Assembly: GCF_900184895.1 (NCBI RefSeq)
Contig: NZ_FXZK01000001.1
Coordinates: forward strand, 1,178,001-1,242,000
DNA: 64,000 nt
DNA from: Flavimaricola marinus
Lineage (GTDB): Bacteria > Pseudomonadota > Alphaproteobacteria > Rhodobacterales > Rhodobacteraceae
Direction: 5' to 3'
Shown: positions 1 through 64,000 of the stretch, in pieces
Position numbering within the stretch: the stretch's first letter is position 1
Layout: the number at the start of each line of letters is the position of its first letter
Notes under the pieces: generated by a model
Seen by the model: the letters and a program-made list of their open reading frames with translations, nothing else
Told to the model about the DNA's origin: nothing
Database searches by the model: none
Made by a program: the position numbers and the translations under genes

Positions 1-133
1 CGTCAGCGTTGGTGACGAGGCTGCGCAGGAAGGTGCGTGCCTCACCCTCGATCCGGTAGAGGTCGATCTTGAGCCCGGCGGCGGGGCAACCACGGGCAGT
101 GTCGAGGACGTGGGTGGTGAGATAGCCTGACAT
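1..133 (-). CDS. uraH: 5-hydroxyisourate hydrolase (partial, cut by window edge)
   Basis: Only the first 44 codons are in the window. Reading on the minus strand from ATG at 133 gives a transthyretin-like start ([15 protein letters not shown], then [13 protein letters not shown]). The [10 protein letters not shown] segment is the classic N-terminal signature of 5-hydroxyisourate hydrolase, and its His is a catalytic residue in the family. The enzyme hydrolyses the first product of urate oxidation to OHCU, the substrate of the UraD domain encoded divergently at 272. An AAGGAGGC ribosome-binding site lies at 138-145. The C-terminal signature lies outside, so completeness cannot be judged. Confidence 0.9.
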
Positions 134-166
134 TTGAGCCTCCTTGTTGAAATCAGTGTCGTTTGC

Positions 167-192
167 TTTGCCAACAAAGGCAAATTGCCAAC
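167..192. promoter_or_regulatory. Candidate operator between uraH and puuE-uraD
   Basis: The 138-bp divergent intergenic region holds a perfect inverted repeat, TTTGCC-AACAAA-GGCAAA (167-184). It also holds an 8-bp direct repeat TTGCCAAC at 168-175 and 185-192, repeating every 17 bp. Their position between two divergent ureide-pathway genes suggests a binding site for a pathway regulator. The regulator is not identifiable here. Confidence 0.35.
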
Positions 193-271
193 GCTTGAGA
201 GTGTTTCGCCTATTTTTTGATAATTTTGCGGATTATTCTGGAATACAAGCAATCAACCCGGAGGTATGCCG

Positions 272-1684
272 TTGAACCGTTACCCGCGTGACATGACAGG
301 ATATGGCCCGACGCCCCCCGATCCGCAATGGCCGGGCGGGGCCAAGATCGCAGTCCAGATCGTCGTGAACTACGAAGAGGGCGGCGAGAACAACATCCTG
401 CATGGCGATGCCGCATCCGAGGCCTTTCTGAGCGAGATCGTGGGCGCCGCTCCGTGGCCCGGCCAGCGCCATTGGAACATGGAAAGCATCTATGAATACG
501 GCGCCCGCGCCGGTTTCTGGCGCTTGCACCGGATGCTTAGGGATATCCCTGTGACGGTGTATGGCGTCGCCACGGCTTTGGCCCGTGGCCCCGAGCAGGT
601 GGCCGCGATGAAGCAGGCCGGTTGGGAGATCGCCAGCCACGGGCTGAAGTGGATCGACTACAAGGACACGCCGCAGGAGCAGGAACGCGCCGATCTGGCC
701 GCCGCGATCAAGCTGCATACGGAGGTGACGGGCGAGCGGCCGCGTGGCCTCTATACCGGCCGCACCTCGATGAATTCGGTGCCTCTGGCCGCCGAGGAGG
801 GCGGCTTTGCCTATGTCGCCGACACCTATGACGACGATCTGCCCTATTGGCTGGAGATCGGCGACCGCGATCAGTTGATCGTGCCCTATACGCTGGACGC
901 CAACGATATGCGCTTTGCCACGCCGCAGGGATTCAACTCGGGCGATCAGTTCGAAGCCTATCTGCGCGACAGTTTCGACGTGCTCTATGCCGAGGGCGTG
1001 GCCGGTGCCCCCAAGATGATGTCGATCGGTCTGCATTGCCGTCTGGTCGGTCGCCCCGGCCGCGCGGCCGCGTTGAAGCGGGCGATCGACTATATGGCGC
1101 GCCACGAGGGCGTTTGGTTCGCCACGAGATTGCAGATTGCCGAGCATTGGGCGCGGGTGCATCCCCATACCCGCCGCGAACGTCCGTCGCAGATGGACCG
1201 CGCGGCCTTTGTCGCGGCCTTTGGTGGCATCTTTGAGCATTCGCCATGGATCGCCGAGGGGGCCTTTGATCTGGAGCTTGGTCCGACCCACGATTGCGCC
1301 GTTGGCGTGCATTCTGTCTTGGCACGCGTGTTCCGCGCGGCGACCGAGGACCAGCGCCTTGGAGTCTTGCGCGCGCACCCCGATCTGGCGGGCAAGCTGG
1401 CGGCCGCCAAGCGCCTGACGCCGGAGAGCACCGCCGAGCAGGCGGGTGCCGGGCTGGATGCGTTGACCGATGAGGAGCGTGCCGCGTTCACCGATCTGAA
1501 CACGCGCTATACCGACCGCTTCGGCTTTCCGTTCATCATCGCGGTGAAGGACAACACCAAGGCGAGCATCCTCGCCGCATTCCAGCGCCGCATCGAGAAT
1601 GACCGCGACACCGAGTTCGCCGAAGCCTGTCGTCAGGTCGAGCGCATCGCAGAGTTGCGCCTTATCGAAAAGCTGCCCCGATGA
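272..1684 (+). CDS. puuE: Bifunctional allantoinase (PuuE) / OHCU decarboxylase (UraD)
   Basis: The N-terminal ~300 residues are a polysaccharide-deacetylase-type allantoinase of the PuuE family (NYEEGGENN, MESIYEYGARAGFWR, EIASHG). The C-terminal ~165 residues are an OHCU decarboxylase domain with the HPDLAGKLA catalytic-His segment and LTDEE. One protein therefore makes (S)-allantoin from OHCU and opens it to allantoate. I prefer the TTG at 272: GGAGG at 260-264 is 7 nt upstream and the product begins MNRYPRDM, the usual PuuE N-terminus. The ATG at 266 is only 1 nt from the GGAGG. The stop overlaps allA by 4 nt (ATGA), so the two are translationally coupled. Confidence 0.9.
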   Translation: MNRYPRDMTGYGPTPPDPQWPGGAKIAVQIVVNYEEGGENNILHGDAASEAFLSEIVGAAPWPGQRHWNMESIYEYGARAGFWRLHRMLRDIPVTVYGVATALARGPEQVAAMKQAGWEIASHGLKWIDYKDTPQEQERADLAAAIKLHTEVTGERPRGLYTGRTSMNSVPLAAEEGGFAYVADTYDDDLPYWLEIGDRDQLIVPYTLDANDMRFATPQGFNSGDQFEAYLRDSFDVLYAEGVAGAPKMMSIGLHCRLVGRPGRAAALKRAIDYMARHEGVWFATRLQIAEHWARVHPHTRRERPSQMDRAAFVAAFGGIFEHSPWIAEGAFDLELGPTHDCAVGVHSVLARVFRAATEDQRLGVLRAHPDLAGKLAAAKRLTPESTAEQAGAGLDALTDEERAAFTDLNTRYTDRFGFPFIIAVKDNTKASILAAFQRRIENDRDTEFAEACRQVERIAELRLIEKLPR

Positions 1685-2166
1685 CCGCGCGGATCACCCT
1701 GCGCCCACTGACGCCCGAGGCCTTTGCCCCGTTTGGTGACGTGATCCGGGCGCAGGGCGATCCCGACAAGATCATCAATCAGGGGCTTTGCGGCCGCTAT
1801 CACGACCGCGCCCGGATGGCCTTTGACGACGGTCGCGCCGGGATCAGCCTGTTTCAGGCCGACCTCCGCACCCTGCCTCTGACCTTGGACATGATGGAGC
1901 GGCATCCCGAAGGCTCTCAGGCGTTCATCCCGATGTCGCCCGATCCTTTTGCGGTGATCGTGGCCCCGGATGCCGGTGGCGCTCCCAGCACGCCGCTGGC
2001 GTTTCTGACAGCGCCCGGCATGGCGGTGAACTATCATAAGAACACGTGGCACGGCGTGCTGACCCCGCTGAGCGGCACCGGCCTGTTTGCCGTCGTCGAC
2101 CGGATCGGCCCCGGCGCCAACCTTGAAGAGCATTGGTTCGACACGCCCTACATCGTCGAGCCCTGA
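1681..2166 (+). CDS. allA: Ureidoglycolate lyase
   Basis: A 161-aa protein of the AllA cupin-like family, which splits (S)-ureidoglycolate into glyoxylate and urea, the last step of ureide breakdown. The family pattern is clear throughout: a PLTPEAFAPFGDV start, MMERHPEGSQAFIPM in the middle and NYHKNTWHGVL near residue 120, where the conserved His residues of the fold lie. Length is typical. The start codon overlaps the puuE-uraD stop, and the NCS2 permease follows 85 nt later, probably in the same transcript. Confidence 0.93.
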   Translation: MTARITLRPLTPEAFAPFGDVIRAQGDPDKIINQGLCGRYHDRARMAFDDGRAGISLFQADLRTLPLTLDMMERHPEGSQAFIPMSPDPFAVIVAPDAGGAPSTPLAFLTAPGMAVNYHKNTWHGVLTPLSGTGLFAVVDRIGPGANLEEHWFDTPYIVEP

Positions 2167-2251
2167 GACGACGACCGGCCGCTGGCCGGGTCCAGAGACG
2201 ATCCAAACCGGCACAAGATCGGTCAATGCAACATGACAAGGGACACACAAT

Positions 2252-3667
2252 ATGGCGAATGCCTCAATCGGGACGCCCGCACAGCTGCGCGACCCCAACT
2301 ATACGCCCGGATTGGCCAAGGCCGTTCCGCTGGGTCTGCAACATGTCCTGGCGATGTTCGTCTCGAACGTGACGCCGGCGATCATCATTTCCGGTGCTGC
2401 CGGCTTTGGCTTTGGCTCTGACGCCGGGGCGCAGGGCTTTCCGGATATGAGCTATCTGATCCAGATGTCGATGCTGTTTGCGGGCATTGCCACTCTGTTT
2501 CAGACCATCGGCATGGGCCCAGTGGGCGCCCGGTTGCCCATCGTGCAGGGCACCAGTTTTGCGTTTATCCCGATCATGATCCCGCTGGTGGCGGGCAAGG
2601 GCGTCGAGGCCCTGCCCGCCCTGTTCGGCGGCGTGCTGATCGGCGGTCTGTTTCATGCGCTGCTTGGCACGGTGATCGGCAAGATCCGCTTTGCCCTGCC
2701 GCCGCTCGTCACGGGCCTTGTCGTGACGATGATCGGCTTGGCGCTCGTCCGGGTCGGCATTCAATATGCCGCCGGTGGCGTTCCCGCGATTGGCACCCCC
2801 GAGTATGGCAGCCTGCTGAATTGGTCCGCCGCGCTTGTCGTGGTGCTGGTGACTTTGGGGCTCAAGTTCTTTACCCGGGGGATGCTTGCCGTGTCCGCTG
2901 TCTTTGTCGGGATCATCGCCGGATACGTCTATGCGCTGATGGTCGGCATGGTCACGCTGGAGGGCATCGGAACAAGCTGGAGCCGGGCGGCCGCCTTTGC
3001 CCCGCCGATGCCGTTCAAGTACGGCTTTGAGTTCAGCTTTGCCGCCGTCATCGGGTTTTGCCTGATGGCATTCGTCTCGGCCATCGAGACGGTCGGCGAC
3101 GTGTCGGGCATCACCAAGGGCGGTGCCGGTCGCGAGGCCACCGATGTCGAGATTCAGGGCGCCACCTATGCCGATGGTTTCGGCACGGCCGTGGCTGGCG
3201 TGTTTGGCGGCATGCCCAACACCTCGTTCAGCCAGAACGTCGGGCTGATCGCCATGACCGGCGTGATGAGCCGCCATGTGGTGACCATTGGCGCCATCTT
3301 CCTGATCATCTGCGGCCTGATCCCCAAGGTCGGGGCCGTGATCCGCACCATTCCCATCGAAGTGCTGGGCGGCGGGGTCATCGTGATGTTTGGCATGGTC
3401 GTCGCGGCGGGTGTCTCGATGCTGTCGGACGTGAACTGGAATCGGCGCAACATGGTAATCTTTGCCATCGCTCTGTCCGTCGGCCTTGGCCTTCAGCTGG
3501 AGCCGCAGGCGGTGCAGTATCTGCCGGACACGCTCCGCATTCTGATGACCTCGGGCCTGTTGCCTGCCGCTGTCATCGCCATCGTGCTGAACCTTGCGCT
3601 GCCCGAGGAGCTGGAAGAGGACCAGACCGAAGAGATCGCCGGCGGGATGGCCAAAGCGCCGAAGTAG
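2252..3667 (+). CDS. NCS2-family purine/urate permease
   Basis: A 471-aa inner-membrane protein of the nucleobase:cation symporter-2 family with about 12-14 hydrophobic segments. Family hallmarks are the N-terminal LQHVLAMF segment, PIVQGTSFAF in the first core domain and SFSQNVGLIAMTGV near residues 325-340, matching the NCS2 QN-x-G signature. It imports a purine-type substrate with a cation. Its place behind puuE-uraD and allA points to urate, xanthine or allantoin as substrate; the sequence alone does not decide which. An AAGGGA ribosome-binding site precedes the ATG. A strong terminator follows the stop. Confidence 0.88.
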   Translation: MANASIGTPAQLRDPNYTPGLAKAVPLGLQHVLAMFVSNVTPAIIISGAAGFGFGSDAGAQGFPDMSYLIQMSMLFAGIATLFQTIGMGPVGARLPIVQGTSFAFIPIMIPLVAGKGVEALPALFGGVLIGGLFHALLGTVIGKIRFALPPLVTGLVVTMIGLALVRVGIQYAAGGVPAIGTPEYGSLLNWSAALVVVLVTLGLKFFTRGMLAVSAVFVGIIAGYVYALMVGMVTLEGIGTSWSRAAAFAPPMPFKYGFEFSFAAVIGFCLMAFVSAIETVGDVSGITKGGAGREATDVEIQGATYADGFGTAVAGVFGGMPNTSFSQNVGLIAMTGVMSRHVVTIGAIFLIICGLIPKVGAVIRTIPIEVLGGGVIVMFGMVVAAGVSMLSDVNWNRRNMVIFAIALSVGLGLQLEPQAVQYLPDTLRILMTSGLLPAAVIAIVLNLALPEELEEDQTEEIAGGMAKAPK

Positions 3668-3681
3668 CCACTTTGCGAAGC

Positions 3682-3720
3682 AAAACCCCCGGTCGCGGTG
3701 ATGCGGCCGGGGGTTTTTTT
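3682..3720. terminator. Intrinsic terminator after the permease gene
   Basis: A hairpin CCCCCGGTCGC / GCGGCCGGGGG (one G-U pair, 6-nt loop) is followed by seven T residues on the plus strand and preceded by AAAA. It can therefore serve both the plus-strand permease operon and the convergent allE. Confidence 0.9.
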
Positions 3721-3748
3721 GTGTTTCGGGCGGCGTCGGGTGCCGCGG

Positions 3749-4558
3749 TCAGACGATCGGGCCGAGCGGCATGTGCCGGTTGATATCCTTGTAGAGCAGA
3801 TAGCGGAACGGCCCCGGCCCGCCGGTGTAGCAGGCCTGCGGGCAGAAGGCGCGGAGCCACATGAAATCGCCCGCCTCGACCTCGACCCAATCCCGGTTCA
3901 GCCGATAGACCGCCTTGCCTTCCAGCACGAAGAGGCCGTGCTCCATCACGTGCGTTTCCTCAAAGGGGATCACGCCGCCGGGTTGCAGGGTGACGATGGT
4001 CACCGCCATGTCATGCGCCAGATCGGCGGGGTCGGTGAACAGGGTCGTGGCCCACGCCCCGTCCGTGTCGGGCATGACCTTGGGCGCGGTCGCTTGGTCC
4101 GTGGTCACCAAGGGCGCAGGCGGGGCGATGCCGGGGGCGGGGACGTAGGCTTTGCGGATCCAGTGGAACAGCGCCTTTTCGGTGGCCTTGAGGGTCCAGG
4201 CGCAGCCGGGGGGCAGATAGGCGTAGCCCCCTGCGGTGAGGTCGTGCGCCGTGCCCTCGATGGTGAGGGTGATCGCGCCGTGGGTAACGAAGAGCACGCC
4301 TTGGGCCTGCGGGTCCGGCTCGGGCGCGTCAGAGCCGCCGCCGGGCTGCACCTCCATCAGGTATTGGCTGAAGGTTTCCGCAAAGCCGGTCATCGGGCGG
4401 GCGAGCACCCAGAGCCGGGTCTCGGCCCATCCGGGGAGCCTGCTGGCGGTGATGTCGGACATCGTGGCACGGGGGAGGACGGCGTAGGCCTCGGTAAAGG
4501 TCGCGCGCTGGGTGTGGAGTGCTGTCTGAGGCGGCAGACCGCCGGGCGTGGATGACAT
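3749..4558 (-). CDS. allE: (S)-ureidoglycine aminohydrolase (bicupin)
   Basis: A 269-aa double-cupin protein. It releases ammonia from (S)-ureidoglycine to give (S)-ureidoglycolate, the AllA substrate. The C-terminal cupin carries the metal-site pattern ETHVMEHGLFVLEG, then GDFMWLRAFCPQACY; the N-terminal cupin has LMEVQPGGG and GGYAYLPPGCAW. The start at 4558 (MSSTPGG) has an AAGGGGA ribosome-binding site. The frame stays open upstream, but that stretch is a G-free leader rather than protein. It sits convergent to allA and the permease, so the window encodes every step from hydroxyisourate to glyoxylate except allantoate amidohydrolase. Confidence 0.92.
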   Translation of the reverse strand: MSSTPGGLPPQTALHTQRATFTEAYAVLPRATMSDITASRLPGWAETRLWVLARPMTGFAETFSQYLMEVQPGGGSDAPEPDPQAQGVLFVTHGAITLTIEGTAHDLTAGGYAYLPPGCAWTLKATEKALFHWIRKAYVPAPGIAPPAPLVTTDQATAPKVMPDTDGAWATTLFTDPADLAHDMAVTIVTLQPGGVIPFEETHVMEHGLFVLEGKAVYRLNRDWVEVEAGDFMWLRAFCPQACYTGGPGPFRYLLYKDINRHMPLGPIV

Positions 4559-4567
4559 GAGGTCCCC

Positions 4568-4642
4568 TTGGGTTGGATTTGGGGGGAGTATGGGGGGGAT
4601 TTGAAGGGGGTGGTAGAGGGATTGAAGGAGATGGGGTTGTTT
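4568..4642 (-). promoter_or_regulatory. 75-nt G-free, C-rich leader upstream of allE
   Basis: Read on the minus strand (allE sense), positions 4642 to 4568 contain 40 C, 22 A, 13 T and no G. The tract ends 9 nt before the allE start. C-rich, G-poor unstructured RNA is the classical type of Rho-loading (rut) sequence, so Rho-controlled attenuation of allE is a reasonable inference. A protein-binding leader is an alternative. No intrinsic terminator is seen in it. Confidence 0.5.
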
Positions 4643-4725
4643 CAGGCGCTGCAGGCGGCAACCGCATTTAGGACGCGGCAACCGTTAACAGAGAATAAAT
4701 ACTTGTATGGGCATTTGAAGATCGA

Positions 4726-5121
4726 TTAGCGATTGGTTTTTATTACGCTGTCCGAAATTTCTACAAATAGTTTTCTCGCCACCTTCTTGCTCGAAATTTC
4801 CCACTCATGTTCTATCAAACTCATAGCTTGCGCAATTCGACTCCTTGAGTTCACCTTATTCTTCAGTGATATTCTGATTAGACTCAGATGCCTGAATCTC
4901 GCGTTACCAATTCCGAGGCGTTTAGCCCTAGCTTTCATGTCGCCGTCGCACGCTACAAGGACGGCATCATTTTCTTGTGCAGTCAATGCCACAATATCAT
5001 CAGATGATCCTGGCTTCGCTCCTTCGACAAAGTATATGACTTCGTGACCGGCCCTTTCAAACTCGCCGCCTACGCTTACTGGCACCCCTTCATCCAAAAA
5101 GACTTTGAGCGATGGCTTCAC
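4726..5121 (-). CDS. DUF5615-like PIN-domain protein, putative toxin
   Basis: A 131-aa protein beginning MKPSLKVFLDEGVP with ERAGHEV and a later VLVACDGDMKARA. This is the layout of the DUF5615 PIN-like family: an acidic residue in the first strand and a D-x-D motif around residues 56-60. Such proteins are usually the RNase-like partner of a DUF433 antitoxin, and a DUF433 protein is encoded immediately upstream with a 6-nt gap. The start is a GTG without an evident ribosome-binding site, so translation probably depends on the upstream gene. The region is clearly AT-richer than its neighbours, about 40-45% GC by eye, suggesting transfer. The basic C-terminal ~45 residues are not recognised. 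Confidence 0.65.
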   Translation of the reverse strand: MKPSLKVFLDEGVPVSVGGEFERAGHEVIYFVEGAKPGSSDDIVALTAQENDAVLVACDGDMKARAKRLGIGNARFRHLSLIRISLKNKVNSRSRIAQAMSLIEHEWEISSKKVARKLFVEISDSVIKTNR

Positions 5122-5127
5122 GGCTTT

Positions 5128-5763
5128 TTATGCTACTTTCTGTTGCCTTACGGCATCAACATCTTCAATCTTAAGGGTCGGAAACTCTTTAACAATATCG
5201 CCGTTCGAGTAGCCTGCTTCGATAAAATCCAGAATTGATCTAACGGGAACACGGGTGCCACTGATGACTTCAGCATTATGTGCCACGCGGCGATGTTTTT
5301 CAAAATTCCCGACGTCTTCAGGTGATCTCTTCCAAAGATCGGATACCGCAGTCTTCATGTCGGATTGAACGACATGAAGTGGTATTCTGAAGACTTTCTG
5401 ATTGGATACCGGCTCAAAATAGTCGCCGCTTTCGTCGTCGTAAAAGACCACTTTCTTATTAAGGACCGCCATAACTTTGTTGTGCCAGTCAATGTCTCCT
5501 AGAGCCGCTAGCTCGACCTTGACCTCGCGAAGATGCTGAAGCGAGCACTTTAGATCCATCCTAAGTGTCTTGAGGACCTTCAGAGATAGAAGATCGTTAA
5601 ACGAGTAAACTCGGCTATATGGAGAACGACGATTCTCTGCCGCAAACGAAGGTTCAAAAAACCCCGAAACATCCCAATTTCGCAGTTGCTGTACCGATAG
5701 ACCCGTCAGTCGGGCAGCTTGCTCGTCCGTAAACGCCCAGATTATCGCATTTTGTTGGTTCAT
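5128..5763 (-). CDS. MerR-like HTH plus DUF433 protein, putative antitoxin
   Basis: A 211-aa protein with two recognisable parts. The N-terminus resembles a MerR-type helix-turn-helix (TDEQAARLTGLSVQQLRNWD, then YSRVYSFNDLLSLK). The C-terminus is a DUF433 domain (AEVISGTRVPVRSILDFIE, then AGYSNGDIVKEFPTL). DUF433 proteins are the usual antitoxin partners of DUF5615 PIN-like toxins, encoded next. The N-terminal HTH would let it bind and regulate its own promoter. I chose ATG 5763, which has AGAGGAAG upstream; a TTG at 5784 is also in frame. Low GC relative to both flanks. Confidence 0.68.
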   Translation of the reverse strand: MNQQNAIIWAFTDEQAARLTGLSVQQLRNWDVSGFFEPSFAAENRRSPYSRVYSFNDLLSLKVLKTLRMDLKCSLQHLREVKVELAALGDIDWHNKVMAVLNKKVVFYDDESGDYFEPVSNQKVFRIPLHVVQSDMKTAVSDLWKRSPEDVGNFEKHRRVAHNAEVISGTRVPVRSILDFIEAGYSNGDIVKEFPTLKIEDVDAVRQQKVA

Positions 5764-5856
5764 TTTCGGTCTTCCTCTAACCAAGACATAATGCCGGAAC
5801 TCTCATCGGCCAATGTGGCAAAAATGACTCGAAAGACTTTACGGACCATTGCTCCC

Positions 5857-7149
5857 CTAAACCACCACCTCCCGCGCCACCTGATCGCCCACCCCAAACA
5901 CCCGCTTGTACCGCTCGATCTCGTCGGCAGGCCCCATTGCCTTGTTCGGGTTGTCCGACAGCTTGACCGTGGGTCGTCCGTTGGCCGAGATCGCTTTGCA
6001 GACCAGTGAGAACGGCGCCAGCGCGTCGTCCTTCACCAGTCCTTTGAAATCGTTGGTCAGCATCGTGCCCCAGCCGAAGGACACCCGCACCCGTCCGGCG
6101 AATTGCGCTTGCAGGCTCACGATCTTGTCCACGTCCAGCCCGTCGGAGAAGATCACCAGCTTGTCCCGAGGGTCTTCGCCGCGGGATTTCCACCAGCGGA
6201 TCGCCGTCTCTGCCCCCTCGGCCGGGTCGCCCGAGTCGATCCGGATCCCCGTCCAGCCGGCCAGCCAGTCGGGGGCGTGCTTGAGGAATCCCGCGGTGCC
6301 GTAGGTGTCGGGCAGGATGATCCGCAGGTTCCCCTCGTGTTCGGCGTGCCAGTCGGACAGCACGTCATAGGGCGCCTGCTGCAGGTCCGCGTCGTTGTCG
6401 GCCAGTGCGGAGTAGACCATCGGCAGTTCGTGGGCGTTGGTCCCGATGGCCTCGATATCCCGGTGCATGGCGATCCGGCAGTTGGAGGTGCCGATGAACT
6501 TGTCACCCAGCCCTTCGAGCATCGCCTGCACGCACCAGTCCTGCCAGAGGTAGCTGTGCCGCCGCCGCGTTCCGAAATCGGCCAGCCGCAGGTCCGGCAC
6601 GTCGCGCAGTTGCTCGACCTTTTCCCAGAGCTTGGTCATCGCCCTGGCATAAAGCACCTGAAGCTCGAACCGCCCCATGTCGCCCAGCACCGCCCGCCCC
6701 CGAAGCTCCATCAGCGTCGCCAGCGCCGGGATTTCCCAGAGCATGACCTCGGGCCATGAGCCTTCGAAGGTCAGCTCGTACTGCCCGTCCCGCTTTTCGA
6801 GGTGGTAGGGCGGCAGTTTCATGTTCTCGAACCAGTCCATGAACTCGGGGCTGAACATCTGCCGTTTGCCGTAGAAGGTGTTGCCTCGCATCCACGTGGA
6901 TTCCCCCCGGCTGAGCGACAGCGACCGGATGTGGTCGAGCTGTTCGCGCAACTCGCCCTCGTCGACCAGATCGGCCAGCCGGATGTGTTTCGACCGGTTG
7001 ATCAGCGAGAAGGTGACCTGCGTGTCCGGCTTGTTCCGGAACACCGACTGGCACATCAGCAGCTTGTAGAAATCCGTGTCGATGAGCGACCGCACGATGG
7101 GGTCGATCTTCCACTTGTGGTTCCAGACGCGTGTGGCGATATCGACCAT
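5857..7149 (-). CDS. pncB: Nicotinate phosphoribosyltransferase
   Basis: A 430-aa cytosolic enzyme that joins nicotinate to PRPP, giving nicotinate mononucleotide for NAD salvage. Family segments are unmistakable: SLIDTDFYKLLMCQ at the N-terminus, FGTRRRHSY, FIGTSNCRIAMHR and IRIDSGDP, with VIFSDGLDVDKI and VSFGWGTMLTND near the end. Length is normal. It is transcribed away from the reductase/HxlR pair. pncA, supplying its substrate from nicotinamide, is encoded separately at 10.2 kb. Confidence 0.96.
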   Translation of the reverse strand: MVDIATRVWNHKWKIDPIVRSLIDTDFYKLLMCQSVFRNKPDTQVTFSLINRSKHIRLADLVDEGELREQLDHIRSLSLSRGESTWMRGNTFYGKRQMFSPEFMDWFENMKLPPYHLEKRDGQYELTFEGSWPEVMLWEIPALATLMELRGRAVLGDMGRFELQVLYARAMTKLWEKVEQLRDVPDLRLADFGTRRRHSYLWQDWCVQAMLEGLGDKFIGTSNCRIAMHRDIEAIGTNAHELPMVYSALADNDADLQQAPYDVLSDWHAEHEGNLRIILPDTYGTAGFLKHAPDWLAGWTGIRIDSGDPAEGAETAIRWWKSRGEDPRDKLVIFSDGLDVDKIVSLQAQFAGRVRVSFGWGTMLTNDFKGLVKDDALAPFSLVCKAISANGRPTVKLSDNPNKAMGPADEIERYKRVFGVGDQVAREVVV

Positions 7150-7300
7150 GGGGCTTCTCCGAGTTCAGGCCCCTTGTTAGAACAAGCGCTTGGCCTGTTG
7201 TCTAGGCTCGCTCTGTCGGAGCCATCCTATGCCTTGGTCGGTGCTCTGGGTCTGGCTGGTGGACCCCGCGCGGGAGCGGCGCAGGGTCCGGCTTGTGGGC

Positions 7301-8158
7301 TTACTTGCCCAAGGCTGCGCGCAGGGTGACAGCCATCGCCTCTGTCGGCCGCCCGATCAGCGAAGAGAGCGTCTTGCTGTCGTTGAACAAGGCGCCCTTG
7401 GCGGCCCCGGCTTCGCTGTCTGCCAGGAAGCCGGCGAACCCGTCCGGCAGCCCGGCCTTGACCATCGCGTCCTTGAGCGCGGCTTCGGGCAGGTCCAAGT
7501 AGGCGACCGGTTTGCCTGCCACGTCCGAGAGGATCTCGACGTATTGCGACAGCGTGAGCGCCTCGTCACCGGCCAGTTCCAGCACCTCGCCGTCGTGCCC
7601 CCCGGCCAGAACGACTGCGGCCGCTTCGGCGTAGTCGTTGCGCGGCGCGAAGGAATACTTGCCGTCGGCCGACGCCCCGAACCGCTGCCCCAGGCCGATG
7701 TCCTGCTCTGCGGTGCCGATGACGTTCTCGGAGTACCAGCCATTGCGCAGGAGCGTGTAGGACAGGCCGCTCTCGGCGAGTGCGGATTCCGTGGCCTTGT
7801 GTTCGGCGGCCAGCATCATCGGGCTGTCAGCCGCATCCAGCAGCGAGGTGTAGGCGATGAAGCCGACGCCCGCATCCTTGGCGGCGTCGATCACCGCGAG
7901 GTGCTGCGCCACACGTTGCCCCATCTCGCTCGACGAGATCAGCAATAGCCGGTCGATCCCCTGAAAGGCTGCCTTGAGCGATGCGCCGTCGTTGTAGTCG
8001 CCGAGGCGGGTTTCGATCCCCTTGCCGTCAAAGGCGGCGGCTTTTTCCGCGCTCCGCACGAGGACGACGATGTCAGAGGCGTCGACCCGCTTGGCGAGGT
8101 GATCGACGACCAAGCTGCCGAGTTGTCCGGAGGCGCCTGTGATGAGATATTTGGTCAT
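7301..8158 (-). CDS. NmrA-type NAD(P)-binding oxidoreductase (quinone reductase-like)
   Basis: A 285-aa Rossmann-fold protein. It starts with the dinucleotide-binding motif TGASGQLG (residues 7-14) and continues in the style of the NmrA/QOR2 (YtfG) atypical short-chain reductases, including YNDGASLKAAFQGIDRLLLIS and a YTSLLDAADSP segment. Relatives reduce quinones with NAD(P)H; the substrate here is unknown. The start at 8158 has an AAGGAAA ribosome-binding site. The divergent HxlR gene and the shared palindromic spacer copy the E. coli ytfG/ytfH arrangement, suggesting control by that regulator. Confidence 0.85.
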   Translation of the reverse strand: MTKYLITGASGQLGSLVVDHLAKRVDASDIVVLVRSAEKAAAFDGKGIETRLGDYNDGASLKAAFQGIDRLLLISSSEMGQRVAQHLAVIDAAKDAGVGFIAYTSLLDAADSPMMLAAEHKATESALAESGLSYTLLRNGWYSENVIGTAEQDIGLGQRFGASADGKYSFAPRNDYAEAAAVVLAGGHDGEVLELAGDEALTLSQYVEILSDVAGKPVAYLDLPEAALKDAMVKAGLPDGFAGFLADSEAGAAKGALFNDSKTLSSLIGRPTEAMAVTLRAALGK

Positions 8159-8188
8159 TGGATTTCCTTTGGTTCCGAATCGTGTATA

Positions 8189-8205
8189 AGTCTCATTTAG
8201 AGACT
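8189..8205. promoter_or_regulatory. Inverted repeat, candidate HxlR operator
   Basis: AGTCTC-ATTTA-GAGACT is a perfect 6-bp inverted repeat with a 5-bp spacer, flanked on both sides by TATA-like sequence. It sits midway in the 76-bp divergent gap between the reductase and hxlR-type genes, where a dimeric winged-helix regulator would act on both promoters. Confidence 0.55.
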
Positions 8206-8234
8206 GTATATCATTCCGAAAAGGAGGCAGTTTT

Positions 8235-8666
8235 GTGTGCCCAGGGAACATCGAGGGAACCACCATGACCGGACCGACCAACGACCGTATCGCCGCCATG
8301 AAGGCTGATGGCTTTGATCTGGAGGATTGCCCGGTCCGCACCATTCTGGATCATCTGGCTGCCAAATGGACGACCCTGATCGTGTTCGAGCTGGCCGAGG
8401 GAAGCCGCCGCTTCAACGCCTTGGGGCGCAGTTTGCCGGATATTTCCAAGCGGATGCTGACCCAATCGCTGCGCGAGCTGGAACGTGACGGATTGGTCCG
8501 CCGCGAGGTTTTTGACACAAAGCCGCCCAGTGTCGAATACAGTCTGACCGAGATGGGCCGGTCGTTTCTGGCGCCGCTGGAGACGATGACCGACTGGGCA
8601 GTTCAGAGCCAAGCCGACATCCTGCGCGCCCGCGCTGCCTTTGACGGGGCCGCCACCGCGTCGTGA
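8235..8666 (+). CDS. HxlR-family transcriptional regulator
   Basis: A 143-aa winged-helix protein of the HxlR family: a CPVRTILDHLAAKW start of the domain, RRFNALGRSLPDISKRMLTQSLRELERDGL as recognition helices, and PPSVEYSLTEMG as the wing. The Cys before PVR is the conserved redox or electrophile-sensing cysteine in YtfH/QorR-type members. I give the GTG at 8235 because AAGGAGG lies 7 nt upstream. The ATG at 8265, preceded by GAGGGA, would start closer to the domain and is equally possible. Confidence 0.88.
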   Translation: MCPGNIEGTTMTGPTNDRIAAMKADGFDLEDCPVRTILDHLAAKWTTLIVFELAEGSRRFNALGRSLPDISKRMLTQSLRELERDGLVRREVFDTKPPSVEYSLTEMGRSFLAPLETMTDWAVQSQADILRARAAFDGAATAS

Positions 8667-8676
8667 CGGACCCGGT

Positions 8677-9138
8677 CTAGTCGTCCCGGTTGGGTGGCAG
8701 CTTGGCCATTTCCCGATCGTGGATCTGTTGCCCGGTGTTCTCGTCGATCCCCAGAAGCGCCTCGATCTCGGCCACCAGCGCGTCTTCTTCCTCGTGTTCC
8801 ACCCCATCGGCAAAGACCACGCTCCAGAGCGCGGCGACCATCGCTTCGCGTTCTTCGAGGCTGATCGCCCCTTGCAGCGTCTCGGCCAGATCGGCGGTGT
8901 CGGGGAGCTCCTCTTCGAGCAGTTCGCATTGCGCCCGCATCTTGGCCGCTTCGACCACGTTCAGCCCGTTGCGCCGGGCGAGGATCTTGTCGATCTGTTC
9001 GACCTCTTGGAACAGGTAGGCGTGGTCCACCTTGGCGGTGCGCACCATCAGCGCCCCGAGAGCGTATTTCGCCTCTTTGGGTGGCAGTTTCGTGATCGGC
9101 TCTTTGCCGTCAAAGAGGGCGAGGATACGTTGGAACAT
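8677..9138 (-). CDS. TerB-family (tellurite-resistance-like) protein
   Basis: A 153-aa acidic, mostly helical protein beginning MFQRILALFDGKEP. The repeated two-helix layout (YALGALMVRTAKVDHAYLFQEVEQID, then EAMVAALWSVVFADGVEHEEEDALVAEIEALL) is that of TerB-like domains: acidic loops after A-x-x-D on each helical repeat and a length of about 150 residues. The biochemical role of these proteins is poorly defined, and tellurite resistance should not be assumed from the name. Convergent with the HxlR gene. Confidence 0.8.
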   Translation of the reverse strand: MFQRILALFDGKEPITKLPPKEAKYALGALMVRTAKVDHAYLFQEVEQIDKILARRNGLNVVEAAKMRAQCELLEEELPDTADLAETLQGAISLEEREAMVAALWSVVFADGVEHEEEDALVAEIEALLGIDENTGQQIHDREMAKLPPNRDD

Positions 9139-9324
9139 CGCTGCTGTCGCTTTTCGGTTGGCCAGAGTTCGGCCTCAGATTTGGCGAAATGACCCCGGAT
9201 CGCAAGGGGAAAGCCCCGGAACCGGCGCCATCCCCGGCGTGCCCCCGTATTGCGGGCCCGCGTTTGGCGTGCCAAACAGCCTCATCGCGCCGCGATTGCC
9301 GGCCGCGAAGGGGAGGCGCGTCAC

Positions 9325-10179
9325 GTGACAACGACCACATCCTGGCGCACCATTCTGATGATTTGCGCATCTACGACCCTTGTCGTCATCGGCGACGCCG
9401 CCGGCACCAAGTTGACGGCGGCCGGTTTCAGCCAGACCTTTGTGGCGTGGGCCCGATTTGCACTGGCCGCGATCCTGATCGCCCCGTTTTGCGGCGTGCG
9501 CCTTGCGGAAACCCCGAAGTTTTTCGACTGGCGACTGATCCTGCGCGGTGCTCTGATCTCGGCGGCGGTGATCTGCATCTTGCAGGCCCTGCGCACCGAA
9601 CCGATGGCCAATGTATTCGGCGGGTTCTTTGTCAGCCCGATCGTCTCGTATTTCCTGTCGGCCCTCGTGCTCAAGGAACGCATCACCCTGCCCCGAACGC
9701 TGTTGTTGCTCGTCAGCTTTGCGGGGGTGCTGATCGTGGTGCGCCCCGGATTCGGGATGAGCGCGGGAATGCTGACTGCCCTGCTGGCGGGCGCTTTGCA
9801 CGGCTCTTACCTTGTCGCGACCCGCTGGTTGGCCGGCGGGTATCGCCCCCGGTTCCTGTTGCTGTCGCAACTGGTGATCGGCGGGGTTCTGTTGATCCCC
9901 TTTGCCTTTGCCGCCCTGCCTCCGATCACCGGATGGGCCGTGCTTTTCCTCGTGATCTCGTCGCTGGGATCGGCGGGTGGCAACATGCTGTTGGTGCTGG
10001 TCAACCGGGTGACACCGGCGGGCGTGGTGGCCCCGCTGATCTATTTTCAGCTGGTTGCGGCTGTCGGCGTCGGCTGGGTCGCCTTTGGTCAGTGGCCGGA
10101 TTTGATCAGCCTGACCGGACTGACGATCATCGCGGTGGCGGGGGTCTCGTCGGTCTGGTTTGCGGGCCGAGGCCGGTAG
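9325..10179 (+). CDS. EamA/DMT-superfamily transporter
   Basis: A 284-residue inner-membrane protein with about ten hydrophobic segments arranged as two EamA repeats (AAGFSQTFVAWARFALAAI, then ANVFGGFFVSPIVSYFLSALVLKERIT; the second repeat ends APLIYFQLVAAVGVGW). Members usually export metabolites; the substrate cannot be told. The start is a GTG at 9325 with GGGGAGG 8 nt upstream; the frame is open further upstream but without family sequence. The preceding 186-bp gap holds a palindrome TTTGGCGTGCCAAA (9263-9276) and no other gene. Confidence 0.87.
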   Translation: MTTTTSWRTILMICASTTLVVIGDAAGTKLTAAGFSQTFVAWARFALAAILIAPFCGVRLAETPKFFDWRLILRGALISAAVICILQALRTEPMANVFGGFFVSPIVSYFLSALVLKERITLPRTLLLLVSFAGVLIVVRPGFGMSAGMLTALLAGALHGSYLVATRWLAGGYRPRFLLLSQLVIGGVLLIPFAFAALPPITGWAVLFLVISSLGSAGGNMLLVLVNRVTPAGVVAPLIYFQLVAAVGVGWVAFGQWPDLISLTGLTIIAVAGVSSVWFAGRGR

Positions 10180-10200
10180 CCCCGCCCGCACGGAGTCGCC

Positions 10201-10797
10201 TTAGCTGACGGTGACGCCTGCGGCCTGCATGCCCGCCCGCGCGGCGTCCATCGACCCATCGAGATCGATCCCCCGGCAGAGGTCTGTCCGCACCGTCACG
10301 CCAAATCCCAGTTTGGCCGCATCCACCGCCGAGTAGTTCACGCAGAAATCCGTCGCCAGCCCGACCAGAGTCAGATCGGTGATCCCGCGGGTCCGCAGAT
10401 AGCCTTCCAGTCCGGTGGGCGTGCTGTGGTCGTTCTCGAAGAACGCGGAGTAGCTGTCGATGGCGGGGTTGTAGCCCTTGCGGATGATCATGTCGGCCCG
10501 GTCGACCGTCAGATCGGGGTGAAACTGCGCCCCGAGAGAGCCTTGGATGCAGTGATCCGGCCAGAGCACCTGCGGCCCGTAGGGCATCTCGATCAGCGAC
10601 ATCGGCGCGGCCCCTTCGTGGCTGCTTGCAAAGGAGGAATGCCCTGCCGGGTGCCAATCCTGCGTGAGGATCACCGCCGATGCGTCGGCCATCAGCGCAT
10701 TGATCCCCGGCACGATCTGATCGCCACCTGCGACGGCCAGCGCCCCGCCGGGGCAGAAATCGTTTTGCACGTCGATGACGAGGAGGGCGTGGGTCAT
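10201..10797 (-). CDS. pncA: Nicotinamidase
   Basis: A 198-aa isochorismatase-fold hydrolase converting nicotinamide to nicotinate. The catalytic Asp is in VIDVQNDFCPGG at the N-terminus. The catalytic Cys is in ATDFCVNYSA near residue 150, with the metal-binding DWHPAGHSSFA between them. It feeds PncB (5.9-7.1 kb). The start at 10797 has GGAG upstream. It is convergent with the transporter gene, 21 nt apart. Confidence 0.94.
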   Translation of the reverse strand: MTHALLVIDVQNDFCPGGALAVAGGDQIVPGINALMADASAVILTQDWHPAGHSSFASSHEGAAPMSLIEMPYGPQVLWPDHCIQGSLGAQFHPDLTVDRADMIIRKGYNPAIDSYSAFFENDHSTPTGLEGYLRTRGITDLTLVGLATDFCVNYSAVDAAKLGFGVTVRTDLCRGIDLDGSMDAARAGMQAAGVTVS

Positions 10798-10883
10798 GGG
10801 AGGCTCCGTTTGGGCTGATCTGTTGCGCCCCATTCTAAAGCCATTGGGTGCCGGGATGTAAGCTCGGCTTTGCCGCTGCGCCC

Positions 10884-11264
10884 CTAGTCGTCCTGATCCC
10901 GGTTCCTGTCGTGCAAGTTGTTACCCGCGAAGACCGGCAGCCACGGCGCACGCCGTATCGTCCAAAGCTCGTAGGTCGGTGCGGGATCCTGCCCGGCGTC
11001 TAGGGCGCCGAGGTGCAGTTCGACCTCGCCGTCGCTCTGCGCAAAGACCGACGAACCGCAGCGCGGGCAGAAGTGCCGCCCCTCGTAGGCCCTGGTCTCG
11101 CCGCTGATCCGCACGTTGGCCCGCGCGAATACGGCGGCGGCGTAGAACATCGCGCCGTGATGTTTACGGCAATCGGTGCAGTGGCAGACCCCGACCCGCA
11201 GCGGCGCACCTTCGGCCACGAACCGCACGTCGCCGCAGAGGCAGCCTCCGGTGAATTGCTCCAT
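10884..11264 (-). CDS. GFA/CENP-V-family zinc protein
   Basis: A 126-aa protein with the cysteine pattern of the glutathione-dependent formaldehyde-activating (GFA/CENP-V) fold: GGCLCGDVRF, then VCHCTDCRKHHGAMF and HFCPRCGSSVF, which together bind zinc. Many members have no demonstrated formaldehyde activity, so only the fold is assigned. Start at 11264 (MEQFTGG) with AGGA upstream. Confidence 0.88.
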   Translation of the reverse strand: MEQFTGGCLCGDVRFVAEGAPLRVGVCHCTDCRKHHGAMFYAAAVFARANVRISGETRAYEGRHFCPRCGSSVFAQSDGEVELHLGALDAGQDPAPTYELWTIRRAPWLPVFAGNNLHDRNRDQDD

Positions 11265-11410
11265 TTCGCGTCCTGACGTTGCTTGCCGCACATCTATACC
11301 GATTTGCCCAAAGCGTCCATTTCGGCCGGCTTCGTGCCGCTCGCCCGGAGGGTCTTGACCCACCGCGCCGCCGGGATTATCCCCCGCCCCTTCCCGAAAG
11401 GACCCAGCCC

Positions 11411-12655
11411 ATGACCCGCACCGATACTCTGGCCATCGACTTTGGCACCTCGAACACGGCGGCGGCAGTGATGGTGGCGGGCAAGCCTCATATCATCCCG
11501 CTCGAGGTCGGTGCCGAGACGATGCCCACGGCGATCTTTCTGGATTTCACCAAGCGTCAGACCTTGGTCGGCGAGGCCGCCGTTTCGGCCCTGATCGACG
11601 GGCGCGATGGCCGGTTCATGCGCGCGCTCAAGAGTGTGCTCGGCACTCCGCTGATGCACGAAAAACGCCAGTTCTTGAACGAGCGGCTGACCCTGATCGA
11701 GATCGTGACCCGGCTGATTGCGGGCATCAAGGCCCGCGCCGAAGCCCATTGCGGCCAGCCATTCAGCCGCGTCCTGTCCGGCCGCCCCGTGCATTTCAAG
11801 ACCCGCGACCCGGAGCGCGATGCGCTGGCGCTGGCCGATCTGGAAACGTGCTATCGCGCGGCCGGGTTCGAGGCGGTCGATTTCCTGTTCGAGCCTGCCG
11901 CCGCGGCGCTGGCGGCGGTGGGTGACACCCCCGGTCTGGGTCTGATCGTGGATATCGGCGGCGGCACTTCGGATTTCTCGTTGTTCACCCGTGAGGCGGG
12001 GCGCACCGAGGTGATCGCCAGCCACGGCATCCGCATGGGCGGCACCGATTTCGACCGCGCTTTGAGCATCGCTCATGTCATGCCGTTGTTCGGCAAGGGC
12101 ACCGGTCTGCGCGCAGAGTTTGGCCCTGCGGTCCACGAAGCCCCGGTGGCGCTGTTTCACGATCTGGCCAGCTGGGAGAAGATCCCGTTTCTCTATACCG
12201 GTCAGACCCTGCGCGAGGTGGCCCGGATGCAGAAGGTCGCCGAAGCCCCCGAGAAGTTCGCTCGCCTTCATTCGGTGCTGGAGGATCACCTTGGCCATGA
12301 CGTCGCCTTTGCCGTCGAGCGCGCCAAGATCGGCGCCAACAAGAACGGTCAGGGTCGTATCGACCTCGGCATCGTCGAAAAGGGCCTGAGCGAGACCCTG
12401 ACCGCCGAGGCGATGAGCGACACCCTGACCGCAGAGACCGCGCAGATCGCCAATGCCGCCTCGCAGACCTTGGCCGATGCCGGCGTTGCCCCGTCGGATG
12501 TGGCCCGGATCGTGCTTGTCGGCGGCTCCAGCCTGCTGTCGAGCGTGTCGGGCGCCGTTCATGCCTTGATGCCAGAGGCCAAGCTGGAATATTCCAACGC
12601 CTTCACCGCTGTCGTCGACGGCCTTGCCATTGCGGCGGCCCACGGTTCTACATGA
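11411..12655 (+). CDS. Hsp70-family protein of the YegD type
   Basis: A 414-aa protein with the actin/Hsp70 ATPase fold: a phosphate-1 loop IDFGTSNTAAAV at residues 9-20, a central VDIGGGTSDFSLF and a C-terminal adenosine motif LVGGSSLLSSV. It ends after the ATPase domain, much shorter than DnaK (~640 aa), so it lacks the canonical peptide-binding domain. That is the layout of YegD-like putative chaperones. An AAGGA site precedes the ATG. No dnaJ or grpE neighbour. Confidence 0.87.
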   Translation: MTRTDTLAIDFGTSNTAAAVMVAGKPHIIPLEVGAETMPTAIFLDFTKRQTLVGEAAVSALIDGRDGRFMRALKSVLGTPLMHEKRQFLNERLTLIEIVTRLIAGIKARAEAHCGQPFSRVLSGRPVHFKTRDPERDALALADLETCYRAAGFEAVDFLFEPAAAALAAVGDTPGLGLIVDIGGGTSDFSLFTREAGRTEVIASHGIRMGGTDFDRALSIAHVMPLFGKGTGLRAEFGPAVHEAPVALFHDLASWEKIPFLYTGQTLREVARMQKVAEAPEKFARLHSVLEDHLGHDVAFAVERAKIGANKNGQGRIDLGIVEKGLSETLTAEAMSDTLTAETAQIANAASQTLADAGVAPSDVARIVLVGGSSLLSSVSGAVHALMPEAKLEYSNAFTAVVDGLAIAAAHGST

Positions 12656-12663
12656 TGTCGCAT

Positions 12664-12681
12664 GGTGGGTTTCAACCCACC
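12664..12681. terminator. Small perfect hairpin after the Hsp70-like gene
   Basis: GGTGGGT-TTCA-ACCCACC folds into a perfect 7-bp stem with a 4-nt loop just past the stop codon. There is no T-run, so it may be an mRNA-end or attenuating hairpin rather than a full terminator. Confidence 0.4.
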
Positions 12682-12705
12682 GCAAGACCGGAGTAAGAAC
12701 GCGAT

Positions 12706-13632
12706 ATGTTCATTGTCGCCGCCCTCTATCAGTTCACCCGATTTGACGATCCCGCAGCATTGCGCGGCCCGCTGCAGGAAACCTGCGCCGAGCATGGCGT
12801 GACCGGCACCCTGCTCCTCGCTCCGGAAGGCATCAACGGCACCATCGCCGGCCCCCGCGATGGCATCGACGCCGTTCTCGATCATATCCGCACCCTGCCC
12901 GGCTGCGCCGATCTGGAGTGGAAGGAGAGCACCGCCTCGTCGCCGCCGTTCTATCGCATGAAGGTCCGCCTCAAGCGCGAGATCGTCACGATGGGCCAGC
13001 CCCATGTCGCCCCCGCCGAGGGAACCGGCCACTACGTCGCCCCGGAAGACTGGAACGATCTGATCGCCGACCCGGATGTGGCCGTCATCGACACCCGCAA
13101 TGACTATGAGGTCGCCATCGGCACCTTTGACCGGGCGGTGAACCCCATGACCCGCAGCTTTGGCGAATTCCCCGAGTGGTGGGCCGCCAACAAGGACCAG
13201 TTCGAGGGCAAGCGCATCGCGATGTTCTGCACCGGCGGCATCCGCTGCGAAAAGTCGACCAATTTTCTGATCCAAGAGGGTGTCAGCGATGTCTATCACC
13301 TGAAGGGCGGCATTCTGAAATACTTGGAGGAAGTCCCGGAAGAGCAGAGCCGCTGGAACGGCGAATGCTTCGTGTTCGACAACCGCGTGTCGGTCGGCCA
13401 CGGCCTCGTCGAAGGCCCGCACGTGCTGTGCCATGCCTGCCGCCGCCCGCTGACCCCGGACGATCTGACCCGCAATACCTATGAGCCGGGCGTCTCTTGC
13501 CACCATTGCGTGGACGAGACCTCTGCCGCCGACAAAGCCCGCTTCCGCGAGCGTCAGCGCCAGATGCTGCTGGCCCGCGAACGCGGCGAGGTTCACATCG
13601 GCCAACCGGTGCGCGGCGACGTTGATGGCTGA
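12706..13632 (+). CDS. trhO: tRNA uridine(34) 5-hydroxylase, rhodanese family
   Basis: A 308-aa protein of the YceA/TrhO family, which uses oxygen to hydroxylate U34 of certain tRNAs to 5-hydroxyuridine. It has the TrhO N-terminal domain ([14 protein letters not shown]) and a rhodanese domain ([10 protein letters not shown]) with catalytic Cys175 in [11 protein letters not shown]. The end carries CHACRRPL and CHHC pairs suggestive of a metal site. The stop overlaps the start of the next gene by 8 nt. Confidence 0.93.
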
Positions 13633-14668
13633 CCGCTCTTCGCTCATCGCTCAGGGTTGGGCCCTGCTCTTGGGCGCGGCTTGCGGATATGCGGCGTTTG
13701 CGGCCGGGATGCCTTTGCCGTGGATGCTTGGCCCGATGGTCGGCACCACCATCGCCGCCCTGTTCAGCGCGCCGATCCGTGGCCCGGAGAAGCTGCGCCC
13801 CTTCGTGATCCCTGTGATCGGCGTCTTGCTCGGCTCCAGCGTGACCGCAGAGATCCTCGCCAGCGCGTTGGGCTGGTGGCCAAGCCTTCTGGTGCTGATC
13901 CCGTTCCTTGTGTGCGCGGCCGTAGTGTCGTTTCACTTCTACCGCCGAGTCGCGGGATATGATCCGGTGACCGCCTATTTCTGTGCCATGCCCGGTGGCC
14001 TGAACGACATGCTGATCCTCGGCGGTGCGGCAGGCGGCCAGGAAACCCGGATCGCGCTGGCCCATGCCAGCCGCATCCTGATCGTCGTGACCTTTGTCGT
14101 GATCTTCTACAGCGTGGCCCTTGGCGTGACCGCCACCGGCCGCAGCGCGGGATGGGTCAGGCTGGACGTGCTGTCTTGGCGGGATTGGCTCATCCTTGGG
14201 GGCTGCGCCATTCTGGGCGCCCGTCTGGGCAAGATCGCCCGTCTCCCCGCGCCGCAGATCGTTGGACCGATGATCCTGAGTGGTGCCGCACACGTGGCCG
14301 CCCTTGTCACCGTTCCGCCGCCGACCCTCGCCGTCATCGTCGCCCAGATCGTCGTGGGCACGGTGGTGGGCTGCCGGTTCGTCGGGTCGACCGCCCGTCA
14401 GGTGGGCCGCGACATCCTGTTTGCGGCGATTTCCACCGCCCTGATGATCGCGGTGGCCGTCGTCTTTGCCTTTGGCCTGTCCGCCTGGACGGACATTCCC
14501 GTCAGCCAGACCTTTCTGGGCTATTCCCCCGGCGGCCTGACCGAGATGAGCCTGCTCGCCCTCGCCATGGAGCAGGACGTCACCTATGTCTCCGCCCTGC
14601 ATATCATTCGCATCACCATGGTGATCATGGCCGCCGCGCCGATCTTTGCCCTGTTGCGCAGGCGTTAG
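13625..14668 (+). CDS. AbrB-family membrane protein (putative transporter)
   Basis: A 347-aa inner-membrane protein with about ten hydrophobic segments in two similar halves. The repeated [13 protein letters not shown] and [14 protein letters not shown] segments, and the [10 protein letters not shown] / [14 protein letters not shown] pair, are typical of the AbrB membrane-protein family, sometimes mislabelled ammonia monooxygenase. The substrate is unknown. Translation starts inside the end of trhO. Confidence 0.83.
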
Positions 14669-14723
14669 CGTGGCTTGCCCCTGACCGTTCCGCCGTGCAC
14701 ATTGCGATACGGAGGATCTCAGC

Positions 14724-15554
14724 ATGACCAAACCCTGCATCATTTGCGTTGCCATCACGGGCAGTGTGCCGACCAAGGCCAACAACCCGGCCGTTCCGAT
14801 CACCGTGCCGGAGCAGATCGAGAGCACCCACGAGGCGTTCGAGGCAGGTGCCAGCATCGCCCATTGCCATGTCCGCGACGACGAGGGCAAACCGACCTCC
14901 GATCCCGAGCGTTTCGCCCGCCTCAAGGAGGGTATCGAGGCTCATTGCCCCGGCATGATCGTGCAGCTTTCCACCGGCGGACGCTCTGGCGCAGGTGCCG
15001 AGCGCGGCGGGATGTTGCCCCTGCGCCCCGAGATGGCGTCGCTGTCCGTCGGGTCGAACAACTTTCCCACCCGCGTCTACGAGAACCCGCCCGATCTGGT
15101 CGACTGGCTCGCCGCCGAGATGACCAAATACGACGTGACCCCCGAGGTCGAAGCCTTTGACCTGAGCCACATCCATCAGGCCGTTGCCCGCCACAAGGCC
15201 GGGCAGCTACCCGGCAAGCTCTATGTCCAGTTCGTCATGGGCGTGAAGAACGCGATGCCGGTGGACCGCGATGTGTTCGACTATTACGTCCGCACGATGG
15301 AGCGCCTCGCCCCCGAGGCCGAGTGGTGCGCCGCCGGCGTCGGCCCCGGCCAGATCGTCGTCAACGAATGGGCGATTGCCGCAGGCGGGCATACCCGCAC
15401 CGGCCTTGAGGACAACATGCGCATCGACCGCGAGACCTTGGCCCCGTCAAATGCCGCCCTCGTGCAGCGGGCCGTCGATCTGTGCGAGAAATACGAGCGC
15501 CCTGTCGCGACATGGCAGCAGGCAAGAGAGATCCTCGGCCTTCGCGCCGCCTGA
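14724..15554 (+). CDS. BKACE (beta-keto acid cleavage) family enzyme, DUF849
   Basis: A 276-aa TIM-barrel enzyme of the family named after 3-keto-5-aminohexanoate cleavage enzyme. The zinc-binding HCHVRDDEGKPTSD segment sits near residue 47, followed by VQLSTGGRSGAG, MASLSVGSNNFPTRVYEN and EAFDLSHI. These enzymes condense a beta-keto acid with acetyl-CoA. The substrate class is not predictable from the neighbours. Confidence 0.87.
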   Translation: MTKPCIICVAITGSVPTKANNPAVPITVPEQIESTHEAFEAGASIAHCHVRDDEGKPTSDPERFARLKEGIEAHCPGMIVQLSTGGRSGAGAERGGMLPLRPEMASLSVGSNNFPTRVYENPPDLVDWLAAEMTKYDVTPEVEAFDLSHIHQAVARHKAGQLPGKLYVQFVMGVKNAMPVDRDVFDYYVRTMERLAPEAEWCAAGVGPGQIVVNEWAIAAGGHTRTGLEDNMRIDRETLAPSNAALVQRAVDLCEKYERPVATWQQAREILGLRAA

Positions 15555-15584
15555 CCCAGATATTTGCAGAGCTGCAAACAAAAA

Positions 15585-15607
15585 GGCCGCCGGGCGGACC
15601 GGCGGCC
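15585..15607. terminator. Bidirectional intrinsic terminator
   Basis: GGCCGCCGG-GCGGA-CCGGCGGCC is a perfect 9-bp stem with a 5-nt loop, flanked by AAAAA on the left and ATTTTC on the right. It separates the convergent BKACE gene and cycA, and so marks the left border of the photosynthesis cluster. Just before it, TTTGCAGAGCTGCAAA (15563-15578) is a separate palindrome of unknown role. Confidence 0.85.
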
Positions 15608-15629
15608 ATTTTCATGAAGTGCGCGCGCC

Positions 15630-16070
15630 TTATTCGGCGGCGAATGTCGCCAGATAGGCGTAGAGGTTCAGCGCGTCTTCTTCAGCGCGGACCTGGTAGG
15701 CCATCTTGCCGCGTGCGCGACGGTTGTCGAGCGTTTCGCGCAGCCAGCCGGTCGGGTCCTGAACATAGGCCACGAAGTTCTCTTCGGACCATGTCATGCC
15801 GTCCATCTGGCCGACTTCGACCAGAGCGTCGCCATAGGCGAAATCGGGATGCATGGCGATGCCACGACCGGTCAGGTTATACAGGTTTGGGCCCGTGCGC
15901 GCGTTGCGTCCGGCCAGCGTTTCACCGGCGTCGTTCACGACGACGTGGCAAGCAACGCATTGGCGGTTGAACTGCTCTTCGCCGGCGGCTGCATCTCCAG
16001 AGGCGTGGCCGTCTGCGAAAGCCGGTGCCGACAGTAGCGCCATTGCGGCGGCCAGTGTCAGATGTTTCAT
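15630..16070 (-). CDS. cycA: Cytochrome c2 (soluble electron donor to the reaction centre)
   Basis: A 146-aa exported class I cytochrome c. The signal peptide is MKHLTLAAAMALLSAPAFA with cleavage before DG. The single haem site is CVACH, and the Met ligand lies in RGKMAYQV near the end. The RTGPNLYNLTGRG, HPDFAYGDALVEVG and YVQDPTGWL segments align with Rhodobacter cytochrome c2, which carries electrons from the bc1 complex to the photo-oxidised reaction centre. It is the last gene of the bchF-to-cycA transcription block, 119 nt after hemA. Confidence 0.88.
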   Translation of the reverse strand: MKHLTLAAAMALLSAPAFADGHASGDAAAGEEQFNRQCVACHVVVNDAGETLAGRNARTGPNLYNLTGRGIAMHPDFAYGDALVEVGQMDGMTWSEENFVAYVQDPTGWLRETLDNRRARGKMAYQVRAEEDALNLYAYLATFAAE

Positions 16071-16189
16071 GGGTATCTCCCTTTAGATTGATGGTGCGAC
16101 CGTGAGCCCCAGTCGAAGCGAAAGATAGTCTTTCCGCTGCTTGGGTCCAGCCCCATCACTGCAAATTGCGTGAAAGGCCCGGATTCCGC

Positions 16190-17404
16190 TTAGGCAACGG
16201 CATGGGCGATGGCGCATTGTTTCCACAACGCCCCCAAAGCGGCAACGAGATAGTCGATGTCTGCGTCAGAATGCAGCGGCGACGGGGTGAACCGCAGCCG
16301 CTCCGTCCCCTTTGGCACGGTGGGATAGTTGATCGGCTGCACATAGATATCCCATTCGCGCATCAGATAGTCGGCCAGCATCCGTGTCTTGACCGGGTCC
16401 TTGATCAGCACCGGCACGATATGGCTTTCGTTGCGCATATGCGGGATGCCCGCCCGGTCCAGCGCCGCCCGCAGCCGCGCTACCTGACGCCGTTGGCCGG
16501 CCCGCTCCATCTCGCTCTCCTTGAGGTGCGCGATCGACACCCGGGCCGCCGCGGCCACCGCCGGCGGCAGCGCCGTCGTAAAGATGAAACCCGAGGCAAA
16601 GGACCGGATGAAATCGCAGAGCGCAGCGGAGCCGGTGATATAGCCGCCGACCACGCCAAAGGCCTTGCCCAGCGTCCCTTCGATCAGGGTGATCCTGTCG
16701 GCAACGCCTTCCCGCTCGGACACGCCCCCGCCGCGCGGGCCGTACATCCCCACGGCGTGCACCTCGTCGAGATAGGTCATCGCCCCGTATTTCTCGGCCA
16801 CATCGACGATGGCGCGAATCGGGGCCACGTCGCCATCCATCGAATAGACGCTCTCGAAGGCGACGATCTTGGGCACATCGGCGGGCAATGCCGCCAGCTT
16901 CGCCTCCAGATCGGCCACGTCGTTGTGCTTCCAGATCACCTTGGTGGCACGGCTGTGCCGGATGCCTTCGATCATCGAAGCATGGTTGCCCGCGTCCGAC
17001 AGGATCACGCAATCCTTGATCCGGCTGCCCAGAGTGCTGAGCGCCGCCCAGTTGGACACGTAGCCGGAGGTGAACAGGAGGGCCGCCTCCTTGCCATGCA
17101 GGTCCGCCAACTCCCGCTCGAGGAGCAGGTGGTCATGGTTGGTGCCCGAGATATTGCGCGTGCCGCCCGCCCCGGTGCCGGTCCGCTCGACCGCCTCGCA
17201 CATGGCGGCGATCACCTTGGGGTGCTGGCCCATCCCGAGGTAGTCGTTCGAGCACCAGACGGTGACGTCGCGAACCCCGTCGGTCCCGTGATTGGCCGCC
17301 TTGGGAAATTTGCCGCAAGAGCGCTCCAGCTCGGCGAAATAGCGATAGTTGCCGTCTGCCTTCAGGCCGTCGAGCTGTTCGTTGAAAAGGGCATCGAAAT
17401 TCAT
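16190..17404 (-). CDS. hemA: 5-aminolevulinate synthase
   Basis: A 404-aa PLP enzyme that condenses glycine and succinyl-CoA to 5-aminolevulinate, the first step of tetrapyrrole synthesis. The PLP lysine is K247 in [39 protein letters not shown] and [12 protein letters not shown] are family signatures. It starts 1 nt after the puhE stop, so ALA supply is tied to the bacteriochlorophyll and reaction-centre genes of the same operon. Confidence 0.97.
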
Positions 17405-17405
17405 G

Positions 17406-18200
17406 TCAGTGTCTTTCTTCTTGAGGCAGGTTTTTGGGCGCAGGCAACATCCAGCGCCAGAGTTTCGCGTCAGGCAAGGGAACGACCATCAACCAATGTT
17501 CCAACAAGGCCAGCGCGGTCAGGGCCGTGAGCAATGCAAATTCGATCTGCCCGGCGGCGGTATCGGCGGCGACGAGGCGCTCGACAAAGCAGGCCACCGA
17601 CAGGCTGAGCAACGTGATCGAGATCGGGAAGGCCACCGTGATCGGACCGCGGCGGAAGTAGCTCTTGAGATGGCTCAAGCGGATCGGAACGAACTCCAGA
17701 TTGATCCGCGGCACGCCGAGAAACAGGTTCAGCTTGGCGGAGATTCGGGCGGCAAACAGAATCAGATAGGTCCAGAGCGCGACCTGATTGGCGCCGCCGG
17801 AGGTCGCCAACACCACGCCGAGAAGCCCCAGAAGCAACGCGACCTCATGGTGCCAGACGGTATTCCAGGCCCGGACGAAACGTCGCCACCCCGACAGGCC
17901 GGCAGGACAGTCGCGGGTTTCGGAGCCCACGACGATGCCCGTCAGGAAGGCCATCTCGATCCAGCCCCAAATCGCCAGCGCCCCGAGAAATCCGGCATAG
18001 ACGCCCCACAGTCCGGCCTCGCCCAGCGAGGTAATGATCCCCGCCACGCCAAGAGCCAACAACGGCACACCGCCCAAGAGCACCATGCCGTGGGCAGGCC
18101 CGCCCAACCGATCCGCCCAGCGCACCGCCAGCAGGATCGCGCCGGTGGCAAACCACCAGACAAAGATCGCCGCCACGACAGGGAGCAGGGTTTGGGTCAT
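17406..18200 (-). CDS. puhE: Photosynthetic complex assembly protein PuhE (DUF3623)
   Basis: A 264-aa membrane protein with about seven hydrophobic segments and the DUF3623 features: an [11 protein letters not shown] start, [37 protein letters not shown] and HLKSYFRR. It is recognised by family and by position between acsF and hemA. The exact role is unknown; in Rhodobacter, loss changes pigment output and reaction-centre assembly. Confidence 0.9.
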
Positions 18201-18220
18201 CTGGCGAATGTGTCCTTTGC

Positions 18221-18286
18221 TTCTTTGGGTCGAAAATATCCCGGGGGGAGGCGCAGCCGGGGGGGCAGAGCCCCCCTACGCGTCGG
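18221..18286 (+). repeat. GC-rich palindromic repeat, copy A
   Basis: This copy starts TTCTTTGGGTCGAAAATATC, continues CCGGGGGGAGGCGCAGCC and ends in a GGGGGG-CAGAG-CCCCCC hairpin. It fills the puhE-acsF gap. The same layout recurs at 24917, 30107, 45544 and 47166. Confidence 0.75.
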
Positions 18287-18288
18287 GT

Positions 18289-19431
18289 CTAGTAGACGGG
18301 CTCCATCCGGGGATTGTCCGGCACTTCGCTGGAGATCGCCGGGATCGTCAGCAACGATGCAAACGCCAGCGCCGCGCGGGCAGAGCCGCCCATACGGGTC
18401 AACCAGCCCCCCACACCTCCGGCTTTGCGACCCTTGGCGATGGCCACGTTCGCGGCCTCCATCCGGTTCAGGTTCTTGACCCAGCGCGGGTGGTCGATAT
18501 CCAGCATCATCGGAAACACTTGACAGCTGATGTCGGAGGTCTTGCGGAACACTTCCTGCGCATACCACTTGGGATCGACGCCCAGCGCCTCGTGGAACGC
18601 GGGCCGCTGGTGATCGCGCACCCACATGGTCGAGAACACGGCCGTCAGAAAGAACTTGATCCACAGCTTGTTGGCAAAGCTCGTCGTCAGCTTGGGATCG
18701 GTCTTGAGCAGCAGCGCAAAGGCTTCACCGTGGCTGAACTCGTCGTTGCACCATTCCTTGAACCACTTGAAGATCGGGTGGAACCGCATCTCGGGATGCT
18801 GCTCCAGATGCCGGTAGATGGTGATATACCGCGCATAGCCGATCTTTTCCGACAGGTAGGTGGCGTAGTAGATGAACTTGGGCCGGAAATAGGTATATTT
18901 CTTGGCCTGCGTCAGAAACCCGAGGTTCACCGCGATCCCCGCTTCGCGCAGTGCATCGTTGATAAAGCCCGCATGCCGCGCCTCATCCCGCGCCATCAGT
19001 TGAAACAGCGTCGTGATATCCTCATTCGAGCCGCGCCGCTTCATCTCCTTGTACAGAACGCAGCCCGAGAATTCGGCGGTGCAGGACGAGATCAGAAAGT
19101 CGATGAACTCGGCCTTGAGCTTCGGCTCCATGCCGTCCCAGTCGACGGTGTCCCAGTCTTCGTTCTTTTTGAAGTGCCCCTTGTTAGGGTCGGCCTTCAT
19201 CTGGGCGATCAGCACGTCCCATTCGGCGCGGACGGGTGTCACGTCGATGGCGTCCATCTCGTCGAAATCGGTGGTGTAGAACCGCGGCGTCAGCAGCGTG
19301 TTCTGCATCGCCACATTGGTGGCCTCTTCGTTGGTCAGCGGCGGCAGCGCCTCCTGCCGCGCAATCGCCTCTTCGGCGGTCGCGGCGGTCGAGGAATGCA
19401 GCGCTTCGTTGTCGCGGGAATGGGCGTTCAT
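18289..19431 (-). CDS. acsF: Mg-protoporphyrin IX monomethyl ester oxidative cyclase, aerobic
   Basis: A 380-aa di-iron enzyme that uses O2 to form the isocyclic E ring. The carboxylate/His ligand segments are present: EFSGCVLYKEMKRR, MARDEARHAGF and WCNDEFSHGEAF. LTPRFYTTDFDEMD and GHFKKNEDWD are also typical. The start at 19431 overlaps the upstream stop (ATGA). It is the only cyclase gene in the window, pointing to oxygen-dependent bacteriochlorophyll synthesis. Confidence 0.97.
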   Translation of the reverse strand: MNAHSRDNEALHSSTAATAEEAIARQEALPPLTNEEATNVAMQNTLLTPRFYTTDFDEMDAIDVTPVRAEWDVLIAQMKADPNKGHFKKNEDWDTVDWDGMEPKLKAEFIDFLISSCTAEFSGCVLYKEMKRRGSNEDITTLFQLMARDEARHAGFINDALREAGIAVNLGFLTQAKKYTYFRPKFIYYATYLSEKIGYARYITIYRHLEQHPEMRFHPIFKWFKEWCNDEFSHGEAFALLLKTDPKLTTSFANKLWIKFFLTAVFSTMWVRDHQRPAFHEALGVDPKWYAQEVFRKTSDISCQVFPMMLDIDHPRWVKNLNRMEAANVAIAKGRKAGGVGGWLTRMGGSARAALAFASLLTIPAISSEVPDNPRMEPVY

Positions 19432-19724
19432 GACATCACCTCTTCGGAGAATGAGAACTCGCAGAGTTCCATGAATTCGAAATCGCCCGTGGCGCGAGTC
19501 CACATACGCTCCAGCCGGGAGGCGCGGGTGATCGTCGCGAGCCGCTTTTCCTCGACCAGTTCGCCGTAGGGCGCCATGATTTCCGGCCCCTGGACCTGCA
19601 CGGTGTCGCCCGGATAGACCACGGCCCCGTTGTCGAACCGCACATGCGCCGACAGCTCCTCAAAACGGTGGCTCACCGTGACGGTGCAGGGCGCCGTCTC
19701 TGTTTCTCTGAATACCAGTCCCAT
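19428..19724 (-). CDS. Small PGC protein between puhC and acsF, unknown function
   Basis: A 98-aa soluble protein beginning MGLVFRETETAP, without a signal peptide or membrane segment. It is acidic overall, with a predicted beta-rich start (CTVTVSHRF, VRFDNGAVVYPGDTVQVQGPEI) and a C-terminus ending EFSFSEEVMS. An AAAGGGA site precedes ATG 19724, and its stop overlaps the acsF start, so it is translationally coupled to the cyclase. An accessory role for the cyclase is an inference from this coupling only. I do not recognise a domain. Confidence 0.8.
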   Translation of the reverse strand: MGLVFRETETAPCTVTVSHRFEELSAHVRFDNGAVVYPGDTVQVQGPEIMAPYGELVEEKRLATITRASRLERMWTRATGDFEFMELCEFSFSEEVMS

Positions 19725-19785
19725 GTTCGTTCCCTTTCGGTTCAAGCGGCTGGATGGCTGGTCCGCCGCGGTGTCATTCGGATCT

Positions 19786-20250
19786 TCAGTTCAAGAGATT
19801 GCCAAAGGCGGCGACGTTGTCCGCCCCGTAGCCGATCAGTTCGACCGTCAGCCCGGAGCTGTCGTCGATAATCGAGATGTTGCCGTTGCCCCGCCGTGCA
19901 ATCCGCACCGGCGCGTCCGGAGCGAGCCCCAGCGTGTGCCGCTCGCGCTTGATCACCATGCCGACGACCCCGATGAACCCGGATTTCTCGTCCGATGAGG
20001 CGGCGATCACCGTCCCCGTGGTATCGGTGACCACATAGGCCCCGTTTCGATCTCCTAGGAGCACAACGGACCGCTCTTGCACGATCGGCGCTTCTGCGAG
20101 CACACCGACCTTCGGCATTCCCGACAGTTGCGCATAGCCGACGAGCCCGACCGCCCCGAGCATCAGCGCGAACATGGCGTAGACCAGCGGCCGTGGCACC
20201 ATCTCTTCGGCTGCGTGCTTCATCGGGATGCCTTGATTGAAGGTTGGCAT
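19786..20250 (-). CDS. puhC: Photosynthetic complex assembly protein PuhC
   Basis: A 154-aa protein with one N-terminal membrane helix (PLVYAMFALMLGAVGLVGYA) and a periplasmic domain. The segments VVLLGDRNGAYVV, FIGVVGMVIKRER, APVRIARRGNG and NISIIDDSSGLTVEL fit the PuhC family, needed for efficient light-harvesting 1 and reaction-centre assembly. Start at 20250 with an AGGAGG ribosome-binding site. It lies 11 nt after puhB. Confidence 0.92.
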   Translation of the reverse strand: MPTFNQGIPMKHAAEEMVPRPLVYAMFALMLGAVGLVGYAQLSGMPKVGVLAEAPIVQERSVVLLGDRNGAYVVTDTTGTVIAASSDEKSGFIGVVGMVIKRERHTLGLAPDAPVRIARRGNGNISIIDDSSGLTVELIGYGADNVAAFGNLLN

Positions 20251-20261
20251 GGCGGTGCCTC

Positions 20262-20906
20262 CTATTCTGCTGCGACGGCGGTGCCGCCCGTGGTGTCTGC
20301 ATCCAGACGCTCGACCTTGGGTTCCGCGACCCGCGTCTCTGCGGCCTCGGCAAAGATCCGGGCGACATTGGCGGCGTCCGGGATGCAGCGCAGAGCTGGC
20401 TGGGTATGCGCCATCCGCCACGGCCGGATGTGCGGCCATGTCATGGCATAGCTGAGCCGGACGTCACCGATCAGCTCGAACGCCAAGGTGCCGGTGCCGC
20501 CCTTGCGCAGATCCAGCTGAGCGTTGCCGATCTGGGTGTAGGGCAGGTTCAGCGTCATGGTCAGCGCCGCCCCGATCCGCATCGCCACCCTCTTGTTCGT
20601 GAGCGTATAGACGGCCGACCGCGCCTGAATCGTCGCCAGCCCGTAGATCATCCCGCAAGACACCAGCCCGATCACCACGAAGGGGATCGCATGGCCCAGC
20701 GCCACCGACAGTGGAAACTGCGTCGACGACACGCCGACCCGCCAGATGATCAGCAGCACGAAGTATCCGGCGATCCAGTGCAGCCCCATCGCTTCGCGTG
20801 CCAGACGACCGGGCAGCGGGCTTCCCTGCCAGAGAATGTGCTCTCCCTCGGGCAACCGCTCTGGCAGGCCGCGAATGGGTTCAACTTTGAAATCGTCATG
20901 GCTCAT
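20262..20906 (-). CDS. puhB: Photosynthetic complex assembly protein PuhB
   Basis: A 214-aa membrane protein that starts with the family signature EPIRGLPERLPEGEHILWQG. It continues with about three membrane segments (WIAGYFVLLIIWRV, PFVVIGLVSCGMIYG) and a PH-like domain (YTLTNKRVAMRIGAAL). In Rhodobacter capsulatus PuhB acts as a dimeric reaction-centre assembly factor. It follows puhA by 69 nt. Confidence 0.93.
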   Translation of the reverse strand: MSHDDFKVEPIRGLPERLPEGEHILWQGSPLPGRLAREAMGLHWIAGYFVLLIIWRVGVSSTQFPLSVALGHAIPFVVIGLVSCGMIYGLATIQARSAVYTLTNKRVAMRIGAALTMTLNLPYTQIGNAQLDLRKGGTGTLAFELIGDVRLSYAMTWPHIRPWRMAHTQPALRCIPDAANVARIFAEAAETRVAEPKVERLDADTTGGTAVAAE

Positions 20907-20975
20907 GGCAGGTTCCCTTGTCGTCTCGTTTCGCGCGTCCCCGGCTGGCTGAGCCGGGGACGACAGTCGGCGGAT

Positions 20976-21749
20976 TTACAGTTGCGGGCCGGTCCGCTCC
21001 GGCGTGGCATAGAGCGTGCCGCCGGCGAAGTAGGCCATGATCTTTTCCTCTTCGAGGAGCGTGATCTCGTCGGCCTTTCTGGTCGTCGGAATGTCCGCGA
21101 AGTTGTGGCTGTAGAGCGAGCGCACGGTCACTCTGTCAGACCCGATCCGGCACATGTTGATCGGGATCAGCCGGGTCTGGCCGGTGCCTTCGGGGTTCAT
21201 GTCCATCGACAGGAAGCGCACCATGCTTTCCGGCACATCGACCCACATGTCGGTGATCCGGCCCATGACCTCGCCGTCTCCGGCCACCACGGCCTTGCCG
21301 CGCGGATCGCGCCCGGCAGAGTGCCTGAAATCGGGCAGCGTCGACATCGGTCGGATCTTGGCATGGCCATGCCCGTCGAGTTCCGGCACGTCGCGCCGCG
21401 GCGCCCAAGCCGCCGGGCCAACACCGTCGACCATCGGATTGCCGGTGGGCACATAGGGTGCGCCGTTCGAGACCGAGGTTCGCGCCAGCGCCAGATCGGC
21501 CCTGTCGCCGCGCTGCCCCGAGGGTACCGTCAGCTCGCCCCGCCCATGCGGCAGGGTGAACGTCTTGTCCCCCGGCACAGGGAACGGCCCCTGATTGGCA
21601 GAGGCGTCGCCGTCGTCGTCGACCAGCGGATAGCCTTCGCGCATGTTCTCGGTTTGCAGGTAGTAGACCAGCCCGGCGAAGAAAATCCAGAACATCCAGA
21701 TTGCTGCGCTCGCCAGATCAAAATCCCCGAAGAATGTGTTGCCGACCAT
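20976..21749 (-). CDS. puhA: Reaction centre H subunit
   Basis: A 257-aa protein. One N-terminal transmembrane helix (AAIWMFWIFFAGLVYYLQ) is followed by NMREGYPLVDDDG and a cytoplasmic PRC-barrel domain with PDFRHSAGRDPRGKAVV, GRITDMWVDVPESMVRFL, IPINMC and EEEKIMAYFAGG. It caps the L/M core and guides proton uptake to QB. It lies 19 nt downstream of lhaA in the bchF superoperon. Confidence 0.97.
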   Translation of the reverse strand: MVGNTFFGDFDLASAAIWMFWIFFAGLVYYLQTENMREGYPLVDDDGDASANQGPFPVPGDKTFTLPHGRGELTVPSGQRGDRADLALARTSVSNGAPYVPTGNPMVDGVGPAAWAPRRDVPELDGHGHAKIRPMSTLPDFRHSAGRDPRGKAVVAGDGEVMGRITDMWVDVPESMVRFLSMDMNPEGTGQTRLIPINMCRIGSDRVTVRSLYSHNFADIPTTRKADEITLLEEEKIMAYFAGGTLYATPERTGPQL

Positions 21750-21768
21750 GACTATTGTCCTCCTTTGG

Positions 21769-23199
21769 TCAGGTCGGGAATTCGGTCAGCTCGAGCTTGA
21801 CCGATTCCCGCGTCGTCAATGCCGTGGTCCGCACGAGCGGCCCAAGGGCGATGAGGGTGATGAACAGAAGGCCGATCTCGGTGTGGTAGACGACCGAGTA
21901 GCCGGTGGCAGGCGTGGCGAGCGCCTCTCCGAGCATGCCGTTCCCTGCGGCATGATTGACGAGGTCACGCACGGTGCCCCCGATGAAGATCGATATGCCG
22001 GCGCCGGTGGCCTGCGCGGCCCCCCAGACGCCCAGCGCGAGCCCGCGCCCCGCCGCACCGCTGACCGGGACGGTCATCGCGGCGGTGAGAGTGGAGACCG
22101 CAAACAGGCCGGAGCCGAGCCCGATGAGCCCGGCCCCTGCAAAGAACAGCACGGGCGAATTGAGCGGCGAGGAAAAGATCACCGCCGCGAAGGCCACGAT
22201 CCCGAACAGGATGCCGCGCCCGCACAGCCGGTAGGGATCATGCCCCTTGCTCAACCACCGCGCGGCCAGTGCCAGACCGATCAGTGCCCCGCCTGCCCAC
22301 ATCGCCGTCAGCAAGGTGGTGGCCGAGACCGACAGCCCGAGAATCTCGCCGCCGTAGGGTTCGAGCAGCACGTCCTGCATGTTGAACGCCAGCGTTCCGA
22401 GGAACACCACCGTCACCAACCGCACGACGTCGTTCTCACGCGAGAAATCCGCCCATGCGGTGAAGAAGACCGGCTTTGGCGCGGTCCGCTCCGCCTTGCT
22501 CATCGGCGAGAGCTTTTCCTGCTTCCACAGGGCGATCACGTTCAGGAGCAGGGTCACGACCGCCGCCCCCTGCACCACCTGCACCAGCCGCAGCGCCGAG
22601 TAATCGCTCAGCAGCGTCCCGATGATCAGCGCGGAGAACGCCATCCCCAGGAGATACATCACGTAGAGCAGCGACACGACCTTGGTCCGGGTGTCGTCCG
22701 AGGCCCGATCCGCCGCCAGCGCGAGGCCCGCGGTCTGCGTCATGTGCATCCCGAGCCCGGTCAGCAGGAACGCCACCGCAGCGGCCACCTGTCCGATCCC
22801 CGTAGCGTCGATGGCGCTGTCACCGGCCAGCACCAGAAGCGCCATCGGCATGATCGCCAGACCGCCGAATTGCCACATGGTGCCGAACCAAAGGTAGGGC
22901 ACCCGCTTCCACCCGATGGCGGAGCGGTAGTTGTCGGACTGAAATCCGAGGATCGCCCGGAACGGGGCGATCAGCACCGGGATCGCGATCATCCCGGCCA
23001 CGATGCTCGCCTGAACCGAAAGCTCGACGATCATCACCCGGTTGAGCGTGCCAAGCAGCATGACCCCGGCCATGCCCACGCTGATCTGGAACAGCGCCAG
23101 CCGCAGCAATTGCTTGAGCGGCAGCCCCTCGCTCGCCGCATCGGCAAAGGGCAGCGCCTTCGACGTCAGGGTCTTGAGCAGATTGGCGCGAAAGATCAT
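21769..23199 (-). CDS. lhaA: LhaA, LH1 assembly protein (PucC-family MFS)
   Basis: A 476-aa, 12-helix member of the BCD/PucC family in the major facilitator superfamily. The TLNRVMIVEL segment near helix 1, APFRAILGFQSDNYRSAIGWKRVPYLW and MQDVLLEPYGGEILG are diagnostic. LhaA is thought to deliver bacteriochlorophyll to, or shield, LH1 subunits during assembly. Its start overlaps the bchM stop. A shorter paralogue is encoded at 35568. Confidence 0.94.
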   Translation of the reverse strand: MIFRANLLKTLTSKALPFADAASEGLPLKQLLRLALFQISVGMAGVMLLGTLNRVMIVELSVQASIVAGMIAIPVLIAPFRAILGFQSDNYRSAIGWKRVPYLWFGTMWQFGGLAIMPMALLVLAGDSAIDATGIGQVAAAVAFLLTGLGMHMTQTAGLALAADRASDDTRTKVVSLLYVMYLLGMAFSALIIGTLLSDYSALRLVQVVQGAAVVTLLLNVIALWKQEKLSPMSKAERTAPKPVFFTAWADFSRENDVVRLVTVVFLGTLAFNMQDVLLEPYGGEILGLSVSATTLLTAMWAGGALIGLALAARWLSKGHDPYRLCGRGILFGIVAFAAVIFSSPLNSPVLFFAGAGLIGLGSGLFAVSTLTAAMTVPVSGAAGRGLALGVWGAAQATGAGISIFIGGTVRDLVNHAAGNGMLGEALATPATGYSVVYHTEIGLLFITLIALGPLVRTTALTTRESVKLELTEFPT

Positions 23200-23888
23200 G
23201 GCCTTTGGCTTTCGAAAGTGAACGCGTTCGAGATGTAGAAGCCCGAGTTGACCCGGCCGACATCGGCCAGATGCCCGGCGAGGCCGGTGTCATGAATCGC
23301 CCGCTGCACATCCTTGGAGGCATGCGGGATCATGACCGGCGACCGATCCTTGCGCGGGAACAGCTTGCCGATGCGGAACATCGCCATCAGCAGCGGCGTG
23401 CGCGGGGCGAGTGTGAACACGAACTTCCCGGACAGACGCGGGGTCATCCGCCCCATGATCTGCGCCAGATCATTCGAGGTGTAATAGATCATCGAATCCA
23501 TCGCGAGCGCATGGTCGAACTGGCCCAGCGCCGGGTCGGTCATATCGCCCGAGCGCCAGTCGATCCTGCCGGCCAGCCCCTCCGGCATGCGCTTCTGCGC
23601 GATCTCGACCAGCGCGGGCGAGATGTCGATGGCCAGCACATCCGCGCCACGGGCCGCCAGCTCCACCGCCATCGCCCCCGTGCCGCAACCGGCATCCAGA
23701 ATGCGCAGACCGGTCAGATCGGCGGGCACCTGATCGAGCATCAGAGCCCGCATCTTGTCCCGGCCGGCACGCACCGTGGCCCGCACCCCCGACACCGGGG
23801 CGTCAGAGGTCAGACGCTCCCAGACGGTGGTGGCCGAGCGGTCGAAGTAATCCTCGACCCGGGTCAAAGTGGTGGCATAGGCGGACAT
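23196..23888 (-). CDS. bchM: Mg-protoporphyrin IX O-methyltransferase
   Basis: A 230-aa SAM-dependent methyltransferase. The SAM loop is ILDAGCGTGAMAVELAARG near residues 64-82, and the YFDRSATTVWERL start and MDSMIYYT segment are typical of BchM. It methylates the C13 propionate of Mg-protoporphyrin, making the AcsF substrate. Start at 23888 with AGGAGG upstream. The 96-nt gap to bchL contains no gene. Confidence 0.95.
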   Translation of the reverse strand: MSAYATTLTRVEDYFDRSATTVWERLTSDAPVSGVRATVRAGRDKMRALMLDQVPADLTGLRILDAGCGTGAMAVELAARGADVLAIDISPALVEIAQKRMPEGLAGRIDWRSGDMTDPALGQFDHALAMDSMIYYTSNDLAQIMGRMTPRLSGKFVFTLAPRTPLLMAMFRIGKLFPRKDRSPVMIPHASKDVQRAIHDTGLAGHLADVGRVNSGFYISNAFTFESQRP

Positions 23889-23984
23889 TTCAGCGCCTCC
23901 TATCGAGGCGCTGCGTGCGCGACAGGCGGTTGCCTGCAAACGCCGAAAGCGGCACCCGGTTGGATTGTGCGGAACGCTTGATCA

Positions 23985-28531
<4,547 letters not shown>

Positions 28532-28542
<11 letters not shown>

Positions 28543-30100
28543 AGTGGGCCTTTGCCTCATACAGCGTCTCGACGCTGATCTGGTTGATGCCCTTCTCGAT
28601 AGCGAAGGTCTCGGTATTGCGGCGCGCCTTGCCGCGCACAAAGAACGGGATCTTCTTCAGTTCGCGTTCGGCATCCGACAGCCAGACGACGTTCTCGTCC
28701 GTCACCGCGTCTGGCAAAGGCACTCCGTTGTCCTTCATCTTGGCGGGCAAACTCCCGCCGGAGGCATCCGCACTATCCACCCGCGCCTGCGCCTTGGCAC
28801 CATGGTGCGAGGGGCCGGCTGCGTCGTGGAACTCGAAATCCTCGCGGAACATCGCCAAGAGGTGCTCTTCCAACCCCATCACGAGGGGATGGATCAAGGT
28901 GTCGAACAACACGTTCGCGCCCTCGAATCCCATGACCGGCGAATAGCGGGCCGGGAAATCCTGAACGTGCACCGGGGCCGAGATCACGGCGCAGGGAATA
29001 CCCAGACGCTTGCCGATGTGCCGCTCCATCTGAGTGCCGAGGATCATCTCGGGTGCGGCCGCCTCGATCGCAGCCTCGACTTCGAGGTAGTCGTCGGTGA
29101 TCAGCGGCGCGACGCCGTAGTCCTTGGCCATGGCCCGCAGGGGCCTCGCCATTTCGCGATTGTAGCAGCCCATGCCGACAACCTCGAAACCCATCTCGTC
29201 ACGCGCCACGCGGGCCATCGCCATCACGTGACTGCCGTCCCCGAACAGGAACACCCGCTTGCCGGTGAGGTAGGTGCTGTCCACCGACGATGACCACCAC
29301 GGCAGCCTAAGGCGGCTTTCGTCACGGGCGACCGGTTTGCCCGAAAGGCGCGCAATTTCCGCGATGAAGTCGCGGGTGCCGCCGACGCCGATGGGCAGGA
29401 CGCTGGTATAGGACTGGTCGTGGGTCTTCTCCAGCCAGCGGGCTGCCGCCTCGCCGGTTTCCGGATAGAGCAACACGTTGAAATGGGCCGCCGGCAACCG
29501 TGCAATATCGGCGGGCGTGGCGTTCAGGGGTGCGACCACATTGACCTGCACTCCGAGCTCGGACAGCAGGCCGGTGATCTCTTCGACATTGTCGCGCGCC
29601 CGGAAGCCGAGCGCCGTAGGCCCGAGAATGTTGCAGCTTATGCGACTGGTCCGCTCTTGCGGCTGCGCGAGCGTGCGCACGATCTGAAACAGCGTCTCAT
29701 CCGCGCCGAAGTTTTCCTTGCGCTGGTAGGACGGCAGTTCGAGCGGGATCACCGGAATGCCCAGATCCATCGTTTCGGCCATGCCGCCAGGGTCATCCTG
29801 GATCAACTCGGCCGTGCAGGAGGCTCCGACGATGATCGCTTGCGGATCGAACCGCTCGACCGCCTCCTTGCAGGCGGTCTTGAACAGGTTGGCCGTATCG
29901 GCCCCGAGATCCCGCGCCTGAAAGGTGGTGTAGCTGACCGGCGGGCGGTGATTGCGCCGCTCGATCATGGTGAACAGCAGGTCGGCATAGGTGTCGCCCT
30001 GCGGCGCGTGCAGCACATAGTGCAGGCCCTTCATCGCGGTGGCGACGCGCATGGCCCCGACATGGGGCGGGCCTTCGTATGTCCAGACGGTGAGCTTCAT
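28532..30100 (-). CDS. bchB: Light-independent protochlorophyllide reductase, BchB subunit
   Basis: A 522-aa NifK-like subunit starting [18 protein letters not shown]. It forms the catalytic heterotetramer with Bch[19 protein letters not shown] carries a cluster-region cysteine, and the C-terminal [20 protein letters not shown] domain is typical. The ribosome-binding site is weak. Upstream lies repeat copy E. Confidence 0.96.
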
Positions 30101-30106
30101 GTCGGG

Positions 30107-30163
30107 CAGCCGGGGGCGCTTTGCCCCCCGGACCCCCAAACCGTATTTGCGGCCAAAAGAAAC
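30107..30163 (-). repeat. GC-rich palindromic repeat, divergent copy E
   Basis: On the minus strand this reads TTTCTTTTGGCCGCAAATAC, then GGTTTGGGGGTCC and a GGGGGGC-AAA-GCGCCCCC hairpin. The order (TTCTTT..GG, AAATA, G-rich arm, GC hairpin) matches copies A-D with base changes. It fills the bchN-bchB gap. Confidence 0.6.
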
Positions 30164-30164
30164 A

Positions 30165-31946
<1,782 letters not shown>

Positions 31947-31999
31947 TCACGTTCCCTAGACCGGTTGTTAGTCCGAGACTATGGGTCCAAATGCCGATG

Positions 32000-32017
32000 T
32001 GTCAACTTTAAGTTACA
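32000..32017. promoter_or_regulatory. PpsR/CrtJ site over the bchF promoter
   Basis: TGTCAACTTTAAGTTACA is a perfect TGT-N12-ACA. On the minus strand its right end provides TTGACA (-35), followed after 16 bp by CATAGT (31978-31983) as a -10, placing the bchF start about 30 nt upstream of its ATG. Confidence 0.85.
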
Positions 32018-32121
32018 TGTTTGCGCGGCAGGCGCATCTGGTGACGCCACGACAGATTTACGCATGAAGTGCTTACTTTACAGCGTGTTGGTCAGATTTA
32101 TCCCCGAGATCGGCAGATAAT

Positions 32122-32139
32122 TGTCAAGCTATACTTACA
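32122..32139. promoter_or_regulatory. PpsR/CrtJ site upstream of ppaA
   Basis: TGTCAAGCTATACTTACA is a second perfect TGT-N12-ACA, 104 bp from the first. The pair in the 286-bp bchF-ppaA gap could support looping between distant sites. The rest of the gap holds no gene. Confidence 0.82.
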
Positions 32140-32231
32140 GCAGACTAGCGCTTTCATCATATAGCCGGTTATAGTATGTCAGCCTTGGATGACAGCCATG
32201 AGGACTGTTCGATCACCGGGGGGGCCATCAG

Positions 32232-33050
32232 ATGTCTGAAGGATCCAGAAATGCAGCGGAGCCCCGAATCGGGGATCAGTCGCATGTGGATCAGTCGTCT
32301 GAAGAGCGCCCGTATCAGGAGGCCGCGCTAAAGGCCTATTGCGCGGCGCATGATCTCGAACCGGAATGGCTGGCAAAACTGATCGTGGCCTGTCTGGCGG
32401 TGCCGGGCTCTACACATGTCGCGGTGGCGAAACAGATGCAGCAATCGGGGATCGATGCGGTCTCGATCGCAGAGCGTTACGTGCCCGCCGCAGCCCGCCT
32501 TCTTGGTGAACAATGGTGCTCGGATCAGTCTGATTTCGCCCGCGTGACGGTGGGCTGTTCTCGGCTTCACCGGGTGCTGCGCGACGTGGCGACCGCTTGG
32601 CGCGGCCCCGAGTTGACCGACCCGTCGGCGCAGTCCTTGCTCATTGTCGTGGAGAGCGGCACCTACCATACGCTCGGGGCGACCGTCCTGAGCGGTGCGC
32701 TTCGTCGCAGCGGATTTGCGGTCCGGCTGCTGGTGGGCGCCGAGCAGGCGGACCTCGAGGCGCACCTGCAGAATTCCGATTACGCAGCGGTGTTTATATC
32801 GGCTTCCGGGGTCGAAAGCCTTGAAACCGTGCGCCGTTTCGTGGATTTGATCCGCAATGTCGCGTCTTTGAAGCTGCCGGTGGTGATCGGCGGACCCATC
32901 ACGAGGGCCGATGAAACAACAGCACATGAGATACTCGTTTTGACTGGGGCAGACTATTGCACGGACGATCCAAATGAGGCGCTCGACCTATGCGGCCTTG
33001 CGCAACACAAGAGGGCGGAGCCAATGACCGGCTCGACGCAGCGGGCCTGA
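32232..33050 (+). CDS. ppaA: PpaA/AerR, B12-domain antirepressor of PpsR
   Basis: A 272-aa soluble protein with a SCHIC-type cobalamin-binding domain: WLAKLIVACL, then SIAERYVPAAARLLGEQWCSD, an SGTYHTLGATVLSGALRRSGF segment whose His is the expected cobalamin ligand, and VVIGGPITR. In Rhodobacter AerR/PpaA binds B12 in response to light and redox state and modulates PpsR/CrtJ. It lies directly upstream of ppsR, 35 nt apart. Confidence 0.93.
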   Translation: MSEGSRNAAEPRIGDQSHVDQSSEERPYQEAALKAYCAAHDLEPEWLAKLIVACLAVPGSTHVAVAKQMQQSGIDAVSIAERYVPAAARLLGEQWCSDQSDFARVTVGCSRLHRVLRDVATAWRGPELTDPSAQSLLIVVESGTYHTLGATVLSGALRRSGFAVRLLVGAEQADLEAHLQNSDYAAVFISASGVESLETVRRFVDLIRNVASLKLPVVIGGPITRADETTAHEILVLTGADYCTDDPNEALDLCGLAQHKRAEPMTGSTQRA

Positions 33051-33085
33051 CAAGTGCGGGTGCTTTGTCACGGGACGGCCTCGCA

Positions 33086-34507
33086 ATGACGCCGCGCGGA
33101 ACCAAATACTGGAACAGTGGCACGATTCCGTTGATCGGCCCGGAGATCCTCGGGGATATCATCTCCGAGATCTCGGATCTGGCGATGGTCATATCCGAGA
33201 CCGGAACGATCCTGTCCGTGCTGGTCAATCCCTTGCAGGATTTTCGCCCCCATCTCGAAGACTGGGAAGGCAAGGACGTTCGCGAAACGCTGGCGCCGGA
33301 AAGCGTCGCCAAGCTCGACACCCGTCTGGCCGATTTTCTGGAGAACGGCCCGTCGCACCGCCCCATCGAGTTGAACCATGCCGAAGGCCCGAATGGCTGG
33401 GAATTCCCGATCCGCTATTCGCTCCATCGCATTGGGCCCGACGGGTCGATCCTGATGCTCGGCCGCGACTTGCGCCCGATTGCGGAGATGCAGCAGCAGC
33501 TCGTGAGAGCCCAGATCTCGCTTGAGCAGGACTTTGAAACGCAGCGCGAATCCGACGCCCGTTTCAGGATGATCATGGAACGCACAAACGAGGCGTTTGC
33601 CATCGTGTCGTTGCGGACCGGCCGCGTGACGGACTCAAACACCGTTGCAGCCAGCCTCTTGGGCATGGCGGGCGACGACTTGCAGGATGCGCCTTTCGCC
33701 CCGGAATTCGAACTGCGCAAGCGGGGCGACGTGATGGAGGCGTTGAGCGCACAGGCCATTGCCGACCGCCCAATGCCTGTTCAGGTCACGTCCCGCAAGT
33801 CCGGCACCCATCTGCGCATCATTCCCACGATGTTCCGCGCCTCTGGCGAGCGGCTCCTGATGTGCCGGATCGAGCCGGAGGAGGGTGGCTCGATCATTGC
33901 CGACAGCCTGTCATCCAACCTCGCCGCGCTTTATCAGCAGGGCCCTGATTCCATCGTCTTTACCGATGCCGCCGGCAAGATCCTGGCTGCCAACGAGAGC
34001 TTTCTCAACCTGATAGAGGCCGCTCATGATCTGAGCGTCAAGGGACGCACACTCGGCGATTACCTGATGCGCGGGTCCGTCGACCTGAAGGTGCTTACCG
34101 AGAACGCGGCCCGTTCGGGCAGGATGCGGGCCTATCCGACCAAGGTCGTCGGTGCGTTTGGCACTCCACGCACCGTCGAGATCGCGGTGACCTGTATTCA
34201 GGCGGGGGATTCGTCGGTCTTTGCCCATGTCATCCGCGACGCAAGCCGCACCGATCATCTGCGCCCGGTTCGCACCCCGGTCACGGACGACAACGTCCGG
34301 TCGGTCATGGAATTGGTCGGTAGCGCGTCCCTCAAGGACATTGTCGCCGAGACCACCAACGTCGTTGAGAAAATGTGCATCGAGACGGCTGTCGAGTTGA
34401 CGATGAACAACCGCGTCGCCGCGGCGGAGATGCTCGGCCTGTCCCGGCAATCTCTCTACGTGAAACTGCGCAAATACGGACTGTTGGCGCGGGACGATCC
34501 AAGCTGA
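33086..34507 (+). CDS. ppsR: PpsR/CrtJ, redox-responsive repressor of photosynthesis genes
   Basis: A 473-aa protein with PAS-type domains (IGPEILGDIISEISDLAMVIS; DARFRMIMERTNEAFAIVSL; DSIVFTDAAGKILAANESFL) and a C-terminal Fis-type HTH (NNRVAAAEMLGLSRQSLYVKL). Two cysteines match the redox pair known from Rhodobacter: Cys260 (LLMCRIE) and Cys431 (EKMCIETA) just before the HTH. It represses bch, crt and puc genes under oxygen by binding TGT-N12-ACA. The start at 33086 gives the usual length. Confidence 0.95.
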   Translation: MTPRGTKYWNSGTIPLIGPEILGDIISEISDLAMVISETGTILSVLVNPLQDFRPHLEDWEGKDVRETLAPESVAKLDTRLADFLENGPSHRPIELNHAEGPNGWEFPIRYSLHRIGPDGSILMLGRDLRPIAEMQQQLVRAQISLEQDFETQRESDARFRMIMERTNEAFAIVSLRTGRVTDSNTVAASLLGMAGDDLQDAPFAPEFELRKRGDVMEALSAQAIADRPMPVQVTSRKSGTHLRIIPTMFRASGERLLMCRIEPEEGGSIIADSLSSNLAALYQQGPDSIVFTDAAGKILAANESFLNLIEAAHDLSVKGRTLGDYLMRGSVDLKVLTENAARSGRMRAYPTKVVGAFGTPRTVEIAVTCIQAGDSSVFAHVIRDASRTDHLRPVRTPVTDDNVRSVMELVGSASLKDIVAETTNVVEKMCIETAVELTMNNRVAAAEMLGLSRQSLYVKLRKYGLLARDDPS

Positions 34508-34601
34508 TCGCCACAACCCACTGATACCAAACAAGCGACGAGGATCGGCGGGCAGGATTGCCGGTTGGCTTGGCCTGTCGTCGGCATATTGCTCCGCGAT
34601 A

Positions 34602-34654
34602 TGTCCAGTTTGGTTTACACTTGCAGACTCCGCATCTGTCACTCTAGACTGACA
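34602..34654. promoter_or_regulatory. Tandem PpsR sites in the bchG promoter
   Basis: TGTCCAGTTTGGTTTACA (34602-34619) and TGTCACTCTAGACTGACA (34637-34654) are both perfect TGT-N12-ACA palindromes separated by 17 bp. The second ends 2 nt before the bchG ATG. A -10-like TAGACT (34645-34650) lies within it, with TTGCAG 18 bp upstream. Confidence 0.85.
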
Positions 34655-34656
34655 GC

Positions 34657-35568
34657 ATGACAGTTGCATCCGCATTCCCGTCGGTGCCGCGCCGTTGGCC
34701 AGAGCCACGCGCCGCGCTGCGCCTGATCAAGCCGGTGACATGGTTTCCACCGATGTGGGCCTATCTCTGCGGCGCCGTCTCGTCCGGTGCGTCGCCGTCG
34801 GGCCAATGGGGGTTGGTGGTGCTCGGCGTCGTGCTTGCCGGGCCGGTTGTCTGCGGGATGAGCCAAGCGGCGAATGACTGGTGCGACCGCCACGTCGACG
34901 CCATCAACGAGCCTGATCGCCCGATCCCGTCGGGACGAATCCCCGGCCGTTGGGGCCTGTGGATCGCTCTGGCCATGACCGTCCTGTCGCTGATCATCGG
35001 TTGGCAACTCGGCCCGTGGGGCTTTGGCGCGACGATCCTCGGCGTTGCCGCCGCGTGGGCCTATTCCGCCGAGCCGATCCGGCTCAAGCGTTCTGGCTGG
35101 TGGGGCCCCGGAGTCTGCGGGCTGAGCTATGAGACCTTGCCGTGGCTGACCGGCGCTGCCGTGATGGCCGCCGGCGCACCACGGTTCGAGATCGTCGCGA
35201 TCGCCGTTCTTTACGGGCTGGGCGCGCATGGCATCATGACGTTGAACGACTTCAAGGCGCTTGAGGGCGACCGCCAGACGGGCGTGAACTCCCTACCCGT
35301 GACCATGGGTCCGGAGCGCGCCGCGCGGTTGGCCTGCTGGGTGATGGCGGTGCCGCAGGTCGTCGTGATCGCCCTGCTCGTCCTGTGGGACAAGCCGCTC
35401 CATGCGGTTGCCATCGCGATCCTGCTCGGCGCTCAGGCCGCGGCGATGCGGGTGATGCTCCGTGATCCGAAGGGCAAGGCCCCTTGGTACAACGGCACGG
35501 GAATTCTGTTTTACATCAGCGGCATGATGATTTCGGCCTATGCCCTGCGCGGATTGGGAGTGATCTGA
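34657..35568 (+). CDS. bchG: Bacteriochlorophyll synthase
   Basis: A 303-aa UbiA-family prenyltransferase that attaches geranylgeranyl or phytyl diphosphate to bacteriochlorophyllide a. About eight membrane helices, with the Mg-diphosphate motif NDWCDRHVDAINEPDRPIPS near 88-106 and a second Asp-rich loop NDFKALEGDRQ. No ribosome-binding site is visible and the second PpsR site abuts the ATG. The stop overlaps the next start by 1 nt. Confidence 0.95.
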   Translation: MTVASAFPSVPRRWPEPRAALRLIKPVTWFPPMWAYLCGAVSSGASPSGQWGLVVLGVVLAGPVVCGMSQAANDWCDRHVDAINEPDRPIPSGRIPGRWGLWIALAMTVLSLIIGWQLGPWGFGATILGVAAAWAYSAEPIRLKRSGWWGPGVCGLSYETLPWLTGAAVMAAGAPRFEIVAIAVLYGLGAHGIMTLNDFKALEGDRQTGVNSLPVTMGPERAARLACWVMAVPQVVVIALLVLWDKPLHAVAIAILLGAQAAAMRVMLRDPKGKAPWYNGTGILFYISGMMISAYALRGLGVI

Positions 35569-36851
35569 TGAACACGCTATCCTGGAGCCAGATCGTGCGC
35601 CTTGGCCTCGTGCAGATGTGCCTCGGCGCGATTGTCGTGCTGACCACTTCGACGCTCAACCGCCTGATGGTGGTGGAGCTTTCGTTGCCTGCAGTTCTGC
35701 CCGGTGCGCTGGTCGGTCTGCACTATGGCATTCAGATCACGCGGCCGCATTGGGGCTTTGCCTCCGACATCGGCGGCGGCCGGACCCGGTTCATCATTGG
35801 CGGCATGGCCGTGCTGGGGGCGGGCGCGATGCTGGCCGCGATGGCGGTGCCGATGTTTGCCACGAGCTTTGGCCTTGGCCTCACCGTGTCGATCCTCGCC
35901 TATGCGATGATTGGGATGGGGGTCGGCGCCTCGGGCACGTCCTTGCTGGCGTTGCTCGCCACGGCGACCGCCGCCCGGCGACGTCCGGCAGCGGCGACGA
36001 TCACTTGGCTGATGATGATCTTTGGCATCGCCATGACCGCAGGACTGGTCGGCGGGATGCTCGACCCCTATAGCCCGGCGCGGCTCTTGCAAGTCGTGGG
36101 CGCCGTATGCCTGATCGCCGTGTTGCTGACTGCGGTCGCGGTCTGGGGCATCGAGCGGTCGGTCCGTTCGGTGCGAGAGGCTGATCCGGCACCCTTTCGT
36201 GAGGGCCTGACCGAAGTGTGGCAAGAGCCTCGCGCCCGCAATTTCACGCTGTTCGTGTTCCTCTCGATGACCGCCTACTTCATGCAGGAACTGATCCTGG
36301 AGCCCTATGCGGGCCTCGTCTTCAGCTTTACCCCCGGCCAATCGACGCAACTGTCAGGGGCGCAAAACGGCGGCGTCTTTCTGGGTATGTTGACCGTGGG
36401 CATCGTGGCGACCGGATTTCGGATCGGCGCGCTGCGCAATTGGGTCGTCGTCGGCTGTCTTGGCTCGGCCGTGGCGCTGGCCGGCATCACGCTTGTCGGA
36501 CCCTTGGGGCCGGGTGCGCCTTTGGTGCCGGTGGTTGTCGCTCTGGGCTTTTTCAACGGCATGTTCGCCGTCGCGGCGATCGGGTCGATGATGGCGCTGG
36601 CGGGCGAGGGCAAGGGCCACCGAGAAGGCACCCGAATGGGCCTGTGGGGCGCGGCGCAGGCCGTGGCCGCGGGCTTTGGCGGGCTGGTCGGTGCGGCGAT
36701 GGTCGACCTGATGCGGACGACCCTGACCGACGTGCAAGCCTTTGGCACTGTGTTTCTTTTCGAGGCGGGATTGTTTGTCGCGGCGGCCCTGATGGCCGCG
36801 AAAGTCATGGATCGGCGGGTCGCTCCGTCGACATTGGTTCCGGGAGAGTGA
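35568..36851 (+). CDS. PucC-family MFS protein of the bchG-bchP operon
   Basis: A 427-aa, 12-helix membrane protein of the BCD/PucC family, related to LhaA: STLNRLMVVELSLPA near helix 1, HYGIQITRPHWGFASDIGGGRTRFIIGG, and MQELILEPYAGLVFSF. It corresponds to orf428/bch2 found between bchG and bchP in Rhodobacter. A role in moving late bacteriochlorophyll intermediates is suggested by context, not proven. Confidence 0.9.
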   Translation: MNTLSWSQIVRLGLVQMCLGAIVVLTTSTLNRLMVVELSLPAVLPGALVGLHYGIQITRPHWGFASDIGGGRTRFIIGGMAVLGAGAMLAAMAVPMFATSFGLGLTVSILAYAMIGMGVGASGTSLLALLATATAARRRPAAATITWLMMIFGIAMTAGLVGGMLDPYSPARLLQVVGAVCLIAVLLTAVAVWGIERSVRSVREADPAPFREGLTEVWQEPRARNFTLFVFLSMTAYFMQELILEPYAGLVFSFTPGQSTQLSGAQNGGVFLGMLTVGIVATGFRIGALRNWVVVGCLGSAVALAGITLVGPLGPGAPLVPVVVALGFFNGMFAVAAIGSMMALAGEGKGHREGTRMGLWGAAQAVAAGFGGLVGAAMVDLMRTTLTDVQAFGTVFLFEAGLFVAAALMAAKVMDRRVAPSTLVPGE

Positions 36852-36853
36852 AC

Positions 36854-38035
36854 ATGGAATATGACGTCGTCGTCGTGGGCGGAGGACCGTCCGGCGCAAC
36901 CGCCGCCGAGGATCTGGCCCGCTCTGGATTGACCGTGGCGCTGCTGGACCGGGCCGGCAGGATCAAGCCCTGTGGGGGTGCCGTGCCGCCCCGGATGATC
37001 GCGGATTTCCACATTCCCGACAGTCAGATCGTGGCCAAGATCCAGACCGCCCGGATGATCTCTCCCACCGGGCGGCATGTCGATATTCCGATTGAGAATG
37101 GTTTCGTCGGCATGGTCGACCGCGAGCATTTCGACGAATTTCTGCGCACCCGCGCGCAAGAGGCGGGTGCGGATCGCTATGCCGGGACCTATACCCGGAT
37201 CGACCGCAGCGGCGACAGGCCCGAGGTCGTATATCGCGACAAGGCCAGCGGCACGGAAACGCGCCTGGCAACGAAGATGATCATCGGCGCAGACGGTGCC
37301 CGATCGAACGTGGCGCGGGACGAAGTGCCCGGCGGAGACAAAATCCCCTATGTCATTGCTTACCACGAAATCATTGAGGCTCCGTTAAGGACGGAAAATT
37401 ATGATCCAGTGCGCTGCGACGTGATCTATGACGGCGCGATTTCGCCCGACTTTTATGGCTGGATTTTCCCTCATGGGGGGCAGGCCAGCGTCGGCATGGG
37501 GTCGATGGTTAAGTCGGTCGACCTCAAGGTCGCCACCGCCGCCCTGCGCGAAACGGCCGGGCTGACTGACTGCAAGACGATCCGCCGCGAGGGCGCGCCG
37601 ATCCCGCTCAAGCCATTGGATCGGTGGGATAATGGCCGCGACGTCGTGCTGGCCGGGGATGCCGCCGGTGTGGTTGCGCCGTCGTCCGGTGAGGGGATAT
37701 ACTATGCCATGGTCGGTGGTCGCGTGGCGGCGACGGCGGTGGCGGCCAAGCTCAAGACCGGTCGGATCAAGGACCTGCAACTGGCGCGCAAGCTGTTTTT
37801 GCGCGAACATGGTCAGGTCTTTCGGGTGTTGGGCGCAATGCAGAATGCATACTATCGCAGCGACGAAAGGCGCGAGCGGTTCGTGTCGCTCTGCCACGAT
37901 ATTGATGTGCAAAAACTGACGTTTGAGGCCTATATGAACAAGAAGCTGGTAAAGGCCAGACCCCTTGCCCACCTCAAGATCGGGGCCAAGAACCTTGCCC
38001 ATTTGAGCGGCCTCGTGTCGCCTTTGCGGACCTGA
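36854..38035 (+). CDS. bchP: Geranylgeranyl bacteriochlorophyll reductase
   Basis: A 393-aa FAD/NADPH flavoenzyme that reduces the geranylgeranyl tail to phytyl. The FAD-binding VVVVGGGPSGATAAEDLARS is at the N-terminus, RIKPCGGAVPPRMI and HGGQASVGMGS follow, and the second FAD motif is VLAGDAAGVVAPSSGEGI. A GGGAG site precedes the ATG, 2 nt after the preceding stop. Confidence 0.96.
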   Translation: MEYDVVVVGGGPSGATAAEDLARSGLTVALLDRAGRIKPCGGAVPPRMIADFHIPDSQIVAKIQTARMISPTGRHVDIPIENGFVGMVDREHFDEFLRTRAQEAGADRYAGTYTRIDRSGDRPEVVYRDKASGTETRLATKMIIGADGARSNVARDEVPGGDKIPYVIAYHEIIEAPLRTENYDPVRCDVIYDGAISPDFYGWIFPHGGQASVGMGSMVKSVDLKVATAALRETAGLTDCKTIRREGAPIPLKPLDRWDNGRDVVLAGDAAGVVAPSSGEGIYYAMVGGRVAATAVAAKLKTGRIKDLQLARKLFLREHGQVFRVLGAMQNAYYRSDERRERFVSLCHDIDVQKLTFEAYMNKKLVKARPLAHLKIGAKNLAHLSGLVSPLRT

Positions 38036-38039
38036 GCCT

Positions 38040-38570
38040 GTGCCGGTGATGATCCCCGCCTGGGTCGACGGCGCCCTGACTCCGGTGGAGAAGTTGGAGG
38101 TGCATCAGCGCGGCCTGCGTCACAAGGCCGTCAGCGTCTTTGTTCTGAGCGAAGGCCGCGTGCTGATCCAGCGCCGGGCCTTGGGCAAATACCACACGCC
38201 CGGCCTGTGGGCGAACACCTGCTGCACCCATCCCGACTGGTCCGAAGACCCGGCCGACTGCGCCGTCCGCCGCCTGGACGAAGAGCTTGGGATCAAAGGG
38301 ATTTATCCCACTTTCCGCGACCGTGTCGAATACCGTGCGGAGGTGGGAAATGGCCTGATCGAGCACGAGCTGGTCGACATATTCGTGGCGATGGCGCCGG
38401 CCGATTTGCGCGTTGCCCCGAACCCTGACGAGGTCATGGCGACCCGCTGGGTCGACCTTTATGATCTAGCTGCGGAAGTGGCCCGGCGGCCCTCCGAGTT
38501 CACCCCTTGGATGCGCATTTACATGGCCGAGCACAAGGACGCGATCTTTGGGACGCTGGCCCGCGCCTGA
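38040..38570 (+). CDS. idi: Isopentenyl-diphosphate delta-isomerase, type 1
   Basis: A 176-aa Nudix-fold enzyme interconverting IPP and DMAPP for carotenoid and phytyl synthesis. It contains RHKAVSVFVL, the catalytic Cys in GLWANTCCTHP and the metal-binding CAVRRLDEELG. The GTG at 38040 or the ATG at 38049 (MIPAWVDG) may start it; the latter matches the family N-terminus. Last gene of the bchG operon. Confidence 0.93.
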   Translation: MPVMIPAWVDGALTPVEKLEVHQRGLRHKAVSVFVLSEGRVLIQRRALGKYHTPGLWANTCCTHPDWSEDPADCAVRRLDEELGIKGIYPTFRDRVEYRAEVGNGLIEHELVDIFVAMAPADLRVAPNPDEVMATRWVDLYDLAAEVARRPSEFTPWMRIYMAEHKDAIFGTLARA

Positions 38571-38614
38571 GCCCGAATCAAAGAGTTAATCCACCGAAAT
38601 TGCCTGCGGTCTGC

Positions 38615-38643
38615 CGTCGGTGTGACGTCGGTATCCCGTCGGT
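38615..38643. repeat. Three CGTCGGT iterons with 11-bp period
   Basis: CGTCGGT occurs at 38615-38621, 38626-38632 and 38637-38643, exactly 11 bp apart, so all three lie on nearly the same face of the helix. They lie 45 bp after idi in the 466-bp idi-dxs gap. A protein-binding array is possible. Confidence 0.5.
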
Positions 38644-38695
38644 GCCATTACCGACATTTCGAGTGTTATAGCTGCGACCGTTGCATGAGACGCAA

Positions 38696-39026
38696 GCCGG
38701 GCGATCGACTGCTCGCGGGGTGGCGATCCGCCCACGGTGTTGGGCGATTTATGGTCGGGTTGCCAGAGCTGGGATCGAGCCGTGCGCTGCGGGTGACGGA
38801 TCGCCAGCCCGTCGGGGCGGGCAGTCGATGGTCCGGCGGCCTTCGGCCTTTGCTCCGGACCAATCACACGAGCCGGGCGATGGTCTGCCTTGGCAGAGGC
38901 GATCCGGCGGTAGTGTTGGGCGGATTATTGTCGGTTTGCTGGTGCCGGGATCGAGCCGTGTGCTGCGAGCGCCAGATCGCCGGGGCGGGCCGCCGATGCC
39001 CGGCGCCTTCGGCTCGATCCCGGACC
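38696..39026. repeat. Imperfect ~160-bp tandem repeat between idi and dxs
   Basis: Unit 1 (38696-38861) and unit 2 (38872-39026) share long segments in the same order: GCCGGGCGAT, GGCGATCCG, GTGTTGGGCG, GGGATCGAGCCGTG, a GATCGCC then GGGGCGGGC pair, GCCTTCGGC and CGGACC. Unit 2 carries a perfect 13-bp inverted repeat, CCGGGATCGAGCC at 38945-38957 with its complement at 39011-39023. Unit 1 instead has GGTCCGG paired with CCGGACC. No convincing coding frame is seen; the region between the convergent idi and dxs otherwise appears empty. Confidence 0.7.
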
Positions 39027-39036
39027 TGACGCCGCC

Positions 39037-41004
39037 CTAGACCGACGCGCCGATTCGGTTTGCTTTGATCCCCGCCGCTTCCATCGCCGTTGCCGCGATG
39101 TCGACCGCCGTCAGCCCGGCTTCGGCATACATCGCGTCGGGCGCGGCGTGGTCGATGAACCGGTCGGGCAGCGTCATGGTCCGCATCTGGCAGGAGCCGC
39201 CCAGCAGCCCTTCGTTGGCCGCCATGTGCAGCACCATCGCGCCAAAGCCGCCTTGCGCCCCTTGCTCGACGGTGATCACCGCCTTGTGGTGCCGCATGAG
39301 TTGCCGGATCAGCGGCTTGTCCAGAGGCTTGGCAAAGCGGGCATCGACGATGGTGGTGCCGACCCGGTGCTCGCGCAGCAGTTTCGCCGCCTTGCGGCAT
39401 TCCCCCAGATGCGCCCCGAAGGAGAGCAGCGCCACGTCCGAGCCTTCGGCGACCACCCTGCCCTTGCCGATTTCGAGGACCGCGCCGCGATCCGGCATCG
39501 CCAATCCTTCGCCTTCGCCGCGTGGGTAGCGGAAGGCGATCGGGCCGTCGTCATAGGCGGCGGCGGTGCGCACCATGTGCATCAGTTCGACCTCGTCGCC
39601 GGCGGCCATGACGACCATGTTCGGCAGGGCGGCCAGATAGCCGATGTCGAAGGCCCCTGCGTGGGTCGGCCCGTCGGCCCCGACCAGCCCGGCCCGGTCA
39701 ATCGCGAACCGCACCGGCAGGTTTTGCAGCGCGACGTCGTGAACGATCTGGTCGTAGCCCCGTTGCAGAAACGTCGAGTAGATCGCGGCGAAGGGTTTGA
39801 GCCCGCTGCCCGCCATGGCGGCGGCAAAGGTCACGGCGTGCTGCTCTGCGATACCGACGTCGAAGACGCGGCTGGCGAACCGCTTGCCCATGATGTCGAC
39901 CCCGGTCCCGGAGGGCATCGCGGCGGTGACCGCGACGATGGACGGATCGAGTGCGGCCTCTTGCGTCAACGCCTGGCCGAAGACCTTTGTGTAGCTCGGT
40001 GCGTTGGGAATGGATTTCGCCTGAGCCCCGGTGCCGACGTTGAACTTGCCGACGCCATGGTATTTGTCGGCGGAGGTTTCGGCGGGGGCGTAGCCTTTGC
40101 CCTTGACCGTGCAGACGTGGATCAGCACCGGCCCGGTGGCGCGGGTGCGTGCCGCCCGGAGCACCGGCAGAAGCTGCGACATGTCGTGCCCGTCGATCGG
40201 CCCGATGTAGGAAAACCCGAGCTGCTCGAACAGCGTCCCCTGCCCGCCCGGAAGCCCGGTGACCAGTTGCCGCGCCCGCCGCGCGTGTTCGCGCAGGGGT
40301 CCGGGCAGAGCGGCCTCGAATCCTTCGGCCATCTTTTGCATGTCGCCCATCGGCGAGGCGTAGAGGCCGGAAAGGTATTTCGACATCGCCCCCACGGGCG
40401 GCGCGATGGACATTTCGTTGTCGTTGAGGATGACGAACATCCGGCGGCCCTCGTGGCCCGCGTTGTTCATCGCCTCGTAGGCCATGCCCGCGGAGATCGA
40501 GCCGTCGCCGATCACCGCGATGGAATCGCCCGTCGGCTGCCCCATGTCACGCGCCACGGCAAAGCCGAGGGCGGCGCTGATCGAGGTGGAGCTATGCGCG
40601 GCACCGAACGGGTCGTAGGCGCTCTCGGATCGCTTGGTGAAGCCGGACAGCCCGCCCTCTTGCCGCAGAGTGCGGATCCGGTCGCGCCGCCCGGTGAGCA
40701 CCTTGTGCGGGTAGCATTGGTGGCCGACGTCCCAGACGAGCTTGTCGCGGGGCGTGTCGAACACGGCGTGCAGCGCGACGGCCAGCTCCACCACGCCAAG
40801 CGAGGAGCCGAGGTGCCCGCCGGTTTCGGACACGGCCGAGACGACTTCGGCACGCAGCTCATCGGCCACCAGCGTCAGATCGCTGTCGGACATCCGCCGC
40901 AGATCGGCGGGGCCTGCGACGCGGTCCAGCGTCGGTGTCGCGGGCCTGTCGTTGAGCCCGTCATCGGGCCTGTCTGCGGGGCGATCTGCGGGGCCATGTG
41001 TCAT
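39037..41004 (-). CDS. dxs: 1-deoxy-D-xylulose-5-phosphate synthase
   Basis: A 655-aa TPP enzyme joining pyruvate and glyceraldehyde 3-phosphate in the MEP isoprenoid pathway. It has [18 protein letters not shown], the TPP motif [19 protein letters not shown] and [15 protein letters not shown]. The start at 41004 has AAGGA upstream and gives a short Asp/Arg/Pro-rich lead ([17 protein letters not shown]) before the conserved domain. Behind puf, as in Rhodobacter, it couples isoprenoid supply to photosystem synthesis. Confidence 0.95.
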
Positions 41005-41081
41005 CTGCGTATCCTTTTCGGCCAAAAGGCCCTAAGACGGAAATGGCGCCACACCGGTATTGAGCCGCTGCGACGCCATTC

Positions 41082-41207
41082 TCCTGTAGCCAACAGGAAG
41101 GGAACTGGAGCTTTCGCGTGCGACGACAGCCCCAAGTATCGGACCATTCCGGGAGGGAGGGCCCGATCGGCATGGAACCGGCGGCATGCGTCGCTGCGGC
41201 CGGTTCC
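41082..41207 (-). ncRNA. Structured puf 3' region (two hairpins), possible sRNA source
   Basis: The 211-bp pufX-dxs gap contains GGAACCGGC (41174-41182) paired with GCCGGTTCC (41199-41207), a 9-bp stem just after the pufX stop. It also has TCCTGT-AGCCA-ACAGGA (41082-41098). Neither has a T-run. In Rhodobacter sphaeroides this interval yields the sRNA PcrX from the puf 3' UTR; whether an equivalent exists here is inference from position. Confidence 0.4.
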
Positions 41208-41215
41208 GATCTGCG

Positions 41216-41455
41216 TCAGACCACGTCGGTCTGAGTGAGGGCCGGCACCTCGAGCGCCGACCACGGTGTCGGATCCGGTGCCTCGCGCGCCCGGTCGGGC
41301 AGCGCCCCACCGATGGCCGCGATCACCGCGATGATCAGCCAGATCGCCAGAACGAAGACCATCGCGTAGCCTGCGCCCTTGAGCATCAGGAAGGTGACTT
41401 CGGCGCTGAGCTTGCTCTTGGCAGAGAGCCCGAGGGGCGAGTTATCGTCGCTCAT
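41216..41455 (-). CDS. pufX: PufX, LH1 ring-opening protein
   Basis: A 79-aa protein with one membrane helix. The segment FLMLKGAGYAM at the start of the helix corresponds to the MKGAGW-type segment of Rhodobacter PufX, and the downstream ALPDRA and length agree. PufX lets quinone leave the LH1-RC complex and promotes core dimers in Rhodobacter. It takes the place that pufC holds in most Roseobacter clusters, 13 nt after pufM. The rest of the chain is divergent, as usual for PufX. Confidence 0.85.
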   Translation of the reverse strand: MSDDNSPLGLSAKSKLSAEVTFLMLKGAGYAMVFVLAIWLIIAVIAAIGGALPDRAREAPDPTPWSALEVPALTQTDVV

Positions 41456-41468
41456 GCTGTTTCTCCTC

Positions 41469-42395
41469 TCAGTTCAGGGGGGCATAGCCGTGGGTTTGCG
41501 CCCAGACATACCAGTTGTCGACGACCGTGCCGGAAAGCAGGATCCCGATGCCGCCTGTCAGCGGTGTGAGGACTGCAAACCACCACGCCCAGCGGTGGAT
41601 ACCTTCCATCGTGGCGTTGAAGCCCATGGTCCAGCGCCAGAACAAGGCCGCCCGTTCCGAGGCCGTGCCCCGATCCACGATCTGTTCGATCTCGCGTTCG
41701 CCGCCGAAACGGCTGACCGCTAGAATGGTCGCTCCATGCATCGCGAACAGGAGTGCCGAGCCGTAGAGGAAGGCGATCGAGAGCGCGTGGAACGGGTTGT
41801 AGAACAGGTTGCCGTGGGTGATGGAGAACAGGTTCGTCCAGTCGAGGTGCGGGAAGATCCCGTAGGGCACCGCTTCGGACCAGCTGCCCAGCATGATCGG
41901 CCGGATCAGCCCTAGCACGAGGATCAGCCACAGCAGCGCCGCGAAGGCCCATGCCACGTGATGCCCCATCCCGAGCGCCGTCGCCCGGTTGTATGTCCGC
42001 ACCCACCAGGTGCCGCACCCAACCAGAAAGAAGAACGACGCGATCAGCCACCAGCCGCCGTCATTGAGCGGCGCGAAGCCCAGCCCGTATTCCGGCCCCG
42101 GCGGCTCCAGAGCCAACCAGAACAGATCCCGAAAGAAAATCCCCGGCGAGTAATCGACCTGCGCCCAGAAATTCATCCCGATGATGAAGAACCAGGCCGC
42201 AAAGCAGACCACCGAGACGAGTCCGTAGGCCCCGAGGTGAACCGGCCCGATCTGGGCGTTTCCAAGTAGACCGGCGAGGGTGGAAAAGCGGGTGCCTTTC
42301 GTCCTGTTGCCGTCGGTCTCTGCGTTGGCGGACATGCCCATTTCGGGCGGTCCCTGAACCTGCACTTGCGTGAAGATATTCTGATATTCAGCCAT
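41469..42395 (-). CDS. pufM: Reaction centre M subunit
   Basis: A 308-aa, five-helix subunit binding bacteriochlorophyll, bacteriopheophytin, QA and the non-haem iron. [54 protein letters not shown] and [20 protein letters not shown] contain the conserved His and Glu ligands. The end (HGYAPLN) is typical. It lies 14 nt after pufL. Confidence 0.98.
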
Positions 42396-42409
42396 TTTTC
42401 ATATCCTCC

Positions 42410-43243
42410 TTACAGGTTCACCCACCAGGGCAGCTCGTAGTACCAATCCCACCAGATGATCCATTCGTCGAACCAGATGGTCCCCGAGATCACGATGCAG
42501 ATCGCCGACCACAGCCCCGCGTTCAGCGCCAGGAACAGCCCGACCCGGTGAATGCCGAGAGGTCCGACCGAATAGCCGATCAGATCGCGGAAATAGGTGT
42601 CTTCGTGATCCGGCGAGCGGATTTCGTCGCCCTTCTTGGACGGGTTGACCGCCGACAGCACCAGTGACCCGTGCAGCGCGAGTGCGACCGCCGTCACCCA
42701 GAAAAAGCTGATCGCGACCATATGTGCCGGGTTGTAGTGGAAGTTGCCGTAGGCGTAGCCCACGTTGTTCACCCAATCGAGGTGGCTGAAGATGCCATAG
42801 GGAAATCCGTATCCCCATGCCCCCATCAGCACCGGTCGGATCACGACCAGAGTCACGTAGGCAAGGATCGCGATGCTGAAGGCGAACGGCACGTGATAGC
42901 CGATCCCCAGCTTGCGGCAGATCTCGACCTCTCGCATCATCCAGCTGACGAAGGCCCCGATCGCGCAGATCGTGATGATCTGCCACAACCCGCCTTCGAG
43001 AAGCGGCGCGGCCCCCAGCCCGACCTCGAGCGACGGCGGATCAATCGAGATCAGCCAAGGGTTCCATGTGGGGCCTTGGCTGGCCCCGTAAAATATCAAG
43101 ATCGTCCCTAGTGCGGCGAAAAAGAACGCCGTGACTCCGAAGAAGCCCACGTAAAAAGGCCCCACCCAGAAGTCGAACAGATCCCCGCCAACCAGCGTCC
43201 CGCCACGGACCCGGTATTTTCTTTCGAAGCTGAGCTGAGCCAT
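42410..43243 (-). CDS. pufL: Reaction centre L subunit
   Basis: A 277-aa, five-helix subunit. It starts [21 protein letters not shown] and contains [51 protein letters not shown] and the QB-side [13 protein letters not shown]. With PufM it forms the photochemical core. Translation follows a structured pufA-pufL spacer. Confidence 0.98.
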
Positions 43244-43325
43244 CTTCCGTCTCCATCTATGGATGACGCCGTGGTCCTCTGGCCGAGGCTGGTGTCATTC
43301 CGCGTGCATTGTGTCGGGTTTGCTA

Positions 43326-43350
43326 CGGGCGGACGGCAATGGCCCGCCCG
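43326..43350 (-). promoter_or_regulatory. pufA-pufL intercistronic stem-loop
   Basis: CGGGCGG (43326-43332) pairs with CCGCCCG (43344-43350) around an 11-nt loop, 32 nt after the pufA stop. In Rhodobacter hairpins here protect the pufBA segment from 3' decay, giving excess LH1 over reaction centre; the same role is inferred. Confidence 0.6.
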
Positions 43351-43381
43351 CAGCTGTTTTCAAAGGCCGGGATCGACCTGG

Positions 43382-43540
43382 TTACATGTCGCCGCCGAAG
43401 GCGAGCGTGAACCAGTTGGTTTCCGGATTGCTGAGCAGGACGAGGTGAATCATCGCCGCGAGCAAGAACAGAAACACGCCCTGTGCCACGAACACGCGGC
43501 GCGGGTCGAAGATGAGCCAGATCTTGTAGAACTGTGCCAT
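43382..43540 (-). CDS. pufA: Light-harvesting 1 alpha subunit
   Basis: A 52-aa single-helix protein: [19 protein letters not shown], then the membrane helix with the bacteriochlorophyll ligand His in [10 protein letters not shown], then NPETNWF. The [16 protein letters not shown] start is diagnostic for LH1 alpha. It lies 15 nt after pufB. Confidence 0.96.
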
Positions 43541-43555
43541 TTGGATGTTCCTTCC

Positions 43556-43711
43556 TTACCAGCTGAACCAGGGCAGTTTGATGTACGTCAGGATATGAGC
43601 CACGACGGCGACGATCGTGAAGATCGTGAACCCGCTCATATACACCGAGTGCAGTTCCTGCGCCTGCTCGTCAGTGAGACCTGTGAAGGACAGGTCGGTT
43701 TTATCAGCCAT
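43556..43711 (-). CDS. pufB: Light-harvesting 1 beta subunit
   Basis: A 51-aa protein: [20 protein letters not shown], then the helix with the ligand His in [30 protein letters not shown] and the LPWF ending are LH1 beta signatures. The start is at 43711, the first Met of the conserved N-terminus; an in-frame extension is not conserved. Confidence 0.96.
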
Positions 43712-43738
43712 GTTTTTCTCCAGAAAAATTGCACTGAT

Positions 43739-43784
43739 GCCGCAGGTCCCCTGCGGCCGGGTCACGACAGAGGCTCATCCTCTG
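43739..43784 (-). promoter_or_regulatory. Two hairpins in the pufQ-pufB spacer
   Basis: GCCGCAGG-TCC-CCTGCGGC (43739-43757) is a perfect 8-bp stem and CAGAGG-CTCAT-CCTCTG (43768-43784) a perfect 6-bp stem. Both lie 28-75 nt upstream of the pufB start. They are placed to define the 5' end of a processed pufBA mRNA, as known for Rhodobacter puf. Confidence 0.6.
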
Positions 43785-43842
43785 CCCTTGGTCCGTCAGC
43801 CCCCCGAAAGGGTCTGCCGAATGGGTGTGCCCTGGCGAATGC

Positions 43843-44067
43843 CTAGGCCGAAAAGATATGCGGCGTGATGATCCGGGCCTGTGTCCACGCGCGGGCGACC
43901 GGCCCCTTTTCGGGCAGAGTCAGCTGACGCAGCGCCGAGAGCGCCCATGTCAGCGTGGCCAGTGGCAGGGCCGCTAGAAAAATGATCCCGAAATAGGCGT
44001 AATATTCGCGCTTGGGCGGTGCGTGCCGCTCGCGCACCATCGGCGTATCCGTGGTGAAATCGCTCAT
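43843..44067 (-). CDS. pufQ: PufQ, bacteriochlorophyll supply protein
   Basis: A 74-aa protein with one membrane helix (YAYFGIIFLAALPLATLTWAL) after a basic REYY segment and a TLPEKGPVARAWTQARIITPHIFSA tail. Small size, topology and position between bchZ and pufB identify it. PufQ raises flux into bacteriochlorophyll in Rhodobacter. The ribosome-binding site GGGAGG overlaps the bchZ end, 3 nt from its stop. Confidence 0.9.
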   Translation of the reverse strand: MSDFTTDTPMVRERHAPPKREYYAYFGIIFLAALPLATLTWALSALRQLTLPEKGPVARAWTQARIITPHIFSA

Positions 44068-44070
44068 GTC

Positions 44071-45525
44071 TTATCCTCCCGTTTTCGGTTGAAGTGTTTG
44101 CACCGTTTCCAGCACCACCCGTTCGGCCCCGGCATCTAGCGCGGCCCGTTCGGCCGCGTCGCGCAGGCTCTTGGCCGCGGAAATCCGCGTCAGGATCGGG
44201 TGTGTGGCAACGATCTCGTCGAGCTTGGCCTGTGCATCCGCGTCCCACGGGAAATCCCGGCGGAGCGGCGTCAGCGTGGCGTCGGTCTGATCCATCTCCG
44301 TACCCAGCGGCAGGATGTGGAAGAGCGCATCAAAGAGGCCGTTGCAGACCTCCTGAATGAGGTAGGTCGCCCCGGCATAGCCCATGAACGGGGTGCCTGT
44401 GGCCCTGCGGATGGCAGCCCCCGGGAACGACGCCGGAATGAAGGCAGGCTGCGGTCCGTGCCCGCCCTTCATCTCGGCCATGTACATTTTCTCGTTGATC
44501 GAGCCCATCACGATGAGCGGTCGCTTGCTGTGCAGCATCGCGCGCACGTCGTCGTTGTTGGTCTTTTTCCCGCGGGTCCGGCTGACCGCAAAGGCGCAGG
44601 GAAAGCCCAGATCGTCCTCGAGGTATTTTCGGATGCCACGGGTATAGGTCTCGGTGCCGACCACGGCGAATTCGCAGGTGGCATAGAAATCCTGCGTGAC
44701 CGAGCGCCACAGATCCCAGACCGGCTTGATCGTGGAATGCTTTTCGCGCTCGATGAACGGCTCGGGGTCGAGGCCGGTCAGCTCGCCCAGCTTGCGCAGG
44801 AAACGGGTGGTGGAATCGATTCCGAAGGGGGCTTGCAGATAGGGCTTGCGCAGCACCTCGCACAGGCCGCGGCCAAATTCGCGATACATGCAGATGTTCA
44901 CATCGGCATTCACCAGATTGCGCATCTCGGCCAGATGCGCGCCCAGCGGCATCACCATGTTGACCTCGGCCCCGATGCCTTCGACGAGGCGGCGGATCTC
45001 GGCCAGATCGGAGGGCATGTTGAAGGTGCCATACATCGGCCCAAGGATATTGACGCGGGGGGCCGCGCCCTCTTCGCGCTTTTTCTCCGGCGGCATCCGG
45101 CCCTTGGTCATGCCGAATTCGGTAAAGATCCAGGTCATTGCGCGGTCGGCGCTTTCCCATTGATCCTCGTCGATCGTGCGCGGCAGAAAGCGCTGGATGT
45201 TGGTGCCCTGCGGGGTCACGCCGCCGCCAATCATCTCGGCGATAGAGCCTGTGACCACGACGGCCGGCAACGCCGGATCGAGCACCCCCCAGGCGCGCTT
45301 CATCGCGGCCTCGGTGCCCTCGCCCATCTCGGTTTCGCCCAATCCCGTCACCACGATCGGCAACTCATGGGGCGGCAATCCGTCGGTGTAGTGCAACACC
45401 GAGGTCACCGGCAGGTTCTCGCAACCCACCGGGCCGTCGATCACCACCTGCAGACCTTTGACGGCGCAAAACGCGTAGACAGCGCCCCAATATCCGCCCG
45501 CGCGGTCATGATCAGTAACTAGCAT
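44071..45525 (-). CDS. bchZ: Chlorophyllide a reductase, BchZ subunit
   Basis: A 484-aa NifK-like subunit starting [34 protein letters not shown] carries a cluster cysteine, and [20 protein letters not shown] and [13 protein letters not shown] are family sequence. With BchY and BchX it reduces ring B of chlorophyllide a. The puf promoters of Rhodobacter lie in the corresponding gene end. Confidence 0.96.
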
Positions 45526-45543
45526 GATGCACCCCGCGCCGAT

Positions 45544-45615
45544 TTCTTTGGGTCAGAAATATCCCGGGGTCCGGGGCGGAGCCCCGAAAAGGGGTGGGGG
45601 GGTGGGCCCCCCAGC
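45544..45615 (+). repeat. GC-rich palindromic repeat, copy C
   Basis: TTCTTTGGGTCAGAAATATC is followed by CCGGGGTCC, a GGGGC-GGA-GCCCC hairpin and a further GGGTGGGGGGGTGGG-CCCCCC arm. It lies in the 172-bp bchY-bchZ gap, right before the bchZ start. Confidence 0.75.
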
Positions 45616-45670
45616 GCATTTGCCATCGGCGTACGGCCGCAATTGGCCTTACCAATCGCTTTCCCGCACC

Positions 45671-45698
45671 ACGCGGAATTTATGTTTAAATTCCGCGT
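45671..45698 (-). other. 11-bp AT-rich stem-loop at the bchY stop
   Basis: ACGCGGAATTT (45671-45681) pairs perfectly with AAATTCCGCGT (45688-45698) around a 6-nt loop; its edge overlaps the bchY stop codon. No T-run follows in the bchZ direction, so it looks like an mRNA-processing or stabilising hairpin rather than a terminator. Confidence 0.6.
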
Positions 45699-47329
45699 CA
45701 TATCATCTGCTCCGCCGCCGCCGCACGGGCCTGCTTGTCGAGCTTTTTCTGATGCTGGGCGCGGAAATCGGGGCGCAGGTTGGGGCTACCTTCCCAGACG
45801 CCGGCGGTATCGCCCGCACCGACGCCTTCGAAGAAGGCTTTCATCCGGTCCATCCGGTCTTTGCCCGCGATGGCTGCATTGACCACCTGGCCGAGGCTGC
45901 CTGCACCGGCTGGCCCCATCAGGGGCCGCGCCGAGATCAGGTTGGTGAAGTAGAGCGCCGGGATCGCCAGTTCCTTGGCCTTTTGCACGACGGGGGTCGT
46001 TCCGATGGCCAGATCGGGTTTGATCGCTTCCATCGCCGACAGATCGTCTTCCAGCGAGGCGCGGTATTTCACCGTCACGCCCTTGGCGCGAAGCCACTCC
46101 GCATCCGCAGCGGACCAAGGCGTTTTCGGGCAGGCGGTGCCGACATAGGGCACATTCGCCCCGCTTTCGATCAGCAGCCGCGCCACCAGAAGCTCGGAGC
46201 CTTCGTAGCCCGACAGCGTGATCGTTCCGTTGATCGGTGCGCCTCCGAGCGCCCCTTTGATCGCGGGCAGAAAAGCGTTTTGCGCGGCGGCGATTTGGGC
46301 GGCGGGAACGTTGAACGCCTCGCCGATGCCGGCCAGCCAAGCGGCGGTGCCGTCGTGACCGACGGGGGCGCTGCCCACCACCGGCCGCCCTGCCGCCTGA
46401 AATTCGCGGATCGCGGCGGTGTAGAACGGATGGATCGCGGCCACGGCGCCGCAATCGAGCGCGGCATAAAGCTCGCGCCATTCGCGGGTCGGCACGACCG
46501 GCCCGGCGGCGAGCCCCATCGGGGCCAGCATCGCGCCGATCATCATCGGGTCCGCCGGGAACATCTCGCCCAGAAGCGCCACGGTCGGCCGGTCGGATTT
46601 GCCGCCGACCGGGGCTTGGACCGGGCCTGCCTTGATCTCTTCGCGGGCGTAGTTGAGCATCGCGCCGGCGAGCACATCCTTGGCCTCGGCATGGGTCGGA
46701 ATGCCGAAACCCGGCACGTCGATGCCGACGATCCGCACGCCGTTGATCTCGCGCGGCAGCAGCCGCAGCGGCACGCCGGAGGCCGTCGGCACGCAGAGGT
46801 TGGTCATGACGATGGCGTCATACCGATCCGGGTCCGCCAGATCGTGGACGCTTTCGCGGATGTCCTCGAACAGCTTGCCGGTGACCAGCGTTTCGGAGTT
46901 GAACGGCACGTAGCCAACCGACCGCCGCGCACCGTAGAAATGCGACACGAAGGTGAGCCCGTAGACGCAGCAGGCCGAGCCGGAGAGGACCGTCGCCACC
47001 CGCTTCATCCGAAGGCCGACCCGTAGCGACCCGAAGGCCGGACACATGGACTGTGGCTGGTCGTGTGGGCCCACCGGGTAGTCGGTGGCGTAGCGGTCGA
47101 GGATTTCGGACTGGCCTGCGGCGCGGGCCGCCTTTGCCATTTCGTCCTTGGAGTTGCAGCCGCCGGTTGGGGGCTCTGCCCCCGACGCTGACGCGTCTCC
47201 CCCGGGATATTTCTGACCCAAAGAAGGTGAGGCCGATGTATCCCGCGACGTCGGTTCCGACGCCGGCGTTACGACGACATTGCCGTCGGCGTCTTTGCTG
47301 ACTTCATATCCCTGCGCACCGTCATGCAT
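45698..47329 (-). CDS. bchY: Chlorophyllide a reductase, BchY subunit
   Basis: A 543-aa NifD-like subunit, about 45 residues longer than the ~500 usual for Rhodobacter BchY. Conserved sequence begins near EMAKAARAAGQSE (63-75) and includes HDQPQSMCPAFGSLRVGLRM, LSGSACCVYGLTFVSHFYG and TNLCVPTASGVP. Residues ~35-56 are encoded by repeat copy D, read in frame. The start at 47329 has GGAG upstream. An internal ATG at 47140 with AAGGA upstream would exclude the repeat and is the main alternative. Confidence 0.93.
   Translation of the reverse strand: MHDGAQGYEVSKDADGNVVVTPASEPTSRDTSASPSLGQKYPGGDASASGAEPPTGGCNSKDEMAKAARAAGQSEILDRYATDYPVGPHDQPQSMCPAFGSLRVGLRMKRVATVLSGSACCVYGLTFVSHFYGARRSVGYVPFNSETLVTGKLFEDIRESVHDLADPDRYDAIVMTNLCVPTASGVPLRLLPREINGVRIVGIDVPGFGIPTHAEAKDVLAGAMLNYAREEIKAGPVQAPVGGKSDRPTVALLGEMFPADPMMIGAMLAPMGLAAGPVVPTREWRELYAALDCGAVAAIHPFYTAAIREFQAAGRPVVGSAPVGHDGTAAWLAGIGEAFNVPAAQIAAAQNAFLPAIKGALGGAPINGTITLSGYEGSELLVARLLIESGANVPYVGTACPKTPWSAADAEWLRAKGVTVKYRASLEDDLSAMEAIKPDLAIGTTPVVQKAKELAIPALYFTNLISARPLMGPAGAGSLGQVVNAAIAGKDRMDRMKAFFEGVGAGDTAGVWEGSPNLRPDFRAQHQKKLDKQARAAAAEQMI
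47166..47226 (-). repeat. GC-rich palindromic repeat, copy D, inside the bchY reading frame
   Basis: On the minus strand it reads CTTCTTTGGGTCAGAAATAT, CCCGGGGGAGACGCG, then a GGGGG-CAGAG-CCCCC hairpin. It has the same structure as copies A-C. It is translated in frame as [19 protein letters not shown] in the extended BchY N-terminus, unlike the other four copies, which lie between genes. Confidence 0.75.
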
Positions 47330-47438
47330 GGCGCGGCTCCGACTTTTGGATGTCGCGCAGCAGTTTGGCGATCTGCTCGGGCCGAGCGTTCGCCAGCATT
47401 TGCAGGACGGACTCGGGGATTTGCCGATCAGGCGTCAT
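47322..47438 (-). CDS. Candidate 38-aa small protein between bchX and bchY
   Basis: An ATG at 47438 opens a 38-codon frame: [20 protein letters not shown], then EQIAKLLRDIQKSEPRHA. It begins inside bchX (11-nt overlap) and ends inside bchY (8-nt overlap), as expected for translational coupling. The peptide is compact and amphipathic-helical, with hydrophobic residues spaced 3-4 apart. I do not recognise a family. It could be a chance frame that nonetheless fills the gap exactly. Confidence 0.5.
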   Translation of the reverse strand: MTPDRQIPESVLQMLANARPEQIAKLLRDIQKSEPRHA

Positions 47439-48432
47439 CGTAGATCACCTCTAGGCTTTCCTGAATCGCGCCGTATTTGCCCCGCATGTCGGTGGCGGTG
47501 GCAGGCACAAGTTCGTAGTCGCCGCCCGTGTCTTTGCTGTCGAAAAGGCCCAGGAGACCGTCCTGGTCGAGCGGCGTCGGCCGCACCGGCGGTGCGATGC
47601 CGACCGCCTCTGCCAACCCCGCGAACATCGGCCCCCACTTGCTCTCGTTGGTGCCGACGATTTGGTAGTTCGCCGATTTCTTGCGCAGGTCGTCGTCTTG
47701 CGGGATGGCCGCAAGCACCGGGATGTCGACCGCTTTGGCAAAGGCCTGCGCCTCGCCTGTGCCGTCGTCCTTGTTGATCACGAGACCCGCGACCCCGACA
47801 TTGCCGCCGAGTTTGCGGAAGTATTCCACCGCCGAGCAGACGTTGTTTGCCACGTAGAGCGATTGCAGATCGTTCGAGCCGACGAGGATCACCTTTTGCG
47901 CCATGTCCCGCGCGATCGGCAGCCCGAAGCCGCCGCAGACCACGTCGCCCAGAAAATCGAGCAGCACGTAGTCGAAATCCCAATCGTGGAACCCGAGCTT
48001 TTCCAAGAGCTCGAACCCGTGGATGATCCCGCGTCCGCCGCAGCCGCGTCCGACCTCTGGCCCGCCAAGCTCCATCGCGAAGACGCCGCCTCGCTTGAAG
48101 CAGACATCGCCGATGGCGACTTCTTCGCCCGCCAGCTTTTTCTTGGACGAGGTCTCGATGATCGTGGGACACGCCTTGCCACCGAACAGCAGCGAAGTGG
48201 TGTCGGATTTCGGATCGCAGCCGATCAGCAGGACCCGTTTGCCCATCTCGGCCATCATGTGGCTGAGGTTGGCCAGCGTGAAGCTTTTGCCGATCCCTCC
48301 CTTGCCATAGATCGCGATGATCTGGGTGTGCTTGGTCGGCTCGCCCTGCGGCACTTCGAGAGAGGGCTCTTGGCTGGCCTCGTCGCGCAGGCGCTTGTCG
48401 AAATCCTTCAGATTCGGCACTTCGTCTTTCAT
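47428..48432 (-). CDS. bchX: Chlorophyllide a reductase, BchX subunit
   Basis: A 334-aa NifH-like ATPase. The P-loop is [14 protein letters not shown] at 42-55, and the [4Fe-4S] cysteines lie in GRGCGGRGI and [10 protein letters not shown]. It donates electrons to BchY-BchZ. The ATG overlaps the bchC stop by 4 nt. Confidence 0.97.
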
Positions 48433-49370
48433 GCGACGTTCTCCCAGTCGAGTATCATTTTCAGGCAGGCGGGGTCGGTAAAGGCCTGCTCATAGGCCGA
48501 TGCCGCATCCGTTGCCGGACGTGTGTGCGTGATCAGATCGTCGAGCCGGAGCGTCCCGCTTTCGACGAGCGCGCGTGTGGCGATCATGTCGTCGGCGGCC
48601 CATTCGGCGGCGATCCGGAACCGCGCCTCTTTCATGAAGGCGGGCGGAAAGGCGAATTGCAGCGGCTGGGTGTAGAACCCGGCGAGGACGACTTCGCCGC
48701 CCTTGGCGATGCGCCCGACCAGATCGTTGAGCAGGTCGGCCTGCCCGGAGGCGTCGTAAATCGCGGTGTAGTCGCGGCGCGGATCGGCATCGGGGTGGAT
48801 CACCTCGTAGCCTGAAGCACCCGTGGTTCGGCTTGGATCGATTTCCCAGACGGTGGGCGGTGGGGCCCCTGCGGCGACCGTCAGCCGCGCGAGAAGCCGT
48901 CCGAGCACGCCGTGACCGACGATCAGATCGGGAACGGTCTTGCCCGGCCCGGCCATCGCGTGCCGCGCCGTGGCGGCCAGCGCCAGGAGCGCCCCGTCGG
49001 CCTGAAGCGCGCCGTCGATCCGCGTGACTCGGCTCGCCTTCGTGACCAGCCGACGTGCGGCCCCGCCAAACAGCCCATGCGCCCCGAGATAGCAGGAGGC
49101 CCCGGGCACGAAGACCCGCGTACCGACCCGAAATCCGGTATCGGCGCCGGCCTCGACGACTTCGCCCGCGGCCTCGTAGCCAGGGACGAGCGGATAGCCC
49201 ATGCCGGGGAACGGCGGCATCTCGCCCGACCAGAACAGCTTTTCCGTTCCGGTCGAGATGCCGGAATGCGTGATCTGCACAACGAGGTCGTCCGGCTCCG
49301 GCGCCACCAACGGCACGGAGTCGAGCGACAACGCGCCGGGTGCGCTTAGGATGACGGCCTTGGTGTCCAT
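48429..49370 (-). CDS. bchC: Bacteriochlorophyllide a dehydrogenase (3-hydroxyethyl)
   Basis: A 313-aa MDR-family dehydrogenase that oxidises the C3 hydroxyethyl to acetyl, the step that makes bacteriochlorophyll a. [32 protein letters not shown] and [13 protein letters not shown] (nucleotide-binding) are typical. First gene of bchCXYZ; paired PpsR sites lie 66-110 nt upstream. Confidence 0.95.
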
Positions 49371-49435
49371 CGATCTCTCCCCTTGCTGCCATTTTCGTCG
49401 ACACCGATTCCATCGAACCGGGTGACATGGCGTGC

Positions 49436-49479
49436 TGTAAGTTTAACCTTACATATCAATCTGTCAATTATAATGGACA
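49436..49479. promoter_or_regulatory. Tandem PpsR sites over the bchC promoter
   Basis: TGTAAGTTTAACCTTACA (49436-49453) and TGTCAATTATAATGGACA (49462-49479) are perfect TGT-N12-ACA sites 8 bp apart. On the minus strand the distal one supplies TTGACA (-35), and 16 bp on the proximal one contains TAAACT (-10). Both core promoter elements would be covered by repressor, as in Rhodobacter capsulatus bchC. Confidence 0.92.
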
Positions 49480-49487
49480 GTCGGCTG

Positions 49488-50624
49488 TCAATCTGCCCTG
49501 ACAGCCTGCAAAACCGACGTCACGAAGGGGCGCCGTACCGGGCTGAGCCGGAGGTGCGTAAAGCCGGCGGCATGGAGAAGGGCCGAGATCTCATCCGCCG
49601 AGCGGGCCCGGCCTGTCTGCATCGCCATGCAATAGAGCGCGAAATAGGCGTCGCCCGCCCGTTCGGGCCGGTCGCCCCCGGTCATCGGCTCCGACACGAT
49701 GAGCCGCCCGCCCTTGGGCAAGGCGGCGTGAACGGCGCTCAGCAAGCGCGCGACGGTGGCGTCGCTGTGATCGTAGAGCACCCGTATCAGGCTGATCGCA
49801 TCCATCCCCTTCGGCAGCGGCTGATCCCGGAACGAACCGGGCACGATGGTCAAAGCGTGATCCATCGCGTCAAAGCGGCTGCGCGCGGCGGGGGCCACGG
49901 CGGGCAGATCGAACAGGGTTAGCGCGATATCGGGGCTGGCGCGGGCCACGGCGGCGAGGAACGCCCCGGTGCCGCCGCCCACGTCCATCAGGCTGCGCAC
50001 ACCTCTGAGGTCTACGGCGGCCAGCGTGTCCTCTGCGACGAGCGTCTGGCTGTCGGCCATGAGCCGCGAGTATCGCTCGGCCGTCGCCGGATCGGTGGCC
50101 GCCCCGGCGCCAAAGACATAGGGCCAGAAATCGGCCAGTTCGGTGACTGTCTGCCCGCGAAAGAACTCCACCGGATCGGACAGATCGCGATAGAGCACTT
50201 CGTGGTGGCGGATCATCTCGGCCAATCCCGGCACCCCGGTCAACGCCGCCCCGCGCCGGGTCAGTCCAAAGCGGCCGTCGCGCTTGCGCTTGAGCAGGCC
50301 CAGCGCCGCGCCGCCATTGAGCAACACAAGCATCCGCTCCGTCGGAACCGACGCGACCCGGCCCAGATGCTCTGCATCCTGCGGCCCGGCCAACAGGAGG
50401 TGCGGTATCTCGAACGCCACCAGAGCCGACAGGATCTGCGAATGACAGAACCCCGCCACCAGATCGAACATCGCCTCGCCCTCGGCCCGCACGATCCGGC
50501 GGGTCAGCGGAAACCGCGCCGCCCAAGCCTGAAACCCGCGAGATGCCACGAGCCGATTGACCCAGCCGCCAGCTTGCCTCTGCCCGACGGGCGGGCTTCG
50601 CAGGGGGGCGGGGATATCGCTCAC
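49488..50624 (-). CDS. crtF: Demethylspheroidene O-methyltransferase
   Basis: A 378-aa O-methyltransferase that methylates the tertiary hydroxyl of demethylspheroidene. It has a dimerisation-type N-terminal domain and a SAM loop MDVGGGTGAFLAAVARASP, then DQPLPKGMDAISLIRVLYDH. The GTG at 50624 starts it (MSDIPAPLRS), with GAAGAG upstream. It follows crtE by 43 nt, and its stop abuts the bchC operators, so crtEF and bchCXYZ-puf may be transcribed as a superoperon. Confidence 0.94.
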   Translation of the reverse strand: MSDIPAPLRSPPVGQRQAGGWVNRLVASRGFQAWAARFPLTRRIVRAEGEAMFDLVAGFCHSQILSALVAFEIPHLLLAGPQDAEHLGRVASVPTERMLVLLNGGAALGLLKRKRDGRFGLTRRGAALTGVPGLAEMIRHHEVLYRDLSDPVEFFRGQTVTELADFWPYVFGAGAATDPATAERYSRLMADSQTLVAEDTLAAVDLRGVRSLMDVGGGTGAFLAAVARASPDIALTLFDLPAVAPAARSRFDAMDHALTIVPGSFRDQPLPKGMDAISLIRVLYDHSDATVARLLSAVHAALPKGGRLIVSEPMTGGDRPERAGDAYFALYCMAMQTGRARSADEISALLHAAGFTHLRLSPVRRPFVTSVLQAVRAD

Positions 50625-50667
50625 GGGTGTCTCTTCATCTTGGCAAGAAAACTCATGGCGCCACGTC

Positions 50668-51549
50668 CTACTCCCCGGGAACGGTGAGTTTGGCGCGCGC
50701 CGCTGCGGGCACGAGGCGGTCCGCGTAGGCCCGCACCATCTGCGCCAGGCCCGCTTCGCCGGGGCAGGCCGGGATCGACGAAATCGCCCCGGCCAGAATG
50801 TCGTCCAGCCGGCCGACGGCGCCGCGCACCCCCAAAAGCGTGACCGCATTGGGCCGACCGTGCAGGTCGTCCTGCCCTGCCGGTTTGCCCAACTCGCCCT
50901 CGTCGCAGAGCGCGTCGCGCAGGTCGTCGGCCACTTGAAACGCCTCGCCGATGCGGGCGCCGAGTTCTTCCCAAGGCTCTGCCTCTTGCCCGGCCGCAAT
51001 CGCCCCCATCTGGGTGGCGGCGATGAACAGCGCCCCGGTCTTGGACTGGTGGTAGGCCGAGAGGTCGATGTCGTCCTCGCTCTCCCATCCCTGCCCGGCG
51101 CAGATGCCCCCCGGCATCCCCGTCCGCCGCCCAAGGACCGAGATCAGCCCGAGCGCCCGCGCCGGATCGTTGATCCCGGCCTGTGCCAGCACTTCGAACC
51201 CCATCACGATCAGGCTGTCACCGCAGAGCAGCGCCAGCGGTTGCGAGAACGCCCGGTGCACCGACGGTTTGCCCCGCCTCGTATCCGCATCGTCGAACAT
51301 CGGCAGGTCGTCATGCACGAGGCTGGCGCAGTGGATCAGTTCCAGTGCGGCCGCGGCCGCATCGGTCAGTTCCGGCCTGTCGTCTCCACAGGCCCGCGCG
51401 ACGGATACGAGGATCGTCGGCCGGATCCGCGCCCCGCCCGGCGTGACCGCGTATTCGAGGGCCGCGGCCAGTTTCGGCGGCGTGGTGCCCCTTTGACCGG
51501 CCCGAATGGCGGCGGTGACGGCGGCGTCGATCCGTGCGGCTGTGCTCAT
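50668..51549 (-). CDS. crtE: Geranylgeranyl diphosphate synthase
   Basis: A 293-aa trans-prenyltransferase supplying GGPP for carotenoids and the bacteriochlorophyll tail. The first Asp-rich motif is HDDLPMFDDADTRRG near 80-94 and the second is FQVADDLRDALCDEGE near 210. AAGGA precedes the ATG. Divergent from crtD across two PpsR sites. Confidence 0.95.
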   Translation of the reverse strand: MSTAARIDAAVTAAIRAGQRGTTPPKLAAALEYAVTPGGARIRPTILVSVARACGDDRPELTDAAAAALELIHCASLVHDDLPMFDDADTRRGKPSVHRAFSQPLALLCGDSLIVMGFEVLAQAGINDPARALGLISVLGRRTGMPGGICAGQGWESEDDIDLSAYHQSKTGALFIAATQMGAIAAGQEAEPWEELGARIGEAFQVADDLRDALCDEGELGKPAGQDDLHGRPNAVTLLGVRGAVGRLDDILAGAISSIPACPGEAGLAQMVRAYADRLVPAAARAKLTVPGE

Positions 51550-51582
51550 GAGGCGGTCCTTGTTCAGCGGCGGCTTTGGGTG

Positions 51583-51625
51583 TGTCACCCATTTTGGACA
51601 GTCATTGTGTAAACCAGACTGGACA
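51583..51625. promoter_or_regulatory. Tandem PpsR sites between crtE and crtD
   Basis: TGTCACCCATTTTGGACA (51583-51600) and TGTAAACCAGACTGGACA (51608-51625) are perfect TGT-N12-ACA sites 7 bp apart in the 117-bp divergent spacer, placed to repress both crtEF and crtDC. Confidence 0.92.
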
Positions 51626-51666
51626 GTTTTCCATTCCGAGTCAACAATCACCCCAAGGAGGAGTGC

Positions 51667-53259
51667 ATGACGTCCACCGAATCTCGGCCAGCGCATGTGG
51701 CGATTATCGGAGCCGGTATCGCCGGGCTTGCGGCTGCCCTGCGCCTGAGCGCCGCCGGCCACGCGGTGACCGTGATCGAGGCCCAGCCCGGTCCGGGTGG
51801 CAAGATGCGCGCGCTGCCCAGCGCCGCCGGTCCGGTGGATGCGGGCCCCACCGTTCTGACCATGCGCCCGGTGTTCGAGGATCTGTTCGCCGCTGCGGGG
51901 GAGCGCTTGCAGGATCACCTGACCCTGACCCCGCTGCCGATCCTTGCCCGTCATTTCTGGGATGACGGGGCGACCCTCGACCTGATGGCAGACCGCGACG
52001 CCAGCGCCGCCAACATCGCGGCGGCCTTTGGCCCCCGAGCTGCCCGCGAGTTCACCGATTTTGCCGCCCGCGCCGCCCGCTTGTTCGATGCCTTTGACGC
52101 CCCGATGATGCAAAGCCCCGCCCCGTCACAGACGGCATTGGCAATGACGGTCGCCGCCCGCCCCGGTCTGATCCGCGACATGGCCCCCTGGGCGTCGCTC
52201 GGGGCGATGCTGGACGGCGCGTTCTCAGACCCTCATCTGGCCCAGTTGTTCGGCCGCTATGCCACCTATGTCGGCGGCTCGCCCTATGCCTCGCCTGCTC
52301 TGCTCTCGCTGATTGCCGAGGCGGAGGCCCGCGGCGTCTGGGCGATCAAGGGCGGAATGCATCGCCTTGCCCGAACCTTGGAACAACTGGCACGCGATCG
52401 GGGCGCCGCGTTCCTCTATGCCACCCGCGCCCAGCGCATCGAGATGCGCGATGGCCGGGCCGCTGGCGTGACCACGACCAATGGTCGTGTCCCGGCCGAT
52501 GCGGTTCTGTTCAACGGTGATCCGAGGGCGCTGCATCGCGGCCTCTTGGGCGAGGCGGTGACCCAGGCGGTGCCGTCTTCGGCGGTGGGGCCGCGCAGCC
52601 TGTCGGCATGGGTTCATGCCTTTGCCGCGACCCCGAGCGGCCCGGACCTTGCCTATCACACGGTGTTCTTCGGCCATGATCCCCGCGCCGAGTTCGACGC
52701 CTTGGCCCGCGGCCAGCGCCCGCGTGACGCCACCTTGTATATCTGCGCTCAGGATCGGGCCGGCCCTGCCCGCCCGACCGGCCCCGAACGATTTGAGATC
52801 ATTCTGAACGGCGCTCCGACCGGACCTCGGACCGCCGCCCGCCCAGAGACCGAGAGGGATATTGCCCAATGTCAGACACAAGTGTTCGACCGCCTCGCAG
52901 CCTTCGGGCTGAGCTTCGATCCGCGACCGGGGCCAATGAGCCTGACCAGCCCGGAGGGGTTCGCCCGCCTGTTTCCGGCCAGCACCGGTTCCCTCTACGG
53001 GCGGAGCCCACATGGTCTGACGGCGGGCCTGAAGCGCCCGACGGCCCGAACCCCGGTGCCGGGCCTCTACCTCTGCGGCGGCGGGGCGCATCCGGGGGCG
53101 GGGGTGCCGATGGCGACCCTCTCCGCCAGGCACGCGGCAGATGCGATCATGGCGGACCAAACTTCGCCCTCGCCGTCCCGCCGGACGGCTATGCGTGGTG
53201 GTATATCGACGGGATCAGCGCCTGCGGCACACGCGCGGTCTCGGTCATCGCCTTCATAG
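51667..53259 (+). CDS. crtD: Methoxyneurosporene / hydroxyneurosporene dehydrogenase
   Basis: A 530-aa FAD-dependent desaturase-family enzyme introducing the C3,4 double bond in the spheroidene pathway. The FAD motif IIGAGIAGLAAALRLSAAG is at 13-31, GPTVLTMRPVFEDLF follows, and the C-terminal GGGAHPGAGVPMATLSARHAAD is typical. After DAIMADQ the last ~35 residues are Ser/Arg-rich and correspond to the overlap with crtC, so they are probably unconserved read-through. CAAGGAGG precedes the ATG. Confidence 0.94.
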   Translation: MTSTESRPAHVAIIGAGIAGLAAALRLSAAGHAVTVIEAQPGPGGKMRALPSAAGPVDAGPTVLTMRPVFEDLFAAAGERLQDHLTLTPLPILARHFWDDGATLDLMADRDASAANIAAAFGPRAAREFTDFAARAARLFDAFDAPMMQSPAPSQTALAMTVAARPGLIRDMAPWASLGAMLDGAFSDPHLAQLFGRYATYVGGSPYASPALLSLIAEAEARGVWAIKGGMHRLARTLEQLARDRGAAFLYATRAQRIEMRDGRAAGVTTTNGRVPADAVLFNGDPRALHRGLLGEAVTQAVPSSAVGPRSLSAWVHAFAATPSGPDLAYHTVFFGHDPRAEFDALARGQRPRDATLYICAQDRAGPARPTGPERFEIILNGAPTGPRTAARPETERDIAQCQTQVFDRLAAFGLSFDPRPGPMSLTSPEGFARLFPASTGSLYGRSPHGLTAGLKRPTARTPVPGLYLCGGGAHPGAGVPMATLSARHAADAIMADQTSPSPSRRTAMRGGISTGSAPAAHARSRSSPS

Positions 53260-54089
53260 GCTCTGTCTTTTCGCCCTGGTACAAATGGTCGGGACGCCGC
53301 GACCCGGAGAACCACGTCTGCATCAACGTGGCGACCTATGGCCCCGGTGGCCGGTTTACAATGACCGATCGCGGCCGCGCGGCCCTGCGCCAGAGCGCAG
53401 ATACCTTCGAGGTGGGGCCGTCAAAGTTGCACTGGGATGGCGGGCGTCTGGTCATCGACATCGACGAGATTTCCGGGCCACCGGTGATTTCCCGCGTGAG
53501 GGGGCGGATCACGGTCACGCCCCATGCGGTCACGGATGTTGAAATGCCGCTGACCGCCGACGGGGCGCACATCTGGCGTCCGTTTGCGCCCAGCGCCGAT
53601 ATCTCGGTCGATCTGGAAGCCGACGGCTGGGAGTGGGACGGCCACGGCTATTTCGACGCCAATTTCGGCACCCGCGCCTTGGAGGCCGATTTCAAGTTCT
53701 GGACCTGGGGTCGCTATCCCCGGTCCGACGGCGCGATCTGTTTCTATGACGCGATCCGTCGCGATGGGTCGGAATTGGAGGCGGCGATCGCCTTTGACGG
53801 GACCGGCGCGGCGCGCGTCGTGGAGGCTCCGCCCCGGACGCGGTTCAAGCGGTCGCTCTGGCAGGTGAAACGCGAGACGCGGGCGGACCCCGGTGTGGTG
53901 CCGAGGCAGGTTCTGGGGATGCTGGATGCGCCGTTCTATTCCCGGTCGTCGGTGACGACACAGGTTGACGGCGAAGTGGTGACGGGGGTGCACGAGGCGC
54001 TGGATCTGGATCGATTTGCCTCGCCGCTGATCAAGCCGATGCTGGCGGTCAGGGTTCCGAGGCGGGCGGGCTGGACGTTTCCGTCTTAG
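53160..54089 (+). CDS. crtC: Hydroxyneurosporene synthase (carotenoid 1,2-hydratase); start unresolved
   Basis: CrtC hydrates the C1,2 bond of neurosporene or lycopene-type carotenoids. Family sequence runs from VPPDGYAWWYID through VIAFIGSVFSPWYKW, GGRFTMTDRGRAALRQ, GHGYFDANFGTRALE and APFYSRSSVTT to the end. The frame has no ATG, GTG or TTG between the ATG at 52869 and a GTG at 53328, which lies inside the conserved domain. Candidates are ATG 52869 (AGGGA upstream, ~390-nt overlap with crtD), a rare start near 53160, or the late GTG. The left coordinate given marks where CrtC similarity begins. Confidence 0.88.
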   Translation, partial: NFALAVPPDGYAWWYIDGISACGTRAVSVIAFIGSVFSPWYKWSGRRDPENHVCINVATYGPGGRFTMTDRGRAALRQSADTFEVGPSKLHWDGGRLVIDIDEISGPPVISRVRGRITVTPHAVTDVEMPLTADGAHIWRPFAPSADISVDLEADGWEWDGHGYFDANFGTRALEADFKFWTWGRYPRSDGAICFYDAIRRDGSELEAAIAFDGTGAARVVEAPPRTRFKRSLWQVKRETRADPGVVPRQVLGMLDAPFYSRSSVTTQVDGEVVTGVHEALDLDRFASPLIKPMLAVRVPRRAGWTFPS

Positions 54090-54110
54090 CGCCTGCCGAG
54101 GCGGAGTGGT

Positions 54111-54131
54111 GGGGGCGCACTGTGCGCCCCC
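54111..54131. terminator. Perfect 9-bp hairpin between crtC and the DUF1127 gene
   Basis: GGGGGCGCA-CTG-TGCGCCCCC folds perfectly, 22 nt after the crtC stop and 11 nt from the convergent gene end. There is no T-run. Probably the shared 3' end of both transcripts. Confidence 0.55.
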
Positions 54132-54141
54132 GACCGGCAAG

Positions 54142-54363
54142 TCAGGTGTAGTAGACGTCGCGGAACACCAAGTGGACGATATCGTCCCGCTTGATGCCGA
54201 GCGCCGCAAGTTGGGCATCGGACATCGCCTGAAGTGTATGCACGCGGCGCATCCGCGGATTATTCTCCGCGATGCTGACGATCGTCGCGCTGAACCAATT
54301 GCCGATGCGCGAGAGCACATCCACCTTTGGGTAAAAATCGTTGTTCGGGATGGCATGAGCCAT
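54142..54363 (-). CDS. DUF1127 (YjiS-like) small protein
   Basis: A 73-aa basic protein beginning MAHAIPNNDFYPK with the DUF1127 pattern near the C-terminus: RRVHTLQAMSDAQLAALGIKRDDIVHLVF. In alphaproteobacteria such small arginine-rich proteins have been linked to RNA metabolism and nutrient or oxidative stress. The role here is not known. AGGA precedes the ATG. It begins the non-photosynthesis block; the following 152-nt gap shows nothing recognisable. Confidence 0.82.
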   Translation of the reverse strand: MAHAIPNNDFYPKVDVLSRIGNWFSATIVSIAENNPRMRRVHTLQAMSDAQLAALGIKRDDIVHLVFRDVYYT

Positions 54364-54515
54364 TGGAATCCGTCCTGTATTGTTGCGCCTAATTGGCTGC
54401 ACAAGACTTAGGCAGTTTGAGAACAGGTCAACACCACCATGGGTGCAATGCCGCAATGCAGCATTTGCATGGCTGGGAGCGTCACGTCCGCCTGCCCGAC
54501 GCGCGGGTGATTCCC

Positions 54516-56297
54516 TTATTCCGCCGCCAGATCAAGCTGCTGGGCGTCGTAGAGCCTGCGATACCGTCCACCCTGCATCAACAATTCGGCGTGGGTGCCG
54601 ACCTCGGTGATCCGGCCCGCTTCGATCACCGCGATTCGACTGGCTCCCCGGATGGTCGCCAAACGGTGTGCGATGACGAGCACGGTGCGCCCCTGAGCAA
54701 GCTCTTCTAGGGAGGCCTGAATCAGGCGCTCTGTCTCGGTGTCGAGCGCGGAGGTGGCTTCGTCGAGGATCAGGATCGGCGGGTTGCGCAGGAAGATCCG
54801 CGCGATGGCGACCCGCTGTTTCTGACCGCCCGAGAGCTTGACCCCCCGCTCGCCGATGACGGTGTCGAGCCCCAAGGGCAGGTCGTCGATCATCTGATCG
54901 AGCCGCGCCCGGCGGGCGGCGTCCAGGATCTCGCTCTCTGACGCCTCGAGCCGTCCGTAGGCGATGTTTTCCCGCAGGGTGCCGCCGAACAGGAAAACGT
55001 CCTGGCTGACGATCCCGATTTGCTGCCGCAGCGAGGCGATGGTGACGGACCGGATGTCCTGCCCATCGACGGTGATCGCCCCGTGCGAGACTTCGTAGAA
55101 GCGCGGCACGAGGGCGGCGAGCGTGGTCTTGCCCGCGCCGGATGGCCCGACGAAGGCGACGGTTTCACCGGGCGCGACCGTGAGCGAGATGCCTGACAGG
55201 ATCACCCTGTCGGTCGCGTAGCCGAAGCCCACGTCGTCGAACCTGATCTCGCCCTTGACCGGCCCCAGATCGGGCGCGCCGGGCGCATCGGTGATGTCGG
55301 GCGCGGTGGCCAGCAATTCCGAGTAGCGTTTGAACCCGGCGATCCCCTTGGGATAGGTCTCGATCACGGCGGCGATCTTTTCCAGCGGCTGATAGAACAC
55401 GTTGATCAGCAAGAGGAACCCGACGAAGCCGCCGACGGTCAGGCTGCCTTGGGTGACGAACCATGTGCCTGCGAGCAGGATGACCACTTGCAACAGCCGC
55501 ATTCCCAGAAAGTTCAGCGAGATGGTGATCGCCATGATCCGGTAGGCTTCGCGCTTGACCGCGCCGTATTTCGTGTTGTCGACGGCAAAGAGCGCCTTTT
55601 CGTGCTCTTCGTTGGCAAAGGCCCGCACGACCCGCGCCCCGCCGACGTTCTCTTCGATTCGGGCGTTGAATGCCCCGACCCTTTCGAACTGGCTGCGGAA
55701 GTTGCGCGTCATCTCGCCGCCGTAGCGGAAGGCCAGCCAGAACACCAAGGGCGCGATGGTCGACGCGATCAACGCAAGCGGCGGGTGCACGTAGAACATC
55801 AGTGCCAGCGCCCCGAGGAAAGTCATCAGCGCGACGAAGAGGTCCTCCGGCCCGTGGTGCGCGATCTCTCCGATCTCTTCGAGGTCCTTGGTCAGCCGCC
55901 CCACGAGGTGCCCGGTCTTTTGTTCGTCAAAGAAGCTGACGGGCAGGTTCTGCAGATGCTCGAAGGCCCGCCGCCGCATCTCTGTCTCGATCGAGATCCC
56001 GAGCACGTGCCCCCAGTAGGTGACGATCGCCATCAGCGCGGTGTTGAGCAGGTAGATCACGAGCAGCCCCGCCGCCGCCAGCACGATCAGCCCCCAATCG
56101 CCGCGCGGCAGCAGCGTGTCCACGAAGACCTTGACCGCGAGCGGGAAGCCCAGCGCCAGAAGCCCCGCCAGCACCGCGCAGCCGAAATCGAGCAGGAACA
56201 GTCTGCGATGGGGCGCGTAATAGCTGAAGAAGTCCTTGAGCATAGGCGGGACGCTTTCCGGTATCGGGATGCCCGGAGGCAGACCAGATTGAGCCAT
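54516..56297 (-). CDS. ABC transporter, fused permease and ATPase (exporter type)
   Basis: A 593-aa half-transporter. The N-terminal six-helix ABC membrane domain (about 30-310; DEQKTGHLVGRLTKDLEEIG is the coupling region) precedes an ATPase domain with Walker A GPSGAGKTTLA, Q-loop GIVSQDVFLFGG, signature LSGGQKQRVAIARIF, Walker B ILILDEATSALD and H-loop IAHRLATI. A homodimeric exporter of lipid-like or drug-like compounds is likely; the substrate is unknown. Start at 56297, or the later MLKDFF at 56243. Confidence 0.93.
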   Translation of the reverse strand: MAQSGLPPGIPIPESVPPMLKDFFSYYAPHRRLFLLDFGCAVLAGLLALGFPLAVKVFVDTLLPRGDWGLIVLAAAGLLVIYLLNTALMAIVTYWGHVLGISIETEMRRRAFEHLQNLPVSFFDEQKTGHLVGRLTKDLEEIGEIAHHGPEDLFVALMTFLGALALMFYVHPPLALIASTIAPLVFWLAFRYGGEMTRNFRSQFERVGAFNARIEENVGGARVVRAFANEEHEKALFAVDNTKYGAVKREAYRIMAITISLNFLGMRLLQVVILLAGTWFVTQGSLTVGGFVGFLLLINVFYQPLEKIAAVIETYPKGIAGFKRYSELLATAPDITDAPGAPDLGPVKGEIRFDDVGFGYATDRVILSGISLTVAPGETVAFVGPSGAGKTTLAALVPRFYEVSHGAITVDGQDIRSVTIASLRQQIGIVSQDVFLFGGTLRENIAYGRLEASESEILDAARRARLDQMIDDLPLGLDTVIGERGVKLSGGQKQRVAIARIFLRNPPILILDEATSALDTETERLIQASLEELAQGRTVLVIAHRLATIRGASRIAVIEAGRITEVGTHAELLMQGGRYRRLYDAQQLDLAAE

Positions 56298-56413
56298 GAG
56301 AGTCCAGTGTCGGGCGACAGCGATCACGCACCCGCCCCGGATAATTGATCTGGCTCAACGCTTGGATCCGCGAAATGGCCTATCCTGACGGCAGGATTTG
56401 GATGGAGGCCAGA

Positions 56414-56923
56414 ATGGAGACAAACGCACTTCCCCACTATGACGATACGGTCAACACGACCGGTTGTTGTCCCAAGTTCAACCCGAAGGGTTGGGACGGC
56501 GCCGAGCTTCATTTCGCGGACAAGCCCTTTGTCCGGGCGGAAACGAGGTCGGCCCTGCATGTGCCGATCAACATGGACAAGGTCTTTGGCCGGGTGCAGC
56601 GCAACATCGAAGTGGTTGCCGCCTATGACCCGGACGACTACATCGTTCTGAGCCGCGATCTGACGCCGTGGAAGGCCGAGCATCTGTTTGCGGTCAAGGC
56701 GCCGGTACCTTCGGAGGAGGCGGTGACGCTGACCGGCGATTATGTGACCAAGGTCTTTGAAGGCCCGTATCGCAAGGCCAAGGACTGGTTCGAGGAGCTT
56801 CAGCGCCTCGCCGCCGAGGCCGGTCGTGAAACCGACGAGGTCTATTTCTTCTACACGACCTGTCCGAAATGCGCCAAAGCCTACGGCGAGAACTATGTCG
56901 TCGGCGTTGTCCGCGTTGCCTGA
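56414..56923 (+). CDS. Conserved hypothetical protein with four paired cysteines
   Basis: A 169-aa soluble protein. It has TTGCCPKFNPKGWDGAEL near residue 18 and YTTCPKCAKAYGENY near 150, forming a CC pair and a C-x-x-C that could bind a metal or act in redox. Between them lie ALHVPINMDKVFGRVQ, YIVLSRDLTPW and VTKVFEGPYRKAKDW. I recognise it as a widespread family but not its function. GGAGG lies 5 nt before the ATG. Confidence 0.75.
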   Translation: METNALPHYDDTVNTTGCCPKFNPKGWDGAELHFADKPFVRAETRSALHVPINMDKVFGRVQRNIEVVAAYDPDDYIVLSRDLTPWKAEHLFAVKAPVPSEEAVTLTGDYVTKVFEGPYRKAKDWFEELQRLAAEAGRETDEVYFFYTTCPKCAKAYGENYVVGVVRVA

Positions 56924-56961
56924 CGGCGGGTTGCGCCCCGCTGCCCGGTGAGGTTTCCCCG

Positions 56962-57198
56962 ATGAAGCGCCCCGCCAACCCGATGCCCGACGATATTGCG
57001 CGGGCGATTGACGCGGCCGGTTTGCGCCCCGCCTACGACGCCCGGCCCTGGTATCAGCGCAATGACTATCTGGGTTGGATCGCCCGCGCCAAACGCGCCG
57101 AGACGCGGGCCAAGCGGTTGCAGCAGATGCTCGACGAGCTGCGTGCGGGCGATGCCTACATGAAGATGCCGTGGGGCCGAGGGCGGTCGCGGGAGTAA
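56962..57198 (+). CDS. Short YdeI/OmpD-associated (OmdA-like) protein
   Basis: A 78-aa protein. YLGWIARAKRAETRAKRLQQMLDELRAGDAYMKM resembles the C-terminal OmdA part of YdeI-like proteins, which carries the W-I-x-x-A-K-R-x-E-T-R pattern. It is much shorter than full YdeI (~200 aa), so it is a single-domain version or a remnant. GAGG lies upstream of the ATG. Confidence 0.65.
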   Translation: MKRPANPMPDDIARAIDAAGLRPAYDARPWYQRNDYLGWIARAKRAETRAKRLQQMLDELRAGDAYMKMPWGRGRSRE

Positions 57199-57205
57199 CC
57201 CCCTG

Positions 57206-57724
57206 TCAGCCGGCGAAGCCGTCCTCGTCTGCGAGCGCCTCAAACCCCGGCGGGATCGCCAGACCGAGCTCTTGGCAGAGGAGCCGCACGTCGTGCCAAT
57301 CGCTCGGCCGCAGCTCGTAGCCGCTGTGCGATTGGATCAGCCAGTGCGGCGGCACGCACCGAACTTCGGTGCCCAGAATGAAGCCGCTGCCCGAGACGTG
57401 ATCGGCGACGTAGGAGACCCCGCCCGCGTTGCTGCCGTCGGGGTTGAGGATGTAGGAATGCACGTCGATCAACCGCCCTTGCCGATCCTCCAGCACGAAG
57501 TTGTGCTCCCACGAGTCGGGTCGCGCCACCTCGACATAGCCGCGCGCGTCGAGCATCGCCCTGAGCGCCGGGACGTGGACCGCGGGCAGCGCGATATCGA
57601 GATCGTTGTGCTCTCTGGTCTGCCGCTTGAGAACCGCGTCGACCGCCCAGCCGCCGTCGATACAGACCTCAAGCCCGCGCTCTTGCGTGGCCAGCCAAAA
57701 CTCGACGACGGATTCTGCCTGCAT
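57206..57724 (-). CDS. Aminoglycoside-nucleotidyltransferase-like protein
   Basis: A 172-aa nucleotidyltransferase-fold protein with VCIDGGWAVDAVLKRQTREHNDLDIALP near residues 20-47, which carries the G-G-x-x-D-x(n)-H-x-D-x-D active-site pattern of ANT(2'')/LinB-type enzymes. Many chromosomal members have no shown resistance role, so antibiotic inactivation should not be assumed. Start at 57724 with AAGG upstream. Divergent from the dipeptidase gene, 154 nt apart. Confidence 0.75.
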   Translation of the reverse strand: MQAESVVEFWLATQERGLEVCIDGGWAVDAVLKRQTREHNDLDIALPAVHVPALRAMLDARGYVEVARPDSWEHNFVLEDRQGRLIDVHSYILNPDGSNAGGVSYVADHVSGSGFILGTEVRCVPPHWLIQSHSGYELRPSDWHDVRLLCQELGLAIPPGFEALADEDGFAG

Positions 57725-57878
57725 CGGATACACCTTGGAACCTTGGCACGTTGCGCGATTGGCCGAGGGTCGGACGCGGGGCCGATCGTTGTCAAGCCAG
57801 CGGCCGCGACCCGCTCTTGCAGAGAGGCGGTCACCTTGTAGAGTGCGCCGACACTTCACACCCCAAAGGACCGCGCGG

Positions 57879-58937
57879 ATGATCCCTGTATTTGACGGAC
57901 ACAACGATTTTCTGTTGAGGCTCCATACCAATCCGGGCAAGCGCGAGGCGATCTGGTCGGGCGCGGAGAGCGGCGGCCATCTGGACCTGCAACGGATGAA
58001 GGCTGGCGGCTTTGTCGGTGGGTTCTTTGCGGTCTTTGTCCCGCCGACCGGCCCAGTCGATTTTGCATCCTTTGACGCGATGCTGAGCGATCCGCCCTAT
58101 GACCTGCCCTTGCCCGAGCAGATGGATCACAAGGCGGCCATGGCCCCGGCCCTCGATATGGTCTCGCATTTGATAGCGCTGGAGCGGACGGGCGATCTGT
58201 CGATCTGCCGTTCTGTTGTCGAGATCGACGCCGCGATGACCGAAAGCCGGATCGCGGCCATTCTGCATATGGAGGGGGCCGAGGCGATCGACCCCGATCT
58301 CGATAGCCTCTATGCCTTTCACGCCATGGGCCTGCGCTCGCTCGGCCCGGTCTGGTCGCGCCCGACCGCCTTTGGCCACGGCGTGCCGTTTCGCTATCCC
58401 GGCGCCCCGGATACCGGCCCGGGCCTGACCGATGCCGGCAAACGTCTGGTCAGGGCCTGCAACGATCTGGGCATCATGATCGACCTGAGCCACCTCAACG
58501 GCAAGGGTTTCGACGATGTCGCCGCCCTTTCCGACGCGCCCTTGGTCGCCACCCACTCCAACGCCCATGCGGTGACCCCATCGACCCGCAATCTGACCGA
58601 CCGCCAGTTGCAGATGATCCGCGACAGCGACGGCATGGTCGGCCTCAACTTTGCCACCGTGTTCCTGCGCGAGGATGGCAAGCAGGAGGCCGCCACCGGA
58701 TGGGATCCGATCCTGCGCCACCTCGATCACCTGATCGGTGTGCTGGGCGAAGACCGCGTCGGCTTTGGCTCGGATTTCGACGGGGCGACGGTGCCGGAGG
58801 TGATCGGCGATGTCGCGGGAATGCCCGCGATGATCGAGGCGCTCAGGCAGCATGGCTATGACGATGCTCTGCTGACCAAGCTGGCCCATGCCAACTGGCT
58901 GGCGCTGCTGCGCCGCACGTGGAAGACCGCGCCCTGA
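57879..58937 (+). CDS. Membrane dipeptidase (peptidase family M19)
   Basis: A 352-aa zinc-dependent TIM-barrel dipeptidase. Metal ligands and active-site segments are in order: DGHNDFLLRL at the N-terminus, ILHMEGAEAI near 130, GIMIDLSHLNGKGFDDV, THSNAHAVTPSTRN near 230 and GFGSDFDGA near 300. AAAGGA precedes the ATG. Family members cleave dipeptides, including those with D-residues; the physiological substrate is unknown. Confidence 0.92.
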   Translation: MIPVFDGHNDFLLRLHTNPGKREAIWSGAESGGHLDLQRMKAGGFVGGFFAVFVPPTGPVDFASFDAMLSDPPYDLPLPEQMDHKAAMAPALDMVSHLIALERTGDLSICRSVVEIDAAMTESRIAAILHMEGAEAIDPDLDSLYAFHAMGLRSLGPVWSRPTAFGHGVPFRYPGAPDTGPGLTDAGKRLVRACNDLGIMIDLSHLNGKGFDDVAALSDAPLVATHSNAHAVTPSTRNLTDRQLQMIRDSDGMVGLNFATVFLREDGKQEAATGWDPILRHLDHLIGVLGEDRVGFGSDFDGATVPEVIGDVAGMPAMIEALRQHGYDDALLTKLAHANWLALLRRTWKTAP

Positions 58938-58946
58938 AACGACAAA

Positions 58947-58968
58947 GGGCGGCCCTTGCGCGCCGCCC
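58947..58968. terminator. Hairpin between convergent dipeptidase and lipoprotein genes
   Basis: GGGCGGC-CCTTGCGC-GCCGCCC (7-bp stem) with AAA on the left and no T-run on the right. Weak by itself as a plus-strand terminator; as a minus-strand terminator the following TTT makes it somewhat better. Confidence 0.5.
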
Positions 58969-58994
58969 CGTCTCGTCCGTCTTACCTGAACCGA

Positions 58995-59624
58995 TCAGTT
59001 CTCGACGGCCATCATGTCGCCGAAGACCTCGGTCGTCACGGAGCCGCCGTTGCTGATCGTGCCTTGGGCGGTGCCTTCGATCGCGGAGCCGTTGGCGCCG
59101 ATGAAATCAGCGACCACCTCGAGATCCCAGATCTCGGCATCGGTGCCGTCGGTGAACGAGCCGATGGCGTTGGCGGTGAAGTTGGTGCCCTTAATTTCGC
59201 CTTCGGTCAGCGTCAGAGAGCCGTCCATGTCGACGTCGCCACGGGTGTTGAAGTTGTCCATCGTGCCCGTCATGGCGCCGGTGCCGAAATCGGCCTGAAG
59301 CGTCAGATCCGACATCATGTCGTAGTCGCTGATGCTGACTGCCGGGGAATCGTTGGAGAACCCGACGACGCCTTCGTAGGTGGCAGTGCCGGAATCGCGC
59401 ATCTGGTCAGAGGGCGTGTTGCTCAACTCGGACAGTTCGAAATTGAGATCGTCGATCAGGAGGAACTGGTCGTCGAAACTTGCCCCGGTCCCGCCGGAGG
59501 TGCTTTGTGTGCCTTGGCTCGACGACGTATCGGTGCCCTCGTCGGAGGAGAACCAACTGTCGCAGCCGGATAGAAAGAGGGCCGCAGCGCTGACCGCCAC
59601 GATACCCTTGATGGGGTGTGTCAT
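58995..59624 (-). CDS. Lipoprotein, TbpB-barrel-like, paralogue 1
   Basis: A 209-aa lipoprotein with lipobox LSGC (Cys21), a Ser/Thr/Gly linker (residues 29-48) and a beta-rich acidic domain: TATYEGVVGFSNDSP, DLTLQADFGTGAMTGTMDNF, EGEIKGTNFTANAIGSF and SAIEGTAQGTI. The alternating GxxxG-type strands resemble the 8-strand barrel of transferrin-binding-protein-like lipoproteins. The same pattern is in the next gene, so the two form a tandem pair. Function unknown. Confidence 0.75.
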   Translation of the reverse strand: MTHPIKGIVAVSAAALFLSGCDSWFSSDEGTDTSSSQGTQSTSGGTGASFDDQFLLIDDLNFELSELSNTPSDQMRDSGTATYEGVVGFSNDSPAVSISDYDMMSDLTLQADFGTGAMTGTMDNFNTRGDVDMDGSLTLTEGEIKGTNFTANAIGSFTDGTDAEIWDLEVVADFIGANGSAIEGTAQGTISNGGSVTTEVFGDMMAVEN

Positions 59625-59757
59625 TATTCCGCTCGCCTCAAATGATGGGCCCTTTGTGGGCCTCTGATGATCCGGTCATTGTGCCGGAAACTGATGTTTG
59701 AAGCAACGCCCCTTGGTGCGTGGGGCGCTGCATCGCAGGCTTATGGCAACACTGTGC

Positions 59758-60330
59758 CTAGTTTTGATCCACGCCGAAGGTTCCGAAGATGTCGCCCTGG
59801 CTTTCGCCTTCGGGGGTGTAGCTGCCGGTGATCGCACCGGTGATCGCGGTCCCGGTCTCGCCCCGGAACTGCCCGTCGAGATCGAGATCGAGCGCGATGG
59901 TCGTCCCGTCATCGACGATGTCGCCGTTGCCGTTGGCGGCCATCAGGTTCTGCACGATCGCCCCGTCGGTCACGTCGACCGTCCCGGAGACGTTGCCGTT
60001 GGCCGAATTGAACGATGTGATCGAGCCGCTGATGTCGTTGTTTTCGAAGTCGGCGGTAAGCGACATGTCGGCAAAGAGATCGGCGCCGGGGTTGGCCGAG
60101 GTGACAGGCACGTCGTAGTTGAACGCCGCAACGCCGCGGTATTCCACGTTGCCGCTATTGTCCTGGGGCATCATTTCCGGGTCTGTCGCGGGCAGATCTT
60201 CGAGCTGGTTGACGAATTGCACCGCTTCGATCGCCTGTTTGTTGAAATCGGGGTTTTCGGTGCCCAGACAGCCGCCAAGCAGCGTCATCGCGATGCCCGT
60301 GCCGATGAGTGATGTTGATTTGCGTAGCAT
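59758..60330 (-). CDS. Lipoprotein, TbpB-barrel-like, paralogue 2
   Basis: A 190-aa lipoprotein with lipobox LGGC (Cys21). Its barrel-like domain repeats the order of paralogue 1: VEYRGVAAFNYDVPV, DMSLTADFENNDISGSITSF, NGNVSGTVDVTDGAIV and GTAITGAITGSY, ending DIFGTFGVDQN. AGGA precedes the ATG at 60330. The 133-nt spacer between the paralogues shows no other gene. A Slam-type surface export route is possible but no partner is visible. Confidence 0.75.
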   Translation of the reverse strand: MLRKSTSLIGTGIAMTLLGGCLGTENPDFNKQAIEAVQFVNQLEDLPATDPEMMPQDNSGNVEYRGVAAFNYDVPVTSANPGADLFADMSLTADFENNDISGSITSFNSANGNVSGTVDVTDGAIVQNLMAANGNGDIVDDGTTIALDLDLDGQFRGETGTAITGAITGSYTPEGESQGDIFGTFGVDQN

Positions 60331-60411
60331 GTGCGGTCCTCGATCTGTTCTCAAAACGAAAAGGTCTTTTGCGGTCAGGTCTGCCGGTGCCTTTGCGTCA
60401 ACATAGACCAA

Positions 60412-60425
60412 TCACCCCGGGGTGA
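60412..60425. other. 14-bp perfect palindrome upstream of the lipoprotein pair
   Basis: TCACCCCGGGGTGA lies 82 nt upstream of paralogue 2, in the 178-bp gap to tspO. It is followed by a small CCGGC-CTAATT-GCCGG hairpin with TTTT on the plus strand (60427-60446). It may be an operator or a transcript-end structure; nothing else is seen in the gap. Confidence 0.3.
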
Positions 60426-60508
60426 CCCGGCCTAATTGCCGGTTTTGTCCAACAATCTGAGCGAGAATTCGCCAGACGCGTCACAGTCCGCAACAATGCA
60501 CGAGCGGA

Positions 60509-60994
60509 TCAGATCCCTATTTTGGAGGGCTCCAGCGGCTGCTGATTGGGATTGAGCCGCGCCACCGACAGGTTCAGCGCCGCCGCGATCGTCACCCAGA
60601 CCAGATAGGGCACGAAGGCCAGCCCGGCCCACAGGTCGAGCGCGAAATGCGTCGCCGTCGCGCCGGCGACCGCCACCCAGAGCCCGGCCATGATCGGCAA
60701 CGCCCCGCGCAACCGCCGCAGTCCGAAGAAAACCGGTGTCCAAAGCGCGTTGAGCGCGATCTGTAGCGCCCAGAAGGCCATCGCGTAGTGGCTCCCCTCG
60801 AGCGGCGCGACCCGCGCCCCGGCGAAGGCGATCAGGAAGTAGATCGACGTCCACATGATCGGAAAGAGCCAGTTCGGCGGTGTCCAGCTCGGCTTGTTGA
60901 GCGCCTGATACCACGGCCCTGTCGGGAACAGCGCACCGGTCGCCCCGGCGGTGAAGGTTGCGCCCAGAAAGATGAGAAACAGGACGAAGTCCAT
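60509..60994 (-). CDS. tspO: TspO/MBR family tryptophan-rich sensory protein
   Basis: A 161-aa outer-membrane-type TspO with five hydrophobic helices: LFPTGPWYQALNKPSWTPPNW in the first loop, then FPIMWTSIYFLIAFAGARVA and ALNALWTPVFFGL. In Rhodobacter sphaeroides TspO (CrtK) binds tetrapyrroles and tunes photosynthesis-gene expression with oxygen. It follows crtB by 75 nt, on the same strand. Confidence 0.93.
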   Translation of the reverse strand: MDFVLFLIFLGATFTAGATGALFPTGPWYQALNKPSWTPPNWLFPIMWTSIYFLIAFAGARVAPLEGSHYAMAFWALQIALNALWTPVFFGLRRLRGALPIMAGLWVAVAGATATHFALDLWAGLAFVPYLVWVTIAAALNLSVARLNPNQQPLEPSKIGI

Positions 60995-61069
60995 GGCGGG
61001 ATTCCTTTCAGGATGACCAGCCTCAATCTAGACCGACGCCGCCCTGCTGCAAGCCCGTTCGCCGGTCCG

Positions 61070-62083
61070 TCAGGCGGACCGCCCCTGTTCGGCCCGCAGG
61101 TTGGCCAGCACATCCAGCAGCGCCCTTGTCCGCCCGACCTGCGCCTGCCCCCGGCTCGCAGCCTCCACCAGATAGGCGACTTCAGGCAGGGGCTGGGCAT
61201 AGATCACGGCCGATTGCGGCATCACGACCGTGGTCGCCGCCTTGATCGTGGCCTGCGCCATCCATCCCAGTTTCTGACCGCGCGAGGTATGCGCCCGCTG
61301 TCCGATGCTGTCGCAGCCCTGCCGTCGCACCTGCGCCCCGATCCCGGCGTAGATCAGCCTTGCGGCAAAGATCCCGATCCGCGCGTTTGCCGGCAGGGCG
61401 CTGATCCCGGATTCAGACCGCAGATAGAGCCTGTCCGCCTCGGCCAGAAGCCGCCCGACCATCCGTTTGATCGCCGGATCGGGCTGCGGGTCCGAGAGGA
61501 ATGCGCGGGGGTCGATCCCCGCCTCCTCCATCCAGTCGAGCGGCAGATAGATCCGCCCGGCCCGCGCGTCTTCGCCCACATCGCGGGCGATGTTAGTCAG
61601 TTGCATAGCGACGCCCAGATCGCAGGCCCTCGCCAGCGCATCCGCATCGCGCACCCCCATCAGCACGCACATCATCGCGCCCACGGCGCTGGCCACCCGC
61701 GCCGAATAATCGCGCACCCCCGACAACGTCGCGTAGCGCCGCTCTTGCGCATCCCATGCCAGCCCTTCGAGCAGCGCTTCGGGCAGGGCGCGCGGCATGT
61801 CGACGTCTTGGATCAGAGCCGCAAAGGCACGGTCTTCGGGCGCGTCGCGTGGCGTGCCAGCATAGGCCCGGTCGAGCCTGTCCTGCAACGACAGCACCGC
61901 CCGGCCCTTTTCCGAGCCTTCGTCGACCTCGTCGTCGGCGAGCCTGCAAAAGGCATAGAGCGCCAGCGCCGGATCCCGCACAGAGGCGGGCAGCAGCTTG
62001 GACGCGGCGTGGAAGGACAGCGATCCGGTGCGGATCACCGCTTTGCAATGGGCGAGGTCGTCTGGCCTGATGTTGGAGCGCAT
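61070..62083 (-). CDS. crtB: Phytoene synthase
   Basis: A 337-aa squalene/phytoene-synthase-family enzyme condensing two GGPP to phytoene. The Asp-rich motifs are in CRLADDEVDEG and RDVGEDARAGRIYLP, and the AMQLTNIARDVGED block is diagnostic. The start at 62083 has AGGA. It lies 8 nt after crtI. Confidence 0.95.
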   Translation of the reverse strand: MRSNIRPDDLAHCKAVIRTGSLSFHAASKLLPASVRDPALALYAFCRLADDEVDEGSEKGRAVLSLQDRLDRAYAGTPRDAPEDRAFAALIQDVDMPRALPEALLEGLAWDAQERRYATLSGVRDYSARVASAVGAMMCVLMGVRDADALARACDLGVAMQLTNIARDVGEDARAGRIYLPLDWMEEAGIDPRAFLSDPQPDPAIKRMVGRLLAEADRLYLRSESGISALPANARIGIFAARLIYAGIGAQVRRQGCDSIGQRAHTSRGQKLGWMAQATIKAATTVVMPQSAVIYAQPLPEVAYLVEAASRGQAQVGRTRALLDVLANLRAEQGRSA

Positions 62084-62091
62084 CGCAGGTC

Positions 62092-63642
62092 CTATTCGGC
62101 AGCCATTGGCAGGGTCGTCTTGCGGGATGCCGGCGCGTCGGGCACCAGTTGCTCCAGCACCTTGGCGCTGGCCACCACCCCCGGAACGCCGGCCCCCGGA
62201 TGCGTGCCTGCACCGACGAGGAACAGACCCTTGGCCTCTTCCGAGACGTTGTGCGGCCGGAACCATGCGCTTTGCAGGATCCGCGGCTCGACCGAGAAGC
62301 CGCAGCCGTGCGGCGAGAGGTACCGCGAGCGGAAATCCTCGGGCGTGAAGGTGAGCGAGGCCGACAGGTGGTCTTGGAAGCCCGGAAGGGTCTGTTCCAG
62401 CACGGCGGCGACCTTTTCCTGATACTTGGCCGCTTCGGTGGACCAATCGACCGGATTGTCGTGCCCCAGATGCGGCACCGGCGAGAGGGCGTAGAACGTG
62501 TCGCCTCCGGCCGGGGCGACACCCGGATCGGTGACCGAGGGCCGATGCAGATAGAGGCTCATGTCGTCTGCCAGATGGCCCTTCATGAAGATGTCTTGCA
62601 GCAACCCTTCGTAGCGCGGCCCGGCGAGGATGGTGTGATGCCCCACATCCGGCCACATGGCGGAGGTGCCTTTGGTGCCGAAATACCAGACAAAGAGCCC
62701 CATGGACCAACGGCTGCGCTTGAGCTTTGCCCGTGTCCATCGCCTCTTACGGTGATTGCGCAGGAGGTGGTTGTAGGTGTGGCCCGCATCGGCGTTCGAG
62801 ACGACCAACGGGGCCGCCATGACAGCGCCGTCGGTCAGCCGAACCCCTTGCACAGAGCCTGTTTCGATGAGAATCTCGTCGACTTCGGCGCCTTGGATCA
62901 CCTGCCCGCCCTGCCGCTCGATCACCTTGACCATGGCATCGGCGATCGCCTGCACCCCGCCCACCGAATAGTGGACGCCGTATTCCTTTTCGAGATGCGA
63001 GACGAGCGCATACATCGAGGTGACGTGCATCGGATCGCCGCCGATGAACAGCGGGTGGAAGGACAGCGCCATGCGCAGACGCTCGTCCTTGACCCGCGCC
63101 CGCGCCAGCCCGAGGATCGAACGATCCGCCCTGAGCCGCGCAAATTCGGGCAGAACCTTGATGGTTTCCCACAGCTTGTGCATCGGCTTGGTGACCATGC
63201 CTTCGTAGCCGACGACATAGCGCCGGGCGCTGTCCTTGAGGAATCTCTTGTAGCCTTTGACGTCGCCGGGACTGAGCCGCGCGACCTCGGCCACCATCGT
63301 TTCGGTGCTGCCGGTGGCGGTAAAGACCGACCCGTCCTGCCACCTGATCTCGTAGAACGGCTCGACGGGCCGCAGGTCGACGTCGCGGTCGAAGTCTTCG
63401 CCGCAATCCTCCCAAAGTTGCCGGTAAAGCTGCGGCACGGTGACGATCGTCGGGCCGAGATCGAATCGATGCCCGTTCTGGTCAATCGAGGAGCCGCGAC
63501 CGCCTGCCCGATCGAGGCGGTCCAGCACCGTCACGGCGTAGCCCTTGGCCCCAAGGCGCATGGCGGCGGACAGCCCGCCAAGGCCGGCGCCGATCACGAT
63601 GGCTTTGTCAGTGTCTGCTGAAGGCTGGCCGAATACTGTCAT
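62092..63642 (-). CDS. crtI: Phytoene desaturase (neurosporene-forming type)
   Basis: A 516-aa FAD-dependent desaturase. The FAD motif AIVIGAGLGGLSAAMRLGAKG is at 14-34, GGRGSSIDQNGHRFDLGPTIVT follows, and the C-terminus has LVGAGTHPGAGVPGVVASAK. In organisms with the CrtC/D/F/A set it makes neurosporene by three desaturations; that specificity is inferred from context. No ribosome-binding site precedes the ATG, and the promoter -10 ends 6 nt upstream, suggesting leaderless translation. Confidence 0.95.
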   Translation of the reverse strand: MTVFGQPSADTDKAIVIGAGLGGLSAAMRLGAKGYAVTVLDRLDRAGGRGSSIDQNGHRFDLGPTIVTVPQLYRQLWEDCGEDFDRDVDLRPVEPFYEIRWQDGSVFTATGSTETMVAEVARLSPGDVKGYKRFLKDSARRYVVGYEGMVTKPMHKLWETIKVLPEFARLRADRSILGLARARVKDERLRMALSFHPLFIGGDPMHVTSMYALVSHLEKEYGVHYSVGGVQAIADAMVKVIERQGGQVIQGAEVDEILIETGSVQGVRLTDGAVMAAPLVVSNADAGHTYNHLLRNHRKRRWTRAKLKRSRWSMGLFVWYFGTKGTSAMWPDVGHHTILAGPRYEGLLQDIFMKGHLADDMSLYLHRPSVTDPGVAPAGGDTFYALSPVPHLGHDNPVDWSTEAAKYQEKVAAVLEQTLPGFQDHLSASLTFTPEDFRSRYLSPHGCGFSVEPRILQSAWFRPHNVSEEAKGLFLVGAGTHPGAGVPGVVASAKVLEQLVPDAPASRKTTLPMAAE

Positions 63643-63648
63643 ACGGGA

Positions 63649-63677
63649 ACGATAGCGGTGTAAACCAAAGTTGACAA
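63649..63677 (-). promoter_or_regulatory. crtI promoter with overlapping PpsR site
   Basis: On the minus strand TTGTCA (63672-63677) and TATCGT (63649-63654) are separated by exactly 17 bp. The perfect PpsR palindrome TGTAAACCAAAGTTGACA occupies 63659-63676, covering the -35 and spacer. The predicted transcription start falls at about the A of the crtI ATG (63642). Confidence 0.8.
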
Positions 63678-63745
63678 TCTTGGATTTTTGCGCCCTTTTA
63701 CAAGGCAAACGCCCTGCGCTCTGCCTTTCCAAACCGCAGAGGCTG

Positions 63746-63763
63746 TGCAAAGGTAGATTGACA
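63746..63763. promoter_or_regulatory. Degenerate PpsR site upstream of crtA
   Basis: TGCAAAGGTAGATTGACA matches TGT-N12-ACA except C for T at position 3. It lies 20 nt before the crtA ATG and 69 bp from the crtI site; two distant sites in the crtI-crtA spacer are also known from Rhodobacter capsulatus. Confidence 0.55.
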
Positions 63764-63782
63764 CTTCTCGCTGCGAGGTCAC

Positions 63783-64000
63783 ATGACCCAAGTCGCCAGC
63801 CTTTCCTTTTATCGCTTTGCCGGACGGGCGGCCCGGTTCTGGGCGCTGAGCCAGATGGCCTGGGCCCGCGGGCCGCTGGCCCGCACGCCGGACATCGGCT
63901 TTTGGAAGCTCTGCGGTTCGGGCAAGGGCGAGGGATTTACGCCGGTGATGTTCCCCGAGGTCTTTGCCATCGTCGCCACATGGCCGGACGAGGCGACCGC
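63783..64000 (+). CDS. crtA: Spheroidene monooxygenase (partial, cut by window edge)
   Basis: The first 72 codons are present: MTQVASLSFYRFAGRAARFW, then ALSQMAWARGPLARTPDIGFWKLCGSGKGEGF and a TWPDEAT stretch. This matches the CrtA N-terminus, which carries WALSQM-like and FWKLCGSG segments. The enzyme uses O2 to convert spheroidene to spheroidenone, so the organism can probably make the red keto-carotenoid under oxygen. GAGG precedes the ATG. Confidence 0.93.
   Translation, partial: MTQVASLSFYRFAGRAARFWALSQMAWARGPLARTPDIGFWKLCGSGKGEGFTPVMFPEVFAIVATWPDEAT

Follow-up and report, generated by a model that had tools for sequence, protein, structure and literature searches.

The closest described counterparts of the tract studied here are the rut sites of Escherichia coli (criteria of PMC6407284). 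The tract lies in a window of 64,000 nt from Flavimaricola marinus, the window being the whole stretch of DNA analysed. It resembles rut sites in its length (at least 70–80 nt), in the excess of C over G, and in its spaced cytosines and YC dimers; like them it is unstructured by prediction, apparently untranslated, and followed downstream by a putative pause motif and a hairpin. It differs in that G is wholly absent and in being a predicted rut only. In E. coli, the quality of a rut site was reported not to predict how efficiently strong terminators work in vivo (PMC9160355). The DUF1127 attenuator of Sinorhizobium (PMC12218461) is likewise a C-rich attenuation element upstream of an alphaproteobacterial gene. 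There, access is governed by a translated upstream ORF together with a masking structure, and reporter data were presented, whereas neither a conserved ORF nor a masking structure was found here. Paracoccus denitrificans, likewise of the Rhodobacterales, offers a further comparison (PMC5123632): there too an intergenic G-quadruplex motif precedes a nitrogen-metabolism gene, nasT. The motif found here, on the other hand, is predicted only, and is located on the template strand about 20–60 nt before the ATG.

The gene order around the tract was determined. The gene downstream had been named as allE in a preliminary description, and the profile matches given below bore this out. The relevant features are as follows.

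3749–4558, minus strand: allE, (S)-ureidoglycine aminohydrolase, 269 aa (NF008373, equivalog, 477.6 bits against a cut-off of 445; TIGR03214)
4520–4543, minus strand: candidate termination zone within the opening codons of allE, a GC-rich hairpin overlapped by a pause consensus (GGCGGTCTGCCG)
4563–4569, minus strand: Shine-Dalgarno-like AAGGGGA of allE (from the sequence; anti-SD duplex −6.9 kcal/mol)
4568–4642, minus strand: G-free, C-rich, rut-like tract, 75 nt (40 C, 22 A, 13 T, 0 G)
4581–4620, plus strand (template strand of allE): canonical G-quadruplex motif GGGGGG-AGTAT-GGGGGGG-ATTTGAA-GGGGG-TGGTAGA-GGG (pattern scan)
4649–4691, minus strand: hairpin preceding the tract, with a folding energy of −20.3 kcal/mol and no U run after it
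4726–5121, minus strand: DUF5615 protein gene, the last before the tract (PF18480, 3.8e-7)
5128–5784, minus strand: gene for a MerR/DUF433 protein, paired with the DUF5615 gene (PF04255 and PF13411; composition)
5857–7149, minus strand: pncB, nicotinate phosphoribosyltransferase (NF003704), upstream of allE and co-directional with it

The purine genes for a puuE-uraD fusion, allA and a purine permease occupy 266–3667 on the plus strand, convergent with allE, and a strong intrinsic-terminator hairpin was observed at 3682–3717 between the permease gene and allE. On its upstream side, allE is separated by the tract from the co-directional, low-GC DUF433/DUF5615 pair, a point overlooked in the preliminary description. 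The pair lies in DNA of 40–50% GC within surroundings of about 65%, and therefore looks acquired. It is sparse in the family (9 of 397 genomes), and we take it to be toxin-antitoxin-like. At the other end of this low-GC island, on the opposite strand, the second most extreme C-over-G window was found (5845–5922, plus strand, 40 C and 9 G), overlapping the 3′ end of pncB. Between the DUF5615 stop (near 4726) and the allE ATG (4558), a same-strand gap of 167 nt contains, in transcript order, the hairpin (4691–4649), the G-free tract and the Shine-Dalgarno-like AAGGGGA. The hairpin is built from two exact copies of CGGTTGCCGC 20 bp apart (4655–4684, minus strand), and this exact pair is unique in the genome. 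No intrinsic terminator (GC-rich hairpin plus U run) was detected by scanning between 4726 and 4558. The tract may be called a leader of allE, as it had been, and it may equally be called the gap between the DUF5615 gene and the allE ATG.

On the minus strand of 4568–4642 the tract reads AAACAACCCCATCTCCTTCAATCCCTCTACCACCCCCTTCAAATCCCCCCCATACTCCCCCCAAATCCAACCCAA, with an extent of exactly 75 nt, and a recount gave the same base composition as the preliminary description. Apart from the tract, the longest plus-strand runs in the window were 21 nt without C and 23 nt without G. When both strands of the 4.79-Mb genome were searched, the tract was the sole G-free run of at least 60 nt, and only two others reached 42 nt (51 nt and 42 nt), both AT-rich. 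Simple independence arithmetic with 32% G predicts fewer than 1e-6 such runs per genome, in agreement with the earlier judgement that a chance origin was implausible. The tract is numerically extreme and truly exceptional. G-free runs of at least 75 nt were present in 38 of 298 family genomes. However, the 30 loci of these genomes that were inspected were mainly poly-C contig ends, simple repeats and AT-rich genomes, indicating that a C-rich, non-repetitive G-free run is rare in the family. The other C-rich G-free runs of the family had unrelated surroundings with no gene context in common, and a general class of G-free leaders was therefore rejected.

We considered whether the tract is simply a G-run-rich, low-complexity stretch left where native DNA meets the low-GC island, non-functional and without a selected role. 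It is located at that junction, was found in this genome alone, had no copy elsewhere in the genome in a DNA search, and finds no shared gene context among the other G-free runs of the family. On the other hand, no tandem-repeat structure was detected in it, zero G over 75 nt is unexpected unless the process was biased, and the run stops exactly at the ribosome binding site, the AAGGGGA at 4569–4563. Such a sequence oddity appears unlikely overall, though it is the main rival to the reading favoured below. The core 22-mer of the tract was absent from the viral contigs searched.

The properties expected of a rut site were then quantified. With 42 C but a single G, a 78-nt window over the tract has the strongest C-over-G bias in the 64 kb, and the C>G excess runs on into allE. 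The 75-nt tract has 34 YC dimers, compared with 11.8 on average; its cytosine spacing is regular, with a C every 11–13 nt, and six YC dimers at 10–14 nt fit within it. The tract RNA was predicted to be 91% unpaired, compared with 37% for random segments (sd 6, maximum 57%). RhoTermPredict was re-implemented with the criteria of PMC6407284, and the tract scored 15/15, while elsewhere in the scan the score was at most 14.5; this scoring called 422 sites in the 64 kb, indicating that the score is not specific. Hairpin-plus-pause motifs like that at 4520–4543 are also frequent. Rho itself is encoded in the genome (TIGR00767, 689 bits). The composition had earlier been taken for that of a strong Rho-utilisation site, and the C>>G bias, length, cytosine spacing and unstructured RNA all fit with this, as a predicted rut. 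A riboswitch had been dismissed, and this also held, as no Rfam family or riboswitch matched in 4400–4900 up to E = 1. The tract is real and extreme, and is best read, from its sequence, as a near-ideal putative rut site between two genes.

A rut site at this position could act on allE itself, and the preliminary description had proposed that Rho attenuates allE from within its mRNA leader and that translation or an effector lifts this attenuation. The rut evidence applies equally to such an attenuator, and the Sinorhizobium element, a Rho-type attenuator with C-rich codons in an alphaproteobacterium (PMC12218461), offers a precedent. To compare the upstream regions, 110 allE loci were placed, the locus studied here included. 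A comparable tract was found at none of the 109 others, where G-free runs in the 250 nt upstream reached 32 nt at most, so that the comparison of leader composition in relatives proposed earlier gave no sign of conservation. In 57 of the 110 loci, puuE is the immediate same-strand neighbour upstream of allE, and the gene ends often overlap, leaving no leader; one congener has this operon arrangement (puuE-allE), with 61% protein identity. Because the tract is absent from the 109 loci and many relatives have no allE leader, the comparison with relatives does not support a conserved attenuator of allE. Moreover, neither an aptamer nor an Rfam match was found, and no promoter above threshold was detected just upstream. 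Pairing of the Shine-Dalgarno sequence to the tract was not stronger than with shuffled tracts. Its occlusion was similar when the tract was shuffled or replaced, and specific Shine-Dalgarno sequestration by the tract was rejected. Nothing at this locus points to an effector. The earlier interpretation was thus upheld in its rut-like properties and in the presence of a Rho gene, while effector-relieved attenuation of allE was left unsupported, and we consider the attenuator improbable.

An element of about 27 bp, with a consensus of about ATTTTCAAATTTTCCCGAAAAGACCTG, was observed upstream of stand-alone allE in many Rhodobacterales, 70–98 bp before the gene, and also near puuE in operon-type loci (allE/puuE loci L049–L126). 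In the genome studied here it occurs upstream of puuE (198–224, minus strand, 12.2 bits), while allE has only a weak match (4696–4722, minus strand, 2.9 bits, rank 24 of 127,948), and the element has apparently been lost there. As a weak relic of the family element, this match would put a transcription start upstream of the tract, in favour of the attenuator. The element is a candidate operator, judged from its sequence, of a purine-catabolism regulator; it was gathered by eye and scored afterwards, and is therefore a lead, not a result.

The genes upstream of the tract were also compared. Among 12 other homologous DUF433 loci, one (L166) has a C-rich, G-poor tract directly behind the pair (C−G = 33 in 78 nt; about 2543–2640 in gene-pair orientation), followed by a convergent gene that resembles the RidA family, against a background of 2 such places in 1.66 Mb of strand in relatives. 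The tract at L166 gives weak independent support to an intergenic Rho terminator. At the other 11 of the 12 loci, such a tract was missing from behind the pair, and with 1 of 12 the tract as a fixed component of DUF433/DUF5615 islands was rejected.

DNA structure on the plus strand was also considered. The motif at 4581–4620 has four runs of at least 3 G with loops of 1–7, and a DNA G-quadruplex formed there might hinder RNA polymerase on the allE template strand. This four-tract motif had the top G4Hunter score in the window, and the nasT G-quadruplex (PMC5123632) provides a precedent. However, nine such motifs occur in the 64 kb, and they are common in GC-rich DNA, which makes this one less special; a G-quadruplex also leaves unexplained why C is absent from the spacers between the G runs. 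We regard such a role as quite improbable.

The tract has the DUF5615 stop on one side and the allE ATG on the other, but an ORF starting from ATG 4667 overlaps it. This ORF (4329–4667, minus strand) encodes 112 aa rich in proline, starts upstream of the tract and overlaps allE out of frame; it is probably due to chance. The tract might then be translated, either in this upstream ORF or in an AllE with an N-terminal extension that starts at TTG 4681. Both frames are open across the tract, and proline stretches could stall ribosomes. Open frames are to be expected, since G-free sequence cannot contain TAG or TGA. No ribosome binding site is visible before 4667, and the AllE proteins of relatives start near ATG 4558 with no equivalent of the extension, which was therefore rejected. 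Translation of the tract appears extremely unlikely.

The two other long G-free runs of the genome, 51 nt and 42 nt, both adjoin origin-like sequence, and two G-free runs in other genomes contain TTATCCACA, raising the idea that the tract is a replication-origin-like unwinding element. However, no DnaA-box-like site was found in 3500–6000, the tract is C-rich and not AT-rich, and the likely origin is 168 kb distant. An unwinding element is hardly credible here, and a replication role was rejected for want of DnaA boxes. With regard to the other runs, the 42-nt AT-rich run (L175, G000:C16:1347800–1351800) has DnaA-box-like sites around it and lies upstream of hemJ and rho, in a region that is probably the chromosomal origin. 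The other long AT-rich run belongs to a small contig and has repeats and a TTATCCACA box next to it. Long G-free, A/C-rich runs with TTATCCACA (DnaA box) were observed in other family genomes at L150 (702–796) and L154 (88–171), their sequences suggesting replication origins.

The composition and length of the tract, its cytosine spacing and predicted lack of structure, the gene order and the presence of Rho are established; that the tract is transcribed, that Rho binds it and ends transcription, and that the cell gains any benefit is inferred. As the tract sits in the gap that follows two co-directional, operon-like genes, it is most simply modelled as a Rho-dependent intergenic terminator, or insulator, between the DUF5615 gene and allE. 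We favour this model tentatively, being close to evenly divided about it. RNA polymerase would come from the low-GC DUF433/DUF5615 genes, and possibly from pncB as well. Ribosomes would drop off at the DUF5615 stop, exposing naked, unstructured C-rich RNA, and Rho would load onto this bare RNA in the apparently untranslated 167-nt gap. Transcription would then end in or just before the first allE codons, at the GC-rich hairpin and pause motif. The tract would thus serve as an operon-end terminator and insulator, from which transcripts with fast ribosome loading at the allE start could escape. On the other hand, the extremity of the tract exceeds what Rho needs, and this counts against the Rho-terminator reading. 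A combined scheme was also considered, in which the template-strand G-quadruplex holds RNA polymerase ahead of Rho loaded on the C-rich RNA, forming a compact two-way and unusually strong terminator, possibly gated by the proline-rich upstream ORF; we think this very unlikely.

No new mechanism is opened by the tract. If the intergenic Rho terminator is true, the tract would be a near-ideal natural rut site within a Rho terminator of an already known type. It would also provide a clean test case of the extent to which C-richness and absence of G alone decide Rho termination in alphaproteobacteria. For the organism, it would mean that a host gene beside acquired DNA is kept apart from the transcription of that DNA.

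Follow-up and report, generated by a model that had tools for sequence, protein, structure and literature searches.

REP palindromes are 20–40 nt long, and among enzymes that mobilise palindromic repeats the Y1 transposase RAYT is the best known. Among enterobacterial repeats, ERIC (RU-1) measures 127 bp and YPAL (RU-2) 167–168 bp, and in the available extracts of the two reports the copy number of ERIC is given as 30 to 711 (PMC2759123; PMC10969869). The same extracts place ERIC at the 3′ ends of Yersinia genes, where transcript levels are altered through degradation (PMC2759123; PMC10969869), and describe TA ends with a TA target duplication for the ERIC/YPAL type (PMC2759123). Br-REP1 and Br-REP2 are reported from Bradyrhizobium and relatives; according to the accessible sections of that report, Br-REP1 consists of three stem-loops, of which the central one is represented at about 200 sites, and lies in the overlapping 3′-UTRs of convergent genes, where it is covered by cDNA reads (PMC5082802). 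Here we describe a repeat found in Flavimaricola marinus and its relatives. The explanation that we favour as a whole, and hold to be probable, is that of a dispersed, non-coding and non-autonomous ERIC/YPAL-like foldback repeat of roughly 165–180 bases, which would spread between sites and act as a barrier at gene 3′ ends.

The window, by which we mean the whole 64-kb stretch of DNA analysed (64,000 nucleotides), includes a gap of 466 bases between idi and dxs. The two genes are convergent, with their 3′ ends facing a tandem of two same-orientation copies of one sequence that lies within the gap (Table 1). The initial annotation had recognised two diverged units sharing blocks in a common order, and this is borne out: 116 nt align without a gap (38690–38805 with 38866–38981) at 75% identity and a spacing of 176, and are followed by a 32-nt block at a spacing of 168. 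With unit 1 as the query against the whole 4.79-Mb genome, unit 2 was recovered at E = 1.3e-19, so the likeness of the units is not due to chance, and two further places were found at 8e-19 and 9e-9. Unit 1 forms a larger imperfect foldback, overlooked in the initial annotation, in two segments, 38696–38716 with 38817–38837 (86% complementary) and 38716–38730 with 38797–38811 (93% complementary). Its folding energy of −101.9 kcal/mol (z −5.0) was equalled by none of 200 shuffles, compared with −83.8 (z −2.1) and 6 of 200 for unit 2. A perfect inverted repeat spanning 79 bp had been described in unit 2; it is present, with a length of 14 nt rather than 13, and pairs the loop with an altered 3′ end. 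The GGTCCGG/CCGGACC pairing noted in unit 1 is likewise there. What does not hold is the accompanying view that unit 1 has lost a pairing, since GGTCCGG/CCGGACC is the 3′ hairpin of the family, whereas the repeat in unit 2 is private to it and absent among the family helices. Unit 1, which keeps both the long foldback and the 3′ hairpin, is the typical copy, and unit 2 the diverged one.

Table 1. Positions of the repeat units, their parts, the flanking genes and the remaining copies in the F. marinus genome.
Feature	Position	Strand	Remarks
idi, isopentenyl-diphosphate isomerase	38040–38570	+	NCBIfam above cut-off; stops 125 bp short of unit 1
Unit 1, typical foldback-repeat copy	38696–38861	+	R1 match 38688–38863 including model flanks, 144.5 bits
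Unit 1 left arm	38696–38730	+	pairs with 38797–38837; starts with 5′ copy of threefold block
Unit 1 conserved loop motif	38744–38759	+	TTTAT core, here GCGATTTATGGTCGGG; from copy alignment
Unit 1 right arm	38797–38837	+	terminates in middle (complementary) block GGTCCGG, 38830–38836
Unit 1 3′ hairpin GGTCCGG/CCGGACC	38830–38861	+	inner stem, TTCG loop
CCGGACC, 3′ copy of threefold block in unit 1	38855–38861	+	
Unit 2, second and diverged copy, oriented like unit 1	38872–39026	+	84.0 bits; deletion in loop
Left arm of the 14-bp inverted repeat private to unit 2	38945–38958	+	
Right arm of the 14-bp inverted repeat private to unit 2	39010–39023	+	
dxs, 1-deoxy-D-xylulose-5-phosphate synthase	39037–41025	−	NCBIfam above cut-off; 10 bp beyond unit 2; start codon uncertain
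Own-genome copy 3	C42:197564–197741	−	R1, E<1e-10
Own-genome copy 4	C16:571836–572008	+	R1, E<1e-10
Own-genome copy 5	C16:833144–833317	+	R1, E<1e-10

The stretch between idi and unit 1 also holds an array of 11-bp direct repeats (CGTCGGTGTGA CGTCGGTATCC CGTCGGTGCCAT; 38607–38650). Counting overlapping matches, there are 95 instances of CGTCGGTNNNNCGTCGGT in the genome and 0 of the reversed pattern. By eye, at 12 loci, such repeats form intergenic arrays of 2–3 units, some of them about 80–100 bases upstream of a likely start codon; these arrays may represent an iterated binding site of wide occurrence or a separate repeat family.

A covariance model of 176 positions (R1) was built after a structure-free alignment of 25 copies (A1) had been made. 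The search for further copies suggested by the initial annotation proved fruitful, with five in total in the F. marinus genome at E<1e-10, both units among them, and very many in relatives. Matches to R1 occur in 104 of 198 genomes of the host family, our own included (one genome per genus, E≤0.001, strict filters). In 15 genomes picked as copy-rich and scored more deeply (E≤1e-4) there are 16 to 134 copies, and in one at least 150; counts for single genomes include 134, 92, 94 and at least 150. Among 289 genomes drawn from the class, R1 matched two (E≤1e-6, strict filters), our own and G256, both from within the family, and unit 1 itself matches 12 of 147 genomes at E≤1e-5, again counting our own. 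A genome of the same genus, G001, which is 92% complete, gave no R1 match at E≤0.001. The genome with at least 150 copies (G019) is identical to Pseudoroseicyclus tamaricis CLL3-39 over stretches of 2000 bases or more, one with 36 copies agrees with Salipiger bermudensis AmN7-7 over 3000 bases or more, and distant BLAST matches to the gap lie on plasmids of Salipiger, Sulfitobacter, Roseinatronobacter and Pacificitalea, where they fall in places for which the (incomplete) gene table lists no gene. From these named carrier records we infer that the host family, f1 in the searches, is Rhodobacteraceae in the broad sense; some of the records are placed by NCBI in Roseobacteraceae.

For the anatomy of the element we used 163 unique cores, obtained from the best 97 of the 126 rows of A2 (85 unique) together with 91 of the 92 rows of A5; at least one core is a clipped duplicate, L198 being part of a copy in L165, and this probably accounts for the one identical pair of copies in G019. 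The median core length is 175 (mostly 173–178), and the shortest, at 146, is clipped by a sequence end. Read along the plus strand, a core consists of a 5′ block, the outer and inner left arms, a loop of about 75 nt that carries the TTTAT motif, the inner and outer right arms, a middle block, a small hairpin and a 3′ block. The 5′ block is of the GCCGCGC or GCCGGGC type, the middle block is complementary to it and the 3′ block is the same as the 5′ block, while the loop of the small hairpin is often TTCG, TGCG or TACG. The arms form a foldback of about 30 bp with many compensatory changes. In the structure-free alignment, 93.9% of cells in the long foldback are paired, compared with 82.0 in shuffles, and two-sided changes are seen in 18 of its 31 pairs against 9.9 in shuffles (0 of 500 equal), figures to be read with the fact that the foldback was picked by a helix scan of the very alignment later used for counting. 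When the partner is shifted by 1–3 columns, pairing falls to 33–51%. The check for compensatory changes that had been proposed thus came out in favour of the fold, which is supported by covariation. A model that keeps the 3′ hairpin but replaces the long foldback by two separate local hairpins was rejected: 84.8% of its cells are paired, two-sided changes occur in 9 of 25 pairs, and its covariation is 0.159 against 0.301 for the long foldback.

Exchanging arms between copies of one genome gave worse pairing in three of four genomes (0/1000 each). The drop is clear in G073 (0.962 to 0.874) and G242 (0.931 to 0.833) and small in G019 (0.909 to 0.892); in the fourth genome, G184, the right arms are identical and the test is therefore without power.

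The anatomy also includes a 6-base block present in three covarying copies, 5′, middle and 3′. At the position where the block varies most, C-G-C has a weighted count of 40.9, G-C-G of 26.9 and T-A-T of 6.5. Among the 134 of the 163 cores that are gap-free here, the middle and 3′ blocks pair at 5 or 6 of 6 positions in 132, the 5′ and middle blocks pair in 97, and both closings are possible in 95. The threefold block thus allows two mutually exclusive closings, 5′–middle or middle–3′. We considered whether the mobile unit might itself be a conformational switch, copied in fixed orientation to an existing copy by an enzyme other than Y1, possibly via an ssDNA or RNA intermediate; this we regard as quite unlikely. 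In G019 just 66% of 5′–middle cells pair and in G073 this pairing is indifferent to swapping (432/1000), so some lineages lack an intact switch. Fixed orientation is seen in G019, where all 20 of 20 adjacent pairs less than 400 bp apart are head-to-tail among the 116 listed of at least 150 copies. Neighbours on opposite strands do exist elsewhere, L031, L096 and L104 being examples from other genomes. Since head-to-tail neighbours recur in relatives, the tandem in the window is no local accident.

Within each of the four genomes compared, the right arm of the foldback is better conserved than the left. A few stand-alone right halves of 73–82 nt (L021, L029 and L041) were also seen, which are without the loop and the greater part of the left half. 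Both features, as well as the block-hairpin-block layout of the 3′ end and the position of the palindromes behind genes, would suit a REP/BIME-type repeat moved by RAYT, a Y1 HUH transposase, with that 3′ layout as its recognition end. We consider this highly improbable and mostly refuted by two lines of evidence. The Pfam domain Y1_Tnp (PF01797, E≤1e-5) was found in 2 of the 15 copy-rich genomes and in 3 of 30 genomes overall, and not in our own, in a search whose control was positive in 5 of 14 known genomes. In addition, a core of about 175 nt with 30-bp arms is far above the length of a REP.

Two further structures were noticed beside the cores of particular genomes. Extra outer arms of the GGCCTGRAGCGGACGTTGGC type surround some cores of G184 and G242 (L083, L110 and L123–L140 in G184; L172, L176 and L182 in G242), giving by eye a foldback of about 255–265 bp. 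The motif flanks at least one side of 11 of 20 cores in G184, 5 of 15 in G242 and 6 of the 128 others, and both sides of 2, 0 and 0, respectively; longer outer arms were dismissed as a general feature. A second hairpin repeat, of the CGTAGGGTGGGTTTCCAACCCACC type, stands beside many of the 15 G019 copies displayed (for example L173, L175 and L179), and by eye a similar one lies near L021; it looks like a separate family of the REP type.

The surroundings of the cores show a strong bias. Two of the 163 overlap called genes and eight lie at sequence edges, which leaves 153 placed copies. Gaps between convergent genes hold 69 of these; control gaps, drawn from these same loci, some of which overlap, are convergent in 20 of 187 cases (odds ratio 6.9, p 8e-13). 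The excess persists for longer gaps, and at one copy per locus the count is 62 of 128. The gene calls behind these numbers are rough, coming from a codon-usage script trained on six genes of the window, so that recovery of those six is no independent check of the caller. Codirectional gaps hold 68 of the 153 copies, 31 sense and 37 antisense, and divergent gaps 16; the orientation of the repeat relative to genes is neutral. Among the 153 loci, no pair from two genomes has both neighbours in common and 29 pairs share one (called proteins of at least 60 residues, E<1e-10, 35% identity). With 16 of 153 copies in divergent gaps and neighbours not conserved, a riboswitch-like cis-regulatory RNA at a fixed site upstream of particular genes was rejected, and a vertically inherited, gene-linked RNA was rejected on the lack of any pair of loci sharing both neighbours between genomes. 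Nor did we see a link to the photosynthesis cluster: the other copies in our own genome are elsewhere, and neighbours are unshared between genomes.

The convergent preference is also what one would expect of a bidirectional intrinsic terminator that had replaced that of a sister species. Indeed, in G001 the gap after idi is short and has an ordinary 13-pair terminator, and the idi–dxs gap of the window contains one weak terminator match, against an average of 0.5 in shuffles. Such a replacement is nonetheless very unlikely in our estimation, as just one of the 163 cores carries TTTT within about 20 nt past its 3′ block. On this T-tract feature we rejected the intrinsic terminator class, defined by a GC-rich hairpin and a T tract. 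In Sulfitobacter, dctP has its own T-tract terminator ahead of the element, so a needed terminator role of the element is not general.

A different possibility is that the copies are small RNA genes or 3′-UTR RNAs under selection, multiplied by segmental duplication. The two-sided compensatory changes and the conserved TTTAT loop would fit this, as would the arms when read on the plus strand, where G-T pairs outnumber A-C pairs by 82.0 to 38.0 weighted cells (38.6 to 18.1 in an earlier count on the model-fitted alignment). That balance is reversed in the inner helix (5.1 to 12.5) and in the 3′ hairpin (2.0 to 6.0). As these two helices go the opposite way and the copies were chosen by a model that favours G-T, the excess is only suggestive of the plus strand as the folding strand. 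Selected RNAs are further at odds with the absence of any sharing of both neighbours between genomes, with the 31 to 37 split in orientation, with copy numbers that range between genera from no match to at least 150, and with the lack of a match in the same-genus genome G001. A scan of 38500–39100 for promoters of the sigma-70 type alone gave no match. We therefore judge the RNA-gene explanation unlikely.

The unshared sites, the uneven copy number and the higher identity of copies inside some genomes (G184) point to dispersal of the repeat, as far as comparison of sequences can indicate it. Mean identity between copies of one genome is 0.70–0.90 and hardly any pair exceeds 0.97, so most copies are old. 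Around two plasmid copies, from Salipiger and Sulfitobacter, we found no clean empty site or target duplication, and for the Salipiger copy no comparison was obtained over most of the query. Three plasmids of Sulfitobacter faviae have one copy in common, while on plasmids of Sulfitobacter dubius and DSM 110093 the element is mostly gone and a piece resembling the 3′ hairpin remains, which fits decay rather than precise absence. Among the Sulfitobacter plasmids listed, seven have parA at the corresponding place, the region itself having been read in two. Set beside a MITE of a DDE transposon, with its terminal inverted repeats, target-site duplication and autonomous parent, the element has a 5′ block whose pairing partner is internal and whose sequence returns at the 3′ end; no duplication was seen. 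By eye, TA is absent from the copy ends in A1, and the flanks of 20 G184 copies show no repeat. As a separate observation, L216 differs strongly from L017 and L218 (all on S. faviae plasmids) in the left portion of the loop, with flanks and arms near-identical, as if this segment had been exchanged.

Considering these data together, the following scheme can be proposed for the dispersed foldback repeat. An enzyme acting in trans would spread the element, and copies would survive where they are least harmful, between gene 3′ ends. Transcripts of idi and dxs that enter the element may form its hairpin of about 30 bp, and this could in turn protect or define their 3′ ends, as a barrier to exonucleases and to transcription from the opposite side, and keep convergent transcription apart. 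Through its threefold block the element would close as either the long foldback (5′–middle) or the short 3′ hairpin (middle–3′). The initial annotation had offered duplicated structured RNA or the remnants of a small mobile repeat; that outline stands, by virtue of the further copies and the covarying fold, with the roles of the two units reversed.

We found no prior description of the repeat in the open-access literature, subscription journals and preprints being outside the scope of that search. Against Rfam 15, the 64-kb window gave no match above the curated cut-offs, the three permissive matches scoring 14.6–15.8 bits against cut-offs of 50–70, and identity with a known RNA family was rejected accordingly. 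If our reading is correct, an undescribed structured repeat is present in about half of the genera sampled from a family to which well studied marine and photosynthetic bacteria belong; in some genomes it occupies around 100 sites or more, and it strongly prefers convergent gene ends. The repeat would then offer a natural experiment on how foldbacks spread free of RAYT and on how convergent transcript ends are shaped, and it could also account for gaps between genes that lack annotation, and for possible small RNAs, in the carrier genomes.

How, then, does the repeat compare with the systems already described? It is a short, non-coding, palindromic intergenic repeat, multi-copy and dispersed, and it is likened to RIME, the rhizobial mosaic element and an intergenic repeat of alphaproteobacteria, by description. 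In the same manner it resembles the CcrM-associated repeat of Caulobacter, likewise alphaproteobacterial and intergenic in the extract available (PMC10969869). Within what the extracts on ERIC and YPAL cover, the similarity extends to non-autonomy without an encoded transposase, stable stem-loops and a copy number that is uneven between genera. Here too the likeness is one of description, and the differences are a range restricted to a single family, the threefold covarying block and the habit of head-to-tail neighbours. Br-REP1 and Br-REP2 are also alphaproteobacterial, and Br-REP1 is likewise found between convergent genes; the consensus printed in the accessible part of that report differs by eye, and R1 is confined to its family among the 289 genomes of the class. 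With REP and BIME the repeat has in common multi-copy palindromic hairpins in 3′ regions, but it is several times longer, and a Y1 transposase was not found in 13 of the 15 copy-rich genomes (E≤1e-5); with Y1 in only 2 of 15 and a core of 175 nt in place of a short palindrome, membership of the REP/BIME class was rejected. By analogy, the repeat appears to work like ERIC, YPAL and REP, while its tested features place it outside the REP/RAYT kind.
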